Positions 1-64,000 of a DNA stretch of 64,000 nucleotides are shown one piece after another. Below the pieces are notes generated by a model. That model saw only the letters and a program-made list of their open reading frames with translations. It did not search any database and was not told where the DNA came from. The stretch spans positions 248,001 to 312,000 of the forward strand of contig JAIQFK010000004.1 in assembly GCA_020073305.1 (NCBI GenBank), given 5' to 3'. Source of the stretch: Terriglobia bacterium. GTDB lineage: Bacteria; Acidobacteriota; Terriglobia; Bryobacterales; Bryobacteraceae. The position numbers were made by a program, and so were the translations under genes. How positions within the stretch are numbered: position 1 is the stretch's first letter; every line of letters begins with the position of its first letter.

Positions 1-90
1 GGTTTCGATGGAAGTGCTGTCCGATTCCTCGGCATAGAACCGCGCGGCAAAGATGGCCCGCCGCGCGGCTTCGGTGTACCGTTCGAACAT
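1..90 (-). CDS. Clp N-terminal domain protein (ClpA/ClpC type), 5' end only
   Basis: Only the first 30 codons lie in the window; the gene runs off the left edge. The peptide begins MFERYTEAARRAIFAARFYA, the hallmark start of the Clp N-domain repeat of ClpC/ClpA ATPases, which binds adaptors and substrates. A Shine-Dalgarno-like GGAGG sits about 8 bases before the ATG. Acidobacteria have both full-length ClpC and short stand-alone Clp-N proteins, and the fragment cannot tell them apart. It is transcribed in the same direction as, and about 35 bases after, the phosphofructokinase gene. Confidence 0.75.
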   Translation of the reverse strand, partial: MFERYTEAARRAIFAARFYAEESDSTSIET

Positions 91-124
91 ACGCGCGGCC
101 TCCAGGCACGGGCCGGGCTGGCCG

Positions 125-1309
125 CTACGCCCGTGTTAAAAAGATCGGCAACCCGATCTTGTTCTCATAATTGGGCCGGTAGCGTTCGGTGTTGTACATG
201 GTCTCGATATCCACCTTGCGCGGGCCGAGCTTGGGATCTGGGATGGGCGCGGCCGCGTAGCAGCCGCCGCAGATGGCCATCATGACGCCGTGCTCCCCGC
301 GCTCGATGCAGCCCATGGCCATGCCCGCGAAGGTGGAGGCGACCATCTTGTCCACGAAGTCGGGAGTGCCGCTGCGGAGGTCGTACGTCAGATCGCTGAC
401 GATGGTTTCTTCGCCCGTGCGCTTCTTGATCTCATCGCTCAGATCTTCGCCGACATTGGCTTTTTTCTTGTGGCCGTAGGCGTCCGCCTCACCGGTCTCA
501 CGCAGTTGATAGCCCTCCCACTCGGCGCCTTCCGAGAGAATCACCAGCGCGTAATTGCTGGGCGTATTCTTCTTATCGGTGAGCAGCAGATCGATCAGCT
601 TCTGAAGATCGAACCGGTATTCGGGAATGCAGCAGCGGGTGGAGGTGACGTACGCAGTGTAGAGCGCGGTGTAGCCGGCGTCGCGGCCAAAAATGCGGAA
701 AACCCCAATGCGCTCGTGCGAGCCGACAGTGGTGCGCTGGCGCCCAATAGCTTCGGTGGCGCGCGTAATCGCCGTGGAGAATCCAATGCAGTATTCCGTG
801 TTGCGCACGTCGTTGTCCATGGTTTTTGGAATAGCGACCACCTTGAAGCCCGCCTGGTCCAACTTGGCCGCGTAACTCAACGTGTCGTCGCCTCCGATCG
901 CGATCAGGTATTCGATCTGGAGCTTTTCCAGATTCTTGATCACCTGCGAGGTCAGATCGTAGACCGTGCTGGTCTTTCCGTCTTTGGTCGCCTGCGATGA
1001 CGGGAAGCTGACGCCACGCAGAGAATCCGGCACTTTTTTCATCTTGGAGGGATTGGTGCGCGTGGTGTGCAGGAACGTGCCGCCAGTGCGGTCGATGGTG
1101 CGGGTATTGCCGCGGTCGAGCGGCAGAACGTACCGGGCTCGGCTCACGGGATCGTCCAGGTTGACATGGGTCAACCCTTCCCAACCTCGCCGGATGCCAA
1201 CCACTTCACAACCGATTTCACTGCCCCTGTAGACGACACTCTTGATTACCGAGTTCAGGCCGGGAACGTCACCACCACCGGTGAGGATCCCCACACGTTT
1301 TACGGACAT
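125..1309 (-). CDS. pfp: 6-phosphofructokinase, PPi-dependent type by signature residues
   Basis: Phosphorylates fructose 6-phosphate to the 1,6-bisphosphate in the cytosol (glycolysis). The 394-residue protein starts MSVKRVGILTGGGDVPGLN, with the phosphate-donor loop at about 11-19. The GGDD motif (about 139-142) and PKTMDND (about 161-167) carry the Asp and Lys that characterise pyrophosphate-using enzymes; ATP-users have GGDG and GTIDND. A FGRDAGYTAL segment matches the fructose-6-phosphate site. The ORF could start nine codons earlier, but the chosen ATG has AGAGGAG about 6 bases upstream. Donor specificity is inferred from residues only, and some family members use either donor. Confidence 0.9.
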   Translation of the reverse strand: MSVKRVGILTGGGDVPGLNSVIKSVVYRGSEIGCEVVGIRRGWEGLTHVNLDDPVSRARYVLPLDRGNTRTIDRTGGTFLHTTRTNPSKMKKVPDSLRGVSFPSSQATKDGKTSTVYDLTSQVIKNLEKLQIEYLIAIGGDDTLSYAAKLDQAGFKVVAIPKTMDNDVRNTEYCIGFSTAITRATEAIGRQRTTVGSHERIGVFRIFGRDAGYTALYTAYVTSTRCCIPEYRFDLQKLIDLLLTDKKNTPSNYALVILSEGAEWEGYQLRETGEADAYGHKKKANVGEDLSDEIKKRTGEETIVSDLTYDLRSGTPDFVDKMVASTFAGMAMGCIERGEHGVMMAICGGCYAAAPIPDPKLGPRKVDIETMYNTERYRPNYENKIGLPIFLTRA

Positions 1310-1379
1310 CAATACTCCTCTCTGAGTGGTAAACATCTATTATAGGTTCGTTGGCGGGCGGCATTTTCCTGGACCTCGG

Positions 1380-2222
1380 CTACTGCTCGGTGTGCGGGCT
1401 TCCGGCCGCGTCCAGGTAGGCGAGGTAGGCCATGAGGAGGGCGTACGAGTTTTGATACTCAGGCAAACGGATCGCCGACAATGTGTCCCGGGGGCTGTGA
1501 AGGATGGGAAGGGTCTCCTGCGTCACGGAGTGAAAGTCGATGCAGGGGATTTTCTTTTCCCTGAATGGACCCGCATCCGAAAGCCCAACCTTCTCGACGT
1601 TCACGACGGCCAGAGGCAAATTGAGGGAATGGGCGACTTTGAATGCGGCTGACGCCAGTTTTTTATCCGCGTAGCTGAGCCATACTTTCGTGTCCGATAG
1701 TCCCAGCGAATCGATATTGACCATGGCTCGGATGGCTTCTCGCTGGTCCTTTGTGAGGCGGCTCACATAGAACTTCGAGCCGACCAAACCGTTCTCTTCG
1801 GATGCGAAGCCGATGAAGACGAACGTCGTCCGGCGAGGTTTTGCCTGCAGGCCTTGAAAGAAACTGGGCAGCAGCGACGCGCCGCTCCAGTTGTCGACGA
1901 CTCCATGGCCATTGTCCACCTTGTCGTAATGGGCGCCCACGATGATCGTGGCGTCTTCGGTCCCTTTCAGGGTGCAGACGACGTTCGGTGTGCGCGAGCC
2001 CTTAAGCGGTTGTTCCGCGAGCTGTTCTGCTTTGCAGCCAGCTTCCTCGAACAGGGCGTGGAGGGCCTGTTCACGCTCCGGGTTTTTGTCTGCGGCCCGG
2101 CGCAAGCGGTCCACGATGACAGAGGGCTCGACCTTTTGGTATTCGATTCTCTGCGCGACGCCTGAAAATGGACACGCGAGCAGTGTCCATAACAACCAGC
2201 CGCGAATAGCAGCGTTTTTCAA
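1380..2222 (-). CDS. M28-family zinc metallopeptidase, secreted
   Basis: 280 residues beginning with a Sec-type signal peptide (hydrophobic residues about 8-22, cleavage likely after GVAQ). The M28 aminopeptidase core is visible: GAHYDKVDN (first zinc His about 98), a bridging Asp in VVDNWSGAS (about 110), the catalytic Glu pair in ASEENGLVGS (about 142), then NIDSLG. The family removes N-terminal amino acids from peptides; the substrate is unknown. The start overlaps the stop of the upstream ceramidase-like gene by 4 bases, so the two are probably cotranscribed. Exported to periplasm or outside. Confidence 0.85.
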   Translation of the reverse strand: MKNAAIRGWLLWTLLACPFSGVAQRIEYQKVEPSVIVDRLRRAADKNPEREQALHALFEEAGCKAEQLAEQPLKGSRTPNVVCTLKGTEDATIIVGAHYDKVDNGHGVVDNWSGASLLPSFFQGLQAKPRRTTFVFIGFASEENGLVGSKFYVSRLTKDQREAIRAMVNIDSLGLSDTKVWLSYADKKLASAAFKVAHSLNLPLAVVNVEKVGLSDAGPFREKKIPCIDFHSVTQETLPILHSPRDTLSAIRLPEYQNSYALLMAYLAYLDAAGSPHTEQ

Positions 2223-3658
2223 TTCGCTTTGGGATTCGGAGGCACCGACTTCAGCAACTGCTCGAGCGCGGCGGCAATGCGCGGCGCGGCTTCCGGGCCA
2301 ACGGAATTCACTTCACCGTACCAGGCCTGAGGCGCGTTCTTGAGCCAGGGCGCGGTCTCGTCCCACTCGGCTTTGGGAATGATATAACCGATCTCGTCAT
2401 CGGCGAGGCCGACCAGCATTTTGAATTCGGCCGACATCATCTTCTTGATGGGCGGCTCGATGGGAGCATCGGGGAAGTCCGCGCCGCTGTAGCGCTCCAC
2501 CCCGCCCACGCTCAACTCGGGATACAACTCACCCGGCACCAGCGCCGCCTCGAGCACCGCCTTGCCGCGCGCCCATAGCCGCACGACTCCCACTGGCGCG
2601 CTGGTGCCGCCGTCCGGCGTCATCTTCTTGCGGCCTTTGTACAGATCCGCCTGCGCGGCCAGTTGGAAGCCTTTGTTGCTGATGGGAATCGTGATGCGGC
2701 TTTCCTGGAACTCGATGCGGTCGGCCGGCACAGTCTGTCCGTTGAGGGCTGCACCCACCGCTACCTCCGCCACGCGCCGGCCAATGAGTTCCGCCTTCAG
2801 AAAGCTGTTTTCAGGCGCCGGCCTCTTGGTCGCGGGATCCGGAACCTTAGCTCCCAAAGGCGACTGCATCCCTCCTACGGCGCCGTTCAGAAAAACCGCT
2901 ACACCATCCAGGCGCTGTTCCAGTTCCGTGCAGAGATAGTGCGGGTAGTCGGCCGTGATGAGCGTGTTCTTCGAGCCGAGCGTCTCCGGGTGATTGGCCC
3001 AATTCACGAGCGTGCCGATCGGCTTCCCTTTGGCGGTGGTGGCCTTGAGCACAATGACGCCCGCATCATGTACCTCCGGCGGCCGGTCGTCGTCAATCAG
3101 CGTGTCGAGGTCGGAGGGGTGCGCCTGTCCCAGCGTCACGATGGCCGGCTGTAAGTGGCGAATCGCGTCCACCGCCGCCTCCGTCACACGCGCTATCACG
3201 AAACTGTTGTAGGCTTCGTTGATGCCCGAGGTGCCCTGCGCCGGGCCCCAGAGGCCCATGGTGTCCTCGGCTTCATGATCGTGAGTGGCCGCGACGACCA
3301 CCGCGGGATCTTTGGCCTTCGATTTGCTTTTGGCCGCGAGCTGCTTCCTCACCTCGGCGCGAATCTTTTCGACATCATCCGCAAATAAACCGATCGAATC
3401 GACACCACACAAAACCACGGTCTGACCACCCGCGCTAAGGGCGAGGCAGCGGGCATAAAGGTTGTCGTGGATCCCGGTAGCCACGCGGTTGTTGCCGAAG
3501 CCGGCCATATAGACCGGACCGTGCTTCTTCAGGTCCGGCGTAATTTCGGTTCGAGCCGCCCCGGCGCGGATCTGAGGGCCGAGTAACTGCGCCGACAGCG
3601 TACTGGCGAAGGCGGCCAGCAACATCAGCCGCATGCCGGGCACTCTCAAACCCACCAT
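2219..3658 (-). CDS. Neutral/alkaline non-lysosomal ceramidase-like protein, N-terminal domain type
   Basis: 479 residues with a leading signal peptide (hydrophobic core within MRLMLLAAFASTLSAQ). The body starts AGAARTEITP, the typical opening of the ceramidase N-terminal alkaline-hydrolase domain. Likely zinc ligands are in ATHDHEAEDTMG and NWANHPETLG. True neutral ceramidases are longer (about 650 residues) with a C-terminal Ig-like domain that is missing here, as in the many short acidobacterial and planctomycete homologues, so ceramide need not be the substrate. The gene overlaps the TIM-barrel gene upstream by 13 bases. An internal Met nine codons in (MRLMLL) is a plausible alternative start. 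Confidence 0.8.
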   Translation of the reverse strand: MVGLRVPGMRLMLLAAFASTLSAQLLGPQIRAGAARTEITPDLKKHGPVYMAGFGNNRVATGIHDNLYARCLALSAGGQTVVLCGVDSIGLFADDVEKIRAEVRKQLAAKSKSKAKDPAVVVAATHDHEAEDTMGLWGPAQGTSGINEAYNSFVIARVTEAAVDAIRHLQPAIVTLGQAHPSDLDTLIDDDRPPEVHDAGVIVLKATTAKGKPIGTLVNWANHPETLGSKNTLITADYPHYLCTELEQRLDGVAVFLNGAVGGMQSPLGAKVPDPATKRPAPENSFLKAELIGRRVAEVAVGAALNGQTVPADRIEFQESRITIPISNKGFQLAAQADLYKGRKKMTPDGGTSAPVGVVRLWARGKAVLEAALVPGELYPELSVGGVERYSGADFPDAPIEPPIKKMMSAEFKMLVGLADDEIGYIIPKAEWDETAPWLKNAPQAWYGEVNSVGPEAAPRIAAALEQLLKSVPPNPKAN

Positions 3659-4605
3659 GCCGCCGCAGGCTGCTCTTTAATGACGAGCTGGCCGAGGAAC
3701 TGAGTGGCTTTAGTGAGACCTTCGTTGGGCGAAAGGATACTGTCTTCGTGCTCGATCGACAGGACGTAGTCATAGCCGAACATGCGCAGCGTCGAGATGA
3801 ATTCACTCCACCATTCCGCCCCGTGCCCGTAGCCGACCGTGCGGAAGATCCATGCGCGGTTGCGCTCGTCGGTGTATTTCTTGGTGTCGAGCACGCCGGT
3901 GATGGGCAGGTTGCGGCCGTAGATCTGCGTGTCTTTGGCGTGCACGTGGAAGATGGCGTTGCCCAAGACGCGAATCGCCGCGATGGGATCGATCGCTTGC
4001 CAGAACATGTGGCTGGGATCGTAGTTCACTCCGATGGCTTTTCCCGCGGCAGAGCGCAGCCGGAGCATGGTCTCCGGGCTGTAGGCCACGAATCCCGGAT
4101 GCATCTCGATGGCGATCTTCACGCCGTGGTCTTCGGCGAACTTCGCGCGCTTGGTCCAGTAGGGGATGACCTTCTTCTCCCACTGCCACTCCAGCACGTC
4201 GAGATACTCCGGGGGCCACGGACACGTGACCCAGTTGGGATACTTGGCCTTGTCGCTGTCCCCGGGGCATCCCGCGAAGTCGATGATCACCGGCACGCCC
4301 AGCTTTTCCGCCAGCCGAATGGTCTTCTGGTTAGTGTCCTGATTCTTCTTGGCGATTTCGCGGTTGGGGTGCAGCGGATTGCCGTGGCAGCTCAGAGCGC
4401 TGATGGTGAAACCGTTGTCGGCCAGCTTTTGTTTGAACTCATTCAGCTCGGTTTTGTTCTCGAGCATGGAGAGCTTGCAGTGCGGATCGCCGGGATAGTT
4501 TCCGGTACCCAGCTCGACCGTGTTGATGTTCAAGCTCCTCAGCTTCTTCAGGACGTCGTCCAGCGACATCTGCGCCAGCAGGGCAGTAAATACTCCAACT
4601 CTCAC
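3646..4605 (-). CDS. Sugar phosphate isomerase/epimerase-like TIM-barrel protein
   Basis: 319 residues of the xylose-isomerase-like / AP endonuclease 2 fold. The barrel metal-ligand signatures are visible in order: IEMHPGF, VNYDPSHMFW, HVHAKD and SIEHED, giving the Glu-Asp/His-His-Glu site. Starts MRVGVFTALL without a signal peptide, so cytosolic. Members isomerise or epimerise sugars and inositols; the substrate cannot be read from sequence. First gene of a three-gene minus-strand run with the ceramidase-like and M28 genes, and divergent from the enolase-superfamily gene; an AGGAGA lies about 6 bases before the ATG. Confidence 0.85.
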   Translation of the reverse strand: MRVGVFTALLAQMSLDDVLKKLRSLNINTVELGTGNYPGDPHCKLSMLENKTELNEFKQKLADNGFTISALSCHGNPLHPNREIAKKNQDTNQKTIRLAEKLGVPVIIDFAGCPGDSDKAKYPNWVTCPWPPEYLDVLEWQWEKKVIPYWTKRAKFAEDHGVKIAIEMHPGFVAYSPETMLRLRSAAGKAIGVNYDPSHMFWQAIDPIAAIRVLGNAIFHVHAKDTQIYGRNLPITGVLDTKKYTDERNRAWIFRTVGYGHGAEWWSEFISTLRMFGYDYVLSIEHEDSILSPNEGLTKATQFLGQLVIKEQPAAAWWV

Positions 4606-4687
4606 GTGCTGTCTCCTTTTGTGGTTTTCAGATGGACGTAAGGGATCAGAATATCACGCACCGGCGCGTGGTACTAAAATGGGCGGC

Positions 4688-6037
4688 ATGAAACGTCACT
4701 CTGCAATCGGCCGCCGTGGGTTCCTGCGCTCGGCGTCCGCGGCGCTCGGAGCCGGCTTCTGGGCTGATCAAACCCTCGACGGCGCAGTCCAGAATGTGAA
4801 CCGCAACTCGCAGCCTTCGGACCTCAAAATCACGGATCTGCGCATTGCTGTAATCAAAGGCGCGCCTATGACGTGCCCGCTCCTCCGCATTGATACCAAC
4901 CAAGGCATCTACGGTCTGGGCGAAGTGCGCGACGGCGCCAGCAAGACGTACGCCTTGATTCTCAAGAGCCGAATCCTTGCCGAGAACCCGTGCAGCGTCG
5001 ACAGGATTTTCCGGAAAATCAAACAGTTCGGGGGCCCGGCGCGGCAGGCCGGCGGGGTCTGCGGCATCGAGATGGCGCTATGGGACCTGGCCGGCAAGGC
5101 GTACGGCGTGCCGGTCTACCAGATGCTCGGCGGCAAGTTCCGCGACAAGATCCGCTGCTACGCGGACACCACCGAATCCCATGATCCGAAAGTGTATGGC
5201 CAGAGGCTGAAAGAGCGCAAAGAGCAGGGATTCACGTGGCTGAAGATGGATCTGGGGTACGACTTATTGGAAAACGAGGAGGGCACGCTGACCCACCCGC
5301 TGGGAACCAAATACAACAGCCCTCCCAACCTGCAGCACATGTTCACCGGCCACGAGCTGACCGACAAAGGTATTGCACGCATGGCGGACTTCGTGGCGAC
5401 CGTTCGCGAGTACGTCGGCATGGAGATTCCGCTTGCGGCCGACCACTTCGGGCACATCGGCGTCAATTCCTGCATCCGCCTGGGCAAAGCGCTCGAGAAA
5501 TACAACATGGCGTGGCTCGAAGACATGATTCCATGGCAGTACACAGATCTCTGGAAGAAAATCACCGACGCCGTGGACATTCCCACGCTCACCGGCGAGG
5601 ACATCTACCTTAAGGAAGGCTTCATCGAGCTGGCGAAAAACCATGCCGTCGATATTCTGCATCCCGATCTGGCTACGTCCGGGGGGATTCTCGAGACCAA
5701 GAAAATCGGCGATTCGATCCAGGAGTACGGCGTACCGATGGCCATGCATTTCGCCGGAACGCCGGTTTCCTGCATGGCCAACGTGCATTGCGCGGCTGCG
5801 ACCGAGAGCTTTCTCGTGTTGGAGAACCACTCGGTCGACGTGCCCTGGTGGGACAGCCTGGTGGAAGGCATTCCGAAGCCCATCATCGATCACGGCTTCA
5901 TCACCATTCCCGAAAAGCCCGGCCTGGGCGTGACGCTCAACGAGGAAGTGGTCAAGCAGCACCTGCTGGAGCCAGGCTATTTCGAGCCTACGCCGGAGTG
6001 GGACAAGGAGCGTTCCCACGACCGGACCTGGAGTTAA
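4688..6037 (+). CDS. Enolase-superfamily sugar-acid dehydratase/racemase (mandelate racemase/MLE type), Tat-exported
   Basis: About 449 residues from the ATG of MKRHSAIGRRGFLRSASAAL, a twin-arginine signal (RRGFLRS). An ATG 9 bases earlier is equally possible, while the reading frame open back to 4520 is overlap with the divergent gene. The capping domain is followed by the barrel: WLKMDLG, then metal ligands in AADHFGHIG, WLEDMIPWQ and TGEDIY, and a His-bearing MHFAGTP. This resembles galactonate/mannonate/fuconate-type dehydratases, which remove water from aldonic acids. Export of such an enzyme is unusual but recurrent in this phylum. Confidence 0.85.
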   Translation: MKRHSAIGRRGFLRSASAALGAGFWADQTLDGAVQNVNRNSQPSDLKITDLRIAVIKGAPMTCPLLRIDTNQGIYGLGEVRDGASKTYALILKSRILAENPCSVDRIFRKIKQFGGPARQAGGVCGIEMALWDLAGKAYGVPVYQMLGGKFRDKIRCYADTTESHDPKVYGQRLKERKEQGFTWLKMDLGYDLLENEEGTLTHPLGTKYNSPPNLQHMFTGHELTDKGIARMADFVATVREYVGMEIPLAADHFGHIGVNSCIRLGKALEKYNMAWLEDMIPWQYTDLWKKITDAVDIPTLTGEDIYLKEGFIELAKNHAVDILHPDLATSGGILETKKIGDSIQEYGVPMAMHFAGTPVSCMANVHCAAATESFLVLENHSVDVPWWDSLVEGIPKPIIDHGFITIPEKPGLGVTLNEEVVKQHLLEPGYFEPTPEWDKERSHDRTWS

Positions 6038-6048
6038 CTCCCGCGCGT

Positions 6049-7389
6049 CTACGGCCGTCCTGCCCGACGCGCTGCGGTCGTCGTAGTGGCTGCCGGCGGG
6101 TCCTGGGTATCATCCGGTTCCACGGCGGGATTTGTGGCCGGGCTGGCCGGCGCCGAGCGCAGTACATCATTGGCAAAGAAAAACTTTCCGTCCGTCGGCA
6201 CCATCATCACCTGCACTTTATCGGAAAGCCGCTCGGCGATGATCTTCTGAATCAGCAGTGGATTCTGCTTCAACGCGGCCGCTTCCGTCTTCATGCGTTC
6301 GGAATCCGCCGCCGCTGTAACCCGGATGCGATTGGCTTCGGCATCCGCCATCAGCTTGCGCTTTTCCAGTTCCGCGCGGCTGTCGATCACTTTGGCTTCC
6401 GCCTGGGCTTCGGCATTCTTCACCGTGGATTCCTTGCGCGCCTCGGCCTCGAGCCGCGTCTGTTCAATCTGCTTTTGTTTGAGCGGCAGCGTATGCTGCA
6501 TGGCATCGGCCTGTGCCTTGGCGTTCAGCACCACAACTTGTGCCTCCCCTTCGGCCTGCCGCACGCGCCGCGCCTTTTCGGCATCGGCTTCCAGCTCCGC
6601 GGTCCGAACCATCTTCTGCTTGATGTCGACTTCCACGGTCATACGGTCGCTCTCCTGTTCCTTAAGCAGCAGGCCCTCGAGCCCTCTGGCGTACTCCGGC
6701 GGAAGCTGAATGTCGCGCAGGATGACCTCTTTCACCAGCAAGCCGTCGACGGCGAGCTTCTGTGCGATGGCCTCGGCCGCCATCTTGCGGACCTCCTCAC
6801 GCCGCGTGGCGAACACGTCGCGGACCAGGTAATTCGGAACGATCTGGCGGAACACGCCAGCCACCACCGGCGGCACAATTTCCTGCTCGATGGGCTGCGG
6901 CAGATTCGAATGAATGTAATCCAGGCGGCGCGGGTCCAGCCGGTAGCGCACGGCAATGGCAAGACCCACGGGCAGGCCCTCCTTGGTCTGAACTTTAAGC
7001 GTTTCCACCTTGTTCTTTGGATCTTCGCCCAGCGAAGTGTTGAAGACCTTCTCGCGAGTATCGTAGACCACAACGCTTTGAACCAGCGGCACGATCCAAT
7101 GCACGCCCGGGTACAGCGCGCCCGGGAGTGTCCCGGAGATCTGGCTCACCAGCACGCCGGCGCTTCCAGCGGGCACCACTACGAAACTCAAGCCCAACAA
7201 CAGGGGGGCGACAGACAGAAGCGCCAGGCGCCCCCCGTCTCGCCAGCGAATTTCCACGGGCTGTCGAGGCTGGCCGCCGTCGGCGCGCCAGGATTGCCGG
7301 GTCCGGTACACGTCATAAATCACAACAGCAAGAGCGCCAGCGAACAGCCCGGCGCCGGAAAACAGCAACAAGTACTTCAACAGCAACAT
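6049..7389 (-). CDS. SPFH/band-7 (prohibitin-flotillin-like) membrane protein
   Basis: 446 residues. Two N-terminal hydrophobic segments (about 3-25 and 53-73) are followed by the SPFH domain (about 75-260; begins VPAGSAGVLVSQISGT and includes VYDTREKVFN) and a long charged Ala/Glu/Lys-rich coiled coil (about 260-370). The C-terminal tail is Pro/Ala/Thr-rich. Such proteins form ring or cage assemblies in membrane microdomains and modulate proteases or transporters. AGGGAG lies about 9 bases before the ATG. The 3' end is convergent with the enolase-superfamily gene, 11 bases away. No specific partner (FtsH, NfeD) is adjacent. Confidence 0.85.
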   Translation of the reverse strand: MLLLKYLLLFSGAGLFAGALAVVIYDVYRTRQSWRADGGQPRQPVEIRWRDGGRLALLSVAPLLLGLSFVVVPAGSAGVLVSQISGTLPGALYPGVHWIVPLVQSVVVYDTREKVFNTSLGEDPKNKVETLKVQTKEGLPVGLAIAVRYRLDPRRLDYIHSNLPQPIEQEIVPPVVAGVFRQIVPNYLVRDVFATRREEVRKMAAEAIAQKLAVDGLLVKEVILRDIQLPPEYARGLEGLLLKEQESDRMTVEVDIKQKMVRTAELEADAEKARRVRQAEGEAQVVVLNAKAQADAMQHTLPLKQKQIEQTRLEAEARKESTVKNAEAQAEAKVIDSRAELEKRKLMADAEANRIRVTAAADSERMKTEAAALKQNPLLIQKIIAERLSDKVQVMMVPTDGKFFFANDVLRSAPASPATNPAVEPDDTQDPPAATTTTAARRAGRP

Positions 7390-7422
7390 ACGCGTCTTCT
7401 CCCTGAGCCAGCGCAGGAGATT

Positions 7423-7467
7423 GGTCGGGCGTGCCCGACCCCTAATCTCGTAAGAGGCCGGGCACGC
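7423..7467. repeat. Nested inverted repeats between permease and SPFH genes
   Basis: A perfect 7-bp hairpin (GGTCGGG, loop CGTG, CCCGACC; 7423-7440) overlaps a second, longer-range pairing (GCGTGCCCG at 7429-7437 with CGGGCACGC at 7459-7467). The two are mutually exclusive. It lies in the 201-base gap downstream of the permease pair and just upstream of the SPFH gene on the minus strand. No T-run follows on either strand, so it is not a textbook terminator. It could be an attenuator, an RNA processing site or a member of an interspersed palindrome family. Confidence 0.45.
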
Positions 7468-7590
7468 TCGATGCGGCGCCGCTCACGACGCTCATTCGCA
7501 CGACGATGGCCACGTGATACGTGATTGATTTGTGTGTCGGAGAAGAATGCCGCCGCCGTGTGCCGGCAGACACGGCGTGGCAAAGACCAC

Positions 7591-9810
7591 TCAGCTCTTG
7601 CGCAATTCGCGGTTCAAATCCTCGATCGCATCCGAGCGGCGCTCGCCTTCGAGGTCCTTTTCCAGCCTGCGCAGGGCGACGCCGACGACATCGCGGTGAT
7701 GTAGCCTGTGACCGAAATGGCCCTCACTCAACTTGAGCCATAGCTCGTGCAGGCGGTCGAGGTCTTCCGGCCAGAGCCGCGGCGGATGCGGCCCCAGGTT
7801 GACATACACGGAGGGTCTCTCGGGGCTGATGACCTCAAGGGAAAACGCGTGCCGCGGCTCCGGCAGACGCTCCCAGGCCTGGCCAATGCGGCGCGCCAGT
7901 TCTTCAGAATCCATGCGCGCCGAAACTCCGGTCACCAGCCGGGAGGCCTGGAGCTTCTGTGCGGTTTGTACCATCGGGTCGAAGAAATCGACACCCGGCA
8001 CCACGAGCAGGTCCACCGTTTTCCCTTGCTTCTCGGCCATGGTCACCACGCGGGAAAACAGTTCTTGCTCGTAATCCGAGAAAAGCTGGTTAGGCCCCAG
8101 CTCGTATTCGCCGGCGCCGGTTGAAACCGGCCGAACGGTCATCACTACAATGTCATGCCGCCGCACGTTGGTCTTTTGAAGAACCGTTTCTAGATGCGCC
8201 ATGTGACTGTAATCGCGGACCGCGACCAGTATGCATCCGGGCCGCGCATGAACGGTGTTCATGGCAATTTCCGGCCGCAGATCGAGATTGAACTCCTCAA
8301 GGCCAACTTTCTTTTCCTTGAGCTTCCTGGCGTTGATGCGCTCCGAGACTGTGAACAGCAGAAAGAACACCACGGTAAAGCTGATGCCCCAGATGGTCGC
8401 GATCCGTTTCGAGAACAGGTTGGCAATCGCCACCAGACCCAGCACAAGGGTGGTAAGCGCCAGTCCCACGGGCCATTCGCGGCCGGCAAAATGCAAGTTC
8501 AACGGCACTTTGTATTCCTGGTCGTGCCGGTGGTAGCGCAGCACCAGCACGCCCGCCCCCTTCAAGAAGAAGCTCCACACCACTCCGAAGGCATAAGCCT
8601 CGCCGAGCGTATACACGTTGCCGCGGCTGGCGAGGATCGTGGCAATCTGCAGAATCGTGATCAGGTTGATGATGCGAAACGTGGTCCCGAAACGCTTGTG
8701 CGGCTTGCGGAACCAGTCGAGCAGCACACCATCTTCAGCCACCCGGTTCATGACGCCGTTGGCGCCGATCATCGACGTGTTGACCGCGCCCGAAAGGATC
8801 AGGAACCCCACCGTGACCACAAAAATGTGGAACGCCAGGCGCAGCATGTAGGGGCCGGCCAGGTGCATGGCCAGGCCGCCCAGGAGGTTGTCGACATATT
8901 TGCCGCGCATCGCGTCGGGAATGATCATGCCGGCGAACACGGTGATGATTCCGGTGCATATTACCGCGTACCAGCAGACCAGGTTGCCGGTGCGCTTCAG
9001 GTTCTGCAATTTCGGATAGGCGATCTCGCGGTAGACCTGGGCCAAGGTTTCGAAACCGCTCATCGACAGCAGCGAGTGGCCGAACGCGATGATGATGGCG
9101 ATGGCCGGAATGGACGGCCAGAAGGTACCCTTGAACCAGCCGAGGCCGTCTTCGCTGAACTGCAGATTTTTCGGCACGGGCGCTGGCGGCAAGTGGCCCC
9201 CGTTGATGAGCAGACTGACGGGACACCAGATCAGGAACGCCACCACCATCACGGTGGTGATCTGCATAATGCGCAGCGCTTTGGAGCTGGACTCGTGGAT
9301 TCCTTTGATGTTGCTCCACCAGAAGTAGATGGTGACCGCAATGCTGAACCAGACGGCGAAACCGTTGGGGGAGACGCGAAAGTCCTCGTGCACCAGTTCG
9401 CTGATTTCGTTTAGCAGGCGTCCCAGATACTGTCCTGCGGTGACGACGCTGATGGGGCCCGTCAGGATGTAGTCGAAGATCAACGACGAGACCGAGAGCC
9501 GCGCCACAAACGGACCCATGGAGTCGCGCACCACGACATACACACCGCCGCGCACGAACATGCTGCTCGATTCCATGTAGACCGAGCGGACAGCAAAGCT
9601 GAACAGCATTACGCCCAGGATGAACCACGGAGCGCTTTTCCCAATGGCCTGCTCGGCAATCCCACCGGCGTAAAAAGCGGAGGAAGCGAGATCGCTTAGC
9701 ACGATCGCCGCCGCGCGCCAGAAAGAGATGAAGGAGAGGGCGACCGTCGTCGCGACTACGATTTTGGCGCTGGTTTGGCGGTCCGTAACCGGAGAAGGGA
9801 TGTCGGCCAT
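7591..9810 (-). CDS. APC-superfamily amino acid/polyamine permease with C-terminal Usp-like domain (paralog 2)
   Basis: About 739 residues from MADIPSPVTDRQ. Residues about 20-490 form an APC permease (about 12 membrane helices; FWRAAAIVLSDLASSAFYAGG at the first helix holds the family's unwound Gly-rich site). The soluble tail (about 510-739) begins GCILVAVRDYSH, a Usp-like fold, and ends with a conserved LGPHPPRLWPEDLDRL segment. It follows its paralog (stop at 9819) by 8 bases, so the two form an operon; an ORF start at 9879 would overlap that gene by 61 bases and is less likely. Substrate unknown. The tail may sense nucleotide or stress, as an inference from other Usp-transporter fusions. 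Confidence 0.85.
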   Translation of the reverse strand: MADIPSPVTDRQTSAKIVVATTVALSFISFWRAAAIVLSDLASSAFYAGGIAEQAIGKSAPWFILGVMLFSFAVRSVYMESSSMFVRGGVYVVVRDSMGPFVARLSVSSLIFDYILTGPISVVTAGQYLGRLLNEISELVHEDFRVSPNGFAVWFSIAVTIYFWWSNIKGIHESSSKALRIMQITTVMVVAFLIWCPVSLLINGGHLPPAPVPKNLQFSEDGLGWFKGTFWPSIPAIAIIIAFGHSLLSMSGFETLAQVYREIAYPKLQNLKRTGNLVCWYAVICTGIITVFAGMIIPDAMRGKYVDNLLGGLAMHLAGPYMLRLAFHIFVVTVGFLILSGAVNTSMIGANGVMNRVAEDGVLLDWFRKPHKRFGTTFRIINLITILQIATILASRGNVYTLGEAYAFGVVWSFFLKGAGVLVLRYHRHDQEYKVPLNLHFAGREWPVGLALTTLVLGLVAIANLFSKRIATIWGISFTVVFFLLFTVSERINARKLKEKKVGLEEFNLDLRPEIAMNTVHARPGCILVAVRDYSHMAHLETVLQKTNVRRHDIVVMTVRPVSTGAGEYELGPNQLFSDYEQELFSRVVTMAEKQGKTVDLLVVPGVDFFDPMVQTAQKLQASRLVTGVSARMDSEELARRIGQAWERLPEPRHAFSLEVISPERPSVYVNLGPHPPRLWPEDLDRLHELWLKLSEGHFGHRLHHRDVVGVALRRLEKDLEGERRSDAIEDLNRELRKS

Positions 9811-9818
9811 TCCGAGTA

Positions 9819-12098
9819 CTATTCTAAGACCTGGCGGCTTGGGGGCTCCGCCGTTGCTTCCGCCGAGGGAGTCTCCCATACCGGCGGCTGGCGGTGGCTC
9901 ACCTCACGCAATACGTCCGTGAGCACTTCCTCAGACTGTGCCGAACGCAACTGCTCCTCCATCCGGCGCAGCGCAACGCCCACGACATCGCGGTGGTGCA
10001 ATTTCGCGCCCGGTTCCCTTTCGCTCAACTCCAGCCAAAGTTGGTGGACCAGGTCTACGTCTTCGGGCCAAAGCCGCGGCGGGTGCGGGCCAAGATTGAA
10101 AAAGACGGAGCGCCCATTGTCGGTGACAATCTCCAGCGAAACAGAAGGGCGGGGGGCTGGCAACCGTTCCCAGGCTTGCCCCACAAGTTTCCCCTGCTCG
10201 GAAGGATCCATCTTCAGCGAGAGGCCCGTGACGATGCGCGCGGACTGGAGCCGCTGGGCCGTTTGCATCATGGCGTCGTAGGGATCCGTGCCCGGCACCA
10301 CCAGAAGATCGACGTGTTTGCCGGCCTTTTCGGCGAGGAAAACCACCTTGGTGAAGACATCCGTCTCGTCCGTGGCAAAAAGCTGGTCCGCCTCCAGTCC
10401 GTGCTCCCCCGAGCCGGCCTGTGTGACGCCGCGCACCGACAGCATCACGATATCGATCTTCTGGGTATCGGTCTTATCCAGAACCTTCTTGACGTGCAGG
10501 AGACGGTACGGATTGCGTACCGCCACCAACACGTTTCCTGGACGAACGTGGACCGACTCAGCCGAGAGATCCGTGCGGCTGTCAATCCGGAACTTCTCTT
10601 GCCCCGTTTCGTGGGCGGACTCCCTCTTGCGGTTGTAGCGTTCCGAGAGTTCGAAAATGGTGAAGAACGTTATGGTAAAGCACACCCCCGAGATGGTGGC
10701 GGCTTTCTTGGTCACCACGTTAATGCTGGCCAGGGTGAACAGCACTAGGGTGATCAATCCCAATCCCACAGGTATTTCCCGGCCTGCGATATGAAAGTTG
10801 AGCGGCACCTTCCATTCCCGGCCGCCCGGCTGTTTGTAGCGCAGCACCAACACGGATAGCCCCTTCATAGCGAAGCTCCAGACAACGCCGAACGCATACG
10901 CTTCGCCGAGTAGATAGACATCCCCGCGGCTGATCAGGATGGTAACCAATTGCAGGATTACGATCATGTTGATCAAACGGGACGTTGTACCGTACTTGGG
11001 GTGCGGATGCCGGAACCAGCCGGTCAGTACTCCGTCCTCAGCCACGCGGTTGAGCACGCCATTCGAGCCGAGAATCGCGGTATTGACAGCGCCGGACAGG
11101 ATCAAGGTTCCCACCAGCACGACAAAGCCATGGAACAGGAAACGGATCGAGATCGGGCCCACCAGGTACATCGAGAGGCCGCCGATCAGGTTTTCCAGAT
11201 ACTTGCCGCGGGTGGCGTCGGGAATGATCATCACCGCGAAGAACGAGACCAGCGACGTGAACAGCAGGCTATAAATGAAGATCACGAACCCGGCTTTCTC
11301 CAGGTTCTTCAGTTTGGGGTGCGCGATCTCGCGGTTCACCTGCGCCAGGCTTTCTTCGCCGCTCATGGCCAGCAGCGAATGTCCGAGGCCAATCAGAATC
11401 GCAATGAAAGTGATCTTGGGGGCGATCGTGCCTTGGAGCCAGCCAAGGCTCGTAGGATTAAACGTCAGGTTCGAAGCGCTCGGAAAGGGCACCGGCGCAA
11501 ATCCCTGCTTGAAGATGGTCAGCAAGCACCAGACGATCAGCATGACCACCATCACGGTAGTAACCTGCATAATGCGCAGCGCCTTCTGGCTGGATTCATG
11601 AATGCCGATGACGTTCTTGCGCCAGAAATAAATGGTTACACCGGCGGCGAAGATCGCGGAAAAAGCGCCCGGCGGCAAGTAGTGGTTGTAATGAAGGTAC
11701 TCCGCCCCTTCGTTGATCAAGCCTGCCAGGTACTGCCCCGCGGTGACCGCGCTGATGGGCCCGGTGAGGACGTAGTCGAACATCAAAGCAGAGACGGAAA
11801 ACTTGGCGAGCGTGGGCCCCATGGCCTCATGGACCACTTTGTATACGCCGCCCCGGACAAACATGCTGCAGCTCTCGATATAGATGGCCCGAACCGCATA
11901 GGAGAACAGCATGATGGCCAGGATGAACCAGGGAGCGGATTTGCCCACCGCGGTCTCGGCAATGCCTCCGGCATAGTAAGCCGACGAGGCGAGGTCGCTC
12001 AGGACAATGGCTGCTGCCCTCCAGAACGAGATGAAGGACAGCATGACGGTGGTTGCGACCACAACCTTGGTCGCATTCGACCGTTCGGGGATACTCAA
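9819..12098 (-). CDS. APC-superfamily permease with C-terminal Usp-like domain (paralog 1)
   Basis: 759 residues, collinear over the whole length with the next gene, including near-identical stretches such as SFISFWRAAAIVLSDLASSA and GPHPPRLWPED. About 12 membrane helices (residues about 10-480) and a cytosolic Usp-like tail beginning GNVLVAVRNPYRLL (about 520). Starts with TTG, supported by AAGGAG 8 bases upstream. First gene of the pair; the 263 bases upstream (12099-12361) must hold its promoter. The C-terminus runs about 20 residues beyond the paralog's and is Pro/Ala-rich. Exported or imported substrate is not deducible. Confidence 0.85.
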   Translation of the reverse strand: MSIPERSNATKVVVATTVMLSFISFWRAAAIVLSDLASSAYYAGGIAETAVGKSAPWFILAIMLFSYAVRAIYIESCSMFVRGGVYKVVHEAMGPTLAKFSVSALMFDYVLTGPISAVTAGQYLAGLINEGAEYLHYNHYLPPGAFSAIFAAGVTIYFWRKNVIGIHESSQKALRIMQVTTVMVVMLIVWCLLTIFKQGFAPVPFPSASNLTFNPTSLGWLQGTIAPKITFIAILIGLGHSLLAMSGEESLAQVNREIAHPKLKNLEKAGFVIFIYSLLFTSLVSFFAVMIIPDATRGKYLENLIGGLSMYLVGPISIRFLFHGFVVLVGTLILSGAVNTAILGSNGVLNRVAEDGVLTGWFRHPHPKYGTTSRLINMIVILQLVTILISRGDVYLLGEAYAFGVVWSFAMKGLSVLVLRYKQPGGREWKVPLNFHIAGREIPVGLGLITLVLFTLASINVVTKKAATISGVCFTITFFTIFELSERYNRKRESAHETGQEKFRIDSRTDLSAESVHVRPGNVLVAVRNPYRLLHVKKVLDKTDTQKIDIVMLSVRGVTQAGSGEHGLEADQLFATDETDVFTKVVFLAEKAGKHVDLLVVPGTDPYDAMMQTAQRLQSARIVTGLSLKMDPSEQGKLVGQAWERLPAPRPSVSLEIVTDNGRSVFFNLGPHPPRLWPEDVDLVHQLWLELSEREPGAKLHHRDVVGVALRRMEEQLRSAQSEEVLTDVLREVSHRQPPVWETPSAEATAEPPSRQVLE

Positions 12099-12361
12099 GC
12101 CAGGTGCTCCTTAATTTCCAGCCTGTGGGTCAGGATGGCTTTCAAATCTGCCTTCGAGGTCTACTGTCCGGATGGGGCTTGAAATTACCCGTCCACAACG
12201 CAGTGGACTGCGCCCGAATACGCGGTTCCCCCGTCTCGTAGCTGAGTTCGGCGATTTTCATCCTAGCATGACTGGGTAGCGGAGGATTGTATGACTGGGA
12301 TCCGGATGGGTGTTTGCGTCAAAAGTGGAAACTGAAGTCGCCGGTTATCATGAACCCGCAG
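12099..12361. other. Intergenic region upstream of the permease operon
   Basis: 263 bases between the GMC-cluster 3' end and the TTG start of the permease operon. It contains the AAGGAG ribosome site near 12108 on the minus strand. I see no ORF with credible composition, no strong hairpin and no convincing promoter hexamers on either strand. Confidence 0.5.
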
Positions 12362-12982
12362 CTAGGCGAACGGGCTGCGCTTCAGGGCGTACTGCAGCGC
12401 TTCTTCCGGTACATGGAATTCGCTCATGGCGCTGTTACCCATGTAGCCGAGATCTTTGATGCCGATGGGGCTCGTGTAATACGCATCCGTCACCAGGTTC
12501 CGCGCCCAACTGAAGAAGCGGATGCCCGGTGCGTTCTCCGGCGTTTCATTCTTCTTGTACGCGATCACGTCAAGCAATGCCACCTGCTGCTCGGGTTTGG
12601 CGTCGATGAAATCCACCGCATGGTGCTGCTGCATGTGGTGGTCCAGCCAGCCGAATCCACCGGTGAAGATCTGGGCGAGTTCCGGGCTGTTGCTGGCCAT
12701 GTAGTCGATCCATTCGGCAGCACCCGCCGCAAGGGCGCCGGGCGAATGATCATCGGCCGGAATAATCAAGTCGGACAGGCGCTGGAGTGTCTTGAATTCA
12801 TGCGCGGTGAAGCATTTGGGTGCGTACTCGCTTTTTGGGGCAGCGGTCTTCTCCTGTGCAACCGCCTCGTGCACATGTTGCGCCACTTGTGCGCTCACCA
12901 GGCCCGCGCGCGGCGCCGCCAGCGCCGCCGAAATGCCGAGATTGCGCAGCAGTTCGCGCCGCGACAACGGATTATCAGACAT
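12362..12982 (-). CDS. Gluconate 2-dehydrogenase subunit 3-family protein, Tat signal
   Basis: 206 residues with a twin-arginine leader (PLSRRELLRNLG, then an Ala-rich core ending VSAQ). The mature part (CFTAHEFKTLQRLSDLIIPADDHSPGALAAG onward) matches the small subunit of membrane-linked FAD sugar/alcohol dehydrogenases. Its ATG overlaps the end of the large-subunit gene by 8 bases (translational coupling). In related complexes the small subunit supplies the Tat signal for the pair. No cytochrome c subunit gene is adjacent, so the electron acceptor is unknown. Confidence 0.88.
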   Translation of the reverse strand: MSDNPLSRRELLRNLGISAALAAPRAGLVSAQVAQHVHEAVAQEKTAAPKSEYAPKCFTAHEFKTLQRLSDLIIPADDHSPGALAAGAAEWIDYMASNSPELAQIFTGGFGWLDHHMQQHHAVDFIDAKPEQQVALLDVIAYKKNETPENAPGIRFFSWARNLVTDAYYTSPIGIKDLGYMGNSAMSEFHVPEEALQYALKRSPFA

Positions 12983-14681
12983 TGCCTCTCCTCATCTCCT
13001 CGGCCAGATGTTCCGCCGTGCGCCAGGCCAGCGCCACGATACTCAGCGTGACGTTCTTGTCCGGATTGCCCAGGAAGGGAGCCGCGTCGGCCACAAAAAG
13101 ATTCTCGGCTTCGTGTGCCTGGCACCAGCGGTTAAGAGGCCCCTGCTTGGGATCCTCGTGCATGCGAACCGTGCCCGCTTCATGGATGATCTCGCCGCCA
13201 ATCGAAACCGCATCCACGCCGCGCTCCGGGATCTCCTTCTTTTCGGGCTTGCCGCCCATAGCCTCGATGAGGGCGGCGAACGTTTCGTGCATGTGGCGAA
13301 CCTGCTTGCTCTCGTGTTCGCTCCAGCGGAAATGGAACCGCAAGACCGGAATACCCCACTGATCGACCGTCGTGGGATCGATTTCGCAGTACGAGTTTGC
13401 GTTGGGAATCATCTCGCCCCGGCCGGAGAAGCCCACGAAGGCGCCATATTCTGCACGCATTTTCGACTTCAGGGCGCTGCCGTATCCTTCCTCGCCGTGG
13501 GCAAACCCAATTTGCGGCATATCGAACCCGCCACCGACCTCGATGTGATAGCCCCGCGGAAAGTCCTTCCTTTTGTCATCCAGCAGCCACCACGGGATGT
13601 AGACGTGCATCCCGTCGATCCCGTCGCAATTATGCCGCGGCAGATCCGCAAGCGCTGGAACAAAGCCGCCAAGATCGTAACCCGTGGTATCGGTCAGGTT
13701 GCGGCCCACCATGCCGGAATTATTGGCCAGCCCGTTGGGAAACCGTGTCGACTGGGAATTCAGCAGCAGTCGCGCCGACTCGCAGGCGCTGGCCGCCACT
13801 ACCGCTGCCCGGCAGCGGATCTTTTTTTCCGAGCGCGTAGCTTTCTCAACGTAGGAAACCGCCGTCACTCGTCCGGTATCATCGGTGATCAGCTTGCGCG
13901 CCATCGCCCCCGTGATGATTCTCAGCTTCCCGGTTTTCATCGCCGGAAAAATCATGGCCTGGCTGGAGCTGAACGCCGAAGCCGTCTGGCATCCGCGCCC
14001 GCATTGTCCGCAATAATGGCAGGCCGCGCGCCCGTGCACCGGCTTGGTCAGCATCGCCATGCGCGACGGAACACACGGCATATTCAGCTTCTGGCAGGCC
14101 TTCTGGATCAGCGTTTCATGGACGCGCGGCGCGACGGGCGGCAGGAACTTTCCGTCCGGCGCCGTTCGAAGTCCTTCCTTGGTGCCGGTGACTCCGATAA
14201 ACTCTTCCGCTTTGTCGTAGTAAGGCGACATCTCCTCGTACGACACCGGCCAGTCCGTCCCCAGTCCATCGAACGAGTACGGTTTGAAGTCGTAATCCGA
14301 GAAGCGCAGCGAGATGCGGCCATAGTGATTCGTGCGGCCGCCTATGATCCGCGACCGGAACCACCGGAACTTCGAATCCGGCGCAACGGTATACGGTTCG
14401 CCAGGGACATTCCAGTAGCCATTGGGAGCGGTGAAATATGAAAAACCCCACGGAGATTTCCCGAAATACCCCTCCGCATGCGGCCCCACGCCGCGATGAT
14501 CCACCTGGTAAGGCCAGACATGCTCCTTGAAATCCTTCGCGGGATTGAGCATTGGCCCGGCTTCCAGTAGCGTGACGTTGATGCCGAGATCGGTGAGGAC
14601 CTTCACCACCGTCCCGCCGCCGGCGCCCGAGCCGATCACAACTACATCGTGCACCTCGGGACTGCGCTGGATTTGGAGCAT
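12975..14681 (-). CDS. GMC-family FAD oxidoreductase (gluconate/sugar dehydrogenase large-subunit type)
   Basis: 568 residues. The N-terminal dinucleotide-binding fold is clear (VVVIGSGAGGGTVVKVL, about 14-30, closing Glu in VTLLEAG). GGRTNHYGR and the C-terminal NPDKNVTLSIVALAWRTAEHL are GMC signatures; a His-rich TVRMHEDP lies near the active site. A Cys-rich stretch CHYCGQCGRGCQ (about 215) is typical of this subgroup and resembles a metal or Fe-S motif. There is no signal peptide of its own; it probably travels folded with the Tat-tagged small subunit encoded next. Oxidises a sugar, polyol or sugar acid. Confidence 0.9.
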   Translation of the reverse strand: MLQIQRSPEVHDVVVIGSGAGGGTVVKVLTDLGINVTLLEAGPMLNPAKDFKEHVWPYQVDHRGVGPHAEGYFGKSPWGFSYFTAPNGYWNVPGEPYTVAPDSKFRWFRSRIIGGRTNHYGRISLRFSDYDFKPYSFDGLGTDWPVSYEEMSPYYDKAEEFIGVTGTKEGLRTAPDGKFLPPVAPRVHETLIQKACQKLNMPCVPSRMAMLTKPVHGRAACHYCGQCGRGCQTASAFSSSQAMIFPAMKTGKLRIITGAMARKLITDDTGRVTAVSYVEKATRSEKKIRCRAAVVAASACESARLLLNSQSTRFPNGLANNSGMVGRNLTDTTGYDLGGFVPALADLPRHNCDGIDGMHVYIPWWLLDDKRKDFPRGYHIEVGGGFDMPQIGFAHGEEGYGSALKSKMRAEYGAFVGFSGRGEMIPNANSYCEIDPTTVDQWGIPVLRFHFRWSEHESKQVRHMHETFAALIEAMGGKPEKKEIPERGVDAVSIGGEIIHEAGTVRMHEDPKQGPLNRWCQAHEAENLFVADAAPFLGNPDKNVTLSIVALAWRTAEHLAEEMRRGNV

Positions 14682-14727
14682 GAGTTCCCAAATATAGCAC
14701 CAGCGGCGGGGGTCGTTTCAGGCGAAA

Positions 14728-15177
14728 TCAGTATCTGAGCGGCGTGAACTCCTGGTTGTGCATCACCTTGACCAACCAGGCTCCGCGTTGCCGCGTGACG
14801 ATCCAACTGAGCAGTCCCTTACGAATCAGAATCTCCTTCCCATCCCACTCGAGGGCTCCCGTCATCTCCCACCGGATGTCCACCACGGCAATCTCCGGGC
14901 TCAGAAAACGCACCCTGATCTCACCAGGCTCAAGGTGGCTCTTCCTGAAGATGGTCTCGAAGATTTCGGCATGGTGGTCGTGGATGGCCTTGCGCCCGCG
15001 CACGGTTGTGCCGATCACGTTGGTCAGATCGGCATCGTCCGCATACACGCGCGTAAAGGCCCGGACGTCATGGCAGTTCCAGGCCGCAACCGCATCGAGC
15101 GCCAGTTGGCGGATCTGTGCTTCGTCAAGATCGATGGTGTCTTCGTGCGTCAGTTTGTAGGGTGTGGGTGCGGGCAT
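14728..15177 (-). CDS. SnoaL/NTF2-like family protein (SgcJ/EcaC type)
   Basis: About 149 residues forming a single cone-shaped NTF2-like domain: LALDAVAAWNCHDVRAFTRVYADDADLTN is the typical opening helix and first strand (cited in part), followed by VIGTTVRGRKAIHDHH and a C-terminal WLVKVMHNQEF. Family members are small enzymes or ligand-binding proteins, and the function here is unknown. The ATG at 15177 was chosen over the TTG 9 bases upstream because GGGAGG then has proper spacing (9 bases). Cytosolic, monocistronic, 46 bases upstream of the GMC gene on the same strand. Confidence 0.8.
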   Translation of the reverse strand: MPAPTPYKLTHEDTIDLDEAQIRQLALDAVAAWNCHDVRAFTRVYADDADLTNVIGTTVRGRKAIHDHHAEIFETIFRKSHLEPGEIRVRFLSPEIAVVDIRWEMTGALEWDGKEILIRKGLLSWIVTRQRGAWLVKVMHNQEFTPLRY

Positions 15178-15244
15178 TTTCCTCAACCTCCCATCGGAAT
15201 AACGCGTAAGGAAAGCCGGAAAAGGCTCAGGTGTTGCGGACTAC

Positions 15245-15253
15245 TGGTACAAT
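15245..15253 (+). promoter_or_regulatory. Extended -10 promoter element for ssrA
   Basis: TGGTACAAT fits an extended -10 (TGn plus a TATAAT-like hexamer) and ends 10 bases before the mature tmRNA 5' end. No good -35 is seen at 16-18 bases, which extended -10 promoters tolerate. A start site slightly upstream of the RNase P cleavage point fits. Confidence 0.5.
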
Positions 15254-15263
15254 AATAACAAGG

Positions 15264-15616
15264 GGGGGCGCAACGGATTCGACGGGATTGAATCGTTATG
15301 GAGAGGCGTGCCGGGTTCCGAGCTCCCGTTAAACGATCGGAAAAACACAACTGCCAATACGCAGTTTGCATACGCTGCTTAATTAATTAAGTAGCCGCTC
15401 CAGCCGCTGAGCCCGCGCGGCGGTGAGTGAGCGTCATTTTGCGGGATAGGCAGCAGGCTTCGGTCCGGAGCCGAGGGCCGAGATCAATCGGACTAGGTGG
15501 CGGCTGTTCTCGCCGGCTCTGACGGCCGCGACCGAATCATTCGAGCCGGATACGCATCGTAGTCTCTTCATGGCGGGCTTTCTCGGACGCGGGTTCAACT
15601 CCCGCCGCCTCCACCA
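15264..15616 (+). ncRNA. ssrA: tmRNA (transfer-messenger RNA)
   Basis: One-piece tmRNA of 353 bases. The 5' end GGGGGCG pairs with 3' CGCCTCC to form the 7-bp acceptor stem (one G-U), followed by ACCA, so the CCA is encoded. The conserved GGATTCGACGGG follows the 5' strand, and GGGTTCAACTCCC forms the T arm. The tag reading frame ends at TAA 15380-15382. Reading from GCC at 15353 gives ANTQFAYAA, with the protease-recognised hydrophobic tail; the resume codon is inferred. It rescues stalled ribosomes with SmpB. An opposite-strand ORF here is an artefact. Confidence 0.97.
15353..15382 (+). other. tmRNA tag-peptide reading frame
   Basis: GCC AAT ACG CAG TTT GCA TAC GCT GCT TAA encodes ANTQFAYAA. 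The frame is fixed by the stop and by the -AYAA tail; upstream codons AAC ACA ACT are also open, so the tag could be longer if resumption is earlier. Confidence 0.75.
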
Positions 15617-15655
15617 TACCTTGTTCTTCAGGCACAACCTTGGAAGGCTGACACC

Positions 15656-16891
15656 CTAAACGCATGTCGCAAAGGCTCGCGGAAGGAAAGCCGGGCCGAC
15701 TCCTGATTCGAAACGGCGCAGGGAGACCGTACGATCCGCGCTTGATTGGTGGTCTGAAGGGACTTCAAAAGTCGCGGCGCCCTCGACCCGGTCGTAGTGA
15801 ATCCCCAGCCGGCGCAGTTGGGTCAGTCCAACCGTCACCACGTAGCTGCCCGGCGCGAGTCCGCAATCCAGGGTGAACAACGCATAGCAGTCGCGATCCG
15901 GCGCGTTTTCGACCACCCGCCGTTCGACGGCCGTATTTGTGCTGTACACCCATTCCCCATCCGCGCTGTGGATAGTCACTCCGGTGACCAGATCATCGAT
16001 TCTTTCCCTGGTCCGGAACTTGATCGCAATCTCCAGGGTTTGTGAAGCCGCACCGCCCTGCCACCCCGCGGAAACCTGATGGACGGCCGCGGTTCGCTCC
16101 GTCACGGGTTTCAATGGAAATAGCACGAAGCGGCCTGGCTCAGTTCGGCCTAGTGCGGACCGGTCTGGCCGTTGTGCAGCACGGCCGGCTTGGTCGCAGC
16201 GTTGGTGAAACAGCGTACGGCCGTATTCGTACAGCTCGAGATCCAGCCGGTTGCACTCGACAAGCAAGTCCATCGTTTCGCGATCGATCTGTTCGACCGT
16301 GCGCTCAGAGCCGGATACGTTTTCGCGTGGCGCCTCGGCAGGCATGCGCCAGTCCAGTTCTCTACATAACAGTCGTGCAGACGCTTCAAGCTCCTCGCAG
16401 ATGCCAACGAAATCGAACGCCGCGAGGTTGTGCCTGGCGGTGGCAAGCAGGGTGTCGCCATCGGCAAGCGTGCCCAGTATGTTGATTCTCAGTGCCGCGA
16501 AGTGGTGGGTGTATGGGTTGCAAACGACCACAGGGCTCTCCGCGTAATACCGGACAAACTCCGCGAAGGACGATTCGCGGGCTTTGGCGACGGCAGCGTT
16601 CTGATCGGAGAGGGTTCGCCAGTAGCTATATAGTGATGCGGTTCGCCGAATGGGGTCCCGGAGCAGGGTCATGGAGTAACGGTCCGGAGCTACTCGCATC
16701 TGGGATACGATACCGAAGTGCCCTCGAATCAGGCGATAGCGCTGGAACCGTTCCACTCGCGCTTCCCGGATCTGATTCTCAACCAGAGGGGGACTGATCT
16801 CCGATTCGGCGAGGTTCTGCCGGCAAAGAGCCATGAAGGAGGATCCGGCCGTCTTCGGAAAGTGGTTGAAAACGTAACGGTACGGGGGCAT
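15656..16891 (-). CDS. Sulfotransferase (family 2-like) with C-terminal Wzt-C-like beta-sandwich
   Basis: 411 residues. The N-terminal half is a PAPS-dependent sulfotransferase: the 5'-phosphosulfate loop HFPKTAGSSF (about 10-19) and a 3'-phosphate segment LLRDPIRRTASLYSYWR (about 77-93). Residues about 270-380 look like the carbohydrate-binding domain of Wzt ATPases: VTGVTIHSADGEWVYSTNT, then LAPGSYVVTVGL and a closing EGAATFEV. It would sulfate a surface glycan bound by that module (inference). GTG immediately before the ATG is an alternative start. Stand-alone gene, about 40 bases from the 3' end of ssrA, convergent. Confidence 0.75.
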   Translation of the reverse strand: MPPYRYVFNHFPKTAGSSFMALCRQNLAESEISPPLVENQIREARVERFQRYRLIRGHFGIVSQMRVAPDRYSMTLLRDPIRRTASLYSYWRTLSDQNAAVAKARESSFAEFVRYYAESPVVVCNPYTHHFAALRINILGTLADGDTLLATARHNLAAFDFVGICEELEASARLLCRELDWRMPAEAPRENVSGSERTVEQIDRETMDLLVECNRLDLELYEYGRTLFHQRCDQAGRAAQRPDRSALGRTEPGRFVLFPLKPVTERTAAVHQVSAGWQGGAASQTLEIAIKFRTRERIDDLVTGVTIHSADGEWVYSTNTAVERRVVENAPDRDCYALFTLDCGLAPGSYVVTVGLTQLRRLGIHYDRVEGAATFEVPSDHQSSADRTVSLRRFESGVGPAFLPRAFATCV

Positions 16892-16988
16892 CACCCCAAA
16901 TTACGTCATCGCACCGATCCCGGCAAGCCGGCGCTGCAGACGCGCTCGCTTCCTTCCGCGTACCATAGACGGGAGGCCCATCAGCCCC

Positions 16989-17804
16989 TTGATCCTCTCC
17001 GACCTTTCGCTGTCTCGCCGCCTGGAGCGCGCGGAGGCCGTCGCAAACGCACGTTTCGTGGAAGCGCGCGCGCGAGTCATGCCGGACTCCGGCGCTCAGT
17101 GGATTGACGTCGCGGGCACATACGCCATGTACGACGGCGTTCGTTCGCCCTCCACGCAGACGTTTGGGCTCGGCCTGTTCCAGATGCCCACTACTGCGGA
17201 CATGGACAAGCTCGAAGAATTCTTCAAAGAGCGCGGAGCGCCGGTGTTCCACGAAGTGAGTCCCTTTGCCGATAAGGCGCTGCTGGCGGTGCTGAACGAA
17301 CGAGGTTACCGGCCCTTCGAATTGACCAGTGTTATGTTCCTGCCGCTGGACGCAAAGGCTCCGGCTGCGACGGTTCGAGAAACGTCTGTCCAGGTACGAA
17401 TTGTAGGCGAAGAAGAGCAGGATCTCTGGGCACACACGGCGGCCGAGGGCTGGCGGGAGTTCACCGAAATCGCCGGACCGATGCTCGACCTTATGCGCGT
17501 TTCCGCTGCCATACAAGACTCCCACCCATTCCTGGCGGAGTTGGACGGGCTGCCGATTGCGGCGGGCAGTCTCGCCATACACGATGGCGTCGCTCTGCTC
17601 GCCGGGGCGAGTACCATCCCCGAGTGGCGCCGGCGGGGCGCGCAGCGCGCATTGCTCGATAGCCGTGTGGAATACGCCGCGCGCGCCGGCTGTGTCCTGG
17701 TTATGATCTGCGCCGAACCGGGCAGCGCCTCTCAACGCAACGCGGAGCGCCAAGGTTTTCGCATCGCCTACACGCGCACAAAATGGCATTTGATGGGCTC
17801 GTAA
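16989..17804 (+). CDS. GNAT-family N-acetyltransferase
   Basis: 271 residues. The C-terminal 130 form a GNAT domain with an acetyl-CoA loop in STIPEWRRRGAQRALLDSR and a following AEPGSASQRNAERQGFRIAY, the usual helix-strand that closes the fold. The N-terminal half is a degenerate GNAT-like repeat, so this is the two-lobe type. Starts with TTG; GGGAGG is about 14 bases upstream, a long gap, so the exact start is uncertain. Substrate unknown. Divergent from the sulfotransferase and convergent with aguA (4 bases between stops). Confidence 0.82.
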   Translation: MILSDLSLSRRLERAEAVANARFVEARARVMPDSGAQWIDVAGTYAMYDGVRSPSTQTFGLGLFQMPTTADMDKLEEFFKERGAPVFHEVSPFADKALLAVLNERGYRPFELTSVMFLPLDAKAPAATVRETSVQVRIVGEEEQDLWAHTAAEGWREFTEIAGPMLDLMRVSAAIQDSHPFLAELDGLPIAAGSLAIHDGVALLAGASTIPEWRRRGAQRALLDSRVEYAARAGCVLVMICAEPGSASQRNAERQGFRIAYTRTKWHLMGS

Positions 17805-17808
17805 CGCG

Positions 17809-18894
17809 CTACTGCGCCGGTTGCTGCTGGCTCAGGCAATGCAAGGTGCCGAATCCCAGCACCAGATCCACGGCGTGAATTCCCACAACGGCGCGATCCT
17901 TGAAGAGTTCGCCGAGGATGCCGAGCGCGACGCGGTCATACGGGTCGTTGAACGTAGGCACGATCACGGCCGCGTTCGAGATGTAGAAATTGGCGTAGCT
18001 CGCCGGCAGCCGGTAGCCGTCAAAGAACAGGGGCCGCGGCACGGGAAGCGCCACGATCTCCGGCTTTGAGCCGTCCTCGAGCCGGAAGTCCCGGATGCGC
18101 TCCCAGTTCTCCTTTAGAGGCCGGTAATTCGCGTCCTTCGGGTCGTCTTCGTCAATCAGCACCACGGTCTTGGAATTGACGAAGCGGCAGAGATCGTCGA
18201 CGTGGCCGTGCGTATCATCACCTGCGATGCCGCGGCCCAGCCAGAAAATGTTAGTCGCGCCCAGGAATTCCCGCAAGCCTGTTTCAAACTGGTTACGACC
18301 GAGACCCGGATTACGAATCTGTTTCTTTGGCGACAGGTAGCACTCTTCGGTGGTGATCAGCGTGCCGCGGCCGTTCACGTCGATGCCGCCTCCCTCGAGG
18401 ACGAATGGGCGTCCGTCTATCTGCGCGGGGAACAACAGCTTTCCGAGCCGGCGTGCCGCGAGGTTGGGTACCCGGCGGTCCTTCTGCCAGTCCGGGTACT
18501 TTGCCCATGCATTGAAATGGAAGTGAACGATCGCCGTTTCGAGTTTAGAGTTTGCACAACGCCGCACAAACAGAGGGCCGCTGTCGCGAGTCCAGGAGCG
18601 GTTGGTCGGAAGCACGATGAGCTCGACGCGCCGCACGTCAGCGCCCGCGCGGGTCAGATAGCGGCGGGCTTGCGCTTTCTCCTTCTCGGAGTTGACCAGC
18701 AGGCGAACGATCTCGCCCGGCGCGATCTGGCGCACGATCTCGGCGTACACCCACCGGATGATGTCGAGCTTATCCGGCCAGTCGGTCCGGTGGTGCGGCC
18801 AAGCCAGCCAGGTGGCTTCGTGCGTCTCCCACTCGGCGGGCATCGAGAAGCCAAGCGAGGCCGGCCTGTCAGCGGTGGTTTGCGAACGCGCCAT
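17809..18894 (-). CDS. aguA: Agmatine deiminase
   Basis: 361 residues, the usual family length. Hydrolyses agmatine to N-carbamoylputrescine and ammonia, a step from arginine to putrescine, in the cytosol. Family signatures in order: [17 protein letters not shown] near the N-terminus, [23 protein letters not shown] (with the catalytic acid), [10 protein letters not shown] with the catalytic His, and the nucleophile Cys at about 353 in [10 protein letters not shown]. Divergent from the deoxyhypusine-synthase-like gene with only 86 bases between starts, suggesting shared control. The partner amidohydrolase AguB is not in the window. Confidence 0.92.
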
Positions 18895-18980
18895 ATACGT
18901 CGAGCATAAATGTCCGCTCGAAATCTGTCTATTCCGATTCGGGGTGTTTTAAAGTAGTAGAGATCTTTTCAAACGCAATC

Positions 18981-20192
18981 ATGCCCAAGACTCCGAATCA
19001 ACACCGCCGCTACCGCGAAGACCTGTCCGAAATGCCGGACTGGATGAAGAAGAAGCACTGCCCGAACCGAGACAAATACCTCGCCGGCAAACGCATCCTC
19101 CCCAAAAACCTGACAGGCAAGGAAAAGCTCGCCGACGTTATCGACAGCGCGTTTCTCGCCTACAATAGCGCGCGCCTCAAAGAGAGCTGCCACCTTTTCA
19201 CCGAGAAGATGCTGGAACCGGACGTAACGATCGGCATGAGCTTTTCCGGCGCTCTCACCCCTGCAGGCCTCGGTTGCTCTTCGATCGTCCCGCTCATTAA
19301 GGCCGGTTTCGTCGACTGGATTGTCTCCACCGGCGCGATTCTTTATCACGACATGCATTTCGCCCTGAACTATCCCGTGCACTCCGGCAGCTTCAAGATG
19401 GACGACACCGAGTTGCGTGACAACGACATCGTTCGCGTCTACGACGTGCTGCTCGGTTACAGCGACTGCCTGATGGCAACGGACGAGATCCTGCGCAGCA
19501 TTCTAGTCCAGCCTGAATTCCAGAAGGAGATGGGCACCGCCGAGCTGCACCACCTGCTTGGAAAATATGCCGCCGAGTGGGAGCGGAAGGCAGGCCTCAA
19601 GAATGTTTCCGTGCTGGCTGCCGCCTATCGCGCCGGCGTGCCCTGCTACACCTCTTCCCCTGGGGATTCGACGATTGGCATGAACGTGGCCGGCGTGGAA
19701 CTGCGCGGCAACAAGCTGCGCCTCAACCCGTCAATCGATGTCAACGAAACCACAGCCTACGTGCTGGCGGCGAAGCGCTCGGGCGGCAAGAGCGGGGTGG
19801 TTCTGTGGGGCGGAGGAAGTCCCAAGAACTTCATGCTTCAGACCGAGCCGCAGATTCAGGAGGTCCTGCGCATCAAAGAATTCGGCCAGGATTACTTCAT
19901 GCAGGTGACCGATGCGCGTCCCGACACCGGCGGCTTGAGCGGCGCCACGCCAAGCGAAGCCGTGAGCTGGGGCAAGGTGGATCCGGACCGTCTGCCCGAC
20001 GCCGTGGTGTGCTACACCGACACCACGATCGCCATGCCGCTCCTCACCCATTACGCGCTTTCCCGGCACAAACCCCGCAAGCTGAGACGCCTCTATGACC
20101 AGCGCGGCAAGATGATGCAGGCGCTGACCCGCGAATACTTCACCCATAACAAGGTGAAGATGCTCGACGGCTCCGACCCGGTCCTCGACTGA
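18981..20192 (+). CDS. Deoxyhypusine synthase-family protein (bacterial; putative homospermidine synthase-like)
   Basis: 403 residues. The Rossmann-like fold that binds NAD and spermidine is recognisable: [26 protein letters not shown], and GGGSPKNF. The lysine that forms the enzyme-imine intermediate in eukaryotic DHS is kept ([12 protein letters not shown]332). Bacteria lack eIF5A, so the product is probably a polyamine such as homospermidine, made by aminobutyl transfer between amines, or an unknown modification; this is inference. The stop is 3 bases before the decarboxylase ATG, so the two form an operon, divergent from aguA. Confidence 0.88.
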
Positions 20193-20195
20193 CCG

Positions 20196-21329
20196 ATGAC
20201 CAAGAAACAATTGCTGGCCGTCGCCAAGGAGCACGGTACGCCTGTGGTGGTGATCGATCACGAGGTCATCCGGCGCAGCTACGCGGGCTTTCGCCGGCAC
20301 CTGCCGAAGGTGCAGGCGTACTATGCCGTGAAAGCCAACCCGGCACCGGAAATCGTCCGCACGCTGTACCAGGCCGGAGCCAGCTTCGACGTGGCTTCAC
20401 TGCCGGAATTCCTGCTGGTGCACGAGAACATCAAGCGCCTGCCGGCCAAAGAGCGCCAGGACTTCATCTGGGACAAGATCATCTACGCCAACCCCATCAA
20501 GCCGAAGGAAACGCTCGAGGCTCTCGACGAGTACAAGCCGCTGCTGACCTATGACAACCGCGATGAGCTGATGAAGATCAAGCGATACGCACCGCACGCA
20601 GGCCTCGTGCTGCGATTGCGCGTTCCCAACACCGGTTCCATGGTGGAACTGTCTTCCAAGTTCGGTTGCGACTCGGGCGTTGCCGTGGATCTGATTCTCG
20701 AAGCCTTTCGCACTGGGCTGGTGGTGGAGGGCCTGAGCTTTCACGTGGGCAGCCAGTGCACGAATTTCGAGAACTTCGTGCAGGCCCTCAATATCGCTGC
20801 CGCGGTAATGGAGGAGGCCCGGTCACGCGGTCACGAGATCAAGATTCTGGACATCGGTGGCGGCTTTCCGATTCCGTACGACACCCATGTAAAACCCTTC
20901 CGGGAACTCGCCACGAAGATCAACGTGGAAATCGAGCGCCTCTTTGCCGCCGACATCCAGATTTTGGCCGAGCCCGGCCGGTTCCTGGTTGCCACCGCCG
21001 CCACTGCCATTGCCAGAGTCATTGGAAAAGCCGTCCGCGACGGCAAGCCCTGCTATTACATTGACGACAGCGTATATCACACTTACTCCGGTATCATCTT
21101 CGACCACTGTCAATATCACCTGAAAGCATTCAGGAAAGCCACGACCGAAATCTGCACGGTCTTCGGGCAGACCTGCGATGGGATGGACACGATATCCCAG
21201 TCCGAAGCACTACCAAAGCTTGAGATCGACGATCTCCTTTACTCCGAGAACATCGGCGCTTACAGCAGCGCTTCCTCGACGTGGTTTAATGGCTTCGCCC
21301 CCGCCCACGTCGTGCACGTGAATCAGTAG
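20196..21329 (+). CDS. Group IV PLP-dependent decarboxylase, ornithine decarboxylase-like
   Basis: 377 residues of the alanine-racemase-fold decarboxylase family. PLP lysine in AYYAVKANP (K46), phosphate-binding GGGFP and AEPGRF, HVGSQ, and the catalytic Cys in GQTCDGMD (C327). The TCDGMD form and the length fit ornithine (or lysine/ornithine) decarboxylase better than diaminopimelate or carboxynorspermidine decarboxylase. It would give putrescine to feed the upstream deoxyhypusine-synthase-like enzyme (inference from the 3-base spacing). The active site needs a dimer. Confidence 0.88.
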   Translation: MTKKQLLAVAKEHGTPVVVIDHEVIRRSYAGFRRHLPKVQAYYAVKANPAPEIVRTLYQAGASFDVASLPEFLLVHENIKRLPAKERQDFIWDKIIYANPIKPKETLEALDEYKPLLTYDNRDELMKIKRYAPHAGLVLRLRVPNTGSMVELSSKFGCDSGVAVDLILEAFRTGLVVEGLSFHVGSQCTNFENFVQALNIAAAVMEEARSRGHEIKILDIGGGFPIPYDTHVKPFRELATKINVEIERLFAADIQILAEPGRFLVATAATAIARVIGKAVRDGKPCYYIDDSVYHTYSGIIFDHCQYHLKAFRKATTEICTVFGQTCDGMDTISQSEALPKLEIDDLLYSENIGAYSSASSTWFNGFAPAHVVHVNQ

Positions 21330-21379
21330 CCGGGGCAGGCGGACGTGTGAGTACAGCCCAGTGCGCGACGAATGATACG

Positions 21380-22465
21380 ATGCGGGAAGCAACTTTGAAA
21401 TCCATAACACTCATATGCGCCCTGCTCGGAGCCAGCTTGCCGGCGTGGAGTGCCGACAAGCTGTTGGGCGGACCCTTCGTGGTGCACGCCGGGCAGCGAT
21501 CGGCTACAGTCGTTTGGATTCTAAAGGACGGCGAAGCCACTCTGGGCACCGAGCCGGGTAAGGCCGACAAGACGGCTCCCGTGCTTCGCGCCGAAAAGAC
21601 GTCGTATACCGGGATTCAACCCGGCACCACTTACTACTACGACGTCCTGGGCCGTGATGAGGGTCGCGGTTCATTCAAGACTGCTCCTAGCGGACCGGCG
21701 GATTTTCAGTTCGTCGTTTATGGCGATACGCGCACCCGCCATGACATGCATCGCCGCGTGGTTGCCGCGGTGATAAAACACGGCATCCCAGACTTCGTGA
21801 TGCACACGGGTGACCTGGTTGCCAATGGCGCGGACTCCGCGCAATGGCCGGTATTCTTCGACATCGAACGCGAGCTGTTGAGCAAGACAGCGTTCTTCCC
21901 GTCGCTTGGGAATCACGAACGCAACGATCGCCAGTTTTACGATTTCTTCGACGTGACCACGCCGTACTACTCGTTCGACTGGGGGCAGGCTCATTTCATC
22001 GTGCTGAATAGCGACATCGGCAATGTGGCTACGAGTCAGGCGGCCAGAGAGAGTTTCTGGAGCGAGCAGGTACGGTGGCTGGAGGAAGACCTGGCCAAGA
22101 GCCAGAAGGCCGATTTCCGTTTCGTGACAGCGCATCATCCTCCGATAACGGCGGTCGCGCGGCGGCAAGGCGACAACCCCCAGATGACAGCGCTGATTCC
22201 GTTGTTCGAGAAGGAGCATGTCACCGCGGGATTTTTCGGTCACGATCACAACTACCAGCATTACCTCAAGAACGGAGTGCACTACGTGATCACGGGTGGC
22301 GGCGGTGCTCCCTTATACGACGTCGACACACCGCCCGCCGGCATCACGCAGAAGGTTATCAGCACTGAGCACTTCGTCTCGGTCAAGGTAACGGGCAAAT
22401 CGGCCCACATCGAGGCGTTCGCGCTGGATGGCTCGGTCCTGGACCGCATTGATCTGAAGCCGTAG
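21380..22465 (+). CDS. Secreted metallophosphoesterase, purple-acid-phosphatase type with FN3-like N-domain
   Basis: About 361 residues from MREATLKSITLICALLG, a signal peptide ending near AWSA. A fibronectin-like domain (about 30-105, ending IQPGTTYYYDVLG) precedes a calcineurin-type phosphoesterase. All metal-ligand blocks are present: VVYGDTRT, HTGDLV, SLGNHERN, TAHHPP and GHDHNYQH. Likely hydrolyses phosphomonoesters in the periplasm or outside; the substrate is unknown. The open frame extends 11 codons further upstream, but that stretch is not signal-like. It follows the polyamine operon on the same strand by 50 bases. Confidence 0.85.
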   Translation: MREATLKSITLICALLGASLPAWSADKLLGGPFVVHAGQRSATVVWILKDGEATLGTEPGKADKTAPVLRAEKTSYTGIQPGTTYYYDVLGRDEGRGSFKTAPSGPADFQFVVYGDTRTRHDMHRRVVAAVIKHGIPDFVMHTGDLVANGADSAQWPVFFDIERELLSKTAFFPSLGNHERNDRQFYDFFDVTTPYYSFDWGQAHFIVLNSDIGNVATSQAARESFWSEQVRWLEEDLAKSQKADFRFVTAHHPPITAVARRQGDNPQMTALIPLFEKEHVTAGFFGHDHNYQHYLKNGVHYVITGGGGAPLYDVDTPPAGITQKVISTEHFVSVKVTGKSAHIEAFALDGSVLDRIDLKP

Positions 22466-22483
22466 CGGCCACTGCAGCTTGTC

Positions 22484-23398
22484 TCAATAGAAATACATGA
22501 CTTCCGGATGGATGTGTCCGTTCGCCTGAGCGCAGTATCCACACTCCGCCCGATAGTCGGACTGGACGGCGTGGACCGCGTTCGGTATGGCCACCTCGTC
22601 GTCTGGCTTATGTTCCGTCGCGATGGCGAGCCTTGGCCGGAACTGCCGCAGAGTCTCGCGCGCGCCCCGGAGAGCGTTCACCTCTGCGCCTTCTATGTCC
22701 ATTTTGATGAAATCCACTCGCGGCAGCGCGAGTTCGCCAACGATCTTATCGATGGTCGTGAGCTGCGCAATGTACGTCGCGTGCGCGCCGGGCGCGTTCA
22801 AAACCACGCTGTTGGCGGCGAAATTCTTATCGGCGACATTGAGTGGCAGGGTATCGTCCTTGTTCCAAACGCCCTTGGGATACACGATGGCTCTTCCCTG
22901 AGCGATCTCCGGGGCGAGATTGCGCCGCAAGCATTCAACGCTGGCAGGCGAGATCTCGATCGCGACCACCAGCTTGGCGCCGGCATTCAACGCTTCATGG
23001 CTGAAGTCGCCATCGCTCGCGCCACAGTCAAGAACAATGTCTCCCGGCTTCACAAAGTGCTCGCCCGACCCGTAGATGTGAGATTCCATTTCGGCGAGAT
23101 TGAACGGAAGCACGTATCGATTGCCTTTGGGGATCCAATACCGGCCCTTTGGAGTGTCCCATAGCTCCAGGCCATCTTTCTCGGCCACCAGGCGACTAGC
23201 GCTTAGAATGCGGTCGTGGATCGTCTTCAGTCTCTCCAGGTGGCCTTGCGTGTCCACAGCCAGCCTTAGAGGGCAGACGGGACTGCCGCCAATCAAAACC
23301 AATGTCAACAGACGAAACCGAGGTGAGATTGCATAGGCAATCCCTGCCGCAATACCCAATATCACCAGCGCCGTTAGTAACCTCTTGAACAGTTGCAT
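22484..23398 (-). CDS. FkbM-family methyltransferase with N-terminal membrane anchor
   Basis: 304 residues. A single hydrophobic helix (about 8-26) anchors a class I SAM methyltransferase. Its SAM loop is VLDCGASDGDFSHEAL, followed by an acidic VAIEISPASVECLRRN; FIKMDIEGAEVNALRGA is the FkbM signature. FkbM enzymes O-methylate sugars or other small molecules, often on cell-surface glycans. The anchor suggests the work is done at the membrane face. Convergent with the phosphoesterase (18 bases apart), and the last gene before the trans-sulfuration pair. Confidence 0.82.
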   Translation of the reverse strand: MQLFKRLLTALVILGIAAGIAYAISPRFRLLTLVLIGGSPVCPLRLAVDTQGHLERLKTIHDRILSASRLVAEKDGLELWDTPKGRYWIPKGNRYVLPFNLAEMESHIYGSGEHFVKPGDIVLDCGASDGDFSHEALNAGAKLVVAIEISPASVECLRRNLAPEIAQGRAIVYPKGVWNKDDTLPLNVADKNFAANSVVLNAPGAHATYIAQLTTIDKIVGELALPRVDFIKMDIEGAEVNALRGARETLRQFRPRLAIATEHKPDDEVAIPNAVHAVQSDYRAECGYCAQANGHIHPEVMYFY

Positions 23399-23447
23399 CG
23401 CTCAGCATTGTACGACGGCCCGGCGTGACGGGCAGCCACGTTTGTGA

Positions 23448-24611
23448 TCAGCCGATCCCTGCTGCCGCGAATGCCCGTTCGAGGTCTTCCTTCAGGTCGT
23501 CCACATCTTCAACACCCACGGAAAGCCGGATCAGAGTGTCGGTGATACCGGCTGCCTGCCGACGTTCGGCCGGCAAAGACGCGTGCGTCATGATGGCGGG
23601 GTGCTCGATCAGGCTTTCCACCCCCCCAAGACTCTCGGCCAAAGCGAACAGGCGGCAGTGCTCGAGGAAACGGCGCGTCGAGTTTAGATCGCCGTGCAGA
23701 ATCGCGGTCACCATGCCACCGAAGCCATTCATCTGCGACGCGGCGAGCGCGTGTTGCGGATGCGACTTCAACCCTGGGTAGATGACGCGTGAGACGCCGG
23801 GATGGCGCTCCAGCCAGGCGGCAATCGCCGCCGCGTTCTCTGAGTGCCGCTGCATTCGCAGATGTAGCGTCTTGACGCCGCGCAAAGCCAGGAAGGAATC
23901 GAACGGCCCGCCAATGGCGCCCACGGCGTTTTGAAGGAATGCCAGCCGGTCGCCCAAGTCCCGATTTTCGCCGGCGACCACCACGCCGCCGACCATGTCC
24001 GAGTGTCCGTTGAGATATTTCGTTGCTGAGTGAAGGACCAGATCGAATCCGAACTCGATGGGCCTTTGAATATAGGGGCTGGCAAAAGTATTGTCCGCCA
24101 CGGTCAGTAATCCATGGGCCTTGCCGACCTCGGCTACCGTCCTGAGATCAATCAGCTTCAACAGCGGATTCGATGGCGTCTCGACCCAGATCATTTTCGT
24201 TTGAGGCTTCAGCGCCTCGCGCAACGCCAGCGGATCGGACATATCCACGAAAGTGAAGTCGAGGCCCGCCGACCGCCGCCGTACCCGCTCAAACAGCCGA
24301 AAGGTCCCGCCGTAAAGATCATCGCAGGCCACCACGTGATCGCCGGTGTCCAGCAGGTCGAGAAGGGTCGCGGTGGCGGCTAATCCCGAGGCGAAAGCAA
24401 ATCCGCGCGTGCCGCCCTCCAGGTTGGCGACACATCGCTCATACGCCATCCGCGTCGGATTCTGCGTGCGCGCGTACTCGTAGCCTTTGTGCACCCCGGG
24501 ACTCTGCTGAACATACGTGGAGGTTGCGTAGATCGGCGTCATAATCGCGCCGGTTGTGGGATCGGGTTCCTGGCCCGCATGGATGGCTCGTGTCGAAAAG
24601 CGATGGCTCAT
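23448..24611 (-). CDS. Cystathionine gamma-lyase / gamma-synthase family PLP enzyme
   Basis: 387 residues of the Cys/Met-metabolism PLP family. The N-terminus (STRAIHAGQEPDPTTGAIMTPIY) is diagnostic, YEYARTQNPTR binds the neighbouring subunit's PLP phosphate, and the PLP lysine is K198 in LHSATKYLNGHSD. Lyase and synthase cannot be told apart by eye. Being 7 bases downstream of a cystathionine beta-synthase gene favours gamma-lyase, giving cysteine, 2-oxobutyrate and ammonia from cystathionine (reverse trans-sulfuration). Cytosolic tetramer in the family. Confidence 0.9.
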   Translation of the reverse strand: MSHRFSTRAIHAGQEPDPTTGAIMTPIYATSTYVQQSPGVHKGYEYARTQNPTRMAYERCVANLEGGTRGFAFASGLAATATLLDLLDTGDHVVACDDLYGGTFRLFERVRRRSAGLDFTFVDMSDPLALREALKPQTKMIWVETPSNPLLKLIDLRTVAEVGKAHGLLTVADNTFASPYIQRPIEFGFDLVLHSATKYLNGHSDMVGGVVVAGENRDLGDRLAFLQNAVGAIGGPFDSFLALRGVKTLHLRMQRHSENAAAIAAWLERHPGVSRVIYPGLKSHPQHALAASQMNGFGGMVTAILHGDLNSTRRFLEHCRLFALAESLGGVESLIEHPAIMTHASLPAERRQAAGITDTLIRLSVGVEDVDDLKEDLERAFAAAGIG

Positions 24612-24618
24612 AAATTGA

Positions 24619-26034
24619 TTATTTCAGGCGGCGGCGTAGGTGCCCGAGCAGATCGGAGCGTGTGATCAGGCCGAGAAAATGATCGTCCTCCACTACTAAC
24701 GCTACCAGCCCCTGGTCGAGGATGCGGCGCACGTCTTCGAGCGACGCGGTGGGCGGCACCGTTTCCAGACGGCTGGTCATGGCGGTTCGCACCGGCTGGC
24801 GAAAGTGCGACTCATCGTCATGCACCGCCAGAAGCAGATCGGACTCGTCCAGAATCCCAACGGCGCGGCCTTCTTCCACCACCGGTACCTGTGACACATC
24901 CGCGATACGCATTCGCTGGAACGCTGTCAGCAGAGTATCGTCGGGACCCACGGTGATCACCGCGCCTTCTTCATAGCGGCGCGTCAGCAAATCGCGCAAG
25001 GTGCCGGTCGCCGGGCGCTTGAGATATCCCTGGTCGATCATCCAGTAATCGTTGAACAGTTTCGATAGGTATTTATTGCCGCTGTCGCAGACGAAGGTCA
25101 CAACGCGTTTCGGGGCGCTTTGTTTTCGGCAATAGCGAAGCGCGGCTGCCACCAGGGTTCCGGTCGAAGAGCCTGCCAGAATGCCGGACTTCCGCAACAG
25201 TTCACGGGCCGTCAAGAAACTTTCGGCATCGCCGATGGCGAAGGCCTCCCGAACGCGCGAAAGGTCGGCGATCTTGGGCACGCAGCTTCCGCCGATACCT
25301 TCCACTGCATAGGAGCCCGAAGGGCCCAATTTCCCGGTTTGTACGTACGGGGCCAGGGCGGAACCTTCCGGATCCGCCAGGATCATCTCCACCTTGGGTG
25401 CAACTCGCGCAAAGTAGCGGCTCAGCCCGGTCATCGTCCCCCCGGAACCCACGCCGCAGACGACCGCATCCACTTCGTGGCCCATCTGTTCCCAGATCTC
25501 TGGTCCGGTGGTTTCTTCGTGCGCCCTTGGATTGGCGGGATTCGAAAACTGGTTGATGTTATACGCGCCCGGCGTATTTGCCGTGATCCGTGCGGCCATG
25601 TCCTGGTAGTAGTCGGGATGGCCTGGCCCAACGTCAGATCGGGTAATCCGGATGTCCACCCCTAGAGCCCGCAGGTGGGCGATTTTTTCGGTAGACATTT
25701 TGTCGGGGATCACCAGAATCAGGCGGTAACCTTTGACCGCCGCGACCAGCGCCAAGCCGATGCCGGTGTTGCCCGCCGTCGCTTCGACGATGGTGCTGCC
25801 GGGCCGCAAGTCGCCCGACTGCTCGGCGGCTGTCACCATGGCTAACGCCATCCGGTCTTTGATCGAGCCGCCAGGATTGTTGCATTCGAGCTTAAGAAAC
25901 AACCGGCACGGGCTGGAGTCGAAACCCTGGAGTTCGACCATGGGAGTGTTGCCGATCAGCTCAAGAACGTTTGACGGAACCGGTAGGGCAGGCACCTCCC
26001 CAGTCTCTCTCGAAACCTTGCCCGGCGACGGCAC
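24619..26034 (-). CDS. cbs: Cystathionine beta-synthase with C-terminal CBS-domain pair
   Basis: 471 residues. Condenses homocysteine with serine to cystathionine. The fold-type II PLP domain has the lysine K59 in NNPGGSIKDRMAL, the phosphate loop in GVGSGGTMTG and the substrate loop EATAGNTG. Residues about 340-470 are two CBS motifs (VGPDDTLLTAFQRM and LEDVRRILDQGLVALVV), a regulatory module as in eukaryotic CBS; there is no N-terminal haem domain. Operon with the downstream lyase. The 81-residue unknown gene ends 6 bases upstream of this start and may be cotranscribed. Confidence 0.92.
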   Translation of the reverse strand: MPSPGKVSRETGEVPALPVPSNVLELIGNTPMVELQGFDSSPCRLFLKLECNNPGGSIKDRMALAMVTAAEQSGDLRPGSTIVEATAGNTGIGLALVAAVKGYRLILVIPDKMSTEKIAHLRALGVDIRITRSDVGPGHPDYYQDMAARITANTPGAYNINQFSNPANPRAHEETTGPEIWEQMGHEVDAVVCGVGSGGTMTGLSRYFARVAPKVEMILADPEGSALAPYVQTGKLGPSGSYAVEGIGGSCVPKIADLSRVREAFAIGDAESFLTARELLRKSGILAGSSTGTLVAAALRYCRKQSAPKRVVTFVCDSGNKYLSKLFNDYWMIDQGYLKRPATGTLRDLLTRRYEEGAVITVGPDDTLLTAFQRMRIADVSQVPVVEEGRAVGILDESDLLLAVHDDESHFRQPVRTAMTSRLETVPPTASLEDVRRILDQGLVALVVEDDHFLGLITRSDLLGHLRRRLK

Positions 26035-26040
26035 CTGTTG

Positions 26041-26286
26041 TTACCTCATGTGCGTTTCCAGCATGTCTGCGAACTCCTTCCAGCTCTTCCGCAGCGAATT
26101 CGTCTTATTTCCGCGGGGCCACCACTCGACACTGCCACGCCCCAGCATGAGCGTGCCCAGCAGGACCTCGTGGCTGCGGACTTGAACTTCCAGGCCATTG
26201 CCGCTCTTCAGCTTGGTCAACTCGATGGAGCCGGGTAGAAGAGCTTTCACGCTTGTGACGCGAGTGGATCTGCGATGTTTCGCCAT
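26041..26286 (-). CDS. Small conserved-looking protein of unknown function
   Basis: 81 residues from MAKHRRSTRVTSVKALLPG. The C-terminal part (VLLGTLMLGRGSVEWWPRGN, then KSWKEFADMLE) has the look of small bacterial proteins sharing a G-x-L-x-I/L-G-R-G-S-x-x-W-W-P pattern, which I recall from memory only. GAGG lies about 10 bases before the chosen ATG. The frame stays open to 26478, but the added part looks non-coding. Precedes cbs by 6 bases on the same strand. No function is proposed; the basic N-terminus and Trp-Trp core might bind nucleic acid. Confidence 0.6.
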   Translation of the reverse strand: MAKHRRSTRVTSVKALLPGSIELTKLKSGNGLEVQVRSHEVLLGTLMLGRGSVEWWPRGNKTNSLRKSWKEFADMLETHMR

Positions 26287-26689
26287 ACGACTTTGCCTCT
26301 GATGGATGGTTCCGTCATCTCCTGCCAACGAGATGGTCCGTCCGTGCAAGATCACGTGCAGCATCGACATTTTCAGCGACTGGCGTAGTCCAGGCACGGA
26401 CCGGCCTCGGAGGAATCGCTCCCCTTGAGATGCTTCGGCGAGTTGGCTTTTCAGGAGTTCGATTTCCCACGGGCTCACCCGCGGGGGGAGGCTGGGCCGC
26501 GGGTTTCGAACGCCAAGATCCTGAAAACCGGTGCGTCATGAACCTGGAAGCGTAACATAAGGCTGCGCAAAATACATTTTCTGGTACAACATGGCACGCT
26601 GACAACTTTCGTTAGCATAGCTCCAATAACTAAGTACATATTGAGACCCGTAGACGCCTGGGCGCATAATCGGCTAAACGGTGCAGAGG
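26287..26689. other. Divergent intergenic region, no gene recognised
   Basis: About 400 bases between the small gene upstream of cbs and the lysozyme-like gene. The minus-strand frame to 26478 is the only open stretch and has atypical composition. The right part (26540-26645) is distinctly AT-richer than the surroundings, as expected of a divergent promoter region. No riboswitch fold, strong hairpin or repeat was recognised. Confidence 0.45.
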
Positions 26690-27193
26690 ATGACTGTGCT
26701 TGGCGTTCACCGGCTTATTCCAATGCCTCCAAGATTGGCCGCAGCGGTTCTTATGATGTGGAGCCCGTCAGCGGACGCAGCCGATCATGCCGTTGCGCGC
26801 TCATCGGCCGAGCCGTCTACGGAGAATCGTGCCGGACAGAGTCTGGCACAGTGGATTGATGCGCTTGCGTTTGCGGAATCTGGCAACCGGGATTGGATTG
26901 TCCATCAGGATCGCGACGGGCGGAATTATTACGGATGTCTGCAGTTCCGCGAAAAAACATTCCGGCACTACGCGGAGAAATATCACCTCATTCAGGCGGA
27001 CGAGTCCGGGGAGTTCATGAACTTCATTTACGATTGCGCGTTCCAGAAGCGCCTGGCGAGTCGCATGATCCGCGAGAATCCCCAGAACTGGAAGCACTGG
27101 AGAAAAACCGTCGAACGCATTGGATTACCGCCGGGAGCCCGAGCACCGGTGGATGTGGCGGCGGCTACGCAACCCAGCCGCCCCGTGAAGTAG
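26690..27193 (+). CDS. Lysozyme/transglycosylase-like exported protein
   Basis: About 167 residues with a probable signal peptide (LAAAVLMMWSPSADA). The mature part reads WIDALAFAESGNRD, then YYGCLQFREKTFRHY: a Glu in an AESGN context followed by a G-x-LQF loop is the core of the lysozyme-like superfamily (the Glu is the catalytic acid). Only the catalytic lobe is present and it is short for a soluble lytic transglycosylase. It would cut peptidoglycan glycan strands. ATG at 26690, GTG at 26681 and ATG at 26723 are all possible starts. The SHOCT-type gene begins 27 bases after it. Confidence 0.6.
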   Translation: MTVLGVHRLIPMPPRLAAAVLMMWSPSADAADHAVARSSAEPSTENRAGQSLAQWIDALAFAESGNRDWIVHQDRDGRNYYGCLQFREKTFRHYAEKYHLIQADESGEFMNFIYDCAFQKRLASRMIRENPQNWKHWRKTVERIGLPPGARAPVDVAAATQPSRPVK

Positions 27194-27220
27194 GGAGAGC
27201 CGAAGACTGGTCGTCACGCA

Positions 27221-28846
27221 ATGAGTTTCGCCAACGAATTCCAGAAACTGAAGAACCTCCGGGACTCCGGCAGCATCACTCGAGAAGAATACGAGGCGTC
27301 CAGGAACCGCCTCCTCGAGGACTGCGTCCGCCGGATTGAATCGGTACACGATCGAATCCCCAAACCTTCCCCGTCGGGGACCCAGCCGACTAGCGCGCTG
27401 AACCATTCCGGCGAGACCAGTTCCCAGAGCCAGTGTGAACCACACGTGAAGCTCATGGACACAGCGGTGGTAGCCAAGAGATCTTCCACGTACTCCGGGG
27501 AGTTGGATTACAGTCTCGTCAAGCCGCCAGCGCGCCGTGGCCAGGTTTCGAGCGATTCGAGCGCAACGGCTTACGCCTTGGCTAGAAGCGGTGTTGAGAG
27601 CGTCCCATCCGCGCCGAGCCGTGAAGATGGCCAGGGTGCAGTTTCTCCGGAGCCGAGTGTTCCCCGAGTGAAGTTCAGCGCCCCCCCGCCTTTCGCGGAG
27701 CCGGATCGCAGTCAGCAACCCACGCAACCAGTTGAGGCTGTCGTGAACGAGAGTCCCGCGTTTACCCCCGCGCAGCTGCCATCCGTTCGCGTCGCTTATG
27801 AGACGGTGAAGATCAACCCGGCGGCGCTGCTTGTGGATAACAGACAGCACGCCGTGTCCCCGGATGGAAACGCGAAGCGGCCGCCAGTCAGTACTCCGCC
27901 GCCCGCCGAAGATCTGAAGCACAGCGTGCCGACGCCACCCACGCCCTCCGTTGAGGCCTTCCAAGTCGAGAACCGTGTCGCGGACGCTCCGTTCAAGCCC
28001 GCCCCCATCGTGCCGGCGCACCAGCAACCGGATCCGGAAGCTCAAAGCGTACCCGTTAGCTCCCTGTTGCGAAGTGAGCAACTGGGCTACGGTTCGCCGA
28101 AGTCGCCCGCCCACGTCGCCGTCAAGCCTGTTGAGATCATCCCTCCATCTCCGCCCAGCGAACCGGATGCCGAGATCCGGCCTGTGGAAGCCGCCTCCGC
28201 GGCGCAAGCCGAAGAAGTGAGTGACCCCGTCGCGGAAGAGTTTCTCCCCCGGTTTGTCAAGCCCTACGACACGCCCGCCGAAAGAAATCGCTGGGGCCTG
28301 CCCCGTTTCAAACTCGTGACGGGCGCCGTTCAGGATGTCCGCCTCTCGTTGTGCCAAAACAGCGAAGCGTACGCTGCATCCGTCAACGTGGATGGCCAGC
28401 GCATGGAAATCACTTCATCATCGGAAATCCTCATTACCGCGGGCGATCGCGTTAGCCTCGGGGGATACGAGCGCGACGGGCAACTACTCGTCCTCGGCTA
28501 CCGCAACGAAACCAACGGAAGCCATTCGGATTTGAGCCGCTTGCGCAAACGCTACCGGTTCCTCCTCACCGCCGGACGGCTGAGCTTGTTGGTAGGACTG
28601 GCTGTCCTTGCCGCCACCGTGATGCTTTTCCTCCACAAACCGCTGTGGGCCTCCCATCTCGCGCGATGGGGGTATGTGCCCTACGTGCTGTCCGGCTTGG
28701 TGGCCGCCGCTGTTTCCTACGTTGGCCTTGCTCTTTCGTTTGTGGGAAAGTGGGCAAAAGAGTTTCACAGTGCGCTTGCCCCGGCCTCCGGCGACTCGGA
28801 GCCGGCGCCTTATGATCCGTCTTCACTTCCGCTGGCGCTAAACTGA
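27221..28846 (+). CDS. SHOCT-like, proline-rich, C-terminal membrane protein of unknown function
   Basis: 541 residues in three parts. Residues 1-35 (FQKLKNLRDSGSITREEYEA) are a SHOCT-type short helical module, placed here at the N-terminus. Residues about 40-350 are low-complexity, rich in Pro, Ser, Val and Glu and probably disordered. Residues about 360-430 form a compact beta-rich unit (VRLSLCQNSEAYAASVNVDG onward, ending QLLVLGYRNE). Two strong membrane helices (about 450-470 and 483-508) close the protein. The long flexible region could reach across the wall. Likely an operon with the preceding lysozyme-like gene. I do not recognise a named family for the whole. Confidence 0.75.
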   Translation: MSFANEFQKLKNLRDSGSITREEYEASRNRLLEDCVRRIESVHDRIPKPSPSGTQPTSALNHSGETSSQSQCEPHVKLMDTAVVAKRSSTYSGELDYSLVKPPARRGQVSSDSSATAYALARSGVESVPSAPSREDGQGAVSPEPSVPRVKFSAPPPFAEPDRSQQPTQPVEAVVNESPAFTPAQLPSVRVAYETVKINPAALLVDNRQHAVSPDGNAKRPPVSTPPPAEDLKHSVPTPPTPSVEAFQVENRVADAPFKPAPIVPAHQQPDPEAQSVPVSSLLRSEQLGYGSPKSPAHVAVKPVEIIPPSPPSEPDAEIRPVEAASAAQAEEVSDPVAEEFLPRFVKPYDTPAERNRWGLPRFKLVTGAVQDVRLSLCQNSEAYAASVNVDGQRMEITSSSEILITAGDRVSLGGYERDGQLLVLGYRNETNGSHSDLSRLRKRYRFLLTAGRLSLLVGLAVLAATVMLFLHKPLWASHLARWGYVPYVLSGLVAAAVSYVGLALSFVGKWAKEFHSALAPASGDSEPAPYDPSSLPLALN

Positions 28847-28847
28847 A

Positions 28848-29795
28848 TCACGCGTTCCAGGAGCGCAGACCCAGCAACCGCTCTCCCAGTTCGGTCAGCT
28901 CAGCGCGGCCGTAACGTGTCTTTTCCCACTCGCGCGGGTCGCCGGGAAATGCAGGGTCGTTGGGAATCTCGCGCTCGCGCCACGATCGGACTCGCGTCTC
29001 GCACGCTTCCGCGTTTCCTTCGTCTGCCGGGTACATCGAAACGTACTGCGCCATGCGAGCGCGATCGCTGGAAACGTTCGGCTTGATGCCGTGGGCGAGC
29101 AACGTGTTCCAGATCAACAGATCGCCGGCTTTCATGGGCACGAACCGGATTTCGAATCCCGCCGTGTCCGGAAAAAAAGGATGGCGGTCTGGCGGCTGGC
29201 TTGCGCTCCACTCCTCCAGCGTACGGAACAGTTCCGGAACGCACTGGAATCCGCCCACCTCCTCGTCAGTGTCGACGAGCGATAAAACGCCCTGGACGTT
29301 CACAGGCAGGGGACGGGCTGTGGTATCCGCGTCCCAGTGGATGAAGCCCTGGAATGGCCTGGCCCCCCGGTTTGGCGTATTGAGGTTGGCGCGGTCAAGG
29401 GTAACCCACAGATCCTCCCGGTCCCAGATGTCGACGAACGCATTGTAGAGCCGCGGATGCTGCCGGTTGTCCCACAGGTACTGGTGGTTGTAAATCTCGA
29501 CCATGCCGCTGTGATTCAGTTCCGGCATCTGGTGATCGCGAAGCTGCGGCTTGTTCCAGGTCGACGGATCGGCCGGCTCCATTTCCTGAAACTCCCAAAG
29601 CAGCGCCTTGAGACGCTCGATGTTTCCCAGGGGCACTGCATTCGGCACGATCACGTAGCCCCAGGTGGTCCAATGCCGCCAGTCTTCGCCGGACAACACT
29701 CGCAGCGGCAAACGCTTTTGAATATCCTTGAGTGGGACGTCGAAGGCGAGAGACTTATTGCCCTCGTGCGTGTAAGCAAAAGCCGGTTCCGACAT
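28848..29795 (-). CDS. Phytanoyl-CoA dioxygenase (PhyH) family protein
   Basis: 315 residues. Non-haem Fe(II)/2-oxoglutarate oxygenase fold. The HxD pair is in FIHWDADTTARPLP, the distal His in NTLLAHGIKPN, and a 2-oxoglutarate-binding Arg in SSDRARMAQYVSMYP. Many bacterial members hydroxylate small metabolites or amino acids; the substrate is unknown. No signal peptide, so cytosolic. Convergent with the membrane-protein gene (one base between stops) and divergent from the Tat-exported SelA-like operon with 133 bases between starts. Confidence 0.85.
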   Translation of the reverse strand: MSEPAFAYTHEGNKSLAFDVPLKDIQKRLPLRVLSGEDWRHWTTWGYVIVPNAVPLGNIERLKALLWEFQEMEPADPSTWNKPQLRDHQMPELNHSGMVEIYNHQYLWDNRQHPRLYNAFVDIWDREDLWVTLDRANLNTPNRGARPFQGFIHWDADTTARPLPVNVQGVLSLVDTDEEVGGFQCVPELFRTLEEWSASQPPDRHPFFPDTAGFEIRFVPMKAGDLLIWNTLLAHGIKPNVSSDRARMAQYVSMYPADEGNAEACETRVRSWREREIPNDPAFPGDPREWEKTRYGRAELTELGERLLGLRSWNA

Positions 29796-29928
29796 GCCTG
29801 TCCCTCCGTGCGAACTCTCTCGGGGTGTTCGGGGCCAAGTATCGCAAAATCACCAGCGGCGCTGCAAACGCCCACCCCCTCGGTGCCGGACCAGCGCATC
29901 GTGCTCAAAATTGGATTAGAGTGTCCAT

Positions 29929-31200
29929 ATGAACGCATTCCATACACGCCGGGACTTTTTCGGCTGGAGCCGGGGGCTGCTCGCAGCCGCGGGCCTCGCC
30001 AGCCAAACCGCATCGCTCAACGCAGAGCCTGCGCCGCGTCCTTCGGTGGACGAGGGTGAAGACTACTACGACAAACTGGGTGTCACCAAGATCATCAATG
30101 CCGCCGGCACCTACACCATGTTCACGGCTTCAATCATGCCCCCCGCGGTTCAGGCGGCCGTGGCCCGCGCGGCAAAAAGTCCGGTCCGCCTGGCGGAGTT
30201 ACAAACCAAAGCCGGAGAATACCTGGCCAAGCGGCTGCGCTGCGAGGGCGCCGTGGTCACGGCCGGCGCGGCCTCAGCGCTCACGCTAGGCACGGCGGCT
30301 TGCATGACCGTGGCCAACAAATCCGCTCCCCACGACATGCCCACCGACGTCGCCGGGCACAGGAATGAAGTGCTGGTCCAAAAGACGCACCGGTACGGTT
30401 ATGATCATGCCCTGCGCAACTGCGGCATCCGATTTGTCGAGGTAGAAACCCTGGCGGATTACGAAGCGGCCTTTAATGACCGCACCCTCCTGGCGCATTT
30501 CTTCAACGCAGCCGAGCATGGACAGATCAGCCGCGAGGACTGGATTCGCGTGGCGCATAAGCACGGAGTGCCATGTTTCAACGACGCGGCAGCCGATGTT
30601 CCGCCCATTTCGAACCTCTGGAATTACACTCAGATGGGCTTCGACCTGGTTACTTTCTCGGGCGGCAAAGGCATTCGCGGGCCCCAGAACGCCGGCCTCC
30701 TGCTAGGCCGGAAGGACCTCATCGCCGCCGCTGTGATCAACAACAACCCGCACGATGATTGCGTCGGCCGTGGGATGAAAGTGGCCAAGGAGCAGATCGT
30801 GGGCATGGTCGCCGCCGTCGACTGGTTCCTGAGCCAGACCGACGAGGGGATGCAGGCGGAATTCCAGCGGCGGGCCGACCGGATTACCGCACATTTGAAG
30901 GACGTGCCGACCGTGACGTCCCAGACGTTCGTCCCGCCCGTCGCCAACCAGGTACCGCACCTCGTGATTCGTTACGACCAGCAGCGGATTAGGATCTCGC
31001 CGCTCGACGTGGCTGAGCAACTGCGTCGCGACACACCCAGTATTGAGCTGAATCCCGCCACCGGAAGAAACGAAGGGAGTACCGGGTTGCCCTCGGATGC
31101 CGGCACGATCGTGGTGGGCGTTTGGATGCTCGAACCAGGTGAGGATATGATTGTCGCCCGGCGCCTGCGGGAAGTTCTCACGAAAGCGGCCGCCGCGTAA
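29929..31200 (+). CDS. SelA-like PLP-dependent enzyme with Tat signal
   Basis: 423 residues. Twin-arginine leader HTRRDFFGWSRGLLAAAG. The body is a fold-type I PLP enzyme of the selenocysteine-synthase-related branch (D-glucosaminate-6-phosphate ammonia-lyase and similar): IINAAGTYT near the start, DAAADVPP, and the PLP lysine K247 in FSGGKGIRGPQNAG. The Tat route lets it fold with PLP before export. The reaction is unknown; an ammonia-lyase or racemase-type step on an amino sugar or amino acid is an inference. The stop overlaps the next start (TAATG), so it forms an operon with the PIG-L gene. Confidence 0.85.
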   Translation: MNAFHTRRDFFGWSRGLLAAAGLASQTASLNAEPAPRPSVDEGEDYYDKLGVTKIINAAGTYTMFTASIMPPAVQAAVARAAKSPVRLAELQTKAGEYLAKRLRCEGAVVTAGAASALTLGTAACMTVANKSAPHDMPTDVAGHRNEVLVQKTHRYGYDHALRNCGIRFVEVETLADYEAAFNDRTLLAHFFNAAEHGQISREDWIRVAHKHGVPCFNDAAADVPPISNLWNYTQMGFDLVTFSGGKGIRGPQNAGLLLGRKDLIAAAVINNNPHDDCVGRGMKVAKEQIVGMVAAVDWFLSQTDEGMQAEFQRRADRITAHLKDVPTVTSQTFVPPVANQVPHLVIRYDQQRIRISPLDVAEQLRRDTPSIELNPATGRNEGSTGLPSDAGTIVVGVWMLEPGEDMIVARRLREVLTKAAAA

Positions 31201-32129
31201 TGGATCGGCGCAACTTTTTTGGCGGCGCGCTGGCCGGGACTCTCTTGGGCGCGTCTCAAGCCGCCGCCCAGGCGCCGTCCGGCGATGTCGTGATTGAGCG
31301 CGCCGCGTCCGGGACGCCGCACCAGGGAAAAGTGCTCGCGCTCATCACCCCGCACCTCGATGACGGCCCCTTCTTCGCTTGCGGCACAGTGGCCAAGCTC
31401 TTGCGCGAGGGCTACACCGGATATTTCATCCGCACCAGCAACGACGAAAAAGACTCCTACAACCTGAGTCTTGGCGAAACCGTCGCCGCCAACGAGCGCG
31501 ATGGTGCAGAATTTTTGAAAACCACCGGCTTGAAGCAGATGTTCGATCTCGGCTATCGAAATCATCGCATGGATGACGTGGCCCGCACGGAGATTCGCGC
31601 GCGGCTGATCTTCCTGTTTCGGCTGCTGAAGGTCGACACCGTCTTCAGCTACGATCCCTGGGGCCATTACGAAGAGAATCCGGATCACTACATCACGGCT
31701 CAGGCTGTCGAGGCAGCGTGCTGGATGTCAGGCGGCCATCTGGATATGCCCGAGCACTTCGCCGCCGGCTTGAAACCGCAAAGCGTGTCCGAGAAGTACT
31801 ATTTCGCCCGCGGCCCCCAACTTGTGAACCGCGTGGTGGATATCGGCCCGGTATTCGACGCCAAACTGGCTTCGTTGAGGTCTTGCCGGACCATGGTGAC
31901 GCACATGATCCGGGGCTTGAACGCTTCGCTCGCGGATCAGAAACTCCGCGTGCCCGCGCTTTCGGGTGACGAGAGCGCCGCCGTTCACGAGTACGCGAGA
32001 GTGGCTCTGGAAAGCCGCGACCGCACCAACGGCCGGAAGTATGGCCTCGACTATGCTGAGCCGTTCCACTACATCGGTCCCGACCAGTCGCTGGCCGAAT
32101 ACGTTTCACGCAATGCCGTGCCTCTCTAA
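31200..32129 (+). CDS. PIG-L (LmbE) family deacetylase, Tat signal, variant metal motif
   Basis: 309 residues. Tat leader DRRNFFGGALAGTLL. The PIG-L zinc site is present but altered: ALITPHLDDGPFFACG keeps the His and both Asp but replaces the usual Pro (HPDD) and trailing Glu; the third ligand is in ENPDHYITAQ. YDPWGHYEENPDH is the expected active-site stretch. The family removes acetyl from N-acetylglucosaminyl compounds. Its ATG overlaps the upstream stop by one base, and a lectin-like gene follows by 3 bases. The set looks like an exported amino-sugar pathway (inference). Confidence 0.85.
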   Translation: MDRRNFFGGALAGTLLGASQAAAQAPSGDVVIERAASGTPHQGKVLALITPHLDDGPFFACGTVAKLLREGYTGYFIRTSNDEKDSYNLSLGETVAANERDGAEFLKTTGLKQMFDLGYRNHRMDDVARTEIRARLIFLFRLLKVDTVFSYDPWGHYEENPDHYITAQAVEAACWMSGGHLDMPEHFAAGLKPQSVSEKYYFARGPQLVNRVVDIGPVFDAKLASLRSCRTMVTHMIRGLNASLADQKLRVPALSGDESAAVHEYARVALESRDRTNGRKYGLDYAEPFHYIGPDQSLAEYVSRNAVPL

Positions 32130-32132
32130 GCC

Positions 32133-32744
32133 ATGAAACTTATCCCAATCCTCGCCGTCATGATCGCTTCGGCAAGTGCTGCCGACAAACTGAATGTCTT
32201 CGGGAAGGAGTGGAGTGTGCCCGTCGCCGCCGACTGGAAGATCGACCAGCAGGACGGGGGCGAAGTGTTGCACCTCGTCCAGCATAGAGGCCCGGTGCCT
32301 GGGCCCCGCCGCCCCATTCAGTTCGCGCTGGCGGACCTCGTGAACTACGGCACCCTGATCGTTGATGCAGACGTGAAGCCCCTGGGTGGGTCCCTTCTCA
32401 TCGTCTTCGCCTACCGCGATGAAGCGCATTTCGACTACGCTCACCTTTCCGTTGACCCAGGCTCGAAGCAGCCCGTGCACAACGGCATCTTTCACGTCTA
32501 CGGCGGCGAACGTGTCCGGATCAGCTCGGAGCAGGGTCCCGCGGCGTTTGCGGCCAGCGGGCGCTGGTATCATGTCCGGCTCATGCACGACGCGACCACG
32601 GGATCCGTCAGCGTAACGGTAGACGGACGGCGTGTGCCGGCGCTCGACGCTGTGGATCGCAGCCTCGAGCCCGGCAAGTGTGGTTTCGGGTCCTTTGATG
32701 AGACCGGCGAATTCAAGAACGTCAGGATCACCGAAAAACGGTGA
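32133..32744 (+). CDS. Secreted concanavalin-like/DUF1080-like domain protein
   Basis: 203 residues with a signal peptide (MKLIPILAVMIASASAA). All-beta sequence with repeated strand pattern: FALADLVNYGTLIVDADVKP, LLIVFAYRDEAHFDYAHLSV, RWYHVRLMHD, VSVTVDGRRVPALD and a closing KCGFGSFDETGEFKNVRI. This is the jelly-roll pattern of LamG or DUF1080-type glycan-binding or 3-keto-glycoside-hydrolysing domains. No catalytic residues are recognised. Starts 3 bases after the PIG-L stop, third gene of the operon; probably binds or cleaves a saccharide handled by the two enzymes before it. Confidence 0.7.
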   Translation: MKLIPILAVMIASASAADKLNVFGKEWSVPVAADWKIDQQDGGEVLHLVQHRGPVPGPRRPIQFALADLVNYGTLIVDADVKPLGGSLLIVFAYRDEAHFDYAHLSVDPGSKQPVHNGIFHVYGGERVRISSEQGPAAFAASGRWYHVRLMHDATTGSVSVTVDGRRVPALDAVDRSLEPGKCGFGSFDETGEFKNVRITEKR

Positions 32745-32761
32745 CTGGCTTCGCGGCGTTT

Positions 32762-34123
32762 TCAACTCAATTTGTAAGGCGCCCGATATTCGTAATGCAG
32801 TAACTCGTTGGCCCGGTCGTTATTGGTGAACCGCTCGGCCCTGGCATCCCATTCCAGATGGCTCCTGGTCTTGTGGGCGATATTGCCGATCAACGCCGCC
32901 GAGGTGGAAATGTGGCCCGTCAGCACGTCGGCATTGCATTTGCCGCGGCTCTTGATGCAGTCCAGAAAGTTCCGCGCGTGAGACGTTGTATCGTACTCCG
33001 AGGGGCCTTGACGGCTCTTCGGCTCCATGGCCGGTCTTAGAGACGCTCCGACTTCCCGCCCGCCGGCGCGATCGAGTGGGTTGCCGTACCCCTTGCCCCG
33101 GTCGTATCCTTCAGGCGCCTGCGCGTTCTTCTCGGGCACGACCTCCCAGCTCGCATACTTGATGTACATCGTTCCTTTAGTGCCGCGCAGTTCCATCTCC
33201 GCGTCGCGGTTGGTGCCCGGTGCGGCGTTGGCGTTGTATTGTTCGAACACCACCAGCGTCGGCCCGTCAAACTCCCACAACACTTCGAGCGTGTCCGGAA
33301 TCTCGCGATTGTCCTGAATGCCGGCATATTTACCGCCGATGGCGGTGACCGACCGCGGCGAGTCCTGGCCTAAACACCATCGAATAACGTCCACATAGTG
33401 CACGCCAAAGTTGGTGAGTTGGCCTCCGGAGTAATCGTAGAACCAGCGAAAGTTGTAGTAGCTCCGGTTCGGGTTGTACGGCACCTTTGGCGCCGGGCCC
33501 AGCCAGTGATCCCACTCCCACTCGCTGGGAGGCGGTGAGTCCGGTGCTGCTCCGAGGCCGTTGGGCCACTCGTTGCGGATGTGAAAGCACCGCGCCACGC
33601 TGACGTGGCCGATGCCGCCTGAGCGAACGAACTCGGCAGCTTCCCGATACGACTTCCAGGAGCGTCGGTTAGTGCCCACCTGTGTGACGCGCTTGGTGCG
33701 CTCGGCCGTCTCCACCATCTTTCGCCCCTCGACCACTGTGAGGCTCAGGGGCTTCTCCACGTACACATCTTTTCCGGCCTTGCAGGCCTCGATGAACATC
33801 AGGGCATGCCAGTGGTCGGGCGTCGCGATCACCACGGCATCCACGTCCTTGTCTTCGAGCAGTTTTGCGTACTCCTTGTACTTCTTCGGAGTGGCGCGCG
33901 ATTTTTTCACTGCGAAATCCATGTAATCTTCCCGAAGATCGCAAACGGCCACGGTCTGGCAGTCGCCATGCTCCAGGAAGGCGTCGTGTACTTGATCCCC
34001 CCGATTGCCCAGGCCGATATAGCCCACACCCACGCGATCGTTGGCGCCGAGGATGCGAGAGTAGCCGAGCGCCGTAGCCAGACCGGCGCTTCGAGTGAAA
34101 TCCCTGCGAGTCAGTTCTTGCAT
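32762..34123 (-). CDS. Gfo/Idh/MocA-family oxidoreductase, Tat signal
   Basis: 453 residues. Tat leader TRRDFTRSAGLATALG. The NAD(P)-binding Rossmann fold follows (VGVGYIGLGNRGDQ), with AVIATPDHWHA-like and DVYVEKPLSLT blocks (EKP is the family's catalytic motif). The C-terminal domain contains NFGVHYVDVIRW with a conserved His. Members oxidise or epimerise sugars, inositols or glycosides through bound cofactor; exported Tat forms resemble glucose-fructose oxidoreductase and glycosidase-like members. Convergent with the lectin-like gene (17 bases) and divergent from moeA. Confidence 0.9.
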   Translation of the reverse strand: MQELTRRDFTRSAGLATALGYSRILGANDRVGVGYIGLGNRGDQVHDAFLEHGDCQTVAVCDLREDYMDFAVKKSRATPKKYKEYAKLLEDKDVDAVVIATPDHWHALMFIEACKAGKDVYVEKPLSLTVVEGRKMVETAERTKRVTQVGTNRRSWKSYREAAEFVRSGGIGHVSVARCFHIRNEWPNGLGAAPDSPPPSEWEWDHWLGPAPKVPYNPNRSYYNFRWFYDYSGGQLTNFGVHYVDVIRWCLGQDSPRSVTAIGGKYAGIQDNREIPDTLEVLWEFDGPTLVVFEQYNANAAPGTNRDAEMELRGTKGTMYIKYASWEVVPEKNAQAPEGYDRGKGYGNPLDRAGGREVGASLRPAMEPKSRQGPSEYDTTSHARNFLDCIKSRGKCNADVLTGHISTSAALIGNIAHKTRSHLEWDARAERFTNNDRANELLHYEYRAPYKLS

Positions 34124-34183
34124 AGCGTCTCACCTGCCGAGGATTAGTCTACAACTTTGTGACGGTGAGCAATGATGCCGGCG

Positions 34184-34204
34184 ATTCTGCCATGCCGGCA
34201 GAAT
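34184..34204. promoter_or_regulatory. Perfect inverted repeat in divergent promoter region
   Basis: ATTCTGCC, 5-base spacer ATGCC, GGCAGAAT: an 8-bp perfect dyad between the Gfo/Idh gene (minus) and moeA (plus). Position between divergent starts suggests an operator; no T-run follows, so a terminator is unlikely. No regulator gene is adjacent. Confidence 0.4.
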
Positions 34205-34263
34205 TCACAGGCGGGCAAAACTGTTCCACCGCCCGGCTCCGATAGAATGGCTTTGTGCCCACC

Positions 34264-35457
34264 ATGACCTTCGACGAGGCGCGCGCGTGCGTGATCGAGC
34301 GTGTTACCGCCGGGCGTGTGTTGCCGCCGCCCGAAGAGGTCGTGCTCGAAAGCGCGTCGGGCCGCGTGCTCGCGGAGAACATTCTTGCGGATCGCGATCT
34401 TCCGGCGCTGGCGCGCTCGGTGCGCGACGGGTTTGCGGTACGCGCGGTGGATGTGCCGGGAAAATTAGCGGTGATCGGCGAGGTTCGCGCCGGCGACTGC
34501 TTCGAGGGCACGGTGCGACCGGGCGAGGCCGTCGAGATCATGACCGGCGCACCGGTGCCTGCCGGTGCGAACGCGATCATCATGGTGGAGCATGTAACCC
34601 GTGGAGCAGACGGCTCAATCACCACGGACCGCGCGGCCGAACCCGGGCAGTTCATCAATCCTCAAGGATGCGAGGCGCGCGCCGGAGAGGTGCTGTTGAC
34701 TCCAGGCAAGCGGCTGGGGTTCGCCGACATCGCCCTCCTTGCGGCGGTGGGGAAAGTCCCCGTTGCCGTGTGCCCCAAGCCGCGAGTCGCGCTGCTGGCC
34801 ACCGGGGACGAGATCGTGCCCGCTACGGAAAAGCCGCGCGATTTCCAGATTCGCAACTCGAACGTGTACTCGCTGGCCGCACAGGTTGCACGCGCGGGTG
34901 GGATCCCGGTGATCCTGCCTGTGGCAAAGGACGACTCCGAAGACACCATGCGGCGGGTGGAACAGGGGCTGGCGTCGGACCTCCTCCTGCTCTCCGGAGG
35001 CGTGTCCGCCGGCAAATACGATATTGTGGAACGCGTGCTCGCCGATCTCGGTGCAGAGTTTTTCTTCGACCGCGTGTTGATCCAGCCGGGACAGCCGCTG
35101 GTTTTCGGCCGCGTACAAGACAAGTTCTTCTTCGGGCTGCCGGGCAATCCAGCCTCCACCATGGTGACCTTTGAATTGTTTGCTCGAGCCGCGTTGGAGC
35201 TGCTGGGCGGCGAGGCGCGGGCCGAACTTCCACTGATGCTGGCTCCTCTTACGCGGGATTTCCGCCACAAAACCGGGCTGACTCGCTTTCTCCCGGCCAC
35301 GGTCTGCTGGACAGGCGGCGGCCCGCAATTGACCCCCATCGGATGGAGCGGTTCGGGCGATGTGCCGGCGCTTACGCGCGCCAATGCGTTTCTGGTGGCC
35401 GATGCCGATCGCCCGGAATGGAAGGCAGGCGAGTGGATGCGGGTGCTGCTCAAATGA
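34264..35457 (+). CDS. moeA: Molybdopterin molybdenumtransferase MoeA
   Basis: About 397 residues. Inserts molybdate into adenylylated molybdopterin in the cytosol. Features: MTFDEARACVIERV opening, EIMTGAPVPAGANAIIMVEH, ALLATGDEIV, LLSGGVSAGKYDIV (the MPT-binding GGVSxG motif), and FGLPGNPASTMVTFE. The C-terminal beta domain ends RVLLK. A GTG 9 bases before this ATG is an alternative start. The stop overlaps moaC's start by 4 bases (ATGA), making a moeA-moaC-mogA operon. Confidence 0.93.
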   Translation: MTFDEARACVIERVTAGRVLPPPEEVVLESASGRVLAENILADRDLPALARSVRDGFAVRAVDVPGKLAVIGEVRAGDCFEGTVRPGEAVEIMTGAPVPAGANAIIMVEHVTRGADGSITTDRAAEPGQFINPQGCEARAGEVLLTPGKRLGFADIALLAAVGKVPVAVCPKPRVALLATGDEIVPATEKPRDFQIRNSNVYSLAAQVARAGGIPVILPVAKDDSEDTMRRVEQGLASDLLLLSGGVSAGKYDIVERVLADLGAEFFFDRVLIQPGQPLVFGRVQDKFFFGLPGNPASTMVTFELFARAALELLGGEARAELPLMLAPLTRDFRHKTGLTRFLPATVCWTGGGPQLTPIGWSGSGDVPALTRANAFLVADADRPEWKAGEWMRVLLK

Positions 35458-35936
35458 AAAAGCTCTCGCACTACGATTCCGCCGGCAGCCCGCGCATGGT
35501 GGATGTCTCGGCCAAAGCCGAGACTCGCCGTACGGCGCGCGCGCAGGCATTCGTCCGCATCGCACCCGCCGTGCTGGCCAGGCTGCCGGACAATCCCAAG
35601 GGCAACCCTCTCGAAATTGCACGAATTGCCGGTATTGCTGCCGCTAAGAAAACCTCAGATCTGATTCCGCTATGTCATCCGCTGATGCTTTCCCACGCCG
35701 ACGTCGAGGTGCGGGTGGAGACCGAGGGTGTCCGTATTACGGCCAGTGCTGCCACTATCGCGCAGACGGGCGTTGAGATGGAAGCGCTCACTGCGGCCGC
35801 GGTGGCGGCGCTCACCGTTTACGACATGACCAAGGCGCTTGATAAATCCATTTCCATAGAGGATCTTTGTTTGCTCGAAAAGACGGGCGGCAAGAGCGGA
35901 GATTTTCGGCGGGCTCCTGCGAGGAAGTCGCGTTGA
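35454..35936 (+). CDS. moaC: Cyclic pyranopterin monophosphate synthase MoaC
   Basis: 160 residues, typical length. Converts the MoaA product to cyclic pyranopterin monophosphate. All family blocks are present: LSHYDSAGSPRMVDVSAK at the start, AAKKTSDLIPLCHPL, QTGVEMEALTA, and VYDMTKALDKSI with the catalytic Asp/Lys. Its start overlaps moeA and its stop overlaps mogA. The partner radical-SAM gene moaA is not in the window. Confidence 0.95.
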   Translation: MKKLSHYDSAGSPRMVDVSAKAETRRTARAQAFVRIAPAVLARLPDNPKGNPLEIARIAGIAAAKKTSDLIPLCHPLMLSHADVEVRVETEGVRITASAATIAQTGVEMEALTAAAVAALTVYDMTKALDKSISIEDLCLLEKTGGKSGDFRRAPARKSR

Positions 35937-36424
35937 AGCCGGTGCTGGTCATCACGGTGAGTGATTCTGTTTTTGCGGGAAAACGCACGGACGGCTCCGG
36001 GCCCGCGGTAAAAGCACGTTTGGAGCAACTGGGATGGCAGGTAAGCGCCGTGGACGTGGTCCCGGACGATCTGCCGGCGATTAGTAATCGCCTGGCCGCC
36101 GTCGCCGATGCGGACCAGGTGGGCGCGATTTTCACCACGGGGGGCACTGGCGTTGCCGCGCGCGATGTGACTCCGGAAGCGACACGGGCCGTCATTGACC
36201 GCGAGATTCCCGGGATCGGTGAGCGGATGCGCGCCGCGGGCCGCAGCGCCACTCCGTTCGCAACCCTCTCTCGCGCCATCGCCGGCATCCGCGGCCGCGT
36301 GCTCATTGTGAATTTGCCGGGTTCACCCCGAGGCGCGGTCGAGTCGCTGGATGCTATCGTGGAAGTGGTGCCGCACGTGCTTGAGCTTTTGAGCGGCCAA
36401 ACCGAACATCCGGCTGTTAAGTAA
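35933..36424 (+). CDS. mogA: Molybdopterin adenylyltransferase MogA/MoaB
   Basis: 163 residues. Adenylylates molybdopterin to prepare it for MoeA. Signatures: VLVITVSDSVFAGKRTDGSG at the N-terminus and FTTGGTGVAARDVTPEATRAV, with the MPT-binding TGGTG loop; NLPGSPRGAVESL closes the fold. The start is TTG overlapping moaC's TGA (TTGA), chosen because MKPVLVIT aligns with the family start. Third gene of the cofactor operon. The 6-base gap to the following VWFA ORF leaves room for read-through. Confidence 0.92.
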   Translation: MKPVLVITVSDSVFAGKRTDGSGPAVKARLEQLGWQVSAVDVVPDDLPAISNRLAAVADADQVGAIFTTGGTGVAARDVTPEATRAVIDREIPGIGERMRAAGRSATPFATLSRAIAGIRGRVLIVNLPGSPRGAVESLDAIVEVVPHVLELLSGQTEHPAVK

Positions 36425-36454
36425 CGCGGCGTGGAGCCGCAACGTCGAACATTC

Positions 36455-37525
36455 ATGATACGTGCTGGAATTGCCGTTGCTTTATTTCTGTGCATCGCTC
36501 CGGGCGTGCCGATTTCCGCGCAGGAACTCGACCAGCCGTTCCGCGTTGGCGTCAACGTCGTAATGGCGCCGGTTACCGTTCTCAACCGCCAGGGCGAGTA
36601 CGTGAGTGGACTCCAGCCTCAGGATTTCCGTCTGCTGGACAATAGCAAAAATCAGAACATCCACGTGGACGTGACGTTCGTCCCCATTTCCCTGGTGATC
36701 GCGGTTCAAGCAAACGATCACGTTGAGGGCATGCTCCCCAAGATCGCCAAGATTGGTTCCATGATCCAGCCGCTGATCATCGGCGATCAGGGAGAGGCTG
36801 CCGTGTTGGCCTTCGACCACCGTTTCCGCTGGTTGCAGGACGATTTCACTTCCGACCCCAACAAGATCCAAACCGCGCTCAAGAAAATCACTCCAGGTAG
36901 CGGAAGCAGCCGCATGATCGACGCGGTGATCGAATCCGTGCGCAAGCTGCGCTCACGGCCTGGCAACCGCCGCCGTATTCTGTTGTTGATTTCCGAAACA
37001 CGGGACAAGGGAAGCGAAGGCAAGGTGCGCGATGCGCTCATGGATATTCAGATGAACAACGTGAGCGTCTATTCGGTGGATATTTCAAAAATGATGGCGG
37101 GCCTCACCTCGCGCCCACCGGATCCGCGTCCCGATACGCTGCCACCGGCTATGTATCCCGTGCCGTCGCAGGTTCCGGCAACCCCTACTACCGTCATGCA
37201 GACGACCGGCGGTCAGGGCGGTTCTGCCCAATTCGTCCCGTTGCTGGTGGAAATCTTCAAGGGCACGAAGGCGATCTTCGTGGACAATCCGGTGGAGGTT
37301 TTCACCAAAGGCACTGGTGGCACCGAGTTTGGTTTCGGCAAGCAGAGAGGCCTCGAAGAGGCGATCGAAAAAGTCGGCAACGAGATCCACAGCCAGTACT
37401 TGATCAGCTATAGCCCCAACAACACGGCAGAGGGCGGATTCCATGAGATCGAGGTTGAAGTGAACCGCCCGAACCTTAAGGTACGTACCCGGCCCGGTTA
37501 CTGGCTGGCGTCGCTGACGAAGTAA
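36455..37525 (+). CDS. VWFA-related secreted protein, acidobacterial type
   Basis: About 356 residues. Signal peptide MIRAGIAVALFLCIAPG ending near ISAQ. Then FRVGVNVVMAPVTVLNRQGE with GLQPQDFRLLDN, the typical opening of the VWFA-related domain family expanded in Acidobacteria. A VWA core follows, with a degenerate metal site (IAVQANDHVEG replaces DxSxS), and a C-terminal SQYLISYSPNN block. A Pro-rich insert (about 228-255) interrupts it. It probably mediates protein contacts outside the cytosol. A GTG 24 bases upstream is an alternative start. Confidence 0.85.
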   Translation: MIRAGIAVALFLCIAPGVPISAQELDQPFRVGVNVVMAPVTVLNRQGEYVSGLQPQDFRLLDNSKNQNIHVDVTFVPISLVIAVQANDHVEGMLPKIAKIGSMIQPLIIGDQGEAAVLAFDHRFRWLQDDFTSDPNKIQTALKKITPGSGSSRMIDAVIESVRKLRSRPGNRRRILLLISETRDKGSEGKVRDALMDIQMNNVSVYSVDISKMMAGLTSRPPDPRPDTLPPAMYPVPSQVPATPTTVMQTTGGQGGSAQFVPLLVEIFKGTKAIFVDNPVEVFTKGTGGTEFGFGKQRGLEEAIEKVGNEIHSQYLISYSPNNTAEGGFHEIEVEVNRPNLKVRTRPGYWLASLTK

Positions 37526-37552
37526 GTGGAATAAGTTATCCCACCCACGCGT

Positions 37553-37645
37553 TCATCTTAGGTGATTTTTTAGGTAGTATGCCAGGATGAAGCCTAGAAC
37601 AATCAGAAGAGAGATCACATTCAGAATTTTATTGTGATGGCCCAT
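37553..37645 (-). CDS. Candidate 30-residue single-helix membrane peptide
   Basis: Encodes MGHHNKILNVISLLIVLGFI followed by LAYYLKNHLR: a His-rich start, one uninterrupted hydrophobic helix and a basic tail, a typical small membrane protein layout. It begins 6 bases after the stop of the 126-residue gene on the same strand, so translational coupling is possible; no strong ribosome site is seen. Short enough to be chance, but the helix pattern and the tight spacing make it worth recording. Confidence 0.35.
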   Translation of the reverse strand: MGHHNKILNVISLLIVLGFILAYYLKNHLR

Positions 37646-37651
37646 AGCAGT

Positions 37652-38032
37652 TCAACTGGCTTCAACGCGCTTTTCGCGTTTGCCTTTCGTTGACGCCGGG
37701 ACCGGTAGGCTTGCGAGATAGGCAACAGCATCCTGATCGGTAAGCACGCGCGGTGGTAACTCTTCGAGGGACGGCTCCAAACCGTCGTTTTCCAGCATCA
37801 AGGTATGTAGGCACAAGGCTGGCCCATCCTGCACGCGGATTCGATACTTAAGAAACAGGAACATTTCCGCGCTCACTACAACCCGCATACCCATCTCGCC
37901 CCTCAGACTTCGCCGAAAAACATAGTGCCGGGTGTTTTCTTTTTGATCGAAGCCGGTATATCGCAGATTCAGCGCCAGCCGCGGTTTTGCAGCCGGCCGT
38001 ATTTCGTTACTGGGGCTGACTAAGGGCGTCAC
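37652..38032 (-). CDS. Hypothetical protein
   Basis: 126 residues, not recognised. Mixed charged sequence with a central RHYVFRRSLRGEMGMRVVVS, then EMFLFLKYRIRVQDGPALC and a basic C-terminal tail (KGKREKRVEAS). No signal peptide or membrane helix. It lies 7 bases downstream of the four-helix membrane protein gene, so they are probably cotranscribed. The start could be later than the first ATG. Confidence 0.5.
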   Translation of the reverse strand: MTPLVSPSNEIRPAAKPRLALNLRYTGFDQKENTRHYVFRRSLRGEMGMRVVVSAEMFLFLKYRIRVQDGPALCLHTLMLENDGLEPSLEELPPRVLTDQDAVAYLASLPVPASTKGKREKRVEAS

Positions 38033-38039
38033 AATTCAC

Positions 38040-38420
38040 CTAGAGTGATTCGCTTCCCGGAGTACGATCAGTTATCGACGGCATAGATAGCCGTGGCGGA
38101 GCTTGTAAGGCTGATAGCGAATATATGAATATCAAGATACAGGCTAGGTTGAGGCCAAGAATCACTGTGGGAGAGACAGGAAGAGGTAAGAGCGGATTGA
38201 AGAGCACAACTATGGCGCTCAGGCCCGCAGTCCAATAGCGCTTCCCCATGCGCACAGAGCGTACCAGCACGATTAGGGCGCCTACACACACCACCAAGCC
38301 GACCATCGTGAGATCACGAATACTAGAATGCGAAAAGACTGCGACCAGAAGCGCCGAAATCGAGAGCCATGTCATTACCTTCGTGAACATTAAGCACCAT
38401 TTCCTTACCCTGGTCATCAC
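38040..38420 (-). CDS. Small four-helix membrane protein, DUF6804-like
   Basis: 126 residues with four hydrophobic stretches (about 15-30, 36-54, 64-80 and 84-104). The segment RYWTAGLSAIVVLFNPLLPLP resembles the G-x-x-x-A-V-L-F-N-P-L-x-P pattern of DUF6804-type membrane proteins as I remember it. Function unknown. First gene of a small minus-strand group in a patch with lower GC and no recognisable partners. Confidence 0.6.
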   Translation of the reverse strand: MMTRVRKWCLMFTKVMTWLSISALLVAVFSHSSIRDLTMVGLVVCVGALIVLVRSVRMGKRYWTAGLSAIVVLFNPLLPLPVSPTVILGLNLACILIFIYSLSALQAPPRLSMPSITDRTPGSESL

Positions 38421-38637
38421 ATGGATGTCAGCAATTCGCCCGCGGGTTACACGAGCAGAATCCTGAGAAATACCATGCTCTATAGAGTTTGGTGGGCTAA
38501 GATGTCGGATTCGAAAGGCCTGACTTAGCTCAGAAGATCCGAAGAGAGAGTAAAAATGCTCAGCTCAGTTAATATCATGAGCTATTTGGCTCCGTTTGTC
38601 AAGTAGACGCTGGCGAGCCTGACTGAAAAGAGTTACT

Positions 38638-38874
38638 ATGGATAGTATGGTAAAGGATGAATCGGCGAACTTGCTCGGTAAGCCCCTCATGGGCAAACCG
38701 TCATGCGAGCTACGCGAGACCTCGCGGTACACCAAAGGCAGCGGGGCAACCATAATCCGCTACGACGGAACGGACGGCTGCGAATATCATTGCACTATCC
38801 ATACCAATGGGTTTAGGACTTGGTCTGGTTTTGGGGGCGCACTGATTCCACCCGAACGCAACTCAGCACGCTAA
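38638..38874 (+). CDS. Possible small hypothetical protein
   Basis: 78 residues beginning MDSMVKDESANLLGKPLMGK. AAAGAG lies about 6 bases before the ATG. The middle (ATIIRYDGTDGCEYHCTIHT) has a Cys-x3-Cys-x-x-His arrangement but no known family. An ORF on the opposite strand spans part of it. Composition is close to non-coding; kept as a low-confidence call. Confidence 0.3.
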   Translation: MDSMVKDESANLLGKPLMGKPSCELRETSRYTKGSGATIIRYDGTDGCEYHCTIHTNGFRTWSGFGGALIPPERNSAR

Positions 38875-38902
38875 CCGGATTGCCGCAAGGGAATCAAACC
38901 GG

Positions 38903-39553
38903 CTAAGCGATAATTCCCTTCCTCACGGCGTACAGAATCAATTCGGGTACACTATGGAGATTCAGCTTCTGCAGAATATGGGTTCGGTGCGTTTCAACCG
39001 TATAGACGCTCAAGTTGAGCATCCCGGCCGCTTCCTTGTTGGTTTTGCCCTCGGCCAGCAACTGCAGAAGCTCCCGCTCCCGTGCAGTGAGTAGTTCGTA
39101 AGTGTCCTCCACGTGCTGCTGCTCGAGCTGGCGCATGTAATCTTGAACGAGGATCCGGCTAATTGCCGGGCTAAAGAAAGATTTGCCTTCGGTGATGGCG
39201 CGGATGGCGGCGATGAGGTCGCCCTCTGCCGAGTCCTTGAGCAAGTAGGCGCGCGCCCCGGCTTTTAGGGCCCGAATTACGTAGCTCTCATCTGAATGCA
39301 TGCTGAGAATGACGATGGCAATGTCCGGATTCGCCGTCCCGATCTGGCGCGCTGCTTCGATGCCGTTCAGGTTAGGCATGGCGATATCCATCACCACCAC
39401 GTCCGGTGACAGCTCTTGGGCCAGACGAACGGTTTCGCGGCCATCCGAGGACTCGCCCACGACCGTCAGGTTGGGCTGGCGCTCGAGCAGAAGGTGCAGC
39501 CCGTTGCGCATCACGGTGTGATCGTCGGCCAGCAGGATTCGAATCGGATTCAT
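38903..39553 (-). CDS. NarL/FixJ-family response regulator
   Basis: 216 residues. Receiver domain with acidic pocket (LADDH, about 8-12) and phosphoacceptor D56 in DVVVMDIAMPN, then a conserved Lys in LLKDSAEG. A LuxR-type helix-turn-helix is at about 148-205 (LTARERELLQLLAEGKTNKE, then VETHRTHILQKL). It binds DNA when phosphorylated. It starts 4 bases after the stop of the sensor kinase gene, its likely partner. Targets unknown. Confidence 0.93.
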   Translation of the reverse strand: MNPIRILLADDHTVMRNGLHLLLERQPNLTVVGESSDGRETVRLAQELSPDVVVMDIAMPNLNGIEAARQIGTANPDIAIVILSMHSDESYVIRALKAGARAYLLKDSAEGDLIAAIRAITEGKSFFSPAISRILVQDYMRQLEQQHVEDTYELLTARERELLQLLAEGKTNKEAAGMLNLSVYTVETHRTHILQKLNLHSVPELILYAVRKGIIA

Positions 39554-39557
39554 GGGC

Positions 39558-40938
39558 TCAGACGCTATGCGCTACTGTCGCGGTTTGCTCTGCCCCGCTG
39601 AGCGGGAGTTCCACCAGCAGTAGCGTTCCATGGCCCGGCTCGGATTTCATCCGGAAGTTTCCTCCTAAATGATGTACGCGTTCCTCCATTCCTGCCAGCC
39701 CCAGGCCGCGAATGTGCCGCGCGTCAAAGCCCTTTTCCATCGTCCTGGACCGAAAGAGCGACTCGGCCCGGATCCTGGCGCACGCGAATTCGCACCGAGT
39801 GCGCTTGCGCATGGCGTGTGCAATTATGCAGGGCTTCCTGAACCACGCGGTACACGCAAGTATTGTGAGAATCGGGCAGAGTGTCGGAGACCGTGCCTGC
39901 GTCCACGCTGACGGCCATGCCCGTGCGCTTGGAAACCTCGCGCGCGTGCCACTCCAGCGCCGGAACCAGGCCGAAATCGTCGAGCATGGAAGGTCTGAGC
40001 AGCAGCGCCATATTGCGCGCCACATTTACGCTGGACTCCGCCAGCTTCCTTATCGACTCCAGGTGTCGCTGCAACGGCTCGAGATTCCGCGGCGCCACCG
40101 CCGCCAGATTCCCAAGCTCCATCAGCAGCGCGCTCAGCGACTGGCCGACCTCGTCGTGCAGTTCTCTCGAAATCGCGCGGCGTTCCTCCTCCTGTGCTTT
40201 CACCAGCCGCGCAGACAGCTCTTTCAATTCGGTCTGGGCGCGCATCACCTGTTCGTAACGAAATCTCGATTGCTTCTCGAGCCGCAGAATGTGAGAAGCC
40301 ACCAGGCCTGCCAGTAGCAGGCCAATGCTGAGCGTGGCGGCCAGCATCAGAAACAACCGGCGCCGGAAACGCCCGAACGTCTCCTCCAGGCGCTCATCTC
40401 CGCCATTCAGTTCCTGTTCATTGATGGCGCTGATCCTGTCCGCAATCTCGATGACAGTGGCGCGGCGCGGGACCAGTTCGTCACGAAGAAACACATAGCC
40501 ATGCTCCCGCCTTTCCGCGGGCGACCAGCGCAGAATGGGATCGAGTACCTTCCAGTAGCCCGCCAGTTCGGTACGCATCGCCCGCATGGGATTTTGTTCG
40601 TCGGGGCTGAGAGAGCCTGAGTACTCATCCAGCGCCGTCCCCATCTCATGGCGCAGTCGCTCGAGGTTAATGCGTTGGACTTCCGCTCCCCCCGGTTTCG
40701 GATCGAGGAGATAGTCCCGCACGAACGTACCCGATAGGTAAAGCGACGATCGGATTTGTTCGAGCGCCCGGTTACGGGCCAGAAAAACACGCCGGATTTC
40801 GACGTTCCGCATCTGGATCTGCCGCAACACCTGAATGGCATCGAAGCCCCCGACGGCCATGAGGGCGAGTAGTCCCCCAAAACCGGCCAGCAACACGAGC
40901 CCCGTCCTCGCCTGAAAAGTCGGCTTTCCTGGTCCCAT
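39558..40938 (-). pseudogene. Sensor histidine kinase (HisKA_3 type) interrupted by a +1 frameshift
   Basis: The region reads as one kinase only if a single base is skipped. Frame one (from 40938) gives membrane helices at about 13-33 and 196-218 flanking a helical sensor domain, the phosphoacceptor His in AISRELHDEVGQSLSALL (H261), and the ATPase domain as far as VQDDGKGL, then stops at 39724. Frame two continues exactly where expected: KGFDARHIRGLGLAGMEERV to GTLLLVELPL, ending at 39558. The slip lies in CCCTTTT at 39730-39736 (AAAAGGG on the coding strand). It separates the G1 and G2 nucleotide boxes, so the truncated form should be inactive. A sequencing error is possible. Confidence 0.85.
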
Positions 40939-41022
40939 CTCCTCGGTGAAATCGTCTGTGATGCTTTCAGTTTATAAAAGCGTGGGCCCGGCGCGAAACC
41001 ACCGCGACGTTGTGCCCGCGCA

Positions 41023-41313
41023 TCACGAGTGCGCATCCTGCATGCGGTGAGCACTCATGGCTTTGATCCAGTTGTAGAGCAGCGCAAAAAGATAACCGCC
41101 GATGGCGCCGTCTACGAACCCGTACACCGTGCCGAGGAGCACCTCGCCTACGGTTCGTGTTGTATGGAACCCTGGGTACACCGAACTCATCATCCGCAGA
41201 AAATCAGCTCCATATGAGGGCGCCGCCAAGTTGATGATCCCGACAAAAAGCAAGCACCCGCCCCAAAGAATCGCCGTCACCAGCGACATGACTTTTGCTG
41301 ACAGTCCCGTCAT
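41023..41313 (-). CDS. Small holin-like two-helix membrane protein
   Basis: 96 residues from MTGLSAKVMSLVTAILWGGC; the ATG has a strong AGGAAAGGAG about 9 bases upstream, so the longer open frame to 41649 is rejected. Two membrane helices (about 8-28 and 62-85), the second with the pattern GTVYGFVDGAIGGYLFALLYN. That pattern is shared with short bacterial membrane proteins automatically labelled bacteriophage holin, although no phage genes are near. Function unknown. Upstream of the histidine kinase gene on the same strand, 84 bases apart. Confidence 0.7.
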   Translation of the reverse strand: MTGLSAKVMSLVTAILWGGCLLFVGIINLAAPSYGADFLRMMSSVYPGFHTTRTVGEVLLGTVYGFVDGAIGGYLFALLYNWIKAMSAHRMQDAHS

Positions 41314-41495
41314 GGGTTTGACTCCTTTCCTGATTTCAGGATAAGAACGCCTGCCCGCGGGCAACATCCCGCCGGCCCGGTATTTTCGCGTCTCCTTGAC
41401 AGGACTGGAATGCCAGGCCGCATCAAGCCCTCCCGGGGCACAAAATACGGCCCAGACTGTATATCTCTGGCCGCTCCTTTTCCATCTAACTAGTT

Positions 41496-41511
41496 GTAAG
41501 TGGCCGCTTAC
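41496..41511. promoter_or_regulatory. Imperfect 16-bp palindrome upstream of a secreted-protein gene
   Basis: GTAAGTGGCCGCTTAC is symmetric except for one wobble pair. It lies 18 bases before the ATG at 41529, between divergent genes. It could be an operator or part of the leader; no T-run follows. Confidence 0.3.
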
Positions 41512-41528
41512 AGAAAGAGAGCAATCAC

Positions 41529-42122
41529 ATGAGTCTGTTTGGCAGTCTGAAGTTGGGTGGCTGTTTGTTGGGCGCGGCGCTGCTTCTGCCCGCCGCCACT
41601 CGATCCCAGTCGCTTTCGTGCCGGGTCGATGCACCCACCGCCGAATCATACAGATGGAATTTTCAGACCGAAGCGCAAGGGTTGTTGGACAATGTCGCCT
41701 CTGTAGCCCGCAATACGCGCGGGCACGCGGACCAGCTCCAGAGCATGATGTGGCGCCACGACATCAGCTGGGAGTCGCAGGCCCTCGAACTCAACCAGAT
41801 TCGCGACGAGGTAAACGAACTGGGCCAGAAGCTGTGCCGGCTCGAAACCATCCGCCGCGTGACCTCGCCTTGGGAGCGCAAAGCGATTGACCAGGCTGCT
41901 CCGCTGATCTCGGAGCTGGCGAAGGATACTGAAAACGCCATCACACTCCTGAAAGACAACCACAACAACCTGTTCATGCCCGCATACACGTCTTTGGGGA
42001 CGGACTTATATCGACGGTCGCAAGAGTTGACGAAGTCGGTCACCGAGTTCGATACATTTGGCAAGATTCACCAGCAAGATATGCACTTAGAGAAGTCGTT
42101 GGGACTTACCAAGAGCAGTTGA
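41529..42122 (+). CDS. Secreted helical protein of unknown function
   Basis: 197 residues with a signal peptide (GGCLLGAALLLPAATRSQ). The mature part is almost wholly alpha-helical, with heptad-like spacing (LQSMMWRHDISWESQALELN, ELGQKLCRLE and ENAITLLKDNHNN). No family recognised. It precedes the Pal-like lipoprotein gene by 77 bases on the same strand, so an envelope role is plausible but not shown. Confidence 0.65.
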   Translation: MSLFGSLKLGGCLLGAALLLPAATRSQSLSCRVDAPTAESYRWNFQTEAQGLLDNVASVARNTRGHADQLQSMMWRHDISWESQALELNQIRDEVNELGQKLCRLETIRRVTSPWERKAIDQAAPLISELAKDTENAITLLKDNHNNLFMPAYTSLGTDLYRRSQELTKSVTEFDTFGKIHQQDMHLEKSLGLTKSS

Positions 42123-42199
42123 CCGATTTCGAGGCCGCGGCAGGTGTCAGGACCGTCGCGGCATGCCTTCAACAGAAATGACAGGAGAAGAGAAACGAC

Positions 42200-42973
42200 A
42201 TGACCAAGCGAAAATTAGAGTTACTCGCGCTACTGATCTGCTTCACGGTGTTCGCGTCCGCTTGCAAGAAGAAAGTGGCAGCCGTTCCACTCCCACCCCC
42301 GTTACCCGCCGCCAAGGAGTCTGCGCCTCCGCCGCCAAAACCGGAGATCTTGAGCTTTACTGCCTCGCCGGCCGCCATTGAACGGGGCCAGTCGTCGAGC
42401 TTGAGGTGGTCCGTTCGCAATGTCACGAGTGTCACGATTGAGCCCAGCATGGGCTCCGTGCAGCCCGGCGGCACCCGCCAGGTATTCCCCAACAGCAATA
42501 CCACGTATACGCTCGTCGCCAAGGGACCCGGTGGGACGGCGGAAGATACGGCTTTGGTGAGGGTGACCATTCCCGCGCCAACCGCTGCAGTGGCGCCGAG
42601 GAAATCATTGGGCGATCTGCTCGGCGAGCAGACCCAGGATGCCTACTTTGACTACGACATGTCCAATCTCCGGCCGGATGCTCGCACCGCGCTGCAGCAT
42701 GACGCCACGGCGCTGAGGGACATCTTCAAGAGTTTCCAGTCCGCCAAAGTTGCCGTGGAGGGCCACTGCGATGAACGCGGGTCAGCCGAGTACAATCTGG
42801 CGCTGGGTGATCGCCGCGCGAAGGAGGCCAGAGACTACCTGGTCGAGTTCGGCGTTCCAGCAGTTCAACTGACGACTATCAGCTACGGCAAAGAGCGTCC
42901 GCAGTGCACCGAGCACAACGAGGAATGCTGGCAGAAGAATCGCCGGGCGCACCTTTCTGCCTCGGCGAATTGA
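42200..42973 (+). CDS. pal: Pal/OmpA-family lipoprotein with Ig-like N-terminal domain
   Basis: 257 residues. Lipoprotein signal with lipobox FASAC (acylated C22). A Pro-rich linker leads to an Ig-like domain (about 48-122; ILSFTASPAAIERGQSSSLR), not present in classical Pal. The OmpA C-terminal domain (about 148-257) has AYFDYDMSNLRPDA, the peptidoglycan-binding VEGHCDERGSAEYNLALGDR and a closing NRRAHLSA. It anchors the outer membrane to peptidoglycan. The Tol genes are not adjacent. AGGAG sits about 12 bases before the ATG. Confidence 0.9.
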   Translation: MTKRKLELLALLICFTVFASACKKKVAAVPLPPPLPAAKESAPPPPKPEILSFTASPAAIERGQSSSLRWSVRNVTSVTIEPSMGSVQPGGTRQVFPNSNTTYTLVAKGPGGTAEDTALVRVTIPAPTAAVAPRKSLGDLLGEQTQDAYFDYDMSNLRPDARTALQHDATALRDIFKSFQSAKVAVEGHCDERGSAEYNLALGDRRAKEARDYLVEFGVPAVQLTTISYGKERPQCTEHNEECWQKNRRAHLSASAN

Positions 42974-43053
42974 TCCGGGCAAGCGCCGATCTTTCCGCGA
43001 ATCTCAAGTGACCCGGTGCCGCCGCCGCGCCGCAACTGGCTACACTGAAGGTG

Positions 43054-43938
43054 ATGCGCATGGGTCAGAGGGTCGCGCTCGGCAGCATGATCGTGAGCGG
43101 CGGTCTTGCCGTCGTCAAGATTATCACTGGCCTGATGGCCGGATCGACTTCCGTAGTCGCTGACGGATTGGAATCAGCCGGCGACGTCCTCTCATCCGGC
43201 CTGGTCTTCTTGGGACTGACTGTCGCCGCCAAACCGGCGGACTGGAACCACCCCTACGGCCACGGCCGCGCCGAGACGCTTACGGGTCTTCTGGTGGGCC
43301 TGATGCTGCTTGGCGCCGGCGTTGCTATCTCGTTCCACGCGCTGCTGCGCGCCGGCGAGGTCCACCAGCCACCCGCGGCTTATGCCATCTGGCCGTTGAT
43401 CGCTTCGATTGGCATTAAGAGTATTCTCTGCGGCGTGAAATTCCGCTTCGGGAAAAGGATCGGCAGTACGGCTCTGGTCGCGGACGCCTGGAACGACGCC
43501 GTGGATATCGTATCGGGGCTCGCAGCTCTGGTCGCCGTTGGCCTGACGCTCTACGATCCGGGACGGTTTCTTGCTGCCGACCACTATGGTGGTTTCGCCG
43601 TGGGACTCATCGTGGTTTTCACGGGACTGCGAGTCACGCGCGATACCGCCCTGCAGTTGATGGACACCATGCCCAACGACCGCATGATGCGGACCATCCG
43701 TGACGTGGCTCAGCAGGTTTCAGGAGTCGAAGGCGTGGAAAAATGCTTTGCGCGCAAAACCGGGCTGCAGTATCACGTGGATCTGCATCTGGAGGTAGAT
43801 CCCGAAATCACGGTGCGCTCCTCACACGACATTGCGGAACAGGTGCGCAATCGCATCCGCCGCGACCTGGATTGGGTGGCCGACGTGCTGGTCCACGTTG
43901 AACCTTCGCCGAACCATCACCGCAGGCCCGGAATGTAG
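43054..43938 (+). CDS. Cation diffusion facilitator (CDF) family transporter
   Basis: About 294 residues. Six membrane helices in the first 200, with metal-site motifs VVADGLESAGDVLSSG (helix 2) and ALVADAWNDAVDIVSG (helix 5). The cytosolic C-terminal domain (about 205-285) contains VSGVEGVEKCFARKTGLQYHVDLHL (cited in part) with conserved His. Exports a divalent metal such as zinc, iron or manganese in exchange for protons. A GTG directly before and an ATG two codons on are alternative starts. Convergent with the last gene of the glycan operon, whose stop overlaps it by 22 bases. Confidence 0.9.
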   Translation: MRMGQRVALGSMIVSGGLAVVKIITGLMAGSTSVVADGLESAGDVLSSGLVFLGLTVAAKPADWNHPYGHGRAETLTGLLVGLMLLGAGVAISFHALLRAGEVHQPPAAYAIWPLIASIGIKSILCGVKFRFGKRIGSTALVADAWNDAVDIVSGLAALVAVGLTLYDPGRFLAADHYGGFAVGLIVVFTGLRVTRDTALQLMDTMPNDRMMRTIRDVAQQVSGVEGVEKCFARKTGLQYHVDLHLEVDPEITVRSSHDIAEQVRNRIRRDLDWVADVLVHVEPSPNHHRRPGM

Positions 43939-44483
43939 GCACGCACGCGGGAACGGTACGCCACGAAAGTCTCTTTGAACCGTCCCTCGAGCAGACGGTC
44001 TTCGGCGCGCACGCGGACCTCAGTCCCGGCCAGATACGCAATGACCCCGGCTGTAAACATCGGCCACCACGTCCAGGCGAACCCGGTTGCTAGGAGCATG
44101 CCGAGCATCGAAGTATAAATCGGATGCCGGATGGCCCGATAGGGGCCCGTCTGTACGAGCTCGTGATCCTGAATGAGCGCCGCTTCGTAACGCCACTGCT
44201 TTCCAAGGTGTCGCGCGGCACTCCACCCCAGCGCGACCGAGGCTGGTGCGAGAACCATGGAGGTGATAAGCGATGCTGCCGATTTCTGAAATCCCACTGG
44301 CCGGACATAAGCCCAGACCAGGGCAAAGCCGAACATCTGAAGCAGAATGCCCCATCTCGACACGGGCGCAGCGACCACGGGCTGCCGGCCCGCCGCCTGC
44401 CTTCGAGGTGCCAGGAACCCGAGCGACCACACGATCCAGCAGCCAATCAGCTCGGCGAAAGCTACGATTTGCAGCACCGTCAT
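43917..44483 (-). CDS. Isoprenylcysteine carboxyl methyltransferase-like membrane protein
   Basis: 188 residues from MTVLQIVAFAELIGCW; the ATG overlaps the permease stop (ATGA), so the longer frame reaching 45038 is rejected. Five or so hydrophobic helices, then the ICMT SAM-binding signature GPYRAIRHPIYTSMLGMLLA and RAEDRLLEGRFKETFVAYR. Bacterial members methylate lipids or unknown isoprenoid-linked substrates. Last gene of the glycan operon; it might act on a lipid-linked glycan (inference). Confidence 0.85.
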   Translation of the reverse strand: MTVLQIVAFAELIGCWIVWSLGFLAPRRQAAGRQPVVAAPVSRWGILLQMFGFALVWAYVRPVGFQKSAASLITSMVLAPASVALGWSAARHLGKQWRYEAALIQDHELVQTGPYRAIRHPIYTSMLGMLLATGFAWTWWPMFTAGVIAYLAGTEVRVRAEDRLLEGRFKETFVAYRSRVRAYIPGLR

Positions 44484-45706
44484 ATCAGATCCGCGAACGA
44501 TTTCCTCAGTTTGTAGAACCACGCATGGCCCACCACAAAAACGACAACTGAGATTACGTACACCTTCCACAGCGAGTGGAACGCGGGCGCGCGCCCTTCG
44601 AGCAGTACGTCGCGATACCCGCGCACCAGCACGAACATCGGATTCTTTGAAAGGACGCGCATCGCAGGACCGGGCAGGGAAGTCTCCGGGTAGCAGATCG
44701 GAGTCAGGAAAAACCAGAGGGTCAGCAGGAATCCGTTGACCTGCGCCAGATCGCGCACGAAGACCCCGAGTGCCGCCAGGAACCAGCAGATGCCGGCCGT
44801 CAACAGAATCTGGGGAATGACGAGCACCGGCAACCAGACCGCCGAGGGCCGGACATACCCGCGCGCCAGGTAGCATCCCAAAAGAAACAACGCCACGCCG
44901 AACACTTCGCTCACCAGGCCGGCTGTTACCAGGTTCACGGGCAGAGTTTCCACCGGAAAAACGAGCTTCTTGACGAAATTGCGATGCTCGATCATCACCG
45001 TCGGCGCGCGCCCGGCCGCCTCGCTGATCGCCAGCCACGGCAGCATTCCCGCGAGAAAATAGAGCGCAAACCCGGCGCGGCTCGGGTCATTAGGAAAACG
45101 CGCCTGAAGCACCACGCCGAAGACAAAAAAATACGTCAACATCAGGATCAGCGGATTGAGCACCGTCCAGAATGCGCCGCCGAACGACCCGCGATATCGC
45201 CCCAGTACATCCCGGCGCACCATCGTGCGGATCAGGCTGCGGTGGCGCGCGATCGTCTCGAACGGCAGCGTGAACGAGCGGCGCACCGAGCGCAGAAACC
45301 TTTCGCGCCGCACCTGGGCCTCCGTGGCTACGCGGAAACCATCTACACGCGCTCGCCCGCCGTCCACGGCGCTATCGATCAGCAGGAACTCCGCCCCGCG
45401 CTCATATAGCCAATAGGCGTGCTCCTGCATCCCCGAAACAAACACCCGGTAGCGCCCGGGCTCGGGCGGAAGCTCGAAGCGTAGTTCGAACCGCCGGGCT
45501 TCACCGGGCGCAATGTCGGCTTCCGGCGCGGTCCGCGGCCCATCCATCACCAATGTGCCCGTTTCCGGGTCGAAGACGTGATAGCCCATCGCGAAGCCTT
45601 CTGACGGCCGCCAGCTCTCAGAAGAGAGATTCCGAATCTCGAAGCTTGCGGTAATGGAGCGGTCGTGGCCGGCTCGGACTTCGGCGCGATGGACGCGAGC
45701 TGTCAC
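44480..45706 (-). CDS. ABC-2 polysaccharide export permease (Wzm-like) with N-terminal beta-sandwich domain
   Basis: 408 residues from GTG (GTGA overlap with the upstream stop). Residues about 1-125 are a beta-rich domain (ITASFEIRNLSSESWRPSEG, then TGTLVMDGPR and LPPEPGRYRVFVSGMQEHAY) like the glycan-recognition or Wzt-C-type sandwich usually found on the ATPase. Residues about 155-408 form a six-helix ABC-2 permease: LIRTMVRRDVLGRYRGSFGG, FFVFGVVLQARFP, LYFLAGMLPWLAISEAAGR, FVRDLAQVNGF and LTPICYPETSLP. It moves undecaprenyl-linked glycan across the inner membrane. No ABC ATPase gene is nearby, so its partner must be encoded elsewhere. Confidence 0.85.
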   Translation of the reverse strand: MTARVHRAEVRAGHDRSITASFEIRNLSSESWRPSEGFAMGYHVFDPETGTLVMDGPRTAPEADIAPGEARRFELRFELPPEPGRYRVFVSGMQEHAYWLYERGAEFLLIDSAVDGGRARVDGFRVATEAQVRRERFLRSVRRSFTLPFETIARHRSLIRTMVRRDVLGRYRGSFGGAFWTVLNPLILMLTYFFVFGVVLQARFPNDPSRAGFALYFLAGMLPWLAISEAAGRAPTVMIEHRNFVKKLVFPVETLPVNLVTAGLVSEVFGVALFLLGCYLARGYVRPSAVWLPVLVIPQILLTAGICWFLAALGVFVRDLAQVNGFLLTLWFFLTPICYPETSLPGPAMRVLSKNPMFVLVRGYRDVLLEGRAPAFHSLWKVYVISVVVFVVGHAWFYKLRKSFADLI

Positions 45707-47661
45707 GTGTAGAGCCAGGACGGGTAGCGCTCGCGAACCGGTCCGGTCTTCTTGCCCACTGCGTAGATGCCTTCCCCGCGCAACCCGGTATCGAGATTGT
45801 AGCGCTCCAGCAGGTGCACCACCCACGCATACTCGGCGGTCGGCTCCTCGCGGAACGGGCCGGTCTCCAGCCGCACCACGGCGAAGCCGGAGTTTTCCAG
45901 CAGCCTGTAGATCTCGCGTGGTGCGTATTCGCGGTTGTGGCGGGCGGCCGTCTCACCGTCCGCAGAGGGCTGGATGTAGGCGTGGAAAAATCCGGGATGA
46001 TACCCCTGCAGGATTGCCGCGATGGCGCGCAGGCCCGCGATATTGGGCGTGGTGAGCACCAGGTGTCCGCCGGGCTTCAAGATGCGGTTCGCTTCCGACA
46101 TCAGGTGCATCGGGTCGTGAAACAGATGCTCGATCAGCTCGCAACAAAGAACCGTTGAGAAATACTCGCCGTCGTAGGGGAACGGATCCTTCTCCGCGTC
46201 GAAGAGGTCGATGTCGCATTGAAACTGTTCCCCTTCGGACGACACCACGGTCCGCGGGTCCACGCTACCTGCGGGCCCGTAGTAGCAGCCGCGAACCGTG
46301 CCGTAACCCAGCTTGGTCCGGAGGGCGGGCGTAATTTGCAGATAGGCGCCCATTTCGAGGATGCGGTCCTTGGGCCCGCCCGGCGGCGTAATTTCGAGCG
46401 TGCGGGCCAGCCGCGTCTGGTGCGTCCGGATGTAGCCTTGTGCGGCGCCGTCTTCCGCCCATCCGGCGATGTATTCCGAAGGAACCGGCTCGGATTTGGG
46501 CGGCGCCTCTCTTGGCGTGCGGGCGGCCGGCTCCTCCCATTCGCGCCCTTCCGTGACCGCGCAAAGGAAAGAAGCATACTGCCCGGCTACCGTCTCCCAG
46601 TTGCATTCTTTCTCGACGTACGATTTCGCACGCGCCCCGAGCGCCTTTGCCAACTCAGGCCGGGAGACCAGCAGGTTGAGATACTCGAAGATCGCGTCCT
46701 CCTCGCCCGGCCCCACCGGCGCCTTCAGGCACAGGTCATCCGGCAATTCGGCAAATGCGCCGACCTCGGATACGATCACGGCTCGCCCCAGTCCGAGAGC
46801 GCGCAACAGGCTGCCCGACGTTTCCCCGACGGTGGGATAGCGCAGATTCAGCACGATGTCGCTGGCGGCGATGTAGCCCGTGAAATCCTCGATGGGCGTG
46901 AAGCCGAGCGCGCGCACCCAGGCTGAAAGATCGAGTGTTCGAATGACGGAATCGAGCGGGAAGTCGGGATGCTTTTCACCCACCAGGATCATTTTGGCCC
47001 GCGGATCGACGCGCACCAGCCTGCGAAATGCACGCAGCGACTCGGAAATGCGCTTGTACGGTTTCAAGTGTCCGAAAATCCCGATGAGCGGCGTCCTCTC
47101 GTCCACGCCCAGCCGGTGGCGATATTCCAGCCGGTCAACTTCGGGAATCCACGCGCCATGCGGGATGCGCGCTATGGGTCCGGCAAAACCCTGCTTCCGC
47201 ATTTCGCACCGCATGAACTCGGAGTGAACGATGAGCGCTCGGGCCGATTCCAGCAGCCGGCGGGTCATGGGGATTCCTTCGTAGTCGGGCCCGGTTTCGA
47301 GCGCCTGGACCCGCCGCGCGTACTCGAGCGCCGCGCTGCCGCCGTTGTATGCGACCTCTTCCAGATACCCGTCCCAATCGCCACGCTTGATGGTGATGTC
47401 CGTTATCAGGTGGTGGACATTCGATTCGTGCATGACCACGACCCCCGGATGCCGCAGCGCGGTCTCGTATACGAAATCGTGATGGGGATTGTTGCCGATC
47501 TGGTACAGCGCCAGGTCGAAGTCATCCGCACGAAATTCGCGCCCGGCATCGGAAAAAACCTCGACCTCAACCCGCCGTTGCAGCGGCTCCAGAAGAGCCT
47601 GCGAGTAATCGGCGATGCCGCTGCGGGAGGGAGGCAGCGGCGAGACGAACGCGACGCGCAT
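45703..47661 (-). CDS. Glycosyltransferase (GT4) fused to SAM methyltransferase
   Basis: 652 residues. The N-terminal 375 form a GT-B glycosyltransferase: MRVAFVSPLPPSRSGIADYS, LIGIFGHLKPYKR, and TVGETSGSLLRALGLGRAVI with the family Glu near 290-320. Residues about 430-600 are a class I methyltransferase: DRILEMGAYLQITPAL at the SAM loop, VLCCELIEHLFHDP and LKPGGHLVLTTPN. One polypeptide may thus add and methylate (cap) a sugar, a way to stop chain growth in O-antigen systems (inference). Overlaps the permease gene by 4 bases; 8 bases after the DUF3108 gene. Confidence 0.88.
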   Translation of the reverse strand: MRVAFVSPLPPSRSGIADYSQALLEPLQRRVEVEVFSDAGREFRADDFDLALYQIGNNPHHDFVYETALRHPGVVVMHESNVHHLITDITIKRGDWDGYLEEVAYNGGSAALEYARRVQALETGPDYEGIPMTRRLLESARALIVHSEFMRCEMRKQGFAGPIARIPHGAWIPEVDRLEYRHRLGVDERTPLIGIFGHLKPYKRISESLRAFRRLVRVDPRAKMILVGEKHPDFPLDSVIRTLDLSAWVRALGFTPIEDFTGYIAASDIVLNLRYPTVGETSGSLLRALGLGRAVIVSEVGAFAELPDDLCLKAPVGPGEEDAIFEYLNLLVSRPELAKALGARAKSYVEKECNWETVAGQYASFLCAVTEGREWEEPAARTPREAPPKSEPVPSEYIAGWAEDGAAQGYIRTHQTRLARTLEITPPGGPKDRILEMGAYLQITPALRTKLGYGTVRGCYYGPAGSVDPRTVVSSEGEQFQCDIDLFDAEKDPFPYDGEYFSTVLCCELIEHLFHDPMHLMSEANRILKPGGHLVLTTPNIAGLRAIAAILQGYHPGFFHAYIQPSADGETAARHNREYAPREIYRLLENSGFAVVRLETGPFREEPTAEYAWVVHLLERYNLDTGLRGEGIYAVGKKTGPVRERYPSWLYT

Positions 47662-47669
47662 GTTGCCCG

Positions 47670-48413
47670 TCAGCGCGCCAGCTCCAGGGAAAACATGCCG
47701 AGGCTCAATGGAACCCGGATCACCAGGGGCGTCCGCGCCGCGTCGCGCGCGAAGAACATCTCGAACGTGATCTCCGATGCGGGACCTTTGAGCGTGGCAA
47801 TGACACGATCAGCCGTGGACGGCTTGTCATTGGCTTTCACCGTTTGCTCGCCCGTATATTCGAGCCTCACTTGGTACGGCCCTCCGAAGAGGATGTTCTC
47901 ATGCGGGGGTACGCGGCCCTGGCCCAATTCGCGCCTCGCGAAATAGAGGAAGGTCAGTGCGTCGTGGGCGCACTGAGAAATGGAAACATCCGATTTTCCC
48001 CCGCCCACCGTCTCGCGGTGAGCTACGCCTTCGTGTTGGTCGAAAGCGACACGTTCATGCGATTTCCTAGCGCCGTGCGTGAAGTCTCTGTCGAACATCG
48101 CCGAGCAGAGATCCACGGAAGCGGTCGCCTGGTAGCGGTCCGTTACGCCAAATCCGGGAATGGCGGCATCCAGAGTCATGTTGAACGCCCATTGCTCCCC
48201 GGCGTCCTTGGATGGCCGATTCTTGGTGGCGCTCAGGTGCGCTTCTCCCAGGCTCAGACCGGTCGGCCAGTTCACGGTGTAATTCAGGGTCTCATTGGTG
48301 AAAGGGAAACCCGTGGGGTCCGCCACCGGTCCGGCCAGAGCCGTGGCTGGAACCAACAGAGAGCAGAGGAAGCCGGCTATCGGCCGCCGGCGCGCTGGCG
48401 AGACGGGAATCAT
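47670..48413 (-). CDS. DUF3108-like secreted protein
   Basis: 247 residues with a signal peptide (GFLCSLLVPATALAGPV). The mature part TLNYTVNWPTGLSLGEAHLS and the repeated beta strands after it match the DUF3108 pattern of periplasmic proteins. Function unknown. Its position inside a glycosyltransferase operon (4-base overlap with the upstream glycosyltransferase, 8 bases to the next) suggests a link to glycan export or envelope assembly. Confidence 0.75.
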   Translation of the reverse strand: MIPVSPARRRPIAGFLCSLLVPATALAGPVADPTGFPFTNETLNYTVNWPTGLSLGEAHLSATKNRPSKDAGEQWAFNMTLDAAIPGFGVTDRYQATASVDLCSAMFDRDFTHGARKSHERVAFDQHEGVAHRETVGGGKSDVSISQCAHDALTFLYFARRELGQGRVPPHENILFGGPYQVRLEYTGEQTVKANDKPSTADRVIATLKGPASEITFEMFFARDAARTPLVIRVPLSLGMFSLELAR

Positions 48414-49564
48414 TGTTCGGAAATCGATGCGGATACCGCCCTGGCTTCCACCGGCTGGCGTCGCTCCAGGACGTCGTAATAGACATCCAGAGTCTCCTGG
48501 GCCGTCTTCTGCCAGCTAAAGTGCGTGGCGCGCTGCAGGCCCAGCCGGCACATGCGTGAGCGCAGCTCCGCGTGCAGAATCAGATCCAGCATCGCGCGCG
48601 TGATCTCGTCGGCGTTATACGGATTGAACAGGAGTGCTGCGCCGTCCGCGACTTCTGGAACGGCTGACGTATTCGAGCACGCCACGGCTGCGCCACATGC
48701 CATGGCTTCCAGCACCGGGAGCCCGAAGCCTTCATAGAACGAAGGAAAGCAGAACAACTCGCACGCGTTGTAGAGGTGCAACAGATCGTCATCCGAAACG
48801 AAGCCAAGAAAGCGGATGCGGTCCGCGACCCCTGAGTCTTCCGCCGCCTCGTGCACCCGCCGGCCAAACCACGTCTCCTTCCCCGCCAGAATCAATTGGT
48901 GCGGAAGGTGCGGATGGGCTTGAACGAGGCGGCCAAAGGCCTCGATCAACCCCACGTGATTCTTGCGCGGCTGCAGGTCTCCCACCGAAAGGACGAACGG
49001 CGCGGCGATTCCGAACCGTTCCCGCACCTGCGCCAGAGCCGTGTCGCGCCGCACCGGATGGAAGCAGTCGGCGGCTGCGTTCGGCACCACCGCAATGCGA
49101 TCCGGGTCCAGGTGATAGGCGCGTGCGATGGAATCGCGGGAAAACTCGCTTCCCGTCAGAATCCGGGCCGCTTTACGGATGGTGTGTTGCACCGTCAGAC
49201 GCAACTGCATCGCCCGGTGGAAGGGGAAGTAGTCCGGGTGTTCGAGAAAGCTGACATCATGCACGCTGACCACCACCGGTACCGGGCATCCCAGAGGTGC
49301 TGTGTATTGAACGTGCAGCAGCTCGGGGCGGTCGCGGCGGAGCTTCAGTGCGAAATCGCACCCCAGCCGGACAAACGGATTGCCCGCAATGCGGCGGACA
49401 GGGAATCGCGACGGGACCCAGGCCTCCACCTCATCCATCGACAGGTACGTGATGAATTCCGACTCCCGGTCGAGCGCCGCGAAGCCGTTCAAGAGGCTGC
49501 GAACGTAAACTTCGTTTCCGGTGAGATGACGGCCTATTGCGTGAGCGTCAACAGCAAAGCGCAT
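48410..49564 (-). CDS. Glycosyltransferase, GT4 family
   Basis: 384 residues. GT-B fold: opening MRFAVDAHAIGRHLTGNEVY, HVQYTAPLG, VSVHDVSFLEHPDYF, the donor-site VLSVGDLQPRKNH and FCFPSFYEGFGLPVLEAMACG with the E-x7-E motif. Transfers a sugar from a nucleotide donor to the growing lipid-linked glycan. Sugar identity is not deducible. 51 bases separate it from the upstream glycosyltransferase; its stop overlaps the DUF3108 gene. Confidence 0.9.
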   Translation of the reverse strand: MRFAVDAHAIGRHLTGNEVYVRSLLNGFAALDRESEFITYLSMDEVEAWVPSRFPVRRIAGNPFVRLGCDFALKLRRDRPELLHVQYTAPLGCPVPVVVSVHDVSFLEHPDYFPFHRAMQLRLTVQHTIRKAARILTGSEFSRDSIARAYHLDPDRIAVVPNAAADCFHPVRRDTALAQVRERFGIAAPFVLSVGDLQPRKNHVGLIEAFGRLVQAHPHLPHQLILAGKETWFGRRVHEAAEDSGVADRIRFLGFVSDDDLLHLYNACELFCFPSFYEGFGLPVLEAMACGAAVACSNTSAVPEVADGAALLFNPYNADEITRAMLDLILHAELRSRMCRLGLQRATHFSWQKTAQETLDVYYDVLERRQPVEARAVSASISEQ

Positions 49565-49615
49565 TCGGACCTTACCAGTATATAGTGAGCCAAGGGTCCC
49601 TTAATCGCCAGTTTC

Positions 49616-50791
49616 TCATAAATCGAGGCTTTGCCACGCCCGGTCCCATGTAAACTCTGACTCAAATAATGCCCGGCCCGCTCCACCCAGGCGTGCACGG
49701 AGATCAGGAGAAGTTAACACGGCCGATACTTCCTTGGCGAAATCCTCGGCGCCGTCAGCGATTAGTAAGTTCTCGTTGTGCCGCGCCGGCAGACCTTCAG
49801 CGCCGATGGTGGTGGATACGATAGCACGGCCCGCGGCCCACCCTTCGATCACCTTAAACCGCGTGCCGCTTCCCGCGAGCAGTGGAACCACCACGACTTT
49901 TGCCGCCGCCAGCTCTTCGATGGCATCCTCGACAGCTCCCGACTTCTCGATGCGGGCGTCGCCGGCCGTATATTTCTCGACGGCCTGCGGATTCTTCCCC
50001 ACCAGGCGCCACACCAGGCTCGGCCAGCGGTCGCGCAAAATCGGCCAGATCTCGTTGCGGAAAAACCGTACCGCCGCGACGTTCGGATGGTATTCAAGGT
50101 TGCCGGAAAAGGCCACCATGTCGCGCTCGGGAACCTGCGGCCGTCGAACCAGTGGAATCGTATTCGGATAAACGATGATACGGGAACGCGGAACGATCGC
50201 CCGTGCCAGTTGAGCGTCGGCGCCCGAGGCCGTCAAGAGGCAGTCGTAACGCGGCAGCCAGTGCGCCTCGAGCTCGCGCGCCGATTGGCAAAAAATCTCG
50301 TGCGCCAGAGCCTCCGGCCCTTGTTCGGTGCGAGCGCATCGCTCATGCAGCACCGATTCAATGTTATGCAGATCGAGTACGGTTTTGGCGCTTACGGTCG
50401 CCACCTGTTCCCAGTAAGGGGCGCACCAGAAGTGCTCGATGACCGCAACCTGGTAGCTCCGGCCGCGTACCAACGCCGCTATGCGATCGGCGAATCCTGC
50501 GAACCGGTCGACTAGCGGCGGGACTCCCCGAGCCAGTCTCCCCGTATTGCGCACCACCCGGGAAATCGCGTCCTTGCGATGATGCGGCAATTCGAGCACA
50601 TGAATCTCCCGCGCGATTCCTCGGGGAAAGAGCTCCGTGGGGTCTGCCGCCCCAGGCTCGCGAAAGACGATGACGTCCACTTCGTATCGCCCGGCAAGGT
50701 ATTCGAGCAAGGAAGCCGAACGCAGCGCCCCGCCGCCCCGCGCGGGATACGGCGCCTCCGGAACCAGAAAGAGTGCGTACCGGTCGGGCAT
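49616..50791 (-). CDS. Glycosyltransferase, GT4-like
   Basis: 391 residues. FLVPEAPYPARGGGALRSAS at the N-terminus and a donor domain with MVAFSGNLEYHPN, RLVGKNPQA and VVVPLLAGSGTRFKVIEGWA (the E of the E-x7-E site), followed by AIVSTTIGAEGL. Related to glycosyltransferases of exopolysaccharide loci. The start follows the next upstream gene's stop (50793) directly, consistent with one operon. Confidence 0.88.
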   Translation of the reverse strand: MPDRYALFLVPEAPYPARGGGALRSASLLEYLAGRYEVDVIVFREPGAADPTELFPRGIAREIHVLELPHHRKDAISRVVRNTGRLARGVPPLVDRFAGFADRIAALVRGRSYQVAVIEHFWCAPYWEQVATVSAKTVLDLHNIESVLHERCARTEQGPEALAHEIFCQSARELEAHWLPRYDCLLTASGADAQLARAIVPRSRIIVYPNTIPLVRRPQVPERDMVAFSGNLEYHPNVAAVRFFRNEIWPILRDRWPSLVWRLVGKNPQAVEKYTAGDARIEKSGAVEDAIEELAAAKVVVVPLLAGSGTRFKVIEGWAAGRAIVSTTIGAEGLPARHNENLLIADGAEDFAKEVSAVLTSPDLRARLGGAGRALFESEFTWDRAWQSLDL

Positions 50792-50792
50792 A

Positions 50793-51851
50793 TCACGATT
50801 CGAAGCGGCGCTTGGCTTCCAGGTAGACTTCGCGCGTGCGCTGTGCGGTCGAAGTCCACGAGAACTCGCGGGCGCGTGCTAGCGATTTCGTCCGCTGCTC
50901 ATTCAGCCATATGGGATGAGTGGCGGCGGCGCACATCGCTTCAGCCCACTCTCGGTTTCCGTCCAGACAGACTCCCGCCTCTCCCGCCACTTCGCGCAGT
51001 GCCGCATCGTGCGAGATCAGCACGCAGGCTCCGCATTGCATGGCTTCGAGCACGGGAAGGCCAAAGCCTTCGTACCGGGATGGATAAACCGCGGCCACAG
51101 CGCCGGAGTAGAGCCGTGGAAGATCGTCATCGCTCACCTCGCCGAGGATGCGCAAACCGGGCTCCGGAGGCAGTTCGGCGAAATCCGCGCGGCGCCGCCC
51201 GGCCAGCACGAGATCCACGCCATGGCGGCCGTGAACGGTTCGCCAGGCCTCCACCAACTCGTGCAGATTCTTCCGCGGCTCAAGCGCGCCGGCGTAGAGA
51301 AAATAAGGTGCCGAGGGCGCGGGCTCGGCGGGCCTGAATAACTCGGAAGCGCCGTGGGGGACGGCCGCAACTCGTGATGAGGGCACCCCAAAAAATTCAA
51401 TCACCTGCTTTCGTACGGCATCCGTCGGCGTAATGACCATCGTCGCGATTCCCAGCCCAACCAGTGGCGGGGTCCGCCGTCGCACGCGTTCGGCGTCGTG
51501 ATGCCATTCCGTATTCATCCACGGCGATAAGTCGTGAATGGTGACCACGCTGGGCCGGCGGGGGATGTATGGTACGGCGAAGTTTGTGCCATGAAATAGC
51601 TCGGAGGACTGACGGCTCATCTCGCGATCGACGCCCCAGAGCCACCACTTCCGCTCCAATCGATTCCGCGGCAGCCCGCCGCGTTTCAGGTTGCCTGGCT
51701 GCGGCTCTGGCATGGGAAACGGCTGGTCGCTGAGCAGCGCGAATTCATCGCCGGGGTCATTTTCGGCGAGCGCCCGGCTCAACTCGGCCGTGTAGCGGGC
51801 GAGCCCGCCGCTCGCCAGCGTCAGCGGGGTGGCGTCCAGGGCCACGCGCAT
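50793..51851 (-). CDS. Glycosyltransferase, GT4 family
   Basis: 352 residues. MRVALDATPLTLASGGLARY opens the acceptor domain; VVTIHDLSPW and HGTNFAVP follow; the donor site is FLYAGALEPRKNLHELVEAW and AVYPSRYEGFGLPVLEAMQC with the E-x7-E motif. It is similar in layout to the 48410 gene, so gene duplication within the operon is likely. Two bases separate it from the rfbB stop upstream. Confidence 0.9.
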   Translation of the reverse strand: MRVALDATPLTLASGGLARYTAELSRALAENDPGDEFALLSDQPFPMPEPQPGNLKRGGLPRNRLERKWWLWGVDREMSRQSSELFHGTNFAVPYIPRRPSVVTIHDLSPWMNTEWHHDAERVRRRTPPLVGLGIATMVITPTDAVRKQVIEFFGVPSSRVAAVPHGASELFRPAEPAPSAPYFLYAGALEPRKNLHELVEAWRTVHGRHGVDLVLAGRRRADFAELPPEPGLRILGEVSDDDLPRLYSGAVAAVYPSRYEGFGLPVLEAMQCGACVLISHDAALREVAGEAGVCLDGNREWAEAMCAAATHPIWLNEQRTKSLARAREFSWTSTAQRTREVYLEAKRRFES

Positions 51852-51853
51852 GG

Positions 51854-52912
51854 TCAGGGTTTGGGAACACGGCGCGCGCTACCGGTCCGGCGCAGTTCGC
51901 TTCCCCGGTTGTCGTAATTTCGCGCGTAATAGCTGCGATACTCGCCCGACTTCACCCGCTCGACCCATGCCCCGTTCTGCCGGTACCAGTCGATCGTGCG
52001 CGCCAGGCCGTCTTCGAAACTCGTCAGCGGAGCCCAGCCGGTTTCGCGCATGATCTTGACGCTCGACAGCGCGTAGCGGCGGTCATGGCCCGGCCGGTCT
52101 TCTACGTACCGGATGAGCGTTTCCGAGGCGTCCGTCCCGGCCAAAATTTTGCGCACCACCTCCAGATTCGGCAGCGAGCGGCTGCCCCCGATGTTGTAGA
52201 TCTCGCCCTCCCGCCCTTTCTCCACCACCGCGCGGATCGCCCGGCAGTGGTCATCCACGTACAGCCAGTCGCGCACCTGCAGGCCATCCCCGTAAACCGG
52301 TAACGGCCGGCCCTCCAGCGCATTCGAAATCATCAGCGGCAGCAGCTTCTCGGGAAACTGATACGCGCCGTAGTTGTTCGACGCTCGCGTGATCAGCACC
52401 GGAAGCTTATAGGTCGTGAAGTAGGAGCGCGCCAGCAGGTCCGACCCCGCTTTGGACGCCGAATACGGGCTGCTGGGATTCAGCGGAAAGCTTTCGTCGG
52501 CTTCGAGGGGCGCTTCCAGGCTGCCGTACACCTCGTCAGTTGAAACATGAACGAACCGCGGCGCCTGGTGCGCGCGTGCAGCTTCGAGCAGCGTAAACGT
52601 CCCGCGCAGGTTGGTTTCAAACGCCGGACTCGGCGAGAAGATGCTGCGGTCCACGTGCGACTCGGCCGCGAAGTGGACAATCGCATCGGGCTTTTCTTCC
52701 GTAAGGAGCGCATCCACCAGCGCGGTATCACAGATATCGCCGTGCACAAACCGGTAGTTGGTATGCGCCGCTACCGCCTCCAGGTTTTCCAGATTCCCCG
52801 CGTAAGTCAGCTTATCCAGATTGATGACACGCGGCGCGTCCGCCGAGCCCAGCAACAGCCGCACAAACGCCGAGCCAATAAATCCCGCTCCGCCCGTGAC
52901 CAGGAGTTTCAT
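51854..52912 (-). CDS. rfbB: dTDP-glucose 4,6-dehydratase
   Basis: 352 residues. Turns dTDP-glucose into dTDP-4-keto-6-deoxyglucose. NAD loop GGAGFIGSAFVR (about 7-18), VHFAAESHVDRS, catalytic THVSTDEVYGS-like stretch (here FVHVSTDEVYGS) and YSASKAGSD with the Tyr-Lys pair. The C-terminus adds GDGLQVRDWLYVDDHC. Operon with rfbA and rfbC; rfbD, the reductase that finishes L-rhamnose, is not found in the window. Confidence 0.95.
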   Translation of the reverse strand: MKLLVTGGAGFIGSAFVRLLLGSADAPRVINLDKLTYAGNLENLEAVAAHTNYRFVHGDICDTALVDALLTEEKPDAIVHFAAESHVDRSIFSPSPAFETNLRGTFTLLEAARAHQAPRFVHVSTDEVYGSLEAPLEADESFPLNPSSPYSASKAGSDLLARSYFTTYKLPVLITRASNNYGAYQFPEKLLPLMISNALEGRPLPVYGDGLQVRDWLYVDDHCRAIRAVVEKGREGEIYNIGGSRSLPNLEVVRKILAGTDASETLIRYVEDRPGHDRRYALSSVKIMRETGWAPLTSFEDGLARTIDWYRQNGAWVERVKSGEYRSYYARNYDNRGSELRRTGSARRVPKP

Positions 52913-52939
52913 AGAGGTGGGGCAGGCCCCCTTCTCGCC

Positions 52940-53527
52940 CTACTTATGCTGTGTCTCCCAATCGTACTGGATGTGCGGATCATTGTAGGGAATGCGGCCT
53001 TCGTCTTTGGGGTCGTAGATGCGGTCGGTTAGATACACCAGCATGGCCGGATCGGAGCCGATCACTTTGTAGCCGTGCGCCACCCCCGGCGGAATCAGAA
53101 TCTGCCACGGCCGCAGCACCCCGGTGTACAGCGTGTTGCGCGCGCCATAGGTGGGCGAACCCATCCTCAAATCGATCAGTGCCACTTGCAGCAGCCCCAC
53201 CACCGGCGCCCAGCAGTCGGTCTGATGCAGGTGGTAATGAAACGCCTTGATCGATCCCGGATAATTGTACGCGGCTGAAATCTGCGTCGATTGCGGCGGA
53301 AACGCGCGCGCCAGCCCCTGTCCCAGACGCTGGATCTCGAGAAAATAGCCGCGATCGTCCGGCCACAGAGTCACCGGCTCCAGCCGCACTCCGTCAATGA
53401 GCTGCGGCGAATCAATTTTCAAGATCACAGAGCCGAGGCCCTTCTCACACACCGGTAGCACCAGCTCCAATGCGCCTGCCCGCGCTACTCTGCGCGCCTC
53501 GGTAATCGACTCTGCTGAGCTCGCCAT
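52940..53527 (-). CDS. rfbC: dTDP-4-dehydrorhamnose 3,5-epimerase
   Basis: 195 residues. Cupin-type epimerase with LWPDDRGYFLEI, QISAAYNYPGSIKAFHYHLH (first catalytic His), LQVALIDLR, and the second His in PPGVAHGYKVIG; Tyr in LVYLTDRIYDP. Acts on dTDP-4-keto-6-deoxyglucose. The start ATG directly abuts the rfbA stop; a later internal start is possible because the N-terminal 25 residues look atypical for the family. Confidence 0.92.
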   Translation of the reverse strand: MASSAESITEARRVARAGALELVLPVCEKGLGSVILKIDSPQLIDGVRLEPVTLWPDDRGYFLEIQRLGQGLARAFPPQSTQISAAYNYPGSIKAFHYHLHQTDCWAPVVGLLQVALIDLRMGSPTYGARNTLYTGVLRPWQILIPPGVAHGYKVIGSDPAMLVYLTDRIYDPKDEGRIPYNDPHIQYDWETQHK

Positions 53528-54289
53528 TTAAGCGTTCACTTTCTCCCGCACGCGGGAAGCCGGCTGGCGGCTTTGTGCCACCAGATTACCGGCGCGCAGC
53601 AGTGATTCGAACGTGCCCGCATCCGTCCACCAGCCTTCCAGGAACGAAAAGGTCATCGTGCCTTCCCGGATGTACGCGTTGTTGACATCGGTGATCTCCA
53701 GTTCGCCTCGCCCGGAAGGCACCAGCGTCGTGATCTTCTCGAAAACCGTGGCGTCGTACATGTAAATGCCCGTCACCGCGAAATCCGACTTCGGCCGCTT
53801 GGGTTTCTCTTCGATATTCACGATGCGGTTGCCGGCGATCTCCGCTACCCCGAAGCGCTCCGCGTCCGGCACTTTCTTCAGCAGGATGCGCGCTCCCCGG
53901 GCCTGCTCGCGGAATTCATCCACCGCCGCGCGAATGCTGCCCTGAATGATGTTGTCCCCCAAAATCACGCAGATCTTGTCGCCTTCGGAGAAGTGTTCGG
54001 CCAGCGCCAGAGCGTCGGCGATCCCGCCCTCGCCCTCCTGATAGGTGTAGCCGATGTGCTTCAGGCCAAAATGTTTCCCGTTGGCCAGCAGACGCAGAAA
54101 GTCCCCCGCGTTCTTGCCCCCCGTCACCACCAGAATGTCGCGAATCCCCGCATCCACCAGCGTCTGGATGGGGTAGTAGATCATCGGCTTGTCGTAGATC
54201 GGCAGCAGATGCTTGTTGGTGATCTTGGTCAACGGAGCCAGCCGGCTTCCGCTCCCTCCCGCCAGTACGATGCCCTTCATCCGTCCCAT
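53528..54289 (-). CDS. rfbA: Glucose-1-phosphate thymidylyltransferase, short form
   Basis: 253 residues (about 250 from the internal MKGIVLAGG). Makes dTDP-glucose from dTTP and glucose 1-phosphate. GGSGSRLAPLT (nucleotide loop), YDKPMIYYPI, LGDNII (metal Asp), EKPKRPKSD, and GRGELEITDVNNAYI. It is shorter than the usual 290-residue enterobacterial enzyme: the C-terminal helical extension that forms the regulatory site is absent. First gene of the glycan operon; divergent from a cupin gene with about 20-30 bases between starts. Confidence 0.93.
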   Translation of the reverse strand: MGRMKGIVLAGGSGSRLAPLTKITNKHLLPIYDKPMIYYPIQTLVDAGIRDILVVTGGKNAGDFLRLLANGKHFGLKHIGYTYQEGEGGIADALALAEHFSEGDKICVILGDNIIQGSIRAAVDEFREQARGARILLKKVPDAERFGVAEIAGNRIVNIEEKPKRPKSDFAVTGIYMYDATVFEKITTLVPSGRGELEITDVNNAYIREGTMTFSFLEGWWTDAGTFESLLRAGNLVAQSRQPASRVREKVNA

Positions 54290-54311
54290 GATAGAATACC
54301 GGGTCGCCGTG

Positions 54312-54662
54312 ATGCTTCACAACTGGTCGCTGCTACCTGAAGAGCAGTTAAATCCCAGCATTTCCCGCCAGGTCATCCACGGGGAAACCATGACCGTCGC
54401 GCGTATACGGCTCCGCAAGGGGGCCGTGGTGCCGCTACATCACCATGTGAGCGAGCAGATATCGATGATCGAGCGCGGGCGGTTGCGTTTCGTGGTTGGC
54501 GGCGAGGAACAGATTCTCAGTGCGGGCGAAACCCTGACCATTCCGCCCCATGCGCCGCACCTGGTCGAGGCGCTGGAGGATTCGCTCGCCACGGATCTGT
54601 TTTCTCCGCCCCGCGAGGACTGGATTCGCGGCGACGACGCCTACCTTCGCGGCCAAAAGTAA
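54312..54662 (+). CDS. Cupin-domain protein
   Basis: 116 residues from MLHNWSLLPEEQLNPSISRQ. One cupin barrel: metal-binding VPLHHHVSEQISMIERGRL and IPPHAPHLVEALED. Resembles small dioxygenase-like or sugar-binding cupins; the function is unknown. Divergent from rfbA by about 22 bases, so both may share a promoter region. The upstream open frame into rfbA is not coding. Confidence 0.85.
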   Translation: MLHNWSLLPEEQLNPSISRQVIHGETMTVARIRLRKGAVVPLHHHVSEQISMIERGRLRFVVGGEEQILSAGETLTIPPHAPHLVEALEDSLATDLFSPPREDWIRGDDAYLRGQK

Positions 54663-54678
54663 AAAAGGAGGACAACTC

Positions 54679-55035
54679 GTGCAACATCGGCTACTACGGA
54701 TTGCCATGCTGGCTATTGCCTTGGCGTGTGCTGCTCTCGCGGCGGACATTTCGGGGTCCTGGCTGTTCGCAGTCGATACCTCCCAAGGCAGCGGCAGCCC
54801 GTCGTTTGAGTTCAAGCAGGAGGACGAAAAGCTCAGCGGGACATACTCGGGTATGTTCGGCACCGCCAAGCTCTCAGGAACGGTGAAAGGCGATCAGGTG
54901 GAGTTCACCTTCGAAATTCCCGACCTCGACGGAAAAGTGCGTTACAAGGGAACGGTAGAAGGCCCGACGCGCATGAAGGGCGACGTCGAATACGGAGACG
55001 TGGGGAAGGGAACGTTTACCGCTAAAAAGAAGTAA
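54679..55035 (+). CDS. Small secreted beta-rich protein
   Basis: 118 residues starting with GTG, supported by AAGGAGG about 8 bases upstream. Signal peptide LLRIAMLAIALACAALAA, then ISGSWLFAVDTSQGSGSPSF, a run of beta strands ending in basic residues. The G-x-W and repeated T-G/Y-S-G turns recall lipocalin-like or extracellular avidin-like barrels. Function unknown. It follows the cupin gene by 16 bases and is convergent with the TonB gene. Confidence 0.65.
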   Translation: MQHRLLRIAMLAIALACAALAADISGSWLFAVDTSQGSGSPSFEFKQEDEKLSGTYSGMFGTAKLSGTVKGDQVEFTFEIPDLDGKVRYKGTVEGPTRMKGDVEYGDVGKGTFTAKKK

Positions 55036-55042
55036 CGGCGTT

Positions 55043-56068
55043 CTAGAGCAGCCGGAAATTCACTTCGATAGTCGCCATCACTGCCACGGGCTGCCCGTTC
55101 TTGTAGCCCGGCCGAAATTTCCATTTGTTCACGGCTTCGATGGCCTTTTCATCCAGGCCGAGACCCAGGCTGCGAACGACGCGGATGTCTCGCGCCTTTC
55201 CAGTGCCATCCACGACCAACTGCAACACCACGGTTCCGGAATATTTCGCCTTGCGGGCTTCTTCGGAGTACTCGGGATCGACCTTGTAAAGCACGACCGG
55301 TGCGGAGACGCCGCCGCCTACGCGGAACACCCCGCCGCCCATGCCGCCGCCTTCACCGGGACCGAACCCGCCACCCTTGCCAGACCCGACGCCGCCGCCG
55401 GAGCCCGATCCGATACCGCCACCGGAGCCAGGGCCATTCGAGGGCGGCCCCATTTTAGCCAGCGGATCTCCCCAATTCGGGAGGTTTACATTGGGTAACG
55501 GTGTATCCGGCGGTGCAATGATTGTCGGGTCCATCACCAGTTTCGGGTTGGGGTTGTTGATCACCGCCATGGGCGGCGTAAACTGCTTCATCGAAGGCTT
55601 GGGCAGACGGCCCTTACTGGCCGGAAGAGGTGAACGGTCGCCGCCACCGCCGCCGCCCTGCATCTGGTTCTTTTGTTCCGCCATTTTGGGGATGTACGGA
55701 GCGATGTCGGGCTGGATCAACGACACCACTTCCTTGGCTTTCTGCTGCACGGCTTTGCTGGAAGCAACGGTAAACAGCAGAACCACCACCGTGGTATGAA
55801 TCGCCAGCGACATGGCGTTCGATTTCTTGTCCCTGCCGTAAAGGCCCCAGATCTCCTTTACCGCCACGGGCCTGGAGGTTACCTGGAGCGGAGGAAGCTG
55901 CGGCGGATGTATCGCCTCGCGTATGTTACGGATAAAAGAGCGGTACCAGGGTTCCTCCACCGTGGCAACATACAGCCGGGCAAGGTGGTCTTCCGCATCG
56001 ATCACGTGCGGTGCCGCGTTTGTTTCTGTCACCCCCGAAGAAGGGGTGTTTTGTAACAGTTCAGGCAT
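55043..56068 (-). CDS. TonB-family energy-transducer protein with glycine-rich linker
   Basis: 341 residues. Single membrane helix at about 86-103 (MSLAIHTTVVVLLFTVAS). Then a Pro- and Gly-rich linker (about 115-255), including a stretch of GGG repeats. The C-terminal TonB domain is YSEEARKAKYSGTVVLQLVV with a following AVNKWKFRPGYKNGQPV (about 267-335). It couples inner-membrane energy to outer-membrane receptors; ExbB/ExbD are not adjacent. The long N-terminal cytosolic part (about 85 residues) is unusual for TonB and resembles acidobacterial TonB proteins. About 230 bases of upstream region follow. Confidence 0.85.
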   Translation of the reverse strand: MPELLQNTPSSGVTETNAAPHVIDAEDHLARLYVATVEEPWYRSFIRNIREAIHPPQLPPLQVTSRPVAVKEIWGLYGRDKKSNAMSLAIHTTVVVLLFTVASSKAVQQKAKEVVSLIQPDIAPYIPKMAEQKNQMQGGGGGGDRSPLPASKGRLPKPSMKQFTPPMAVINNPNPKLVMDPTIIAPPDTPLPNVNLPNWGDPLAKMGPPSNGPGSGGGIGSGSGGGVGSGKGGGFGPGEGGGMGGGVFRVGGGVSAPVVLYKVDPEYSEEARKAKYSGTVVLQLVVDGTGKARDIRVVRSLGLGLDEKAIEAVNKWKFRPGYKNGQPVAVMATIEVNFRLL

Positions 56069-56299
56069 TCAAAATCCCAGGTGTTCGCGTCTCCGCTACT
56101 AACCTTCGACGCTAATGGGAGATCCGTCGTTACAGGTTTTGGAAGCCTGCGAGTCAAGATCTGTAAGAGTGTACCACATAAGAGTTCACTTCGGATTTAA
56201 CCCTCACGTATCTCACAGTATGGACAGGTTGTTAATTTTTGTTTGCCGGATTCCAGTTTTGGAATTTCCTTTGCAGCCTTCCATGTGGTACACGTACCG

Positions 56300-56887
56300 A
56301 TGATGATTACGCGAGACCAAGCGCTTCAGATTTTGTATGAGTTCACGAAATCGGAAAACCTCCGCAAACACGCGCTGGCTGTGGAAATTTGCGTTGCCGC
56401 TTATGCCCGGAAGCATGGCGAGGACGAAACCAAGTGGTCGGTTACGGCCTTGCTGCATGATTTCGACTACGAGATGCACCCCGACGCGCCCGACCATCCG
56501 ATGAAGGGCGAGCCGATCCTCGCCGCTCGTGGCATTCCCGAGGACATCCGGCGCGCCATCCTATCCCACGCTAACTATAGTGGGGTGGCGCGCGCGTCGG
56601 CTCTCGAAAAAACCTTGTTTGCCTGTGACGAGCTGGCAGGATTCATTACGGCGGTTTCGCTGGTGAAGCCGGGACGCTCGGTGCACGAAGTGGACGCCAA
56701 ATCCGTGCGTAAGAAGATGAAAGATAAAGCCTTTGCGCGCTCGGTGAGCCGCGAGGACATCGTCAACGGCGCGGCCGAGCTGGGCATCGATCTGGACGAG
56801 CACATTGCCTTCTGCATCAACGCGATGCAGGGAAGAGCCGCCGAGATCGGCCTCGCAGGCGCGGCGCCTCAAACCACCACGACATGA
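56300..56887 (+). CDS. HD-domain phosphohydrolase-like protein
   Basis: 195 residues from MMITRDQALQILYEF. HD motifs: HALAVEICVAAYARKHG (first His), VTALLHDFDYEMHP (the HD pair with metal binding) and ILSHANYSGV. Members hydrolyse nucleotides or small phosphoesters; the function is unknown. The ORF could begin upstream (56243), but that stretch is not protein-like. The stop overlaps the convergent lutC stop by 19 bases. Confidence 0.85.
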   Translation: MMITRDQALQILYEFTKSENLRKHALAVEICVAAYARKHGEDETKWSVTALLHDFDYEMHPDAPDHPMKGEPILAARGIPEDIRRAILSHANYSGVARASALEKTLFACDELAGFITAVSLVKPGRSVHEVDAKSVRKKMKDKAFARSVSREDIVNGAAELGIDLDEHIAFCINAMQGRAAEIGLAGAAPQTTTT

Positions 56888-57501
56888 ATCTCGCCAGGCC
56901 CGTGGACGCCTCGGACCAAAATCTGTTCGATATCGGCGGTGCGGCTCGGGCCGGTGATCAGCACCATGGAACTGGTTTGTTCGGCGGGGAACGGGAGAAT
57001 CGAGAGCAGCTCGTCGAGCCCCGTCAGGAGTCGCCCGCGCTCGACGAGGGCGATGTGCACGGGAGGCAATAGCGAGATCAGGCGTGCTTCCTGAGGGCTG
57101 GCGAGCATAACCAGCGTGCCGGTGTCGGCAAGCGCGTAATCGGCTCCGGTGATTCCGCAGGCGGCGCTCGCGCATAGCGCGCGCAACGCTACCGGATCCA
57201 TGACGCCGCTCTCAACGCCTGGGAGCGCCGTGATACCGCATTGGCGCAGAATGGGAGCATTCGAAGCAGCCGATTTTCTGCCCGCAAGAACGCCTTCGAC
57301 GTAACTGCGGGCCCCTTCGAGAGAGGCCGCGCGATGCGTGTGGCCCGCTAGCGCCTCAATGCGCTCGCAGAAAACAGCGATGCGGGATTCGATGCCGGCT
57401 GCCGGAATGTTCAAGCGAACCGGAGGCGGCTGGTCAACTGGCTGTCCGGTGCTGCGGCCCAGAGCGGTCCGAACCTTGTGGAGCACATGTTCGCGCGACA
57501 T
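56869..57501 (-). CDS. lutC: LutC/YkgG-type LUD-domain protein
   Basis: 210 residues from MSREHVLHKVRTALGRS. LUD domain with GITGADYALADTGTLVMLAS, the family's signature around the glycine loop, and a C-terminal VLITGPSRTADIEQILVRG. It forms part of the LutABC complex that oxidises L-lactate to pyruvate. The ATG shares one base with the lutB stop (TGATG). The frame extends upstream to 57573, within lutB, but this is an overlap artefact. Confidence 0.9.
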   Translation of the reverse strand: MSREHVLHKVRTALGRSTGQPVDQPPPVRLNIPAAGIESRIAVFCERIEALAGHTHRAASLEGARSYVEGVLAGRKSAASNAPILRQCGITALPGVESGVMDPVALRALCASAACGITGADYALADTGTLVMLASPQEARLISLLPPVHIALVERGRLLTGLDELLSILPFPAEQTSSMVLITGPSRTADIEQILVRGVHGPGEIHVVVV

Positions 57502-58925
57502 CAGCGGCGCTCCCGCCACAACTGCCGGAAGCTTTTCGCGGGCGCGGACGGCAAATCTCTCTGGCTGAGCCACGCGTCCAACGGCGCCACCTTAATCCCC
57601 GATGGTGCGCTGCGAACCCAGCCTCCACCGTCTCGCGAGGGCGCGAGCGACGCGGCCGCCATTCCCGCCATCTCGTACAGGCGTGGGTGACGCATCACCC
57701 AAGCCCATGCGCGAAATGCGAACCGTTCGAGCCGGCTTGCGCCTTCGCGCTCTTCGGACTTCTTCACATCCGAACGCAGGTCCAGCAGAATCTTCGGGAT
57801 GTCGATCTTGACCGGGCAGACTTCGGCGCATGCCCCGCACAGGCTCGACGCGAAAGGCAGGCCGGGCTCATGGTTCACGCCCAGAAACTGCGGCGTCAGG
57901 ATAGCGCCGATGGGCCCGGAGTAGACCCACGGGAAACTGTGGCCGCCGATTTTGCGATACACCGGGCAGTGATTCAGGCACGCTCCACAGCGGATGCAGT
58001 ACAGCGATTCGCGCTTTTCGCGGTCGGCCAGCACTTTCGTCCGTCCGTTATCCAGCAGCACGACGTAGAACTCGTCCGGCCCGTCGATCTCGTCACCGCG
58101 GCGCGGCCCGGAAAGGAACGAAGTGTACACGGTGAGCGGCTGTCCGGTGGCGCTGCGTCCCAGCAGCCTCAGGAACACCGCCAGGTCCTGGGCGCGGGGA
58201 ATCATTTTTTCGATTCCCGCGATGGCGATGTGAACCTTCGGCGCCGAAGTGGTGAGCCGCGCATTGCCCTCGTTTTCGACCAGCACGATGGCGCCCGAAT
58301 CCGCCACCAGGAAATTGGCGCCGCTGATGCCAATGTCCGCGGCCAGAAACTTCTCGCGCAAAACGGCGCGGGCGATCATGGTCTGCTTTTCGATGACCGT
58401 CTCCCGCGGCACGCCGAGCCGTTCGGTGAGCAGATCAGCCACCTGCTCTTTGGTTTTGTGCAGTGCCGGGGCCACGATGTGATACGGCCGCTCATGCGCC
58501 AGTTGAATCAGGTATTCGCCGAGGTCGGTCTCGACCGACTCGAGTTGATGGTGTTCGAGCCGCTCATTCAGGTCGACCTCCTCGGTGGTCATGGATTTTG
58601 ACTTCACGATCAGGCTGGCGCGGCGTTGCCTGGCCAGACCCAGCACGAAATCGGCGACCTCGGTGCCATCTTTGCAGTAGACCACCCTGCCGCCGTGCGC
58701 CGAGACGTTGCGTTCGAACAGCTCCAGGTAGTAATCCAGATGATCGATGGTGTGGCGTTTGACCTCATGAGCCTGGGTCCGCAGCTCCTGGTAATCCGGG
58801 CAGGCGTCGGCGTTGACGGCTTTGCGGCGCTTCTCCATGAGGCGGCCGGTAGCCGCGAAGATGGCGAGCTGCAGTTTGGAATCGGCCAGCGTCTGATGAA
58901 TTTTTTCGTCAAAGATCGCGGACAT
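57501..58925 (-). CDS. lutB: LutB-type iron-sulfur LUD protein
   Basis: 474 residues. N-terminal LUD domain (about 60-300; ISGANFLVADSGAIVLVENE) followed by two 4Fe-4S motifs: CIRCGACLNHCPVYRKIGGH (about 310-330) and CGACAEVCPVKIDIPKIL (about 365-382). Electron-transfer and catalytic subunit of the lactate-oxidising complex. 3 bases follow the lutA stop, and the gene is cotranscribed with lutA and lutC. No lactate permease or LldR regulator is near. Confidence 0.93.
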   Translation of the reverse strand: MSAIFDEKIHQTLADSKLQLAIFAATGRLMEKRRKAVNADACPDYQELRTQAHEVKRHTIDHLDYYLELFERNVSAHGGRVVYCKDGTEVADFVLGLARQRRASLIVKSKSMTTEEVDLNERLEHHQLESVETDLGEYLIQLAHERPYHIVAPALHKTKEQVADLLTERLGVPRETVIEKQTMIARAVLREKFLAADIGISGANFLVADSGAIVLVENEGNARLTTSAPKVHIAIAGIEKMIPRAQDLAVFLRLLGRSATGQPLTVYTSFLSGPRRGDEIDGPDEFYVVLLDNGRTKVLADREKRESLYCIRCGACLNHCPVYRKIGGHSFPWVYSGPIGAILTPQFLGVNHEPGLPFASSLCGACAEVCPVKIDIPKILLDLRSDVKKSEEREGASRLERFAFRAWAWVMRHPRLYEMAGMAAASLAPSRDGGGWVRSAPSGIKVAPLDAWLSQRDLPSAPAKSFRQLWRERR

Positions 58926-58928
58926 GGA

Positions 58929-59654
58929 TCACCGGCTGGCCAGCACTTCGGCGAGATGCAGGGTGCGAATGGGCAGGCCGACGCGCGAGATTGCCCCCTG
59001 GATCTGCATCAGGCAACTGGAATCGACCGAGACTACGGCCGATGCTCCCGTGCGCACGATGGAATCGATCTTGGTGCGCGCCATGCCGCCTGAGACCTCG
59101 GCGAATTTCACCGAGAACGTTCCTCCAAAACCGCAGCACTCTTCGGCGGCATCCATTTCACGCAGCTCGAGCCCGCGTACCTTGCCGAGCAGGCGGCGCG
59201 GCCCGTCCTTGACCTTCAGCTCGCGCAGCGCGTGGCAACTGTCGTGATACGTGACCACTTCGTCCAGCCGCGCTCCCACGTCATCAACGCCAGCCACCTC
59301 CAGCAGAAAACGTGAGAACTCGTACACCTTCGATTCGAGCCGGCGCGCTCGCTCCAGGTTTTCCGGCTCTTTGTCGAAGATGTCTTCGAAGTGATGAGCA
59401 ATCATCGACGTGCACGATCCCGAGGGCACCACGATGTAGTCCGCGTCATGAAATACATCGAGAAAATGGCGCGCTACCTGCCGCGCTTCCTCGCGGTAGC
59501 CGCTGTTGAACGCCGGTTGCCCGCAGCAGGTCTGCTGTTCCGGAAAGTCGACCTGGAACCCCAGGCGCTCGAGCACATCCACCACCGCGAGGCCCACTTT
59601 GGGAAACAACTGATCGACGATGCAGGTGACGAAGAGCGAAACGCGCGCGGGCAT
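58929..59654 (-). CDS. lutA: LutA-type cysteine-rich (CCG) protein
   Basis: 241 residues from MPARVSLFVTCIVDQLFPKV. Two CCG-type cysteine motifs, EQQTCCGQPAFNSG and AAEECCGFGGTFSVK, that bind Fe-S or heterodisulfide; SGSCTSMIAHH and TYHDSCHALR also match. Similar to glycolate oxidase iron-sulfur and heterodisulfide reductase B-type subunits. First gene of the lut operon; the open frame extends to 60011, but only the part from 59654 has family similarity. Confidence 0.92.
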   Translation of the reverse strand: MPARVSLFVTCIVDQLFPKVGLAVVDVLERLGFQVDFPEQQTCCGQPAFNSGYREEARQVARHFLDVFHDADYIVVPSGSCTSMIAHHFEDIFDKEPENLERARRLESKVYEFSRFLLEVAGVDDVGARLDEVVTYHDSCHALRELKVKDGPRRLLGKVRGLELREMDAAEECCGFGGTFSVKFAEVSGGMARTKIDSIVRTGASAVVSVDSSCLMQIQGAISRVGLPIRTLHLAEVLASR

Positions 59655-59711
59655 GTTGAGAAAGAGAAATTGTATCAGGTGGACGGCGGTGGCTTCGGCC
59701 GGCGGTAAGAT

Positions 59712-60143
59712 ATGAGGGTGCGTCTGTTTCATATCCTTCTGCTCGCAGTGTTTGCCTCGGCTTGTTTTGCCGATTCGCCGAAGGGCGTTGACACGCCCGC
59801 GACCACCGTTCGCGGCAAGCTGATCCAGCGCGAAAATCAGACTCCCGCCATCGAATCGGCAGATCATAGGTTGATCGTGCTTGAAGGCGACGGATCGACG
59901 GAGCATGTGCTGCACGACAAGCGTCTTGCCGGGGTGGATCTGGAAGCGAAGGGCCACCTCACTGCGGCGGATCATTTTCAAGTAGATGCGTTTTATACCC
60001 AGGCGCTCCACGTCATCAAAGACGGCAAGCGTTTTCGCATCACCTATTGGTGCGACGTCTGCTCCATCCGCCAGTATGAACCTGGCCCGTGCTGGTGCTG
60101 CCAGCGCGAGACGGCGCTCGCTTTGAAACCCGAAGACGAATGA
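59712..60143 (+). CDS. Secreted cysteine-rich protein of unknown function
   Basis: 143 residues with a signal peptide (VRLFHILLLAVFASACFA). The mature part holds a beta-rich domain and, near the C-terminus, WCDVCSIRQYEPGPCWCCQR: a Cys-x2-Cys plus Cys-x-Cys-Cys arrangement that could bind zinc or a haem-like cofactor. Not recognised as a named family. The stop overlaps the aldose epimerase start by 4 bases (ATGA), implying cotranscription; divergent from lutA. Confidence 0.7.
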   Translation: MRVRLFHILLLAVFASACFADSPKGVDTPATTVRGKLIQRENQTPAIESADHRLIVLEGDGSTEHVLHDKRLAGVDLEAKGHLTAADHFQVDAFYTQALHVIKDGKRFRITYWCDVCSIRQYEPGPCWCCQRETALALKPEDE

Positions 60144-61171
60144 AGCGTCTGGCCTGGGCGCTGGTCCTCCCCATCATGACTGAAGCCGCCAATTACTCCA
60201 CCGGGAAAGCAGTGATCGACGGCTTCGAGATCGTTCAGCTCGCCGATCGTGCGCGCGGAATCGAAGTCTCCATTGTGCCGTCCATCGGGAACATCGCCTA
60301 TGCGATGTCGGTGCATGGAAAGAACATTTTGTGGTTTCCCTTCAAGAGCCTGCCCGAGATGAAAGCCAAGCCGGTGCTGTGCGGCGTGCCGTTTCTCGCG
60401 CCATGGGCCAACCGCTTCGATCAGGACGCATTTTACGCCAATGGCAGGAAATACCTGCTGAATCCGGCGTTGGGCAACCTGCGGCGAGATCCGAATCAAC
60501 ATCCGATTCACGGGTTGCTCTTGTTCTCGCCATATTGGAAGGTGACGAAGATCGAGGCGGACGGCGAGTCGGCGCGTGTGACCAGCCGTCTCGAATTCTG
60601 GCGCTATCCGGATCTCATGGCGCAGTTTCCCTTCGCGCACTCCATCGAGATGACGTACCGGCTTGCAGGCGGCGCGCTCGAAGTGGAAACCGCACTCGAA
60701 AATGAATCGAGCGAGCCCATGCCCGTCGCGGTGGGCTACCATCCTTACTTTCAGGTGCCGGATACCGCGCGCGAGCAGTGGAACGTACATGTGGCGGCGC
60801 GTGAGCACGTCGAACTCCTCCCCAATTTGACGCCGACCGGCGCGCGCAATGCGGTGACGCTGCCCGATCCTGCCCCTCTGGCCACGACGCCTCTTGACGA
60901 CGTCTTCACGAACCTGGTTCGCGGCAAAGACGAGCGCGCCGAGTTTTGGGTTGAGGCCGGCGGTCGCAAAATTTCCGTGATCTACGGCCCGAAATACACG
61001 GTTGCGATCGTCTACGCACCGCCCGGGAAAGACTTCATCTGCTTCGAACCCATGTCGGCCATCACGAACGCGTTCAATCTGGCACATACGGGAGTTTACA
61101 AGGAACTGCAGAGCATTCCGCCGGGCGGCACGTGGCGGGAGAGTTTCTGGATTGTGCCGGGAGGATTTTAG
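60140..61171 (+). CDS. Aldose 1-epimerase family protein
   Basis: 343 residues from MKRLAWALVLPIMTEAANYS, possibly with a short signal peptide. Beta-sandwich epimerase fold: GVPFLAPWANRF, HPIHGLLLFSPYWKV with the catalytic His, VAVGYHPYFQVPD (second His), and a late ICFEPMSAITNAFN with the catalytic Glu. It equilibrates alpha and beta sugar anomers or related phosphosugars. Overlaps the upstream cysteine-rich gene; convergent with the nucleotidyltransferase (4-base overlap). Confidence 0.88.
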   Translation: MKRLAWALVLPIMTEAANYSTGKAVIDGFEIVQLADRARGIEVSIVPSIGNIAYAMSVHGKNILWFPFKSLPEMKAKPVLCGVPFLAPWANRFDQDAFYANGRKYLLNPALGNLRRDPNQHPIHGLLLFSPYWKVTKIEADGESARVTSRLEFWRYPDLMAQFPFAHSIEMTYRLAGGALEVETALENESSEPMPVAVGYHPYFQVPDTAREQWNVHVAAREHVELLPNLTPTGARNAVTLPDPAPLATTPLDDVFTNLVRGKDERAEFWVEAGGRKISVIYGPKYTVAIVYAPPGKDFICFEPMSAITNAFNLAHTGVYKELQSIPPGGTWRESFWIVPGGF

Positions 61172-61731
61172 TCAGAGGCGCGGACTTCGGCGAGACGCTG
61201 TCGCAGCGGTTCCGAGAGCCCGGCTTCGATTTCCGGAGTGATCAGGCCGACGCCGTCGAGATCCTGGATATGGACCTTGTCCTTGAGGCGGAAGCTGGTG
61301 AGTTTCATGCGGACAAGGTCGGCAACAGGGGCGACGAGCAAGCCGTGAATTGTGGGCGCCCCGGAAAATCCTGGGACCGGTTCCGTATATTCGGGACGCA
61401 CCTTCTCCCGAACACAGACAAGATGCACGGCTCGTCGTGCGGTTGGCCGCTCGGCATCGACCAGCATGTCGACGCCTGCGGCATGGCGGAATTCCAAGCC
61501 AAACGGCCTGACAATCTGGGCTATTTTTTCTATGTCGGCGCGACTAACCGCAGCGTCGATGTCCCGTGTTAGACGCGCTGCGATCGGATCAACCTCGTTG
61601 ATATGCAGATATACGGCTAGCCCACCGATGATTCGATATTCGATGCCGGCATTGGACAATGCCGCTGCAAAACGGCTCGCCAACTCTATCAGCTCACCCA
61701 CGTGTTTTTCATAGTGCGCGTTGATCAACAC
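61168..61731 (-). CDS. Nucleotidyltransferase-fold protein (AbiEii/DUF6036-like)
   Basis: 187 residues. IEYRIIGGLAVYLHINEVD and RLTRDIDAAVS give the GG-x-D/E-x-D-type nucleotidyltransferase core; GLLVAPVADLVRMKLTSFRL follows, typical of the AbiEii-like/DUF6036 group. These occur as toxins of toxin-antitoxin pairs or as metabolic enzymes. No small antitoxin-like gene precedes it; instead a P-loop kinase gene ends 5 bases upstream on the same strand. Function unknown. Confidence 0.75.
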   Translation of the reverse strand: MLINAHYEKHVGELIELASRFAAALSNAGIEYRIIGGLAVYLHINEVDPIAARLTRDIDAAVSRADIEKIAQIVRPFGLEFRHAAGVDMLVDAERPTARRAVHLVCVREKVRPEYTEPVPGFSGAPTIHGLLVAPVADLVRMKLTSFRLKDKVHIQDLDGVGLITPEIEAGLSEPLRQRLAEVRASD

Positions 61732-61736
61732 TTGTC

Positions 61737-62201
61737 TCAGTATCTCACCACCGTCACCCGGCTGAACCCTTCCTCGACCGCCGGCGGCACGAGCTTTGCA
61801 GCCATCGCCCGCACCGCTTCCTCGGGCACGACGCGCGAGCGGCCGCGGTTGCGTTCCATGCAGACCTCTATCGGAACATCAAAAAAAATGGCTTCCACTT
61901 CGCACCCGTAACTGCGAGCAATGCGAATGTAGGGTTGGCGCTCTTCGGGCGTCAGATGTGTGGCGTCCACGTACGTCACCGGGCGCCCGACCGCCAGGCG
62001 GTGCCGCAACAGATAGCGGATGGAGTTGAACACGCGCGCGTGGATGGTTTGGTCCGTGGCGTCATCGGCCAGCAACTGGCGGATGGCGTCCGAGGAAAGC
62101 GGCGTGACGCCCAGCCGCTCGAGGTAAGTGGATTTGCCCGAGCCAGGCAGTCCGACCAAGACCACGATGCGCTGCGGCTCAGACGAGGTATCGTTCGGCA
62201 T
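61737..62201 (-). CDS. P-loop ATP-binding kinase, zeta-toxin/polynucleotide-kinase-like
   Basis: 154 residues. Walker A LVGLPGSGKSTYLERLG (about 15-31), an acidic VTYVDATHLTPEERQPYIRI typical of T4-PNK/zeta-like small-molecule kinases, and the Arg-rich CMERNRGRSRVVPEEAV lid. It would phosphorylate a nucleic acid end, nucleotide or small metabolite. Its start overlaps the acyl-CoA dehydrogenase C-terminus by 23 bases and its stop lies 5 bases from the nucleotidyltransferase start, so all three are one transcription unit. Confidence 0.82.
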   Translation of the reverse strand: MPNDTSSEPQRIVVLVGLPGSGKSTYLERLGVTPLSSDAIRQLLADDATDQTIHARVFNSIRYLLRHRLAVGRPVTYVDATHLTPEERQPYIRIARSYGCEVEAIFFDVPIEVCMERNRGRSRVVPEEAVRAMAAKLVPPAVEEGFSRVTVVRY

Positions 62202-63966
62202 CGAGCAGCCGGCCGGCGATCTTGCGTCGCAGTTCGATCGCGTTCACCGGCTCGTATTTCGCGAAGCGGCGCAGCACGGCGAGATTCGCCCGCAGGTTGT
62301 CGCCTTCCGAGCATGCCGCCAGCACCGTGCGCGCCGTGGCCTCGATATGCGCCATGGCGTCGCGCAACAGCACCGCACACATGTCCGCCGCCTGTGCGCC
62401 TTTTCCCCCAGCCCGTAGTTTCCGCGTGCGCAACAGCGCGGATTCCGCCGCGAACACATCCATGATGACGTCGGTGATGCCCGCCAGCACTTCCTGCTGC
62501 TTATCGAGTTCCGCCAGGTATTTCTGGTACGCCACTCCCATCAGGAGCAGCGCTATTTTCTTGGCGTTGCGCACGAGCCTGGTTTCTTCCACGAAGGGTC
62601 CGTCGATTGCGCCGTTCGAGAGGCTCGGGCCGCCCAGCACTTCGGCCAGGACTCCCTGCGCGGCCTTCACCAGGCCAAGCTGCCCGCGCGCGGCGCGCTT
62701 GAACAGCATGCCGGTCACCAGCATCCGGTTGATCTCATTGGTGCCCTCGAAAATACGGTTGATGCGCGAATCACGGTATGCGCGTTCGACGGCGTAATCC
62801 TGGTGATAACCGTAGCCGCCGTGGATTTGCACGCCCTCGTCCACGACGTAATCGAGCACCTCGGACGCATAGACCTTGATGATGGAGCACTCGGCCGCAT
62901 ATTCCTCCACGGCCTTCAACATGGTTTCCGAAGCGTTCGACTGGTTCCAGGAAAAACCTTCGAGCTGCGATTCGATCTGGCCGGTCACGCGGTAGGTCAT
63001 GCTCTCGGCTGCATAGATGCGGATCGCCATCTCGGCCAGCTTGTGCTGGATCATGCCGAATTGCGAGATCGTGGTCCCGAACGCCTTGCGTTCCTTGGCG
63101 TACTTGATGCAAACGGCGAGCACGTTTTTCGACCCGCCCACCGCAGCGGGTCCCAGCTTGAGACGGCCGATGTTCAGAATGTTGAACGCGATGATGTGCC
63201 CGCGGCCGATCTCGCCGAGCACGTTCTCCACAGGGACATGGACATTCTCAAAGTAGACCGCGGTAGTGGAACTGCCCTTGATGCCCATCTTCTTTTCTTC
63301 GTGGCCGGAACTCACGCCGGGATACGCGCGCTCCACCAGAAACGCCGTGAACTTCTCACCGCCAACTTTGGCAAACACCGTGAACAGATCGGCCGAACCG
63401 CCGTTGGTGATCCACATCTTCTGGCCATTGAGGATGTAGTGCCGGCCATCGGGACTCAGGTCCGCACGGGTTTTGGCGGCGAGCGCATCCGATCCCGCAT
63501 GGGGTTCGGTCAAGGCATAGGCGGCCAAAAGCTCGGCCTTGGCCAGCCTCGGCAGGTAGCGCTGCTTCTGCTCTTCAGTGCCGAAGTAAAGGATGGGCAG
63601 CGTGCCAATGCCGGTGTGCGCTCCGTGCCAACCGGAGTACGAACCGTCGCGCGAGATCTGCTCCGCAACCACCATGGCTGAGACCAGGTCCATTTCCAGG
63701 CCGCCGAATTTTTCGGGAATCACGATGGCTGTCAAGCCGATTTCCGCCGCCTTGCGCAGGATGGAAAGCGCCACGCCGGGCTTGTGCTCGAGGATGTCAC
63801 CGAGATTGGGCTCGACTTCCTTGCGCCAGAACTCGTCCGCGGTGCGTGCGATGTCGCGGTGCTCGTTGGTCAAATCCTCTGGAGTGAAAATCTCCTCCGG
63901 CGCCCGGTCTTCGATGAGAAATGCGCCGCCTTTGGTTTTGGGGAGTGTGGCTGCCGCTGTGGCCAT
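62179..63966 (-). CDS. Acyl-CoA dehydrogenase, long form
   Basis: 595 residues, longer than the usual 380 because of a C-terminal extension (about 430-595), as in very-long-chain enzymes. FAD-dependent alpha-beta dehydrogenation of fatty acyl-CoA. Seen: MWITNGGSADLFTVFAK, ALTEPHAGSDA, KMGIKGSSTTAVYFENV, IHGGYGYHQDY and SRINRIFEGTNEINRM with the catalytic Glu (FEGTNEI). GAAAGGA lies about 9 bases before the ATG, and 34 bases remain to the window edge. The N-terminal 20 residues are basic and may be flexible. Confidence 0.93.
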   Translation of the reverse strand: MATAAATLPKTKGGAFLIEDRAPEEIFTPEDLTNEHRDIARTADEFWRKEVEPNLGDILEHKPGVALSILRKAAEIGLTAIVIPEKFGGLEMDLVSAMVVAEQISRDGSYSGWHGAHTGIGTLPILYFGTEEQKQRYLPRLAKAELLAAYALTEPHAGSDALAAKTRADLSPDGRHYILNGQKMWITNGGSADLFTVFAKVGGEKFTAFLVERAYPGVSSGHEEKKMGIKGSSTTAVYFENVHVPVENVLGEIGRGHIIAFNILNIGRLKLGPAAVGGSKNVLAVCIKYAKERKAFGTTISQFGMIQHKLAEMAIRIYAAESMTYRVTGQIESQLEGFSWNQSNASETMLKAVEEYAAECSIIKVYASEVLDYVVDEGVQIHGGYGYHQDYAVERAYRDSRINRIFEGTNEINRMLVTGMLFKRAARGQLGLVKAAQGVLAEVLGGPSLSNGAIDGPFVEETRLVRNAKKIALLLMGVAYQKYLAELDKQQEVLAGITDVIMDVFAAESALLRTRKLRAGGKGAQAADMCAVLLRDAMAHIEATARTVLAACSEGDNLRANLAVLRRFAKYEPVNAIELRRKIAGRLLDAERYLV

Positions 63967-64000
63967 ACGTTAGATCCTTTCGAAAATTCCGGCGGCACCC

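Follow-up and report, generated by a model that had tools for sequence, protein, structure and literature searches.

The window analysed here, a 64,000-nucleotide stretch of Terriglobia bacterium DNA, contains three consecutive genes that code for a SelA-like PLP protein, a PIG-L family protein and a lectin-like protein (Table 1). The overlapping arrangement described in the first-pass annotation was recovered, with all three open reading frames found and both junctions read in the sequence: the last A of the TAA stop codon of the SelA-like gene (31198-31200) is the first base of the PIG-L ATG (31200), and the PIG-L TAA (32127-32129) is separated by 3 bases from the ATG of the lectin-like gene (32133). 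Compared with their counterparts in the closest relative (G001), the pN/pS values were 0.127/0.618 for the SelA-like gene, 0.149/0.676 for the PIG-L gene and 0.197/0.598 for the lectin-like gene; pN well under pS in all three would fit purifying selection, with pS near saturation.

Table 1. Features of the three-gene locus (positions in the window)
Feature	Position	Strand	Length	Basis or remark
Tat-type DgaE/Cap15/SelA-like fold-I PLP enzyme (predicted)	29929-31200	+	423 aa	family profiles, PDB match, AF2 model
RR (residues 7-8) of the Tat-like SelA-like leader	29947-29952	+		alignment
Lys247 codon (SGGKGIRGPQ motif)	30667-30669	+		aligned with PLP lysine region of DgaE/Cap15
TAATG stop/start overlap, SelA-like/PIG-L junction	31198-31202	+		read from sequence
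Tat-type PIG-L family N-deacetylase (predicted)	31200-32129	+	309 aa	PF02585, 50.9 bits; PDB matches
HLDDG metal/catalytic motif (H52, D54, D55)	31353-31367	+		alignment
His163 codon, second conserved His (NPDH)	31686-31688	+		alignment
Sec-type LamG/3-keto-disaccharide-hydrolase-like protein (predicted)	32133-32744	+	203 aa	adjacent, probably outside the system

The description of the first protein as a SelA-like PLP enzyme held as regards the PLP family (Pfam SelA, 28.4 bits; Aminotran_5, 27.0 bits), and SelA proper was ruled out, given 29.7 bits with model TIGR00474 against a cut-off of 267.9. Its nearest characterised relatives by sequence are DgaE and Cap15, which are closer than SelA proper and fit about equally well (145.6 and 142.9 bits, respectively). 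The DgaE family model TIGR01437 (NCBIfam) gave 157.7 bits, below its curated cut-off of 385.3, and the DgaE equivalog NF047797 gave 121.3 bits, below 600; both models match 32/32 scanned members of the SelA-like clade. K247 is invariant in the 32 rows of the wider alignment, and R7, R8 and K247 are all kept in the 10 rows of the close one. DgaE is the D-glucosaminate-6-phosphate ammonia-lyase, a cytoplasmic enzyme with a phosphorylated substrate that yields a 2-keto-3-deoxy-sugar acid. The window protein shares with it the fold, the PLP-lysine context, the RxMKxxKE motif (R281, K284, K287 and E288) and an NEV..H..Y stretch, and DgaE (7lc0, E 1.6e-28) was its PDB sequence match; it differs in its RR leader, in an identity of about 26% by structural alignment and in falling far from the curated cut-offs. 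SelA-like matches occur in 72 of the 101 genomes searched, the window's own included. Records carrying this branch include isolate KBS 96 (L113) and Granulicella tundricola MP5ACTX9, and some are labelled Alphaproteobacteria.

The AF2 model of the SelA-like protein (pLDDT 84) has Cap15 as its closest fold by Foldseek (8t7j, E 9.1e-29). Cap15 is a biosynthetic, O2-dependent enzyme, and to our knowledge it has no pairing with a deacetylase or a Rid protein. A Cap15-type O2- and PLP-dependent monooxygenase-decarboxylase, converting an alpha-amino acid to a carboxamide in the aerobic periplasm (compare the PvdN amide), would agree with this ranking. It would also agree with the essential K262 and K265 of Cap15, given in the available part of PMC6411801, if these numbers are correctly placed on the shared RxMKxxKE motif. 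This motif does not discriminate Cap15 from DgaE, because DgaE carries it too, and amide formation would leave the Rid, kinase and aldolase neighbours described below without reason; we therefore regard this chemistry as quite unlikely. Attempts to tell DgaE and Cap15 chemistry apart by sequence or fold did not discriminate between them.

The PIG-L protein passes PF02585 above the gathering cut-off of 28.2 bits. Its best PDB match, 3wl4 (E 8.8e-16), is named as uncharacterised, and the next is the archaeal diacetylchitobiose deacetylase 8bgn (E 1e-13). The literal HPDDE motif is absent and replaced by HLDDG within TPHLDDGPFF, a change that had been taken as meaningful. This does not hold, because the altered positions are not the conserved H/D/D/H: H52, D54, D55 and H163 are invariant in 33/33 aligned PIG-L rows (31 distinct proteins) and in 8/8 of a second comparison, which also rules out HLDDG as a loss of function. 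By reference to MshB, we take H..DD and the second H to have metal/catalytic roles. The fifth residue of the motif is E in 1 of the 33 rows (L084), C in diacetylchitobiose deacetylase (PHPDDC), and P, C or A in five haloarchaeal PIG-L proteins. Thus, the archaeal deacetylases (8bgn and others) share with the window protein the family, the HxDD motif and a non-E fifth residue, and differ from it in lacking its RR leader and neighbours.

Signal leaders can be recognised on all three proteins, as the first-pass annotation had proposed, but they appear Tat-like on two only: by reading, those of the SelA-like (MNAFHTRRDFFGW...) and PIG-L (MDRRNFFGGALAGTLLGASQAAAQA) proteins are Tat-like, and that of the lectin-like protein (MKLIPILAVMIASASA) is Sec-like. 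A strict RR is kept in 77 of the 78 N-terminally complete SelA-like orthologues (81 loci, window included), where it precedes a hydrophobic stretch while the remaining leader sequence diverges, and in 30 of the 31 distinct PIG-L proteins. The NCBIfam Tat model TIGR01409 matched none of the three window proteins at E 0.1 and 0/32 members of the SelA-like clade (1/32 for TIGR02811, another Tat model); the Tat call consequently rests on RR conservation and on the TatC gene encoded in the window's genome. Predicted export of the partner proteins in other loci is uneven, since only part of them carry an RR motif as called (8/15 Rid, 3/9 RraA-like and 1/42 amidohydrolase proteins); a hydrophobic start was found in 6 Rid, 7 RraA-like and 27 amidohydrolase proteins.

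If the RR leaders did not work, both proteins would stay cytoplasmic and use amino-sugar acids that are imported or phosphorylated, in the manner of DgaE. The negative TIGR01409 result, the many partner genes with no obvious RR motif as called, and the haloarchaeal relatives of the SelA-like protein (29-35% identity), leaderless in all 11 loci opened, speak for this. Against it stand the near-complete retention of RR in both families despite divergence elsewhere in the leader and the leaders on Rid and RraA partners at part of the loci, also in Granulicella; we judge it highly improbable. Because the leaders are conserved, non-functional Tat leaders, an objection foreseen in the first-pass annotation, seem not to apply here. 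As to a second foreseen objection, cytosolic homologues with unrelated roles in the same clade, the leaderless cytosolic relatives in haloarchaea stand outside the clade and in a compatible context. It is indeed unusual for a PLP enzyme to be located outside the cytosol, although the available part of PMC6206403 describes two PLP enzymes, PvdN and PtaA, exported folded via Tat. These precedents differ, as far as that text goes, in tailoring the pyoverdine side chain; neither is a lyase accompanied by a deacetylase and a Rid protein.

The neighbourhood survey that had been suggested as a check was run on 81 orthologous SelA-like loci, window included, and deacetylase-type, Rid and RraA-like neighbours recur in it. 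A deacetylase-type amidohydrolase was found in 40 loci, DUF362 in 23, Rid in 15, an RraA-like protein in 9 and PIG-L in 8; 32 loci have none of these, some of them being contig-limited (8 end less than 1 kb after SelA). Relative to the locus counts expected from the gene density of the window's own genome, observed numbers were 40 against 0.68 for the amidohydrolase, 23 against 1.54 for DUF362, 7 against 0.34 for PIG-L and 15 against 1.19 for Rid (7 Rid loci in that genome). Of 80 placed loci, 18 have the amidohydrolase gene immediately upstream of the SelA-like gene and in the same orientation, and all three amidohydrolase proteins checked pass the NF006689 cut-off. This recalls the EF_0837-type amidohydrolase and selA_rel proteins (TIGR03583/NF006689 with TIGR01437), which we take to be paired in Enterococcus: an NF006689-type amidohydrolase is also the commonest enzyme neighbour here, and the differences are the export leader on the PLP protein and, in the window, PIG-L in the adjacent place.

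Several gene orders recur. SelA-PIG-L-DUF362-f10-amidohydrolase is found in L111, L137 and L134 (one intervening ORF) and partially in L135, L136 and L127, where f10 is a small protein (AF2 pLDDT 80), encoded between DUF362 and the amidohydrolase, with only weak Foldseek matches to carbohydrate enzymes, the best being an alpha-L-fucosidase (E 1e-8, TMq 0.51). Based on blastp names, L201 and L207 have SelA-Rid-PIG-L, and L208 has amidohydrolase-SelA-PIG-L. In L152, SelA is followed by 2-keto-3-deoxy-galactonokinase and KDPG aldolase. Paralogues in the window's own genome lie in the orders SelA-Rid-RraA (L055) and TonB-DHDPS-SelA-exo-beta-D-glucosaminidase (L057), and a Granulicella tundricola plasmid carries RraA-SelA(RR)-Rid(RR)-second SelA-like(RR)-amidohydrolase-lactonase-BBE protein. 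Some of the 11 haloarchaeal loci hold genes for GH20, heparinase II/III, PL8, FAH, Rid or sugar-acid dehydratases. A family scan of 44 of the 61 unclassified same-strand neighbours gave mostly one-off families, among the 25 of 72 families listed. A deacetylase, a PLP enzyme and a Rid protein occur together in loci of some relatives; the contig of the window has no Rid match, no DUF362 and no good NF006689 match, and no Rid, kinase, lactonase or glycosidase was present among the six window genes scanned with Pfam (27221-34123).

The lectin-like protein, which the first-pass annotation had placed in a shared system, has only sub-threshold Pfam matches (LamG and 3-keto-disaccharide hydrolase). 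Its gene was found in 0/80 other SelA-like neighbourhoods, and in G001 and G010 it is either on another contig or distant; it was rejected as a third partner.

The overlap of the SelA-like and PIG-L genes could itself be a local accident, in a genome rich in RR-leader proteins, between two proteins with different substrates. The pairing occurs in only 8 of the 81 loci, and both families are expanded in relatives. In G001, PIG-L is on a different contig from the SelA-like orthologue, and in G010 the two are 3.3 Mb apart; the G010 PIG-L gene is, however, some 3 kb away from a further SelA paralogue, and in G047 the PIG-L start overlaps the amidohydrolase stop. Three (G024, G032 and G060) of the ten genomes with a SelA match of at least 70% gave no match to PIG-L at E 1e-15, and SelA is absent from 17 of the 20 further PIG-L loci that were read (54-59% identity); conversely, all five PIG-L matches of at least 70% among the 101 genomes fall within those ten. 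Mapped on the SelA tree, the pairing takes no fewer than 5 changes, with contig ends scored as absence, and it has a haloarchaeal counterpart, PIG-L being near the SelA-like gene in 5 of the 11 loci opened. On balance, we find a chance association improbable.

The first-pass annotation could not name the pathway; a cytoplasmic analogue can be named. The available part of PMC9537276 describes ong, an oxidative chitin pathway of Pseudoalteromonas prydzensis that leads from GlcNAc1A to KDG with a non-phosphorylated start, in contrast to known amino-sugar routes, which begin with intracellular phosphorylation. Experiments are given there for the deacetylase OngB, the PLP deaminase OngC and the RidA protein OngD. 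As far as this source goes, a deacetylase and then a PLP deaminase, plus a RidA protein, acting from a non-phosphorylated start, is also what is proposed here (Rid being in relatives' loci), but OngC is of fold type III and OngB of the D-aminoacylase type, and both are predicted to be cytoplasmic, whereas the window PLP protein has a predicted fold I (Foldseek) and an export leader. The literature matches listed, with few subscription papers, did not describe this gene cluster, any exported RidA or any exported lyase of the DgaE/SelA-like kind, and a term look-up in the available part of the Niehaus 2015 Rid survey (PMC4433059) gave no match.

OngC also deaminates D-Ser and D-Thr (PMC9537276, same part). 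The exported PLP protein might likewise act on D-amino or other N-acyl amino acids, as a D-Ser/D-Thr-type dehydratase or a racemase, with the PIG-L or amidohydrolase protein as N-acyl-D-amino-acid deacylase and sugars incidental. A D-aminoacylase in 3 of the 11 haloarchaeal loci and, in L106, a penicillin-amidase gene that precedes SelA in the same orientation agree with such a role. Rid proteins also accompany amino-acid dehydratases. The resemblance of PIG-L to amino-sugar deacetylases and the neighbours argue otherwise; these include the 2-keto-3-deoxy-galactonokinase, KDPG aldolase, glucosaminidase, lactonase and BBE protein mentioned above, and the haloarchaeal GH20, heparinase and PL8. 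We consider amino acids unlikely as the substrates.

The reading that we favour, at slightly better than an even chance, is an extracytoplasmic N-deacetylation followed by a PLP-dependent deamination of 2-amino-2-deoxy-sugar acids, an ong-like route with different enzymes. The extracytoplasmic deacetylation and deamination of an amino-sugar compound suggested beforehand fits this context through the recurrent pairing and the sugar-acid neighbours. It builds on what was observed, namely the order of the genes, their families, the conservation of leaders and catalytic positions, and the recurring neighbourhoods; from this we infer the export, PLP content, substrate, reaction and step order of the two proteins. 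PIG-L would N-deacetylate an amino-sugar compound, most likely one oxidised at C1, e.g., N-acetylglucosaminate. The SelA/DgaE-like protein, for which we propose the function of exported 2-amino-2-deoxy-sugar-acid ammonia-lyase, would cross via Tat already folded with PLP bound and would remove water and ammonia from the free sugar acid, giving a 2-keto-3-deoxy-sugar acid via an enamine/imine. Some relatives also encode, next to these proteins, Rid (hydrolysis of the enamine/imine) and an aldolase of the RraA-like or DHDPS-like type, some of which have leaders, with genes for sugar oxidases and lactonases in the vicinity. In the window's own genome, genes of all these kinds are found at other loci.

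A tentative extension, which we hold as possible rather than probable, is that in Acidobacteriota (and in some records labelled Alphaproteobacteria) the whole amino-sugar-acid route is extracytoplasmic: oxidation to a lactone, its opening, PIG-L or amidohydrolase, the Tat-exported fold-I lyase, Rid and RraA-/DHDPS-like aldol cleavage, after which C3 fragments or keto acids, by then free of ammonia, would be taken up; haloarchaea would have a cytoplasmic counterpart. If so, this would be a PLP catabolism with an exported Rid protein of its own. Soil and sediment contain much amino-sugar nitrogen, in the form of chitin, peptidoglycan and glycosaminoglycans. If the favoured reading is right, deacetylation and ammonia release would take place in the periplasm, where the ammonia would be accessible to neighbours, and there would be an explanation for the PLP and Rid proteins with RR leaders in soil acidobacteria. 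The favoured reading gives a testable function to a SelA/DgaE-like branch so far without assignment: probably, the deacetylation and subsequent deamination of oxidised amino sugars outside the cytoplasm, a sequence so far described inside cells.

The three open reading frames, the first two sharing a TAATG overlap and the third following after 3 bases, are arranged in the window sequence as the first-pass annotation described. The first protein matched Pfam SelA at 28.4 bits and Aminotran_5 at 27.0. Its top NCBIfam match was TIGR01437 (DgaE family; 157.7 bits, below the cut-off of 385.3), with NF047797 (DgaE) at 121.3 bits, below its cut-off of 600, and SelA next at 29.7. The top PDB sequence matches were DgaE 7lc0 (1.6e-28) and then 8t7j (1e-24), which a 32-row SelA-like profile matched at 145.6 and 142.9 bits, respectively, and Foldseek with an AF2 model (pLDDT 84, pTM 0.79) gave Cap15 8t7j (9e-29), DgaE (2e-27) and SelA (8e-24). 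These NCBIfam, PDB and Foldseek matches place the protein among the fold-I PLP proteins, in the branch that holds SelA, DgaE and Cap15 and outside both curated DgaE sets, TIGR01437 and NF047797. The second protein exceeded the Pfam PIG-L cut-off (50.9 against 28.2 bits); its nearest PDB relatives were 3wl4 and chains named diacetylchitobiose deacetylase. The lectin-like protein, found in 37 of 101 genomes, had only sub-threshold LamG and 3-keto-disaccharide-hydrolase matches in Pfam.

Features of the window and of the loci (L) read around SelA-like orthologues
Sequence	Coordinates	Strand	Feature
Window	29929-31200	+	SelA-like protein, 423 aa
Window	31200-32129	+	PIG-L protein, 309 aa
Window	32133-32744	+	Lectin-like protein, 203 aa
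Window	32762-34123	-	RR-leader Gfo/Idh/MocA protein adjoining the trio
Window	34264-36424	+	Presumed MoeA-, MoaC- and MogA-like genes (motifs read by eye), adjoining the exported gene group
L110	4716-6836	+	RidA/SMP-30 family; predicted exported fusion of three Rid domains and an SMP-30/gluconolactonase domain (Pfam)
L044	7858-8889		RidA/SMP-30 family member of L113; SMP-30 only (Pfam)
L111	13447-14376		Small protein of family f10, conserved with its homologues between DUF362 and amidohydrolase
L160	9700-10150		Sole complete SelA-like orthologue in which no RR leader precedes the mature start

Residues K247, R281, K284, K287 and E288 (RxMKxxKE) of the SelA-like protein were kept in all 32 rows aligned, taken from a list of 65 full-length orthologues, and H52, D54, D55 and H163 of PIG-L in 33/33 rows (31 distinct). 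We take this H/D/D/H set, as in MshB, to be metal ligands plus base, and the variable places of HPDDE, P and E (E in one row, L084), to be non-catalytic. The leader RR was invariant across the ten closest SelA-like orthologues, the remainder of the leader being variable, and a strict RR occurred in 77 of 78 complete leaders (80 loci plus the window; those at L132, L166 and L183, cut by contig ends, lie outside the 78). At L160, inspection by eye of both remaining forward frames showed no evident leader. Of 31 distinct PIG-L proteins, 30 carried RR, and TatC occurred once in the window's genome; the Tat-leader HMM TIGR01409 gave no match on the window proteins. Against the counterparts in the closest relative, G001, pS/pN was 0.618/0.127 (SelA-like), 0.676/0.149 (PIG-L) and 0.598/0.197 (lectin-like).

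SelA-like matches (E 1e-20) occurred in 72 of 101 genomes, own included, and at ≥70% identity in ten; PIG-L matches (1e-15) occurred in 49, and at ≥70% in five (G000, G001, G010, G047 and G020), all inside the SelA-like ten. By hand hypergeometric calculation, uncorrected for genome kinship, this co-occurrence has a probability of ~3e-6, or ~3e-5 with the window's genome left out. Three of the ten (G024, G032 and G060) had no PIG-L match at 1e-15. The window's genome carries seven SelA-like genes (E 1e-50 or better) and two close PIG-L genes.

A neighbourhood survey of Tat-type SelA-like genes, proposed in the first-pass annotation, covered the best 80 of 117 loci plus the window (nine of the 80 apparently from records of the ten-genome set), with genes from a home-made caller grouped by blastp and only representatives checked against Pfam/NCBIfam. 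Of the 81 loci, 49 held one or more of amidohydrolase, Rid, RraA, PIG-L and DUF362, and 32 held none. Amidohydrolase occurred in 40 (as the adjacent upstream gene, codirectional with SelA, in 18 of the 80 placed, all except L173; above the NF006689 cut-off in 3/3 proteins tested), followed by TonB-type receptor (31), DUF362 (23), Rid (15), PQQ/cytochrome c (14), f10 (10), RraA-like (9), PIG-L (8) and the RidA/SMP-30 family (6; two members Pfam-scanned), the last combined with Rid reaching 19/81. The loci expected from own-genome densities were 0.68 for amidohydrolase, 1.54 for DUF362, 0.34 for PIG-L and 1.19 for Rid, a rough yardstick because one genome represents all. PIG-L immediately followed the SelA-like gene in the same orientation at 7 of the 80 placed loci and was convergent with it at one; a quick phylogeny of 85 SelA-like proteins, with contig ends scored as absence, required at least five changes in the pairing. 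The f10 member at L108 had no Pfam match, and the f10 model is weakly like part of carbohydrate-active enzymes. Two different SelA-like genes lie close together at L108, L113, L115, L116, L126, L130, L142, L150, L178-L181 and L210. Orthologues with a Tat leader and 67-73% identity occur at L106, L112, L121, L131, L133, L138, L141 and L173, in MAGs whose record titles name Alphaproteobacteria, Hyphomicrobiales or Rhizobium, reflecting either transfer or mis-binned contigs.

At 20 other PIG-L loci, SelA was alongside in 3 and absent in 17; layouts were SelA-Rid-PIG-L (L201), the same plus a second SelA (L207) and f10-amidohydrolase-SelA-PIG-L (L208). In G047 the final base of the amidohydrolase stop is also the first base of PIG-L; in G010 PIG-L is ~3 kb away from a further SelA paralogue between TonB-type receptors; in G001 a single gene stands between it and a polysaccharide deacetylase. 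In related genomes, several adjacent PIG-L paralogues with 29-40% identity to the window's gene form runs at G057:C2, G028:C11, G025:C145, G035:C52, G073:C290, G072:C100 and G074:C47.

An RR motif was called in Rid 8/15, RraA-like 3/9, PIG-L 7/8, DUF362 14/23 and amidohydrolase 1/42, and a hydrophobic start in 6/15, 7/9, 5/8, 5/23 and 27/42, respectively, rough counts because the caller guessed start codons; by these, export of the partners would extend to no more than some of the loci. The Gfo/Idh/MocA protein, which reached 159.6 bits, against a cut-off of 750, for its top NCBIfam match, the BT_2158 glycoside 3-dehydrogenase family, is perhaps another exported sugar oxidoreductase.

Of the 21 records from a plasmid search, one was acidobacterial and the other 20 were haloarchaeal. 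Among the 11 of these 20 haloarchaeal loci read, part of them non-independent because alike in layout (L215, L218), the raw count with PIG-L near the SelA-like gene was five (Natrinema zhouii, Halomontanus rarus, Haladaptatus halobius, Haladaptatus sp. YSMS36 and Halorussus aquaticus). Rid occurred in 3, FAH family in 4, D-aminoacylase in 3, enolase-superfamily/mannonate dehydratases in 4, heparinase II/III in 2, and GH20 and PL8 in 1 each; L219 and L221 had none of these, nor PIG-L. Since the leader was absent in 11/11 of these SelA-like proteins, the partnership appears to exist also in a cytosolic-looking form.

Further contexts bear on the substrate. L152, in a MAG record titled Gemmatimonadetes, reads SelA, 2-keto-3-deoxy-galactonokinase and KDPG/KHG aldolase on the same strand. 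Own-genome paralogues show SelA-Rid-RraA (C14), TonB-DHDPS-SelA-GH2, the GH2 with an exo-beta-D-glucosaminidase Ig domain (C10), SelA-amidohydrolase (C20), and gluconate-2-dehydrogenase subunit 3 plus a GMC oxidoreductase nearby on the opposite strand (C1). Granulicella tundricola pACIX902 carries, on one strand, TonB-type, RraA, SelA, Rid, second SelA-like, amidohydrolase, lactonase family and BBE-domain genes, with RR leaders on both SelA-like proteins and Rid and a hydrophobic stretch at the start of RraA; its second SelA-like protein has 532 aa, with ~100 extra C-terminal residues.

Deacetylation and deamination of 2-amino-2-deoxy-sugar acids would fit these contexts, and the first-pass reading, which joined three exported proteins in one amino-sugar pathway, is partly supported; the lectin-like gene was dropped from the system. 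Cap15-type oxidative decarboxylation (PMC6411801) is a less probable alternative for the SelA-like protein, though compatible with its sequence. For deacetylation and deamination, the experimentally demonstrated parallel is the oxidative chitin (ong) route of Pseudoalteromonas prydzensis, in which OngB deacetylates GlcNAc1A, OngC, an enzyme of fold type III, converts GlcN1A to KDG by deamination, and growth needs OngD (RidA) (PMC9537276). The window system may work similarly but lacks the ong membership features in fold and predicted location. Tat-exported PLP enzymes have a precedent in pyoverdine tailoring (PMC6206403). For the pair, whose reaction, substrate and export we infer, the interest would lie in an extracytoplasmic location and in its recurrent Rid and deacetylase partners.
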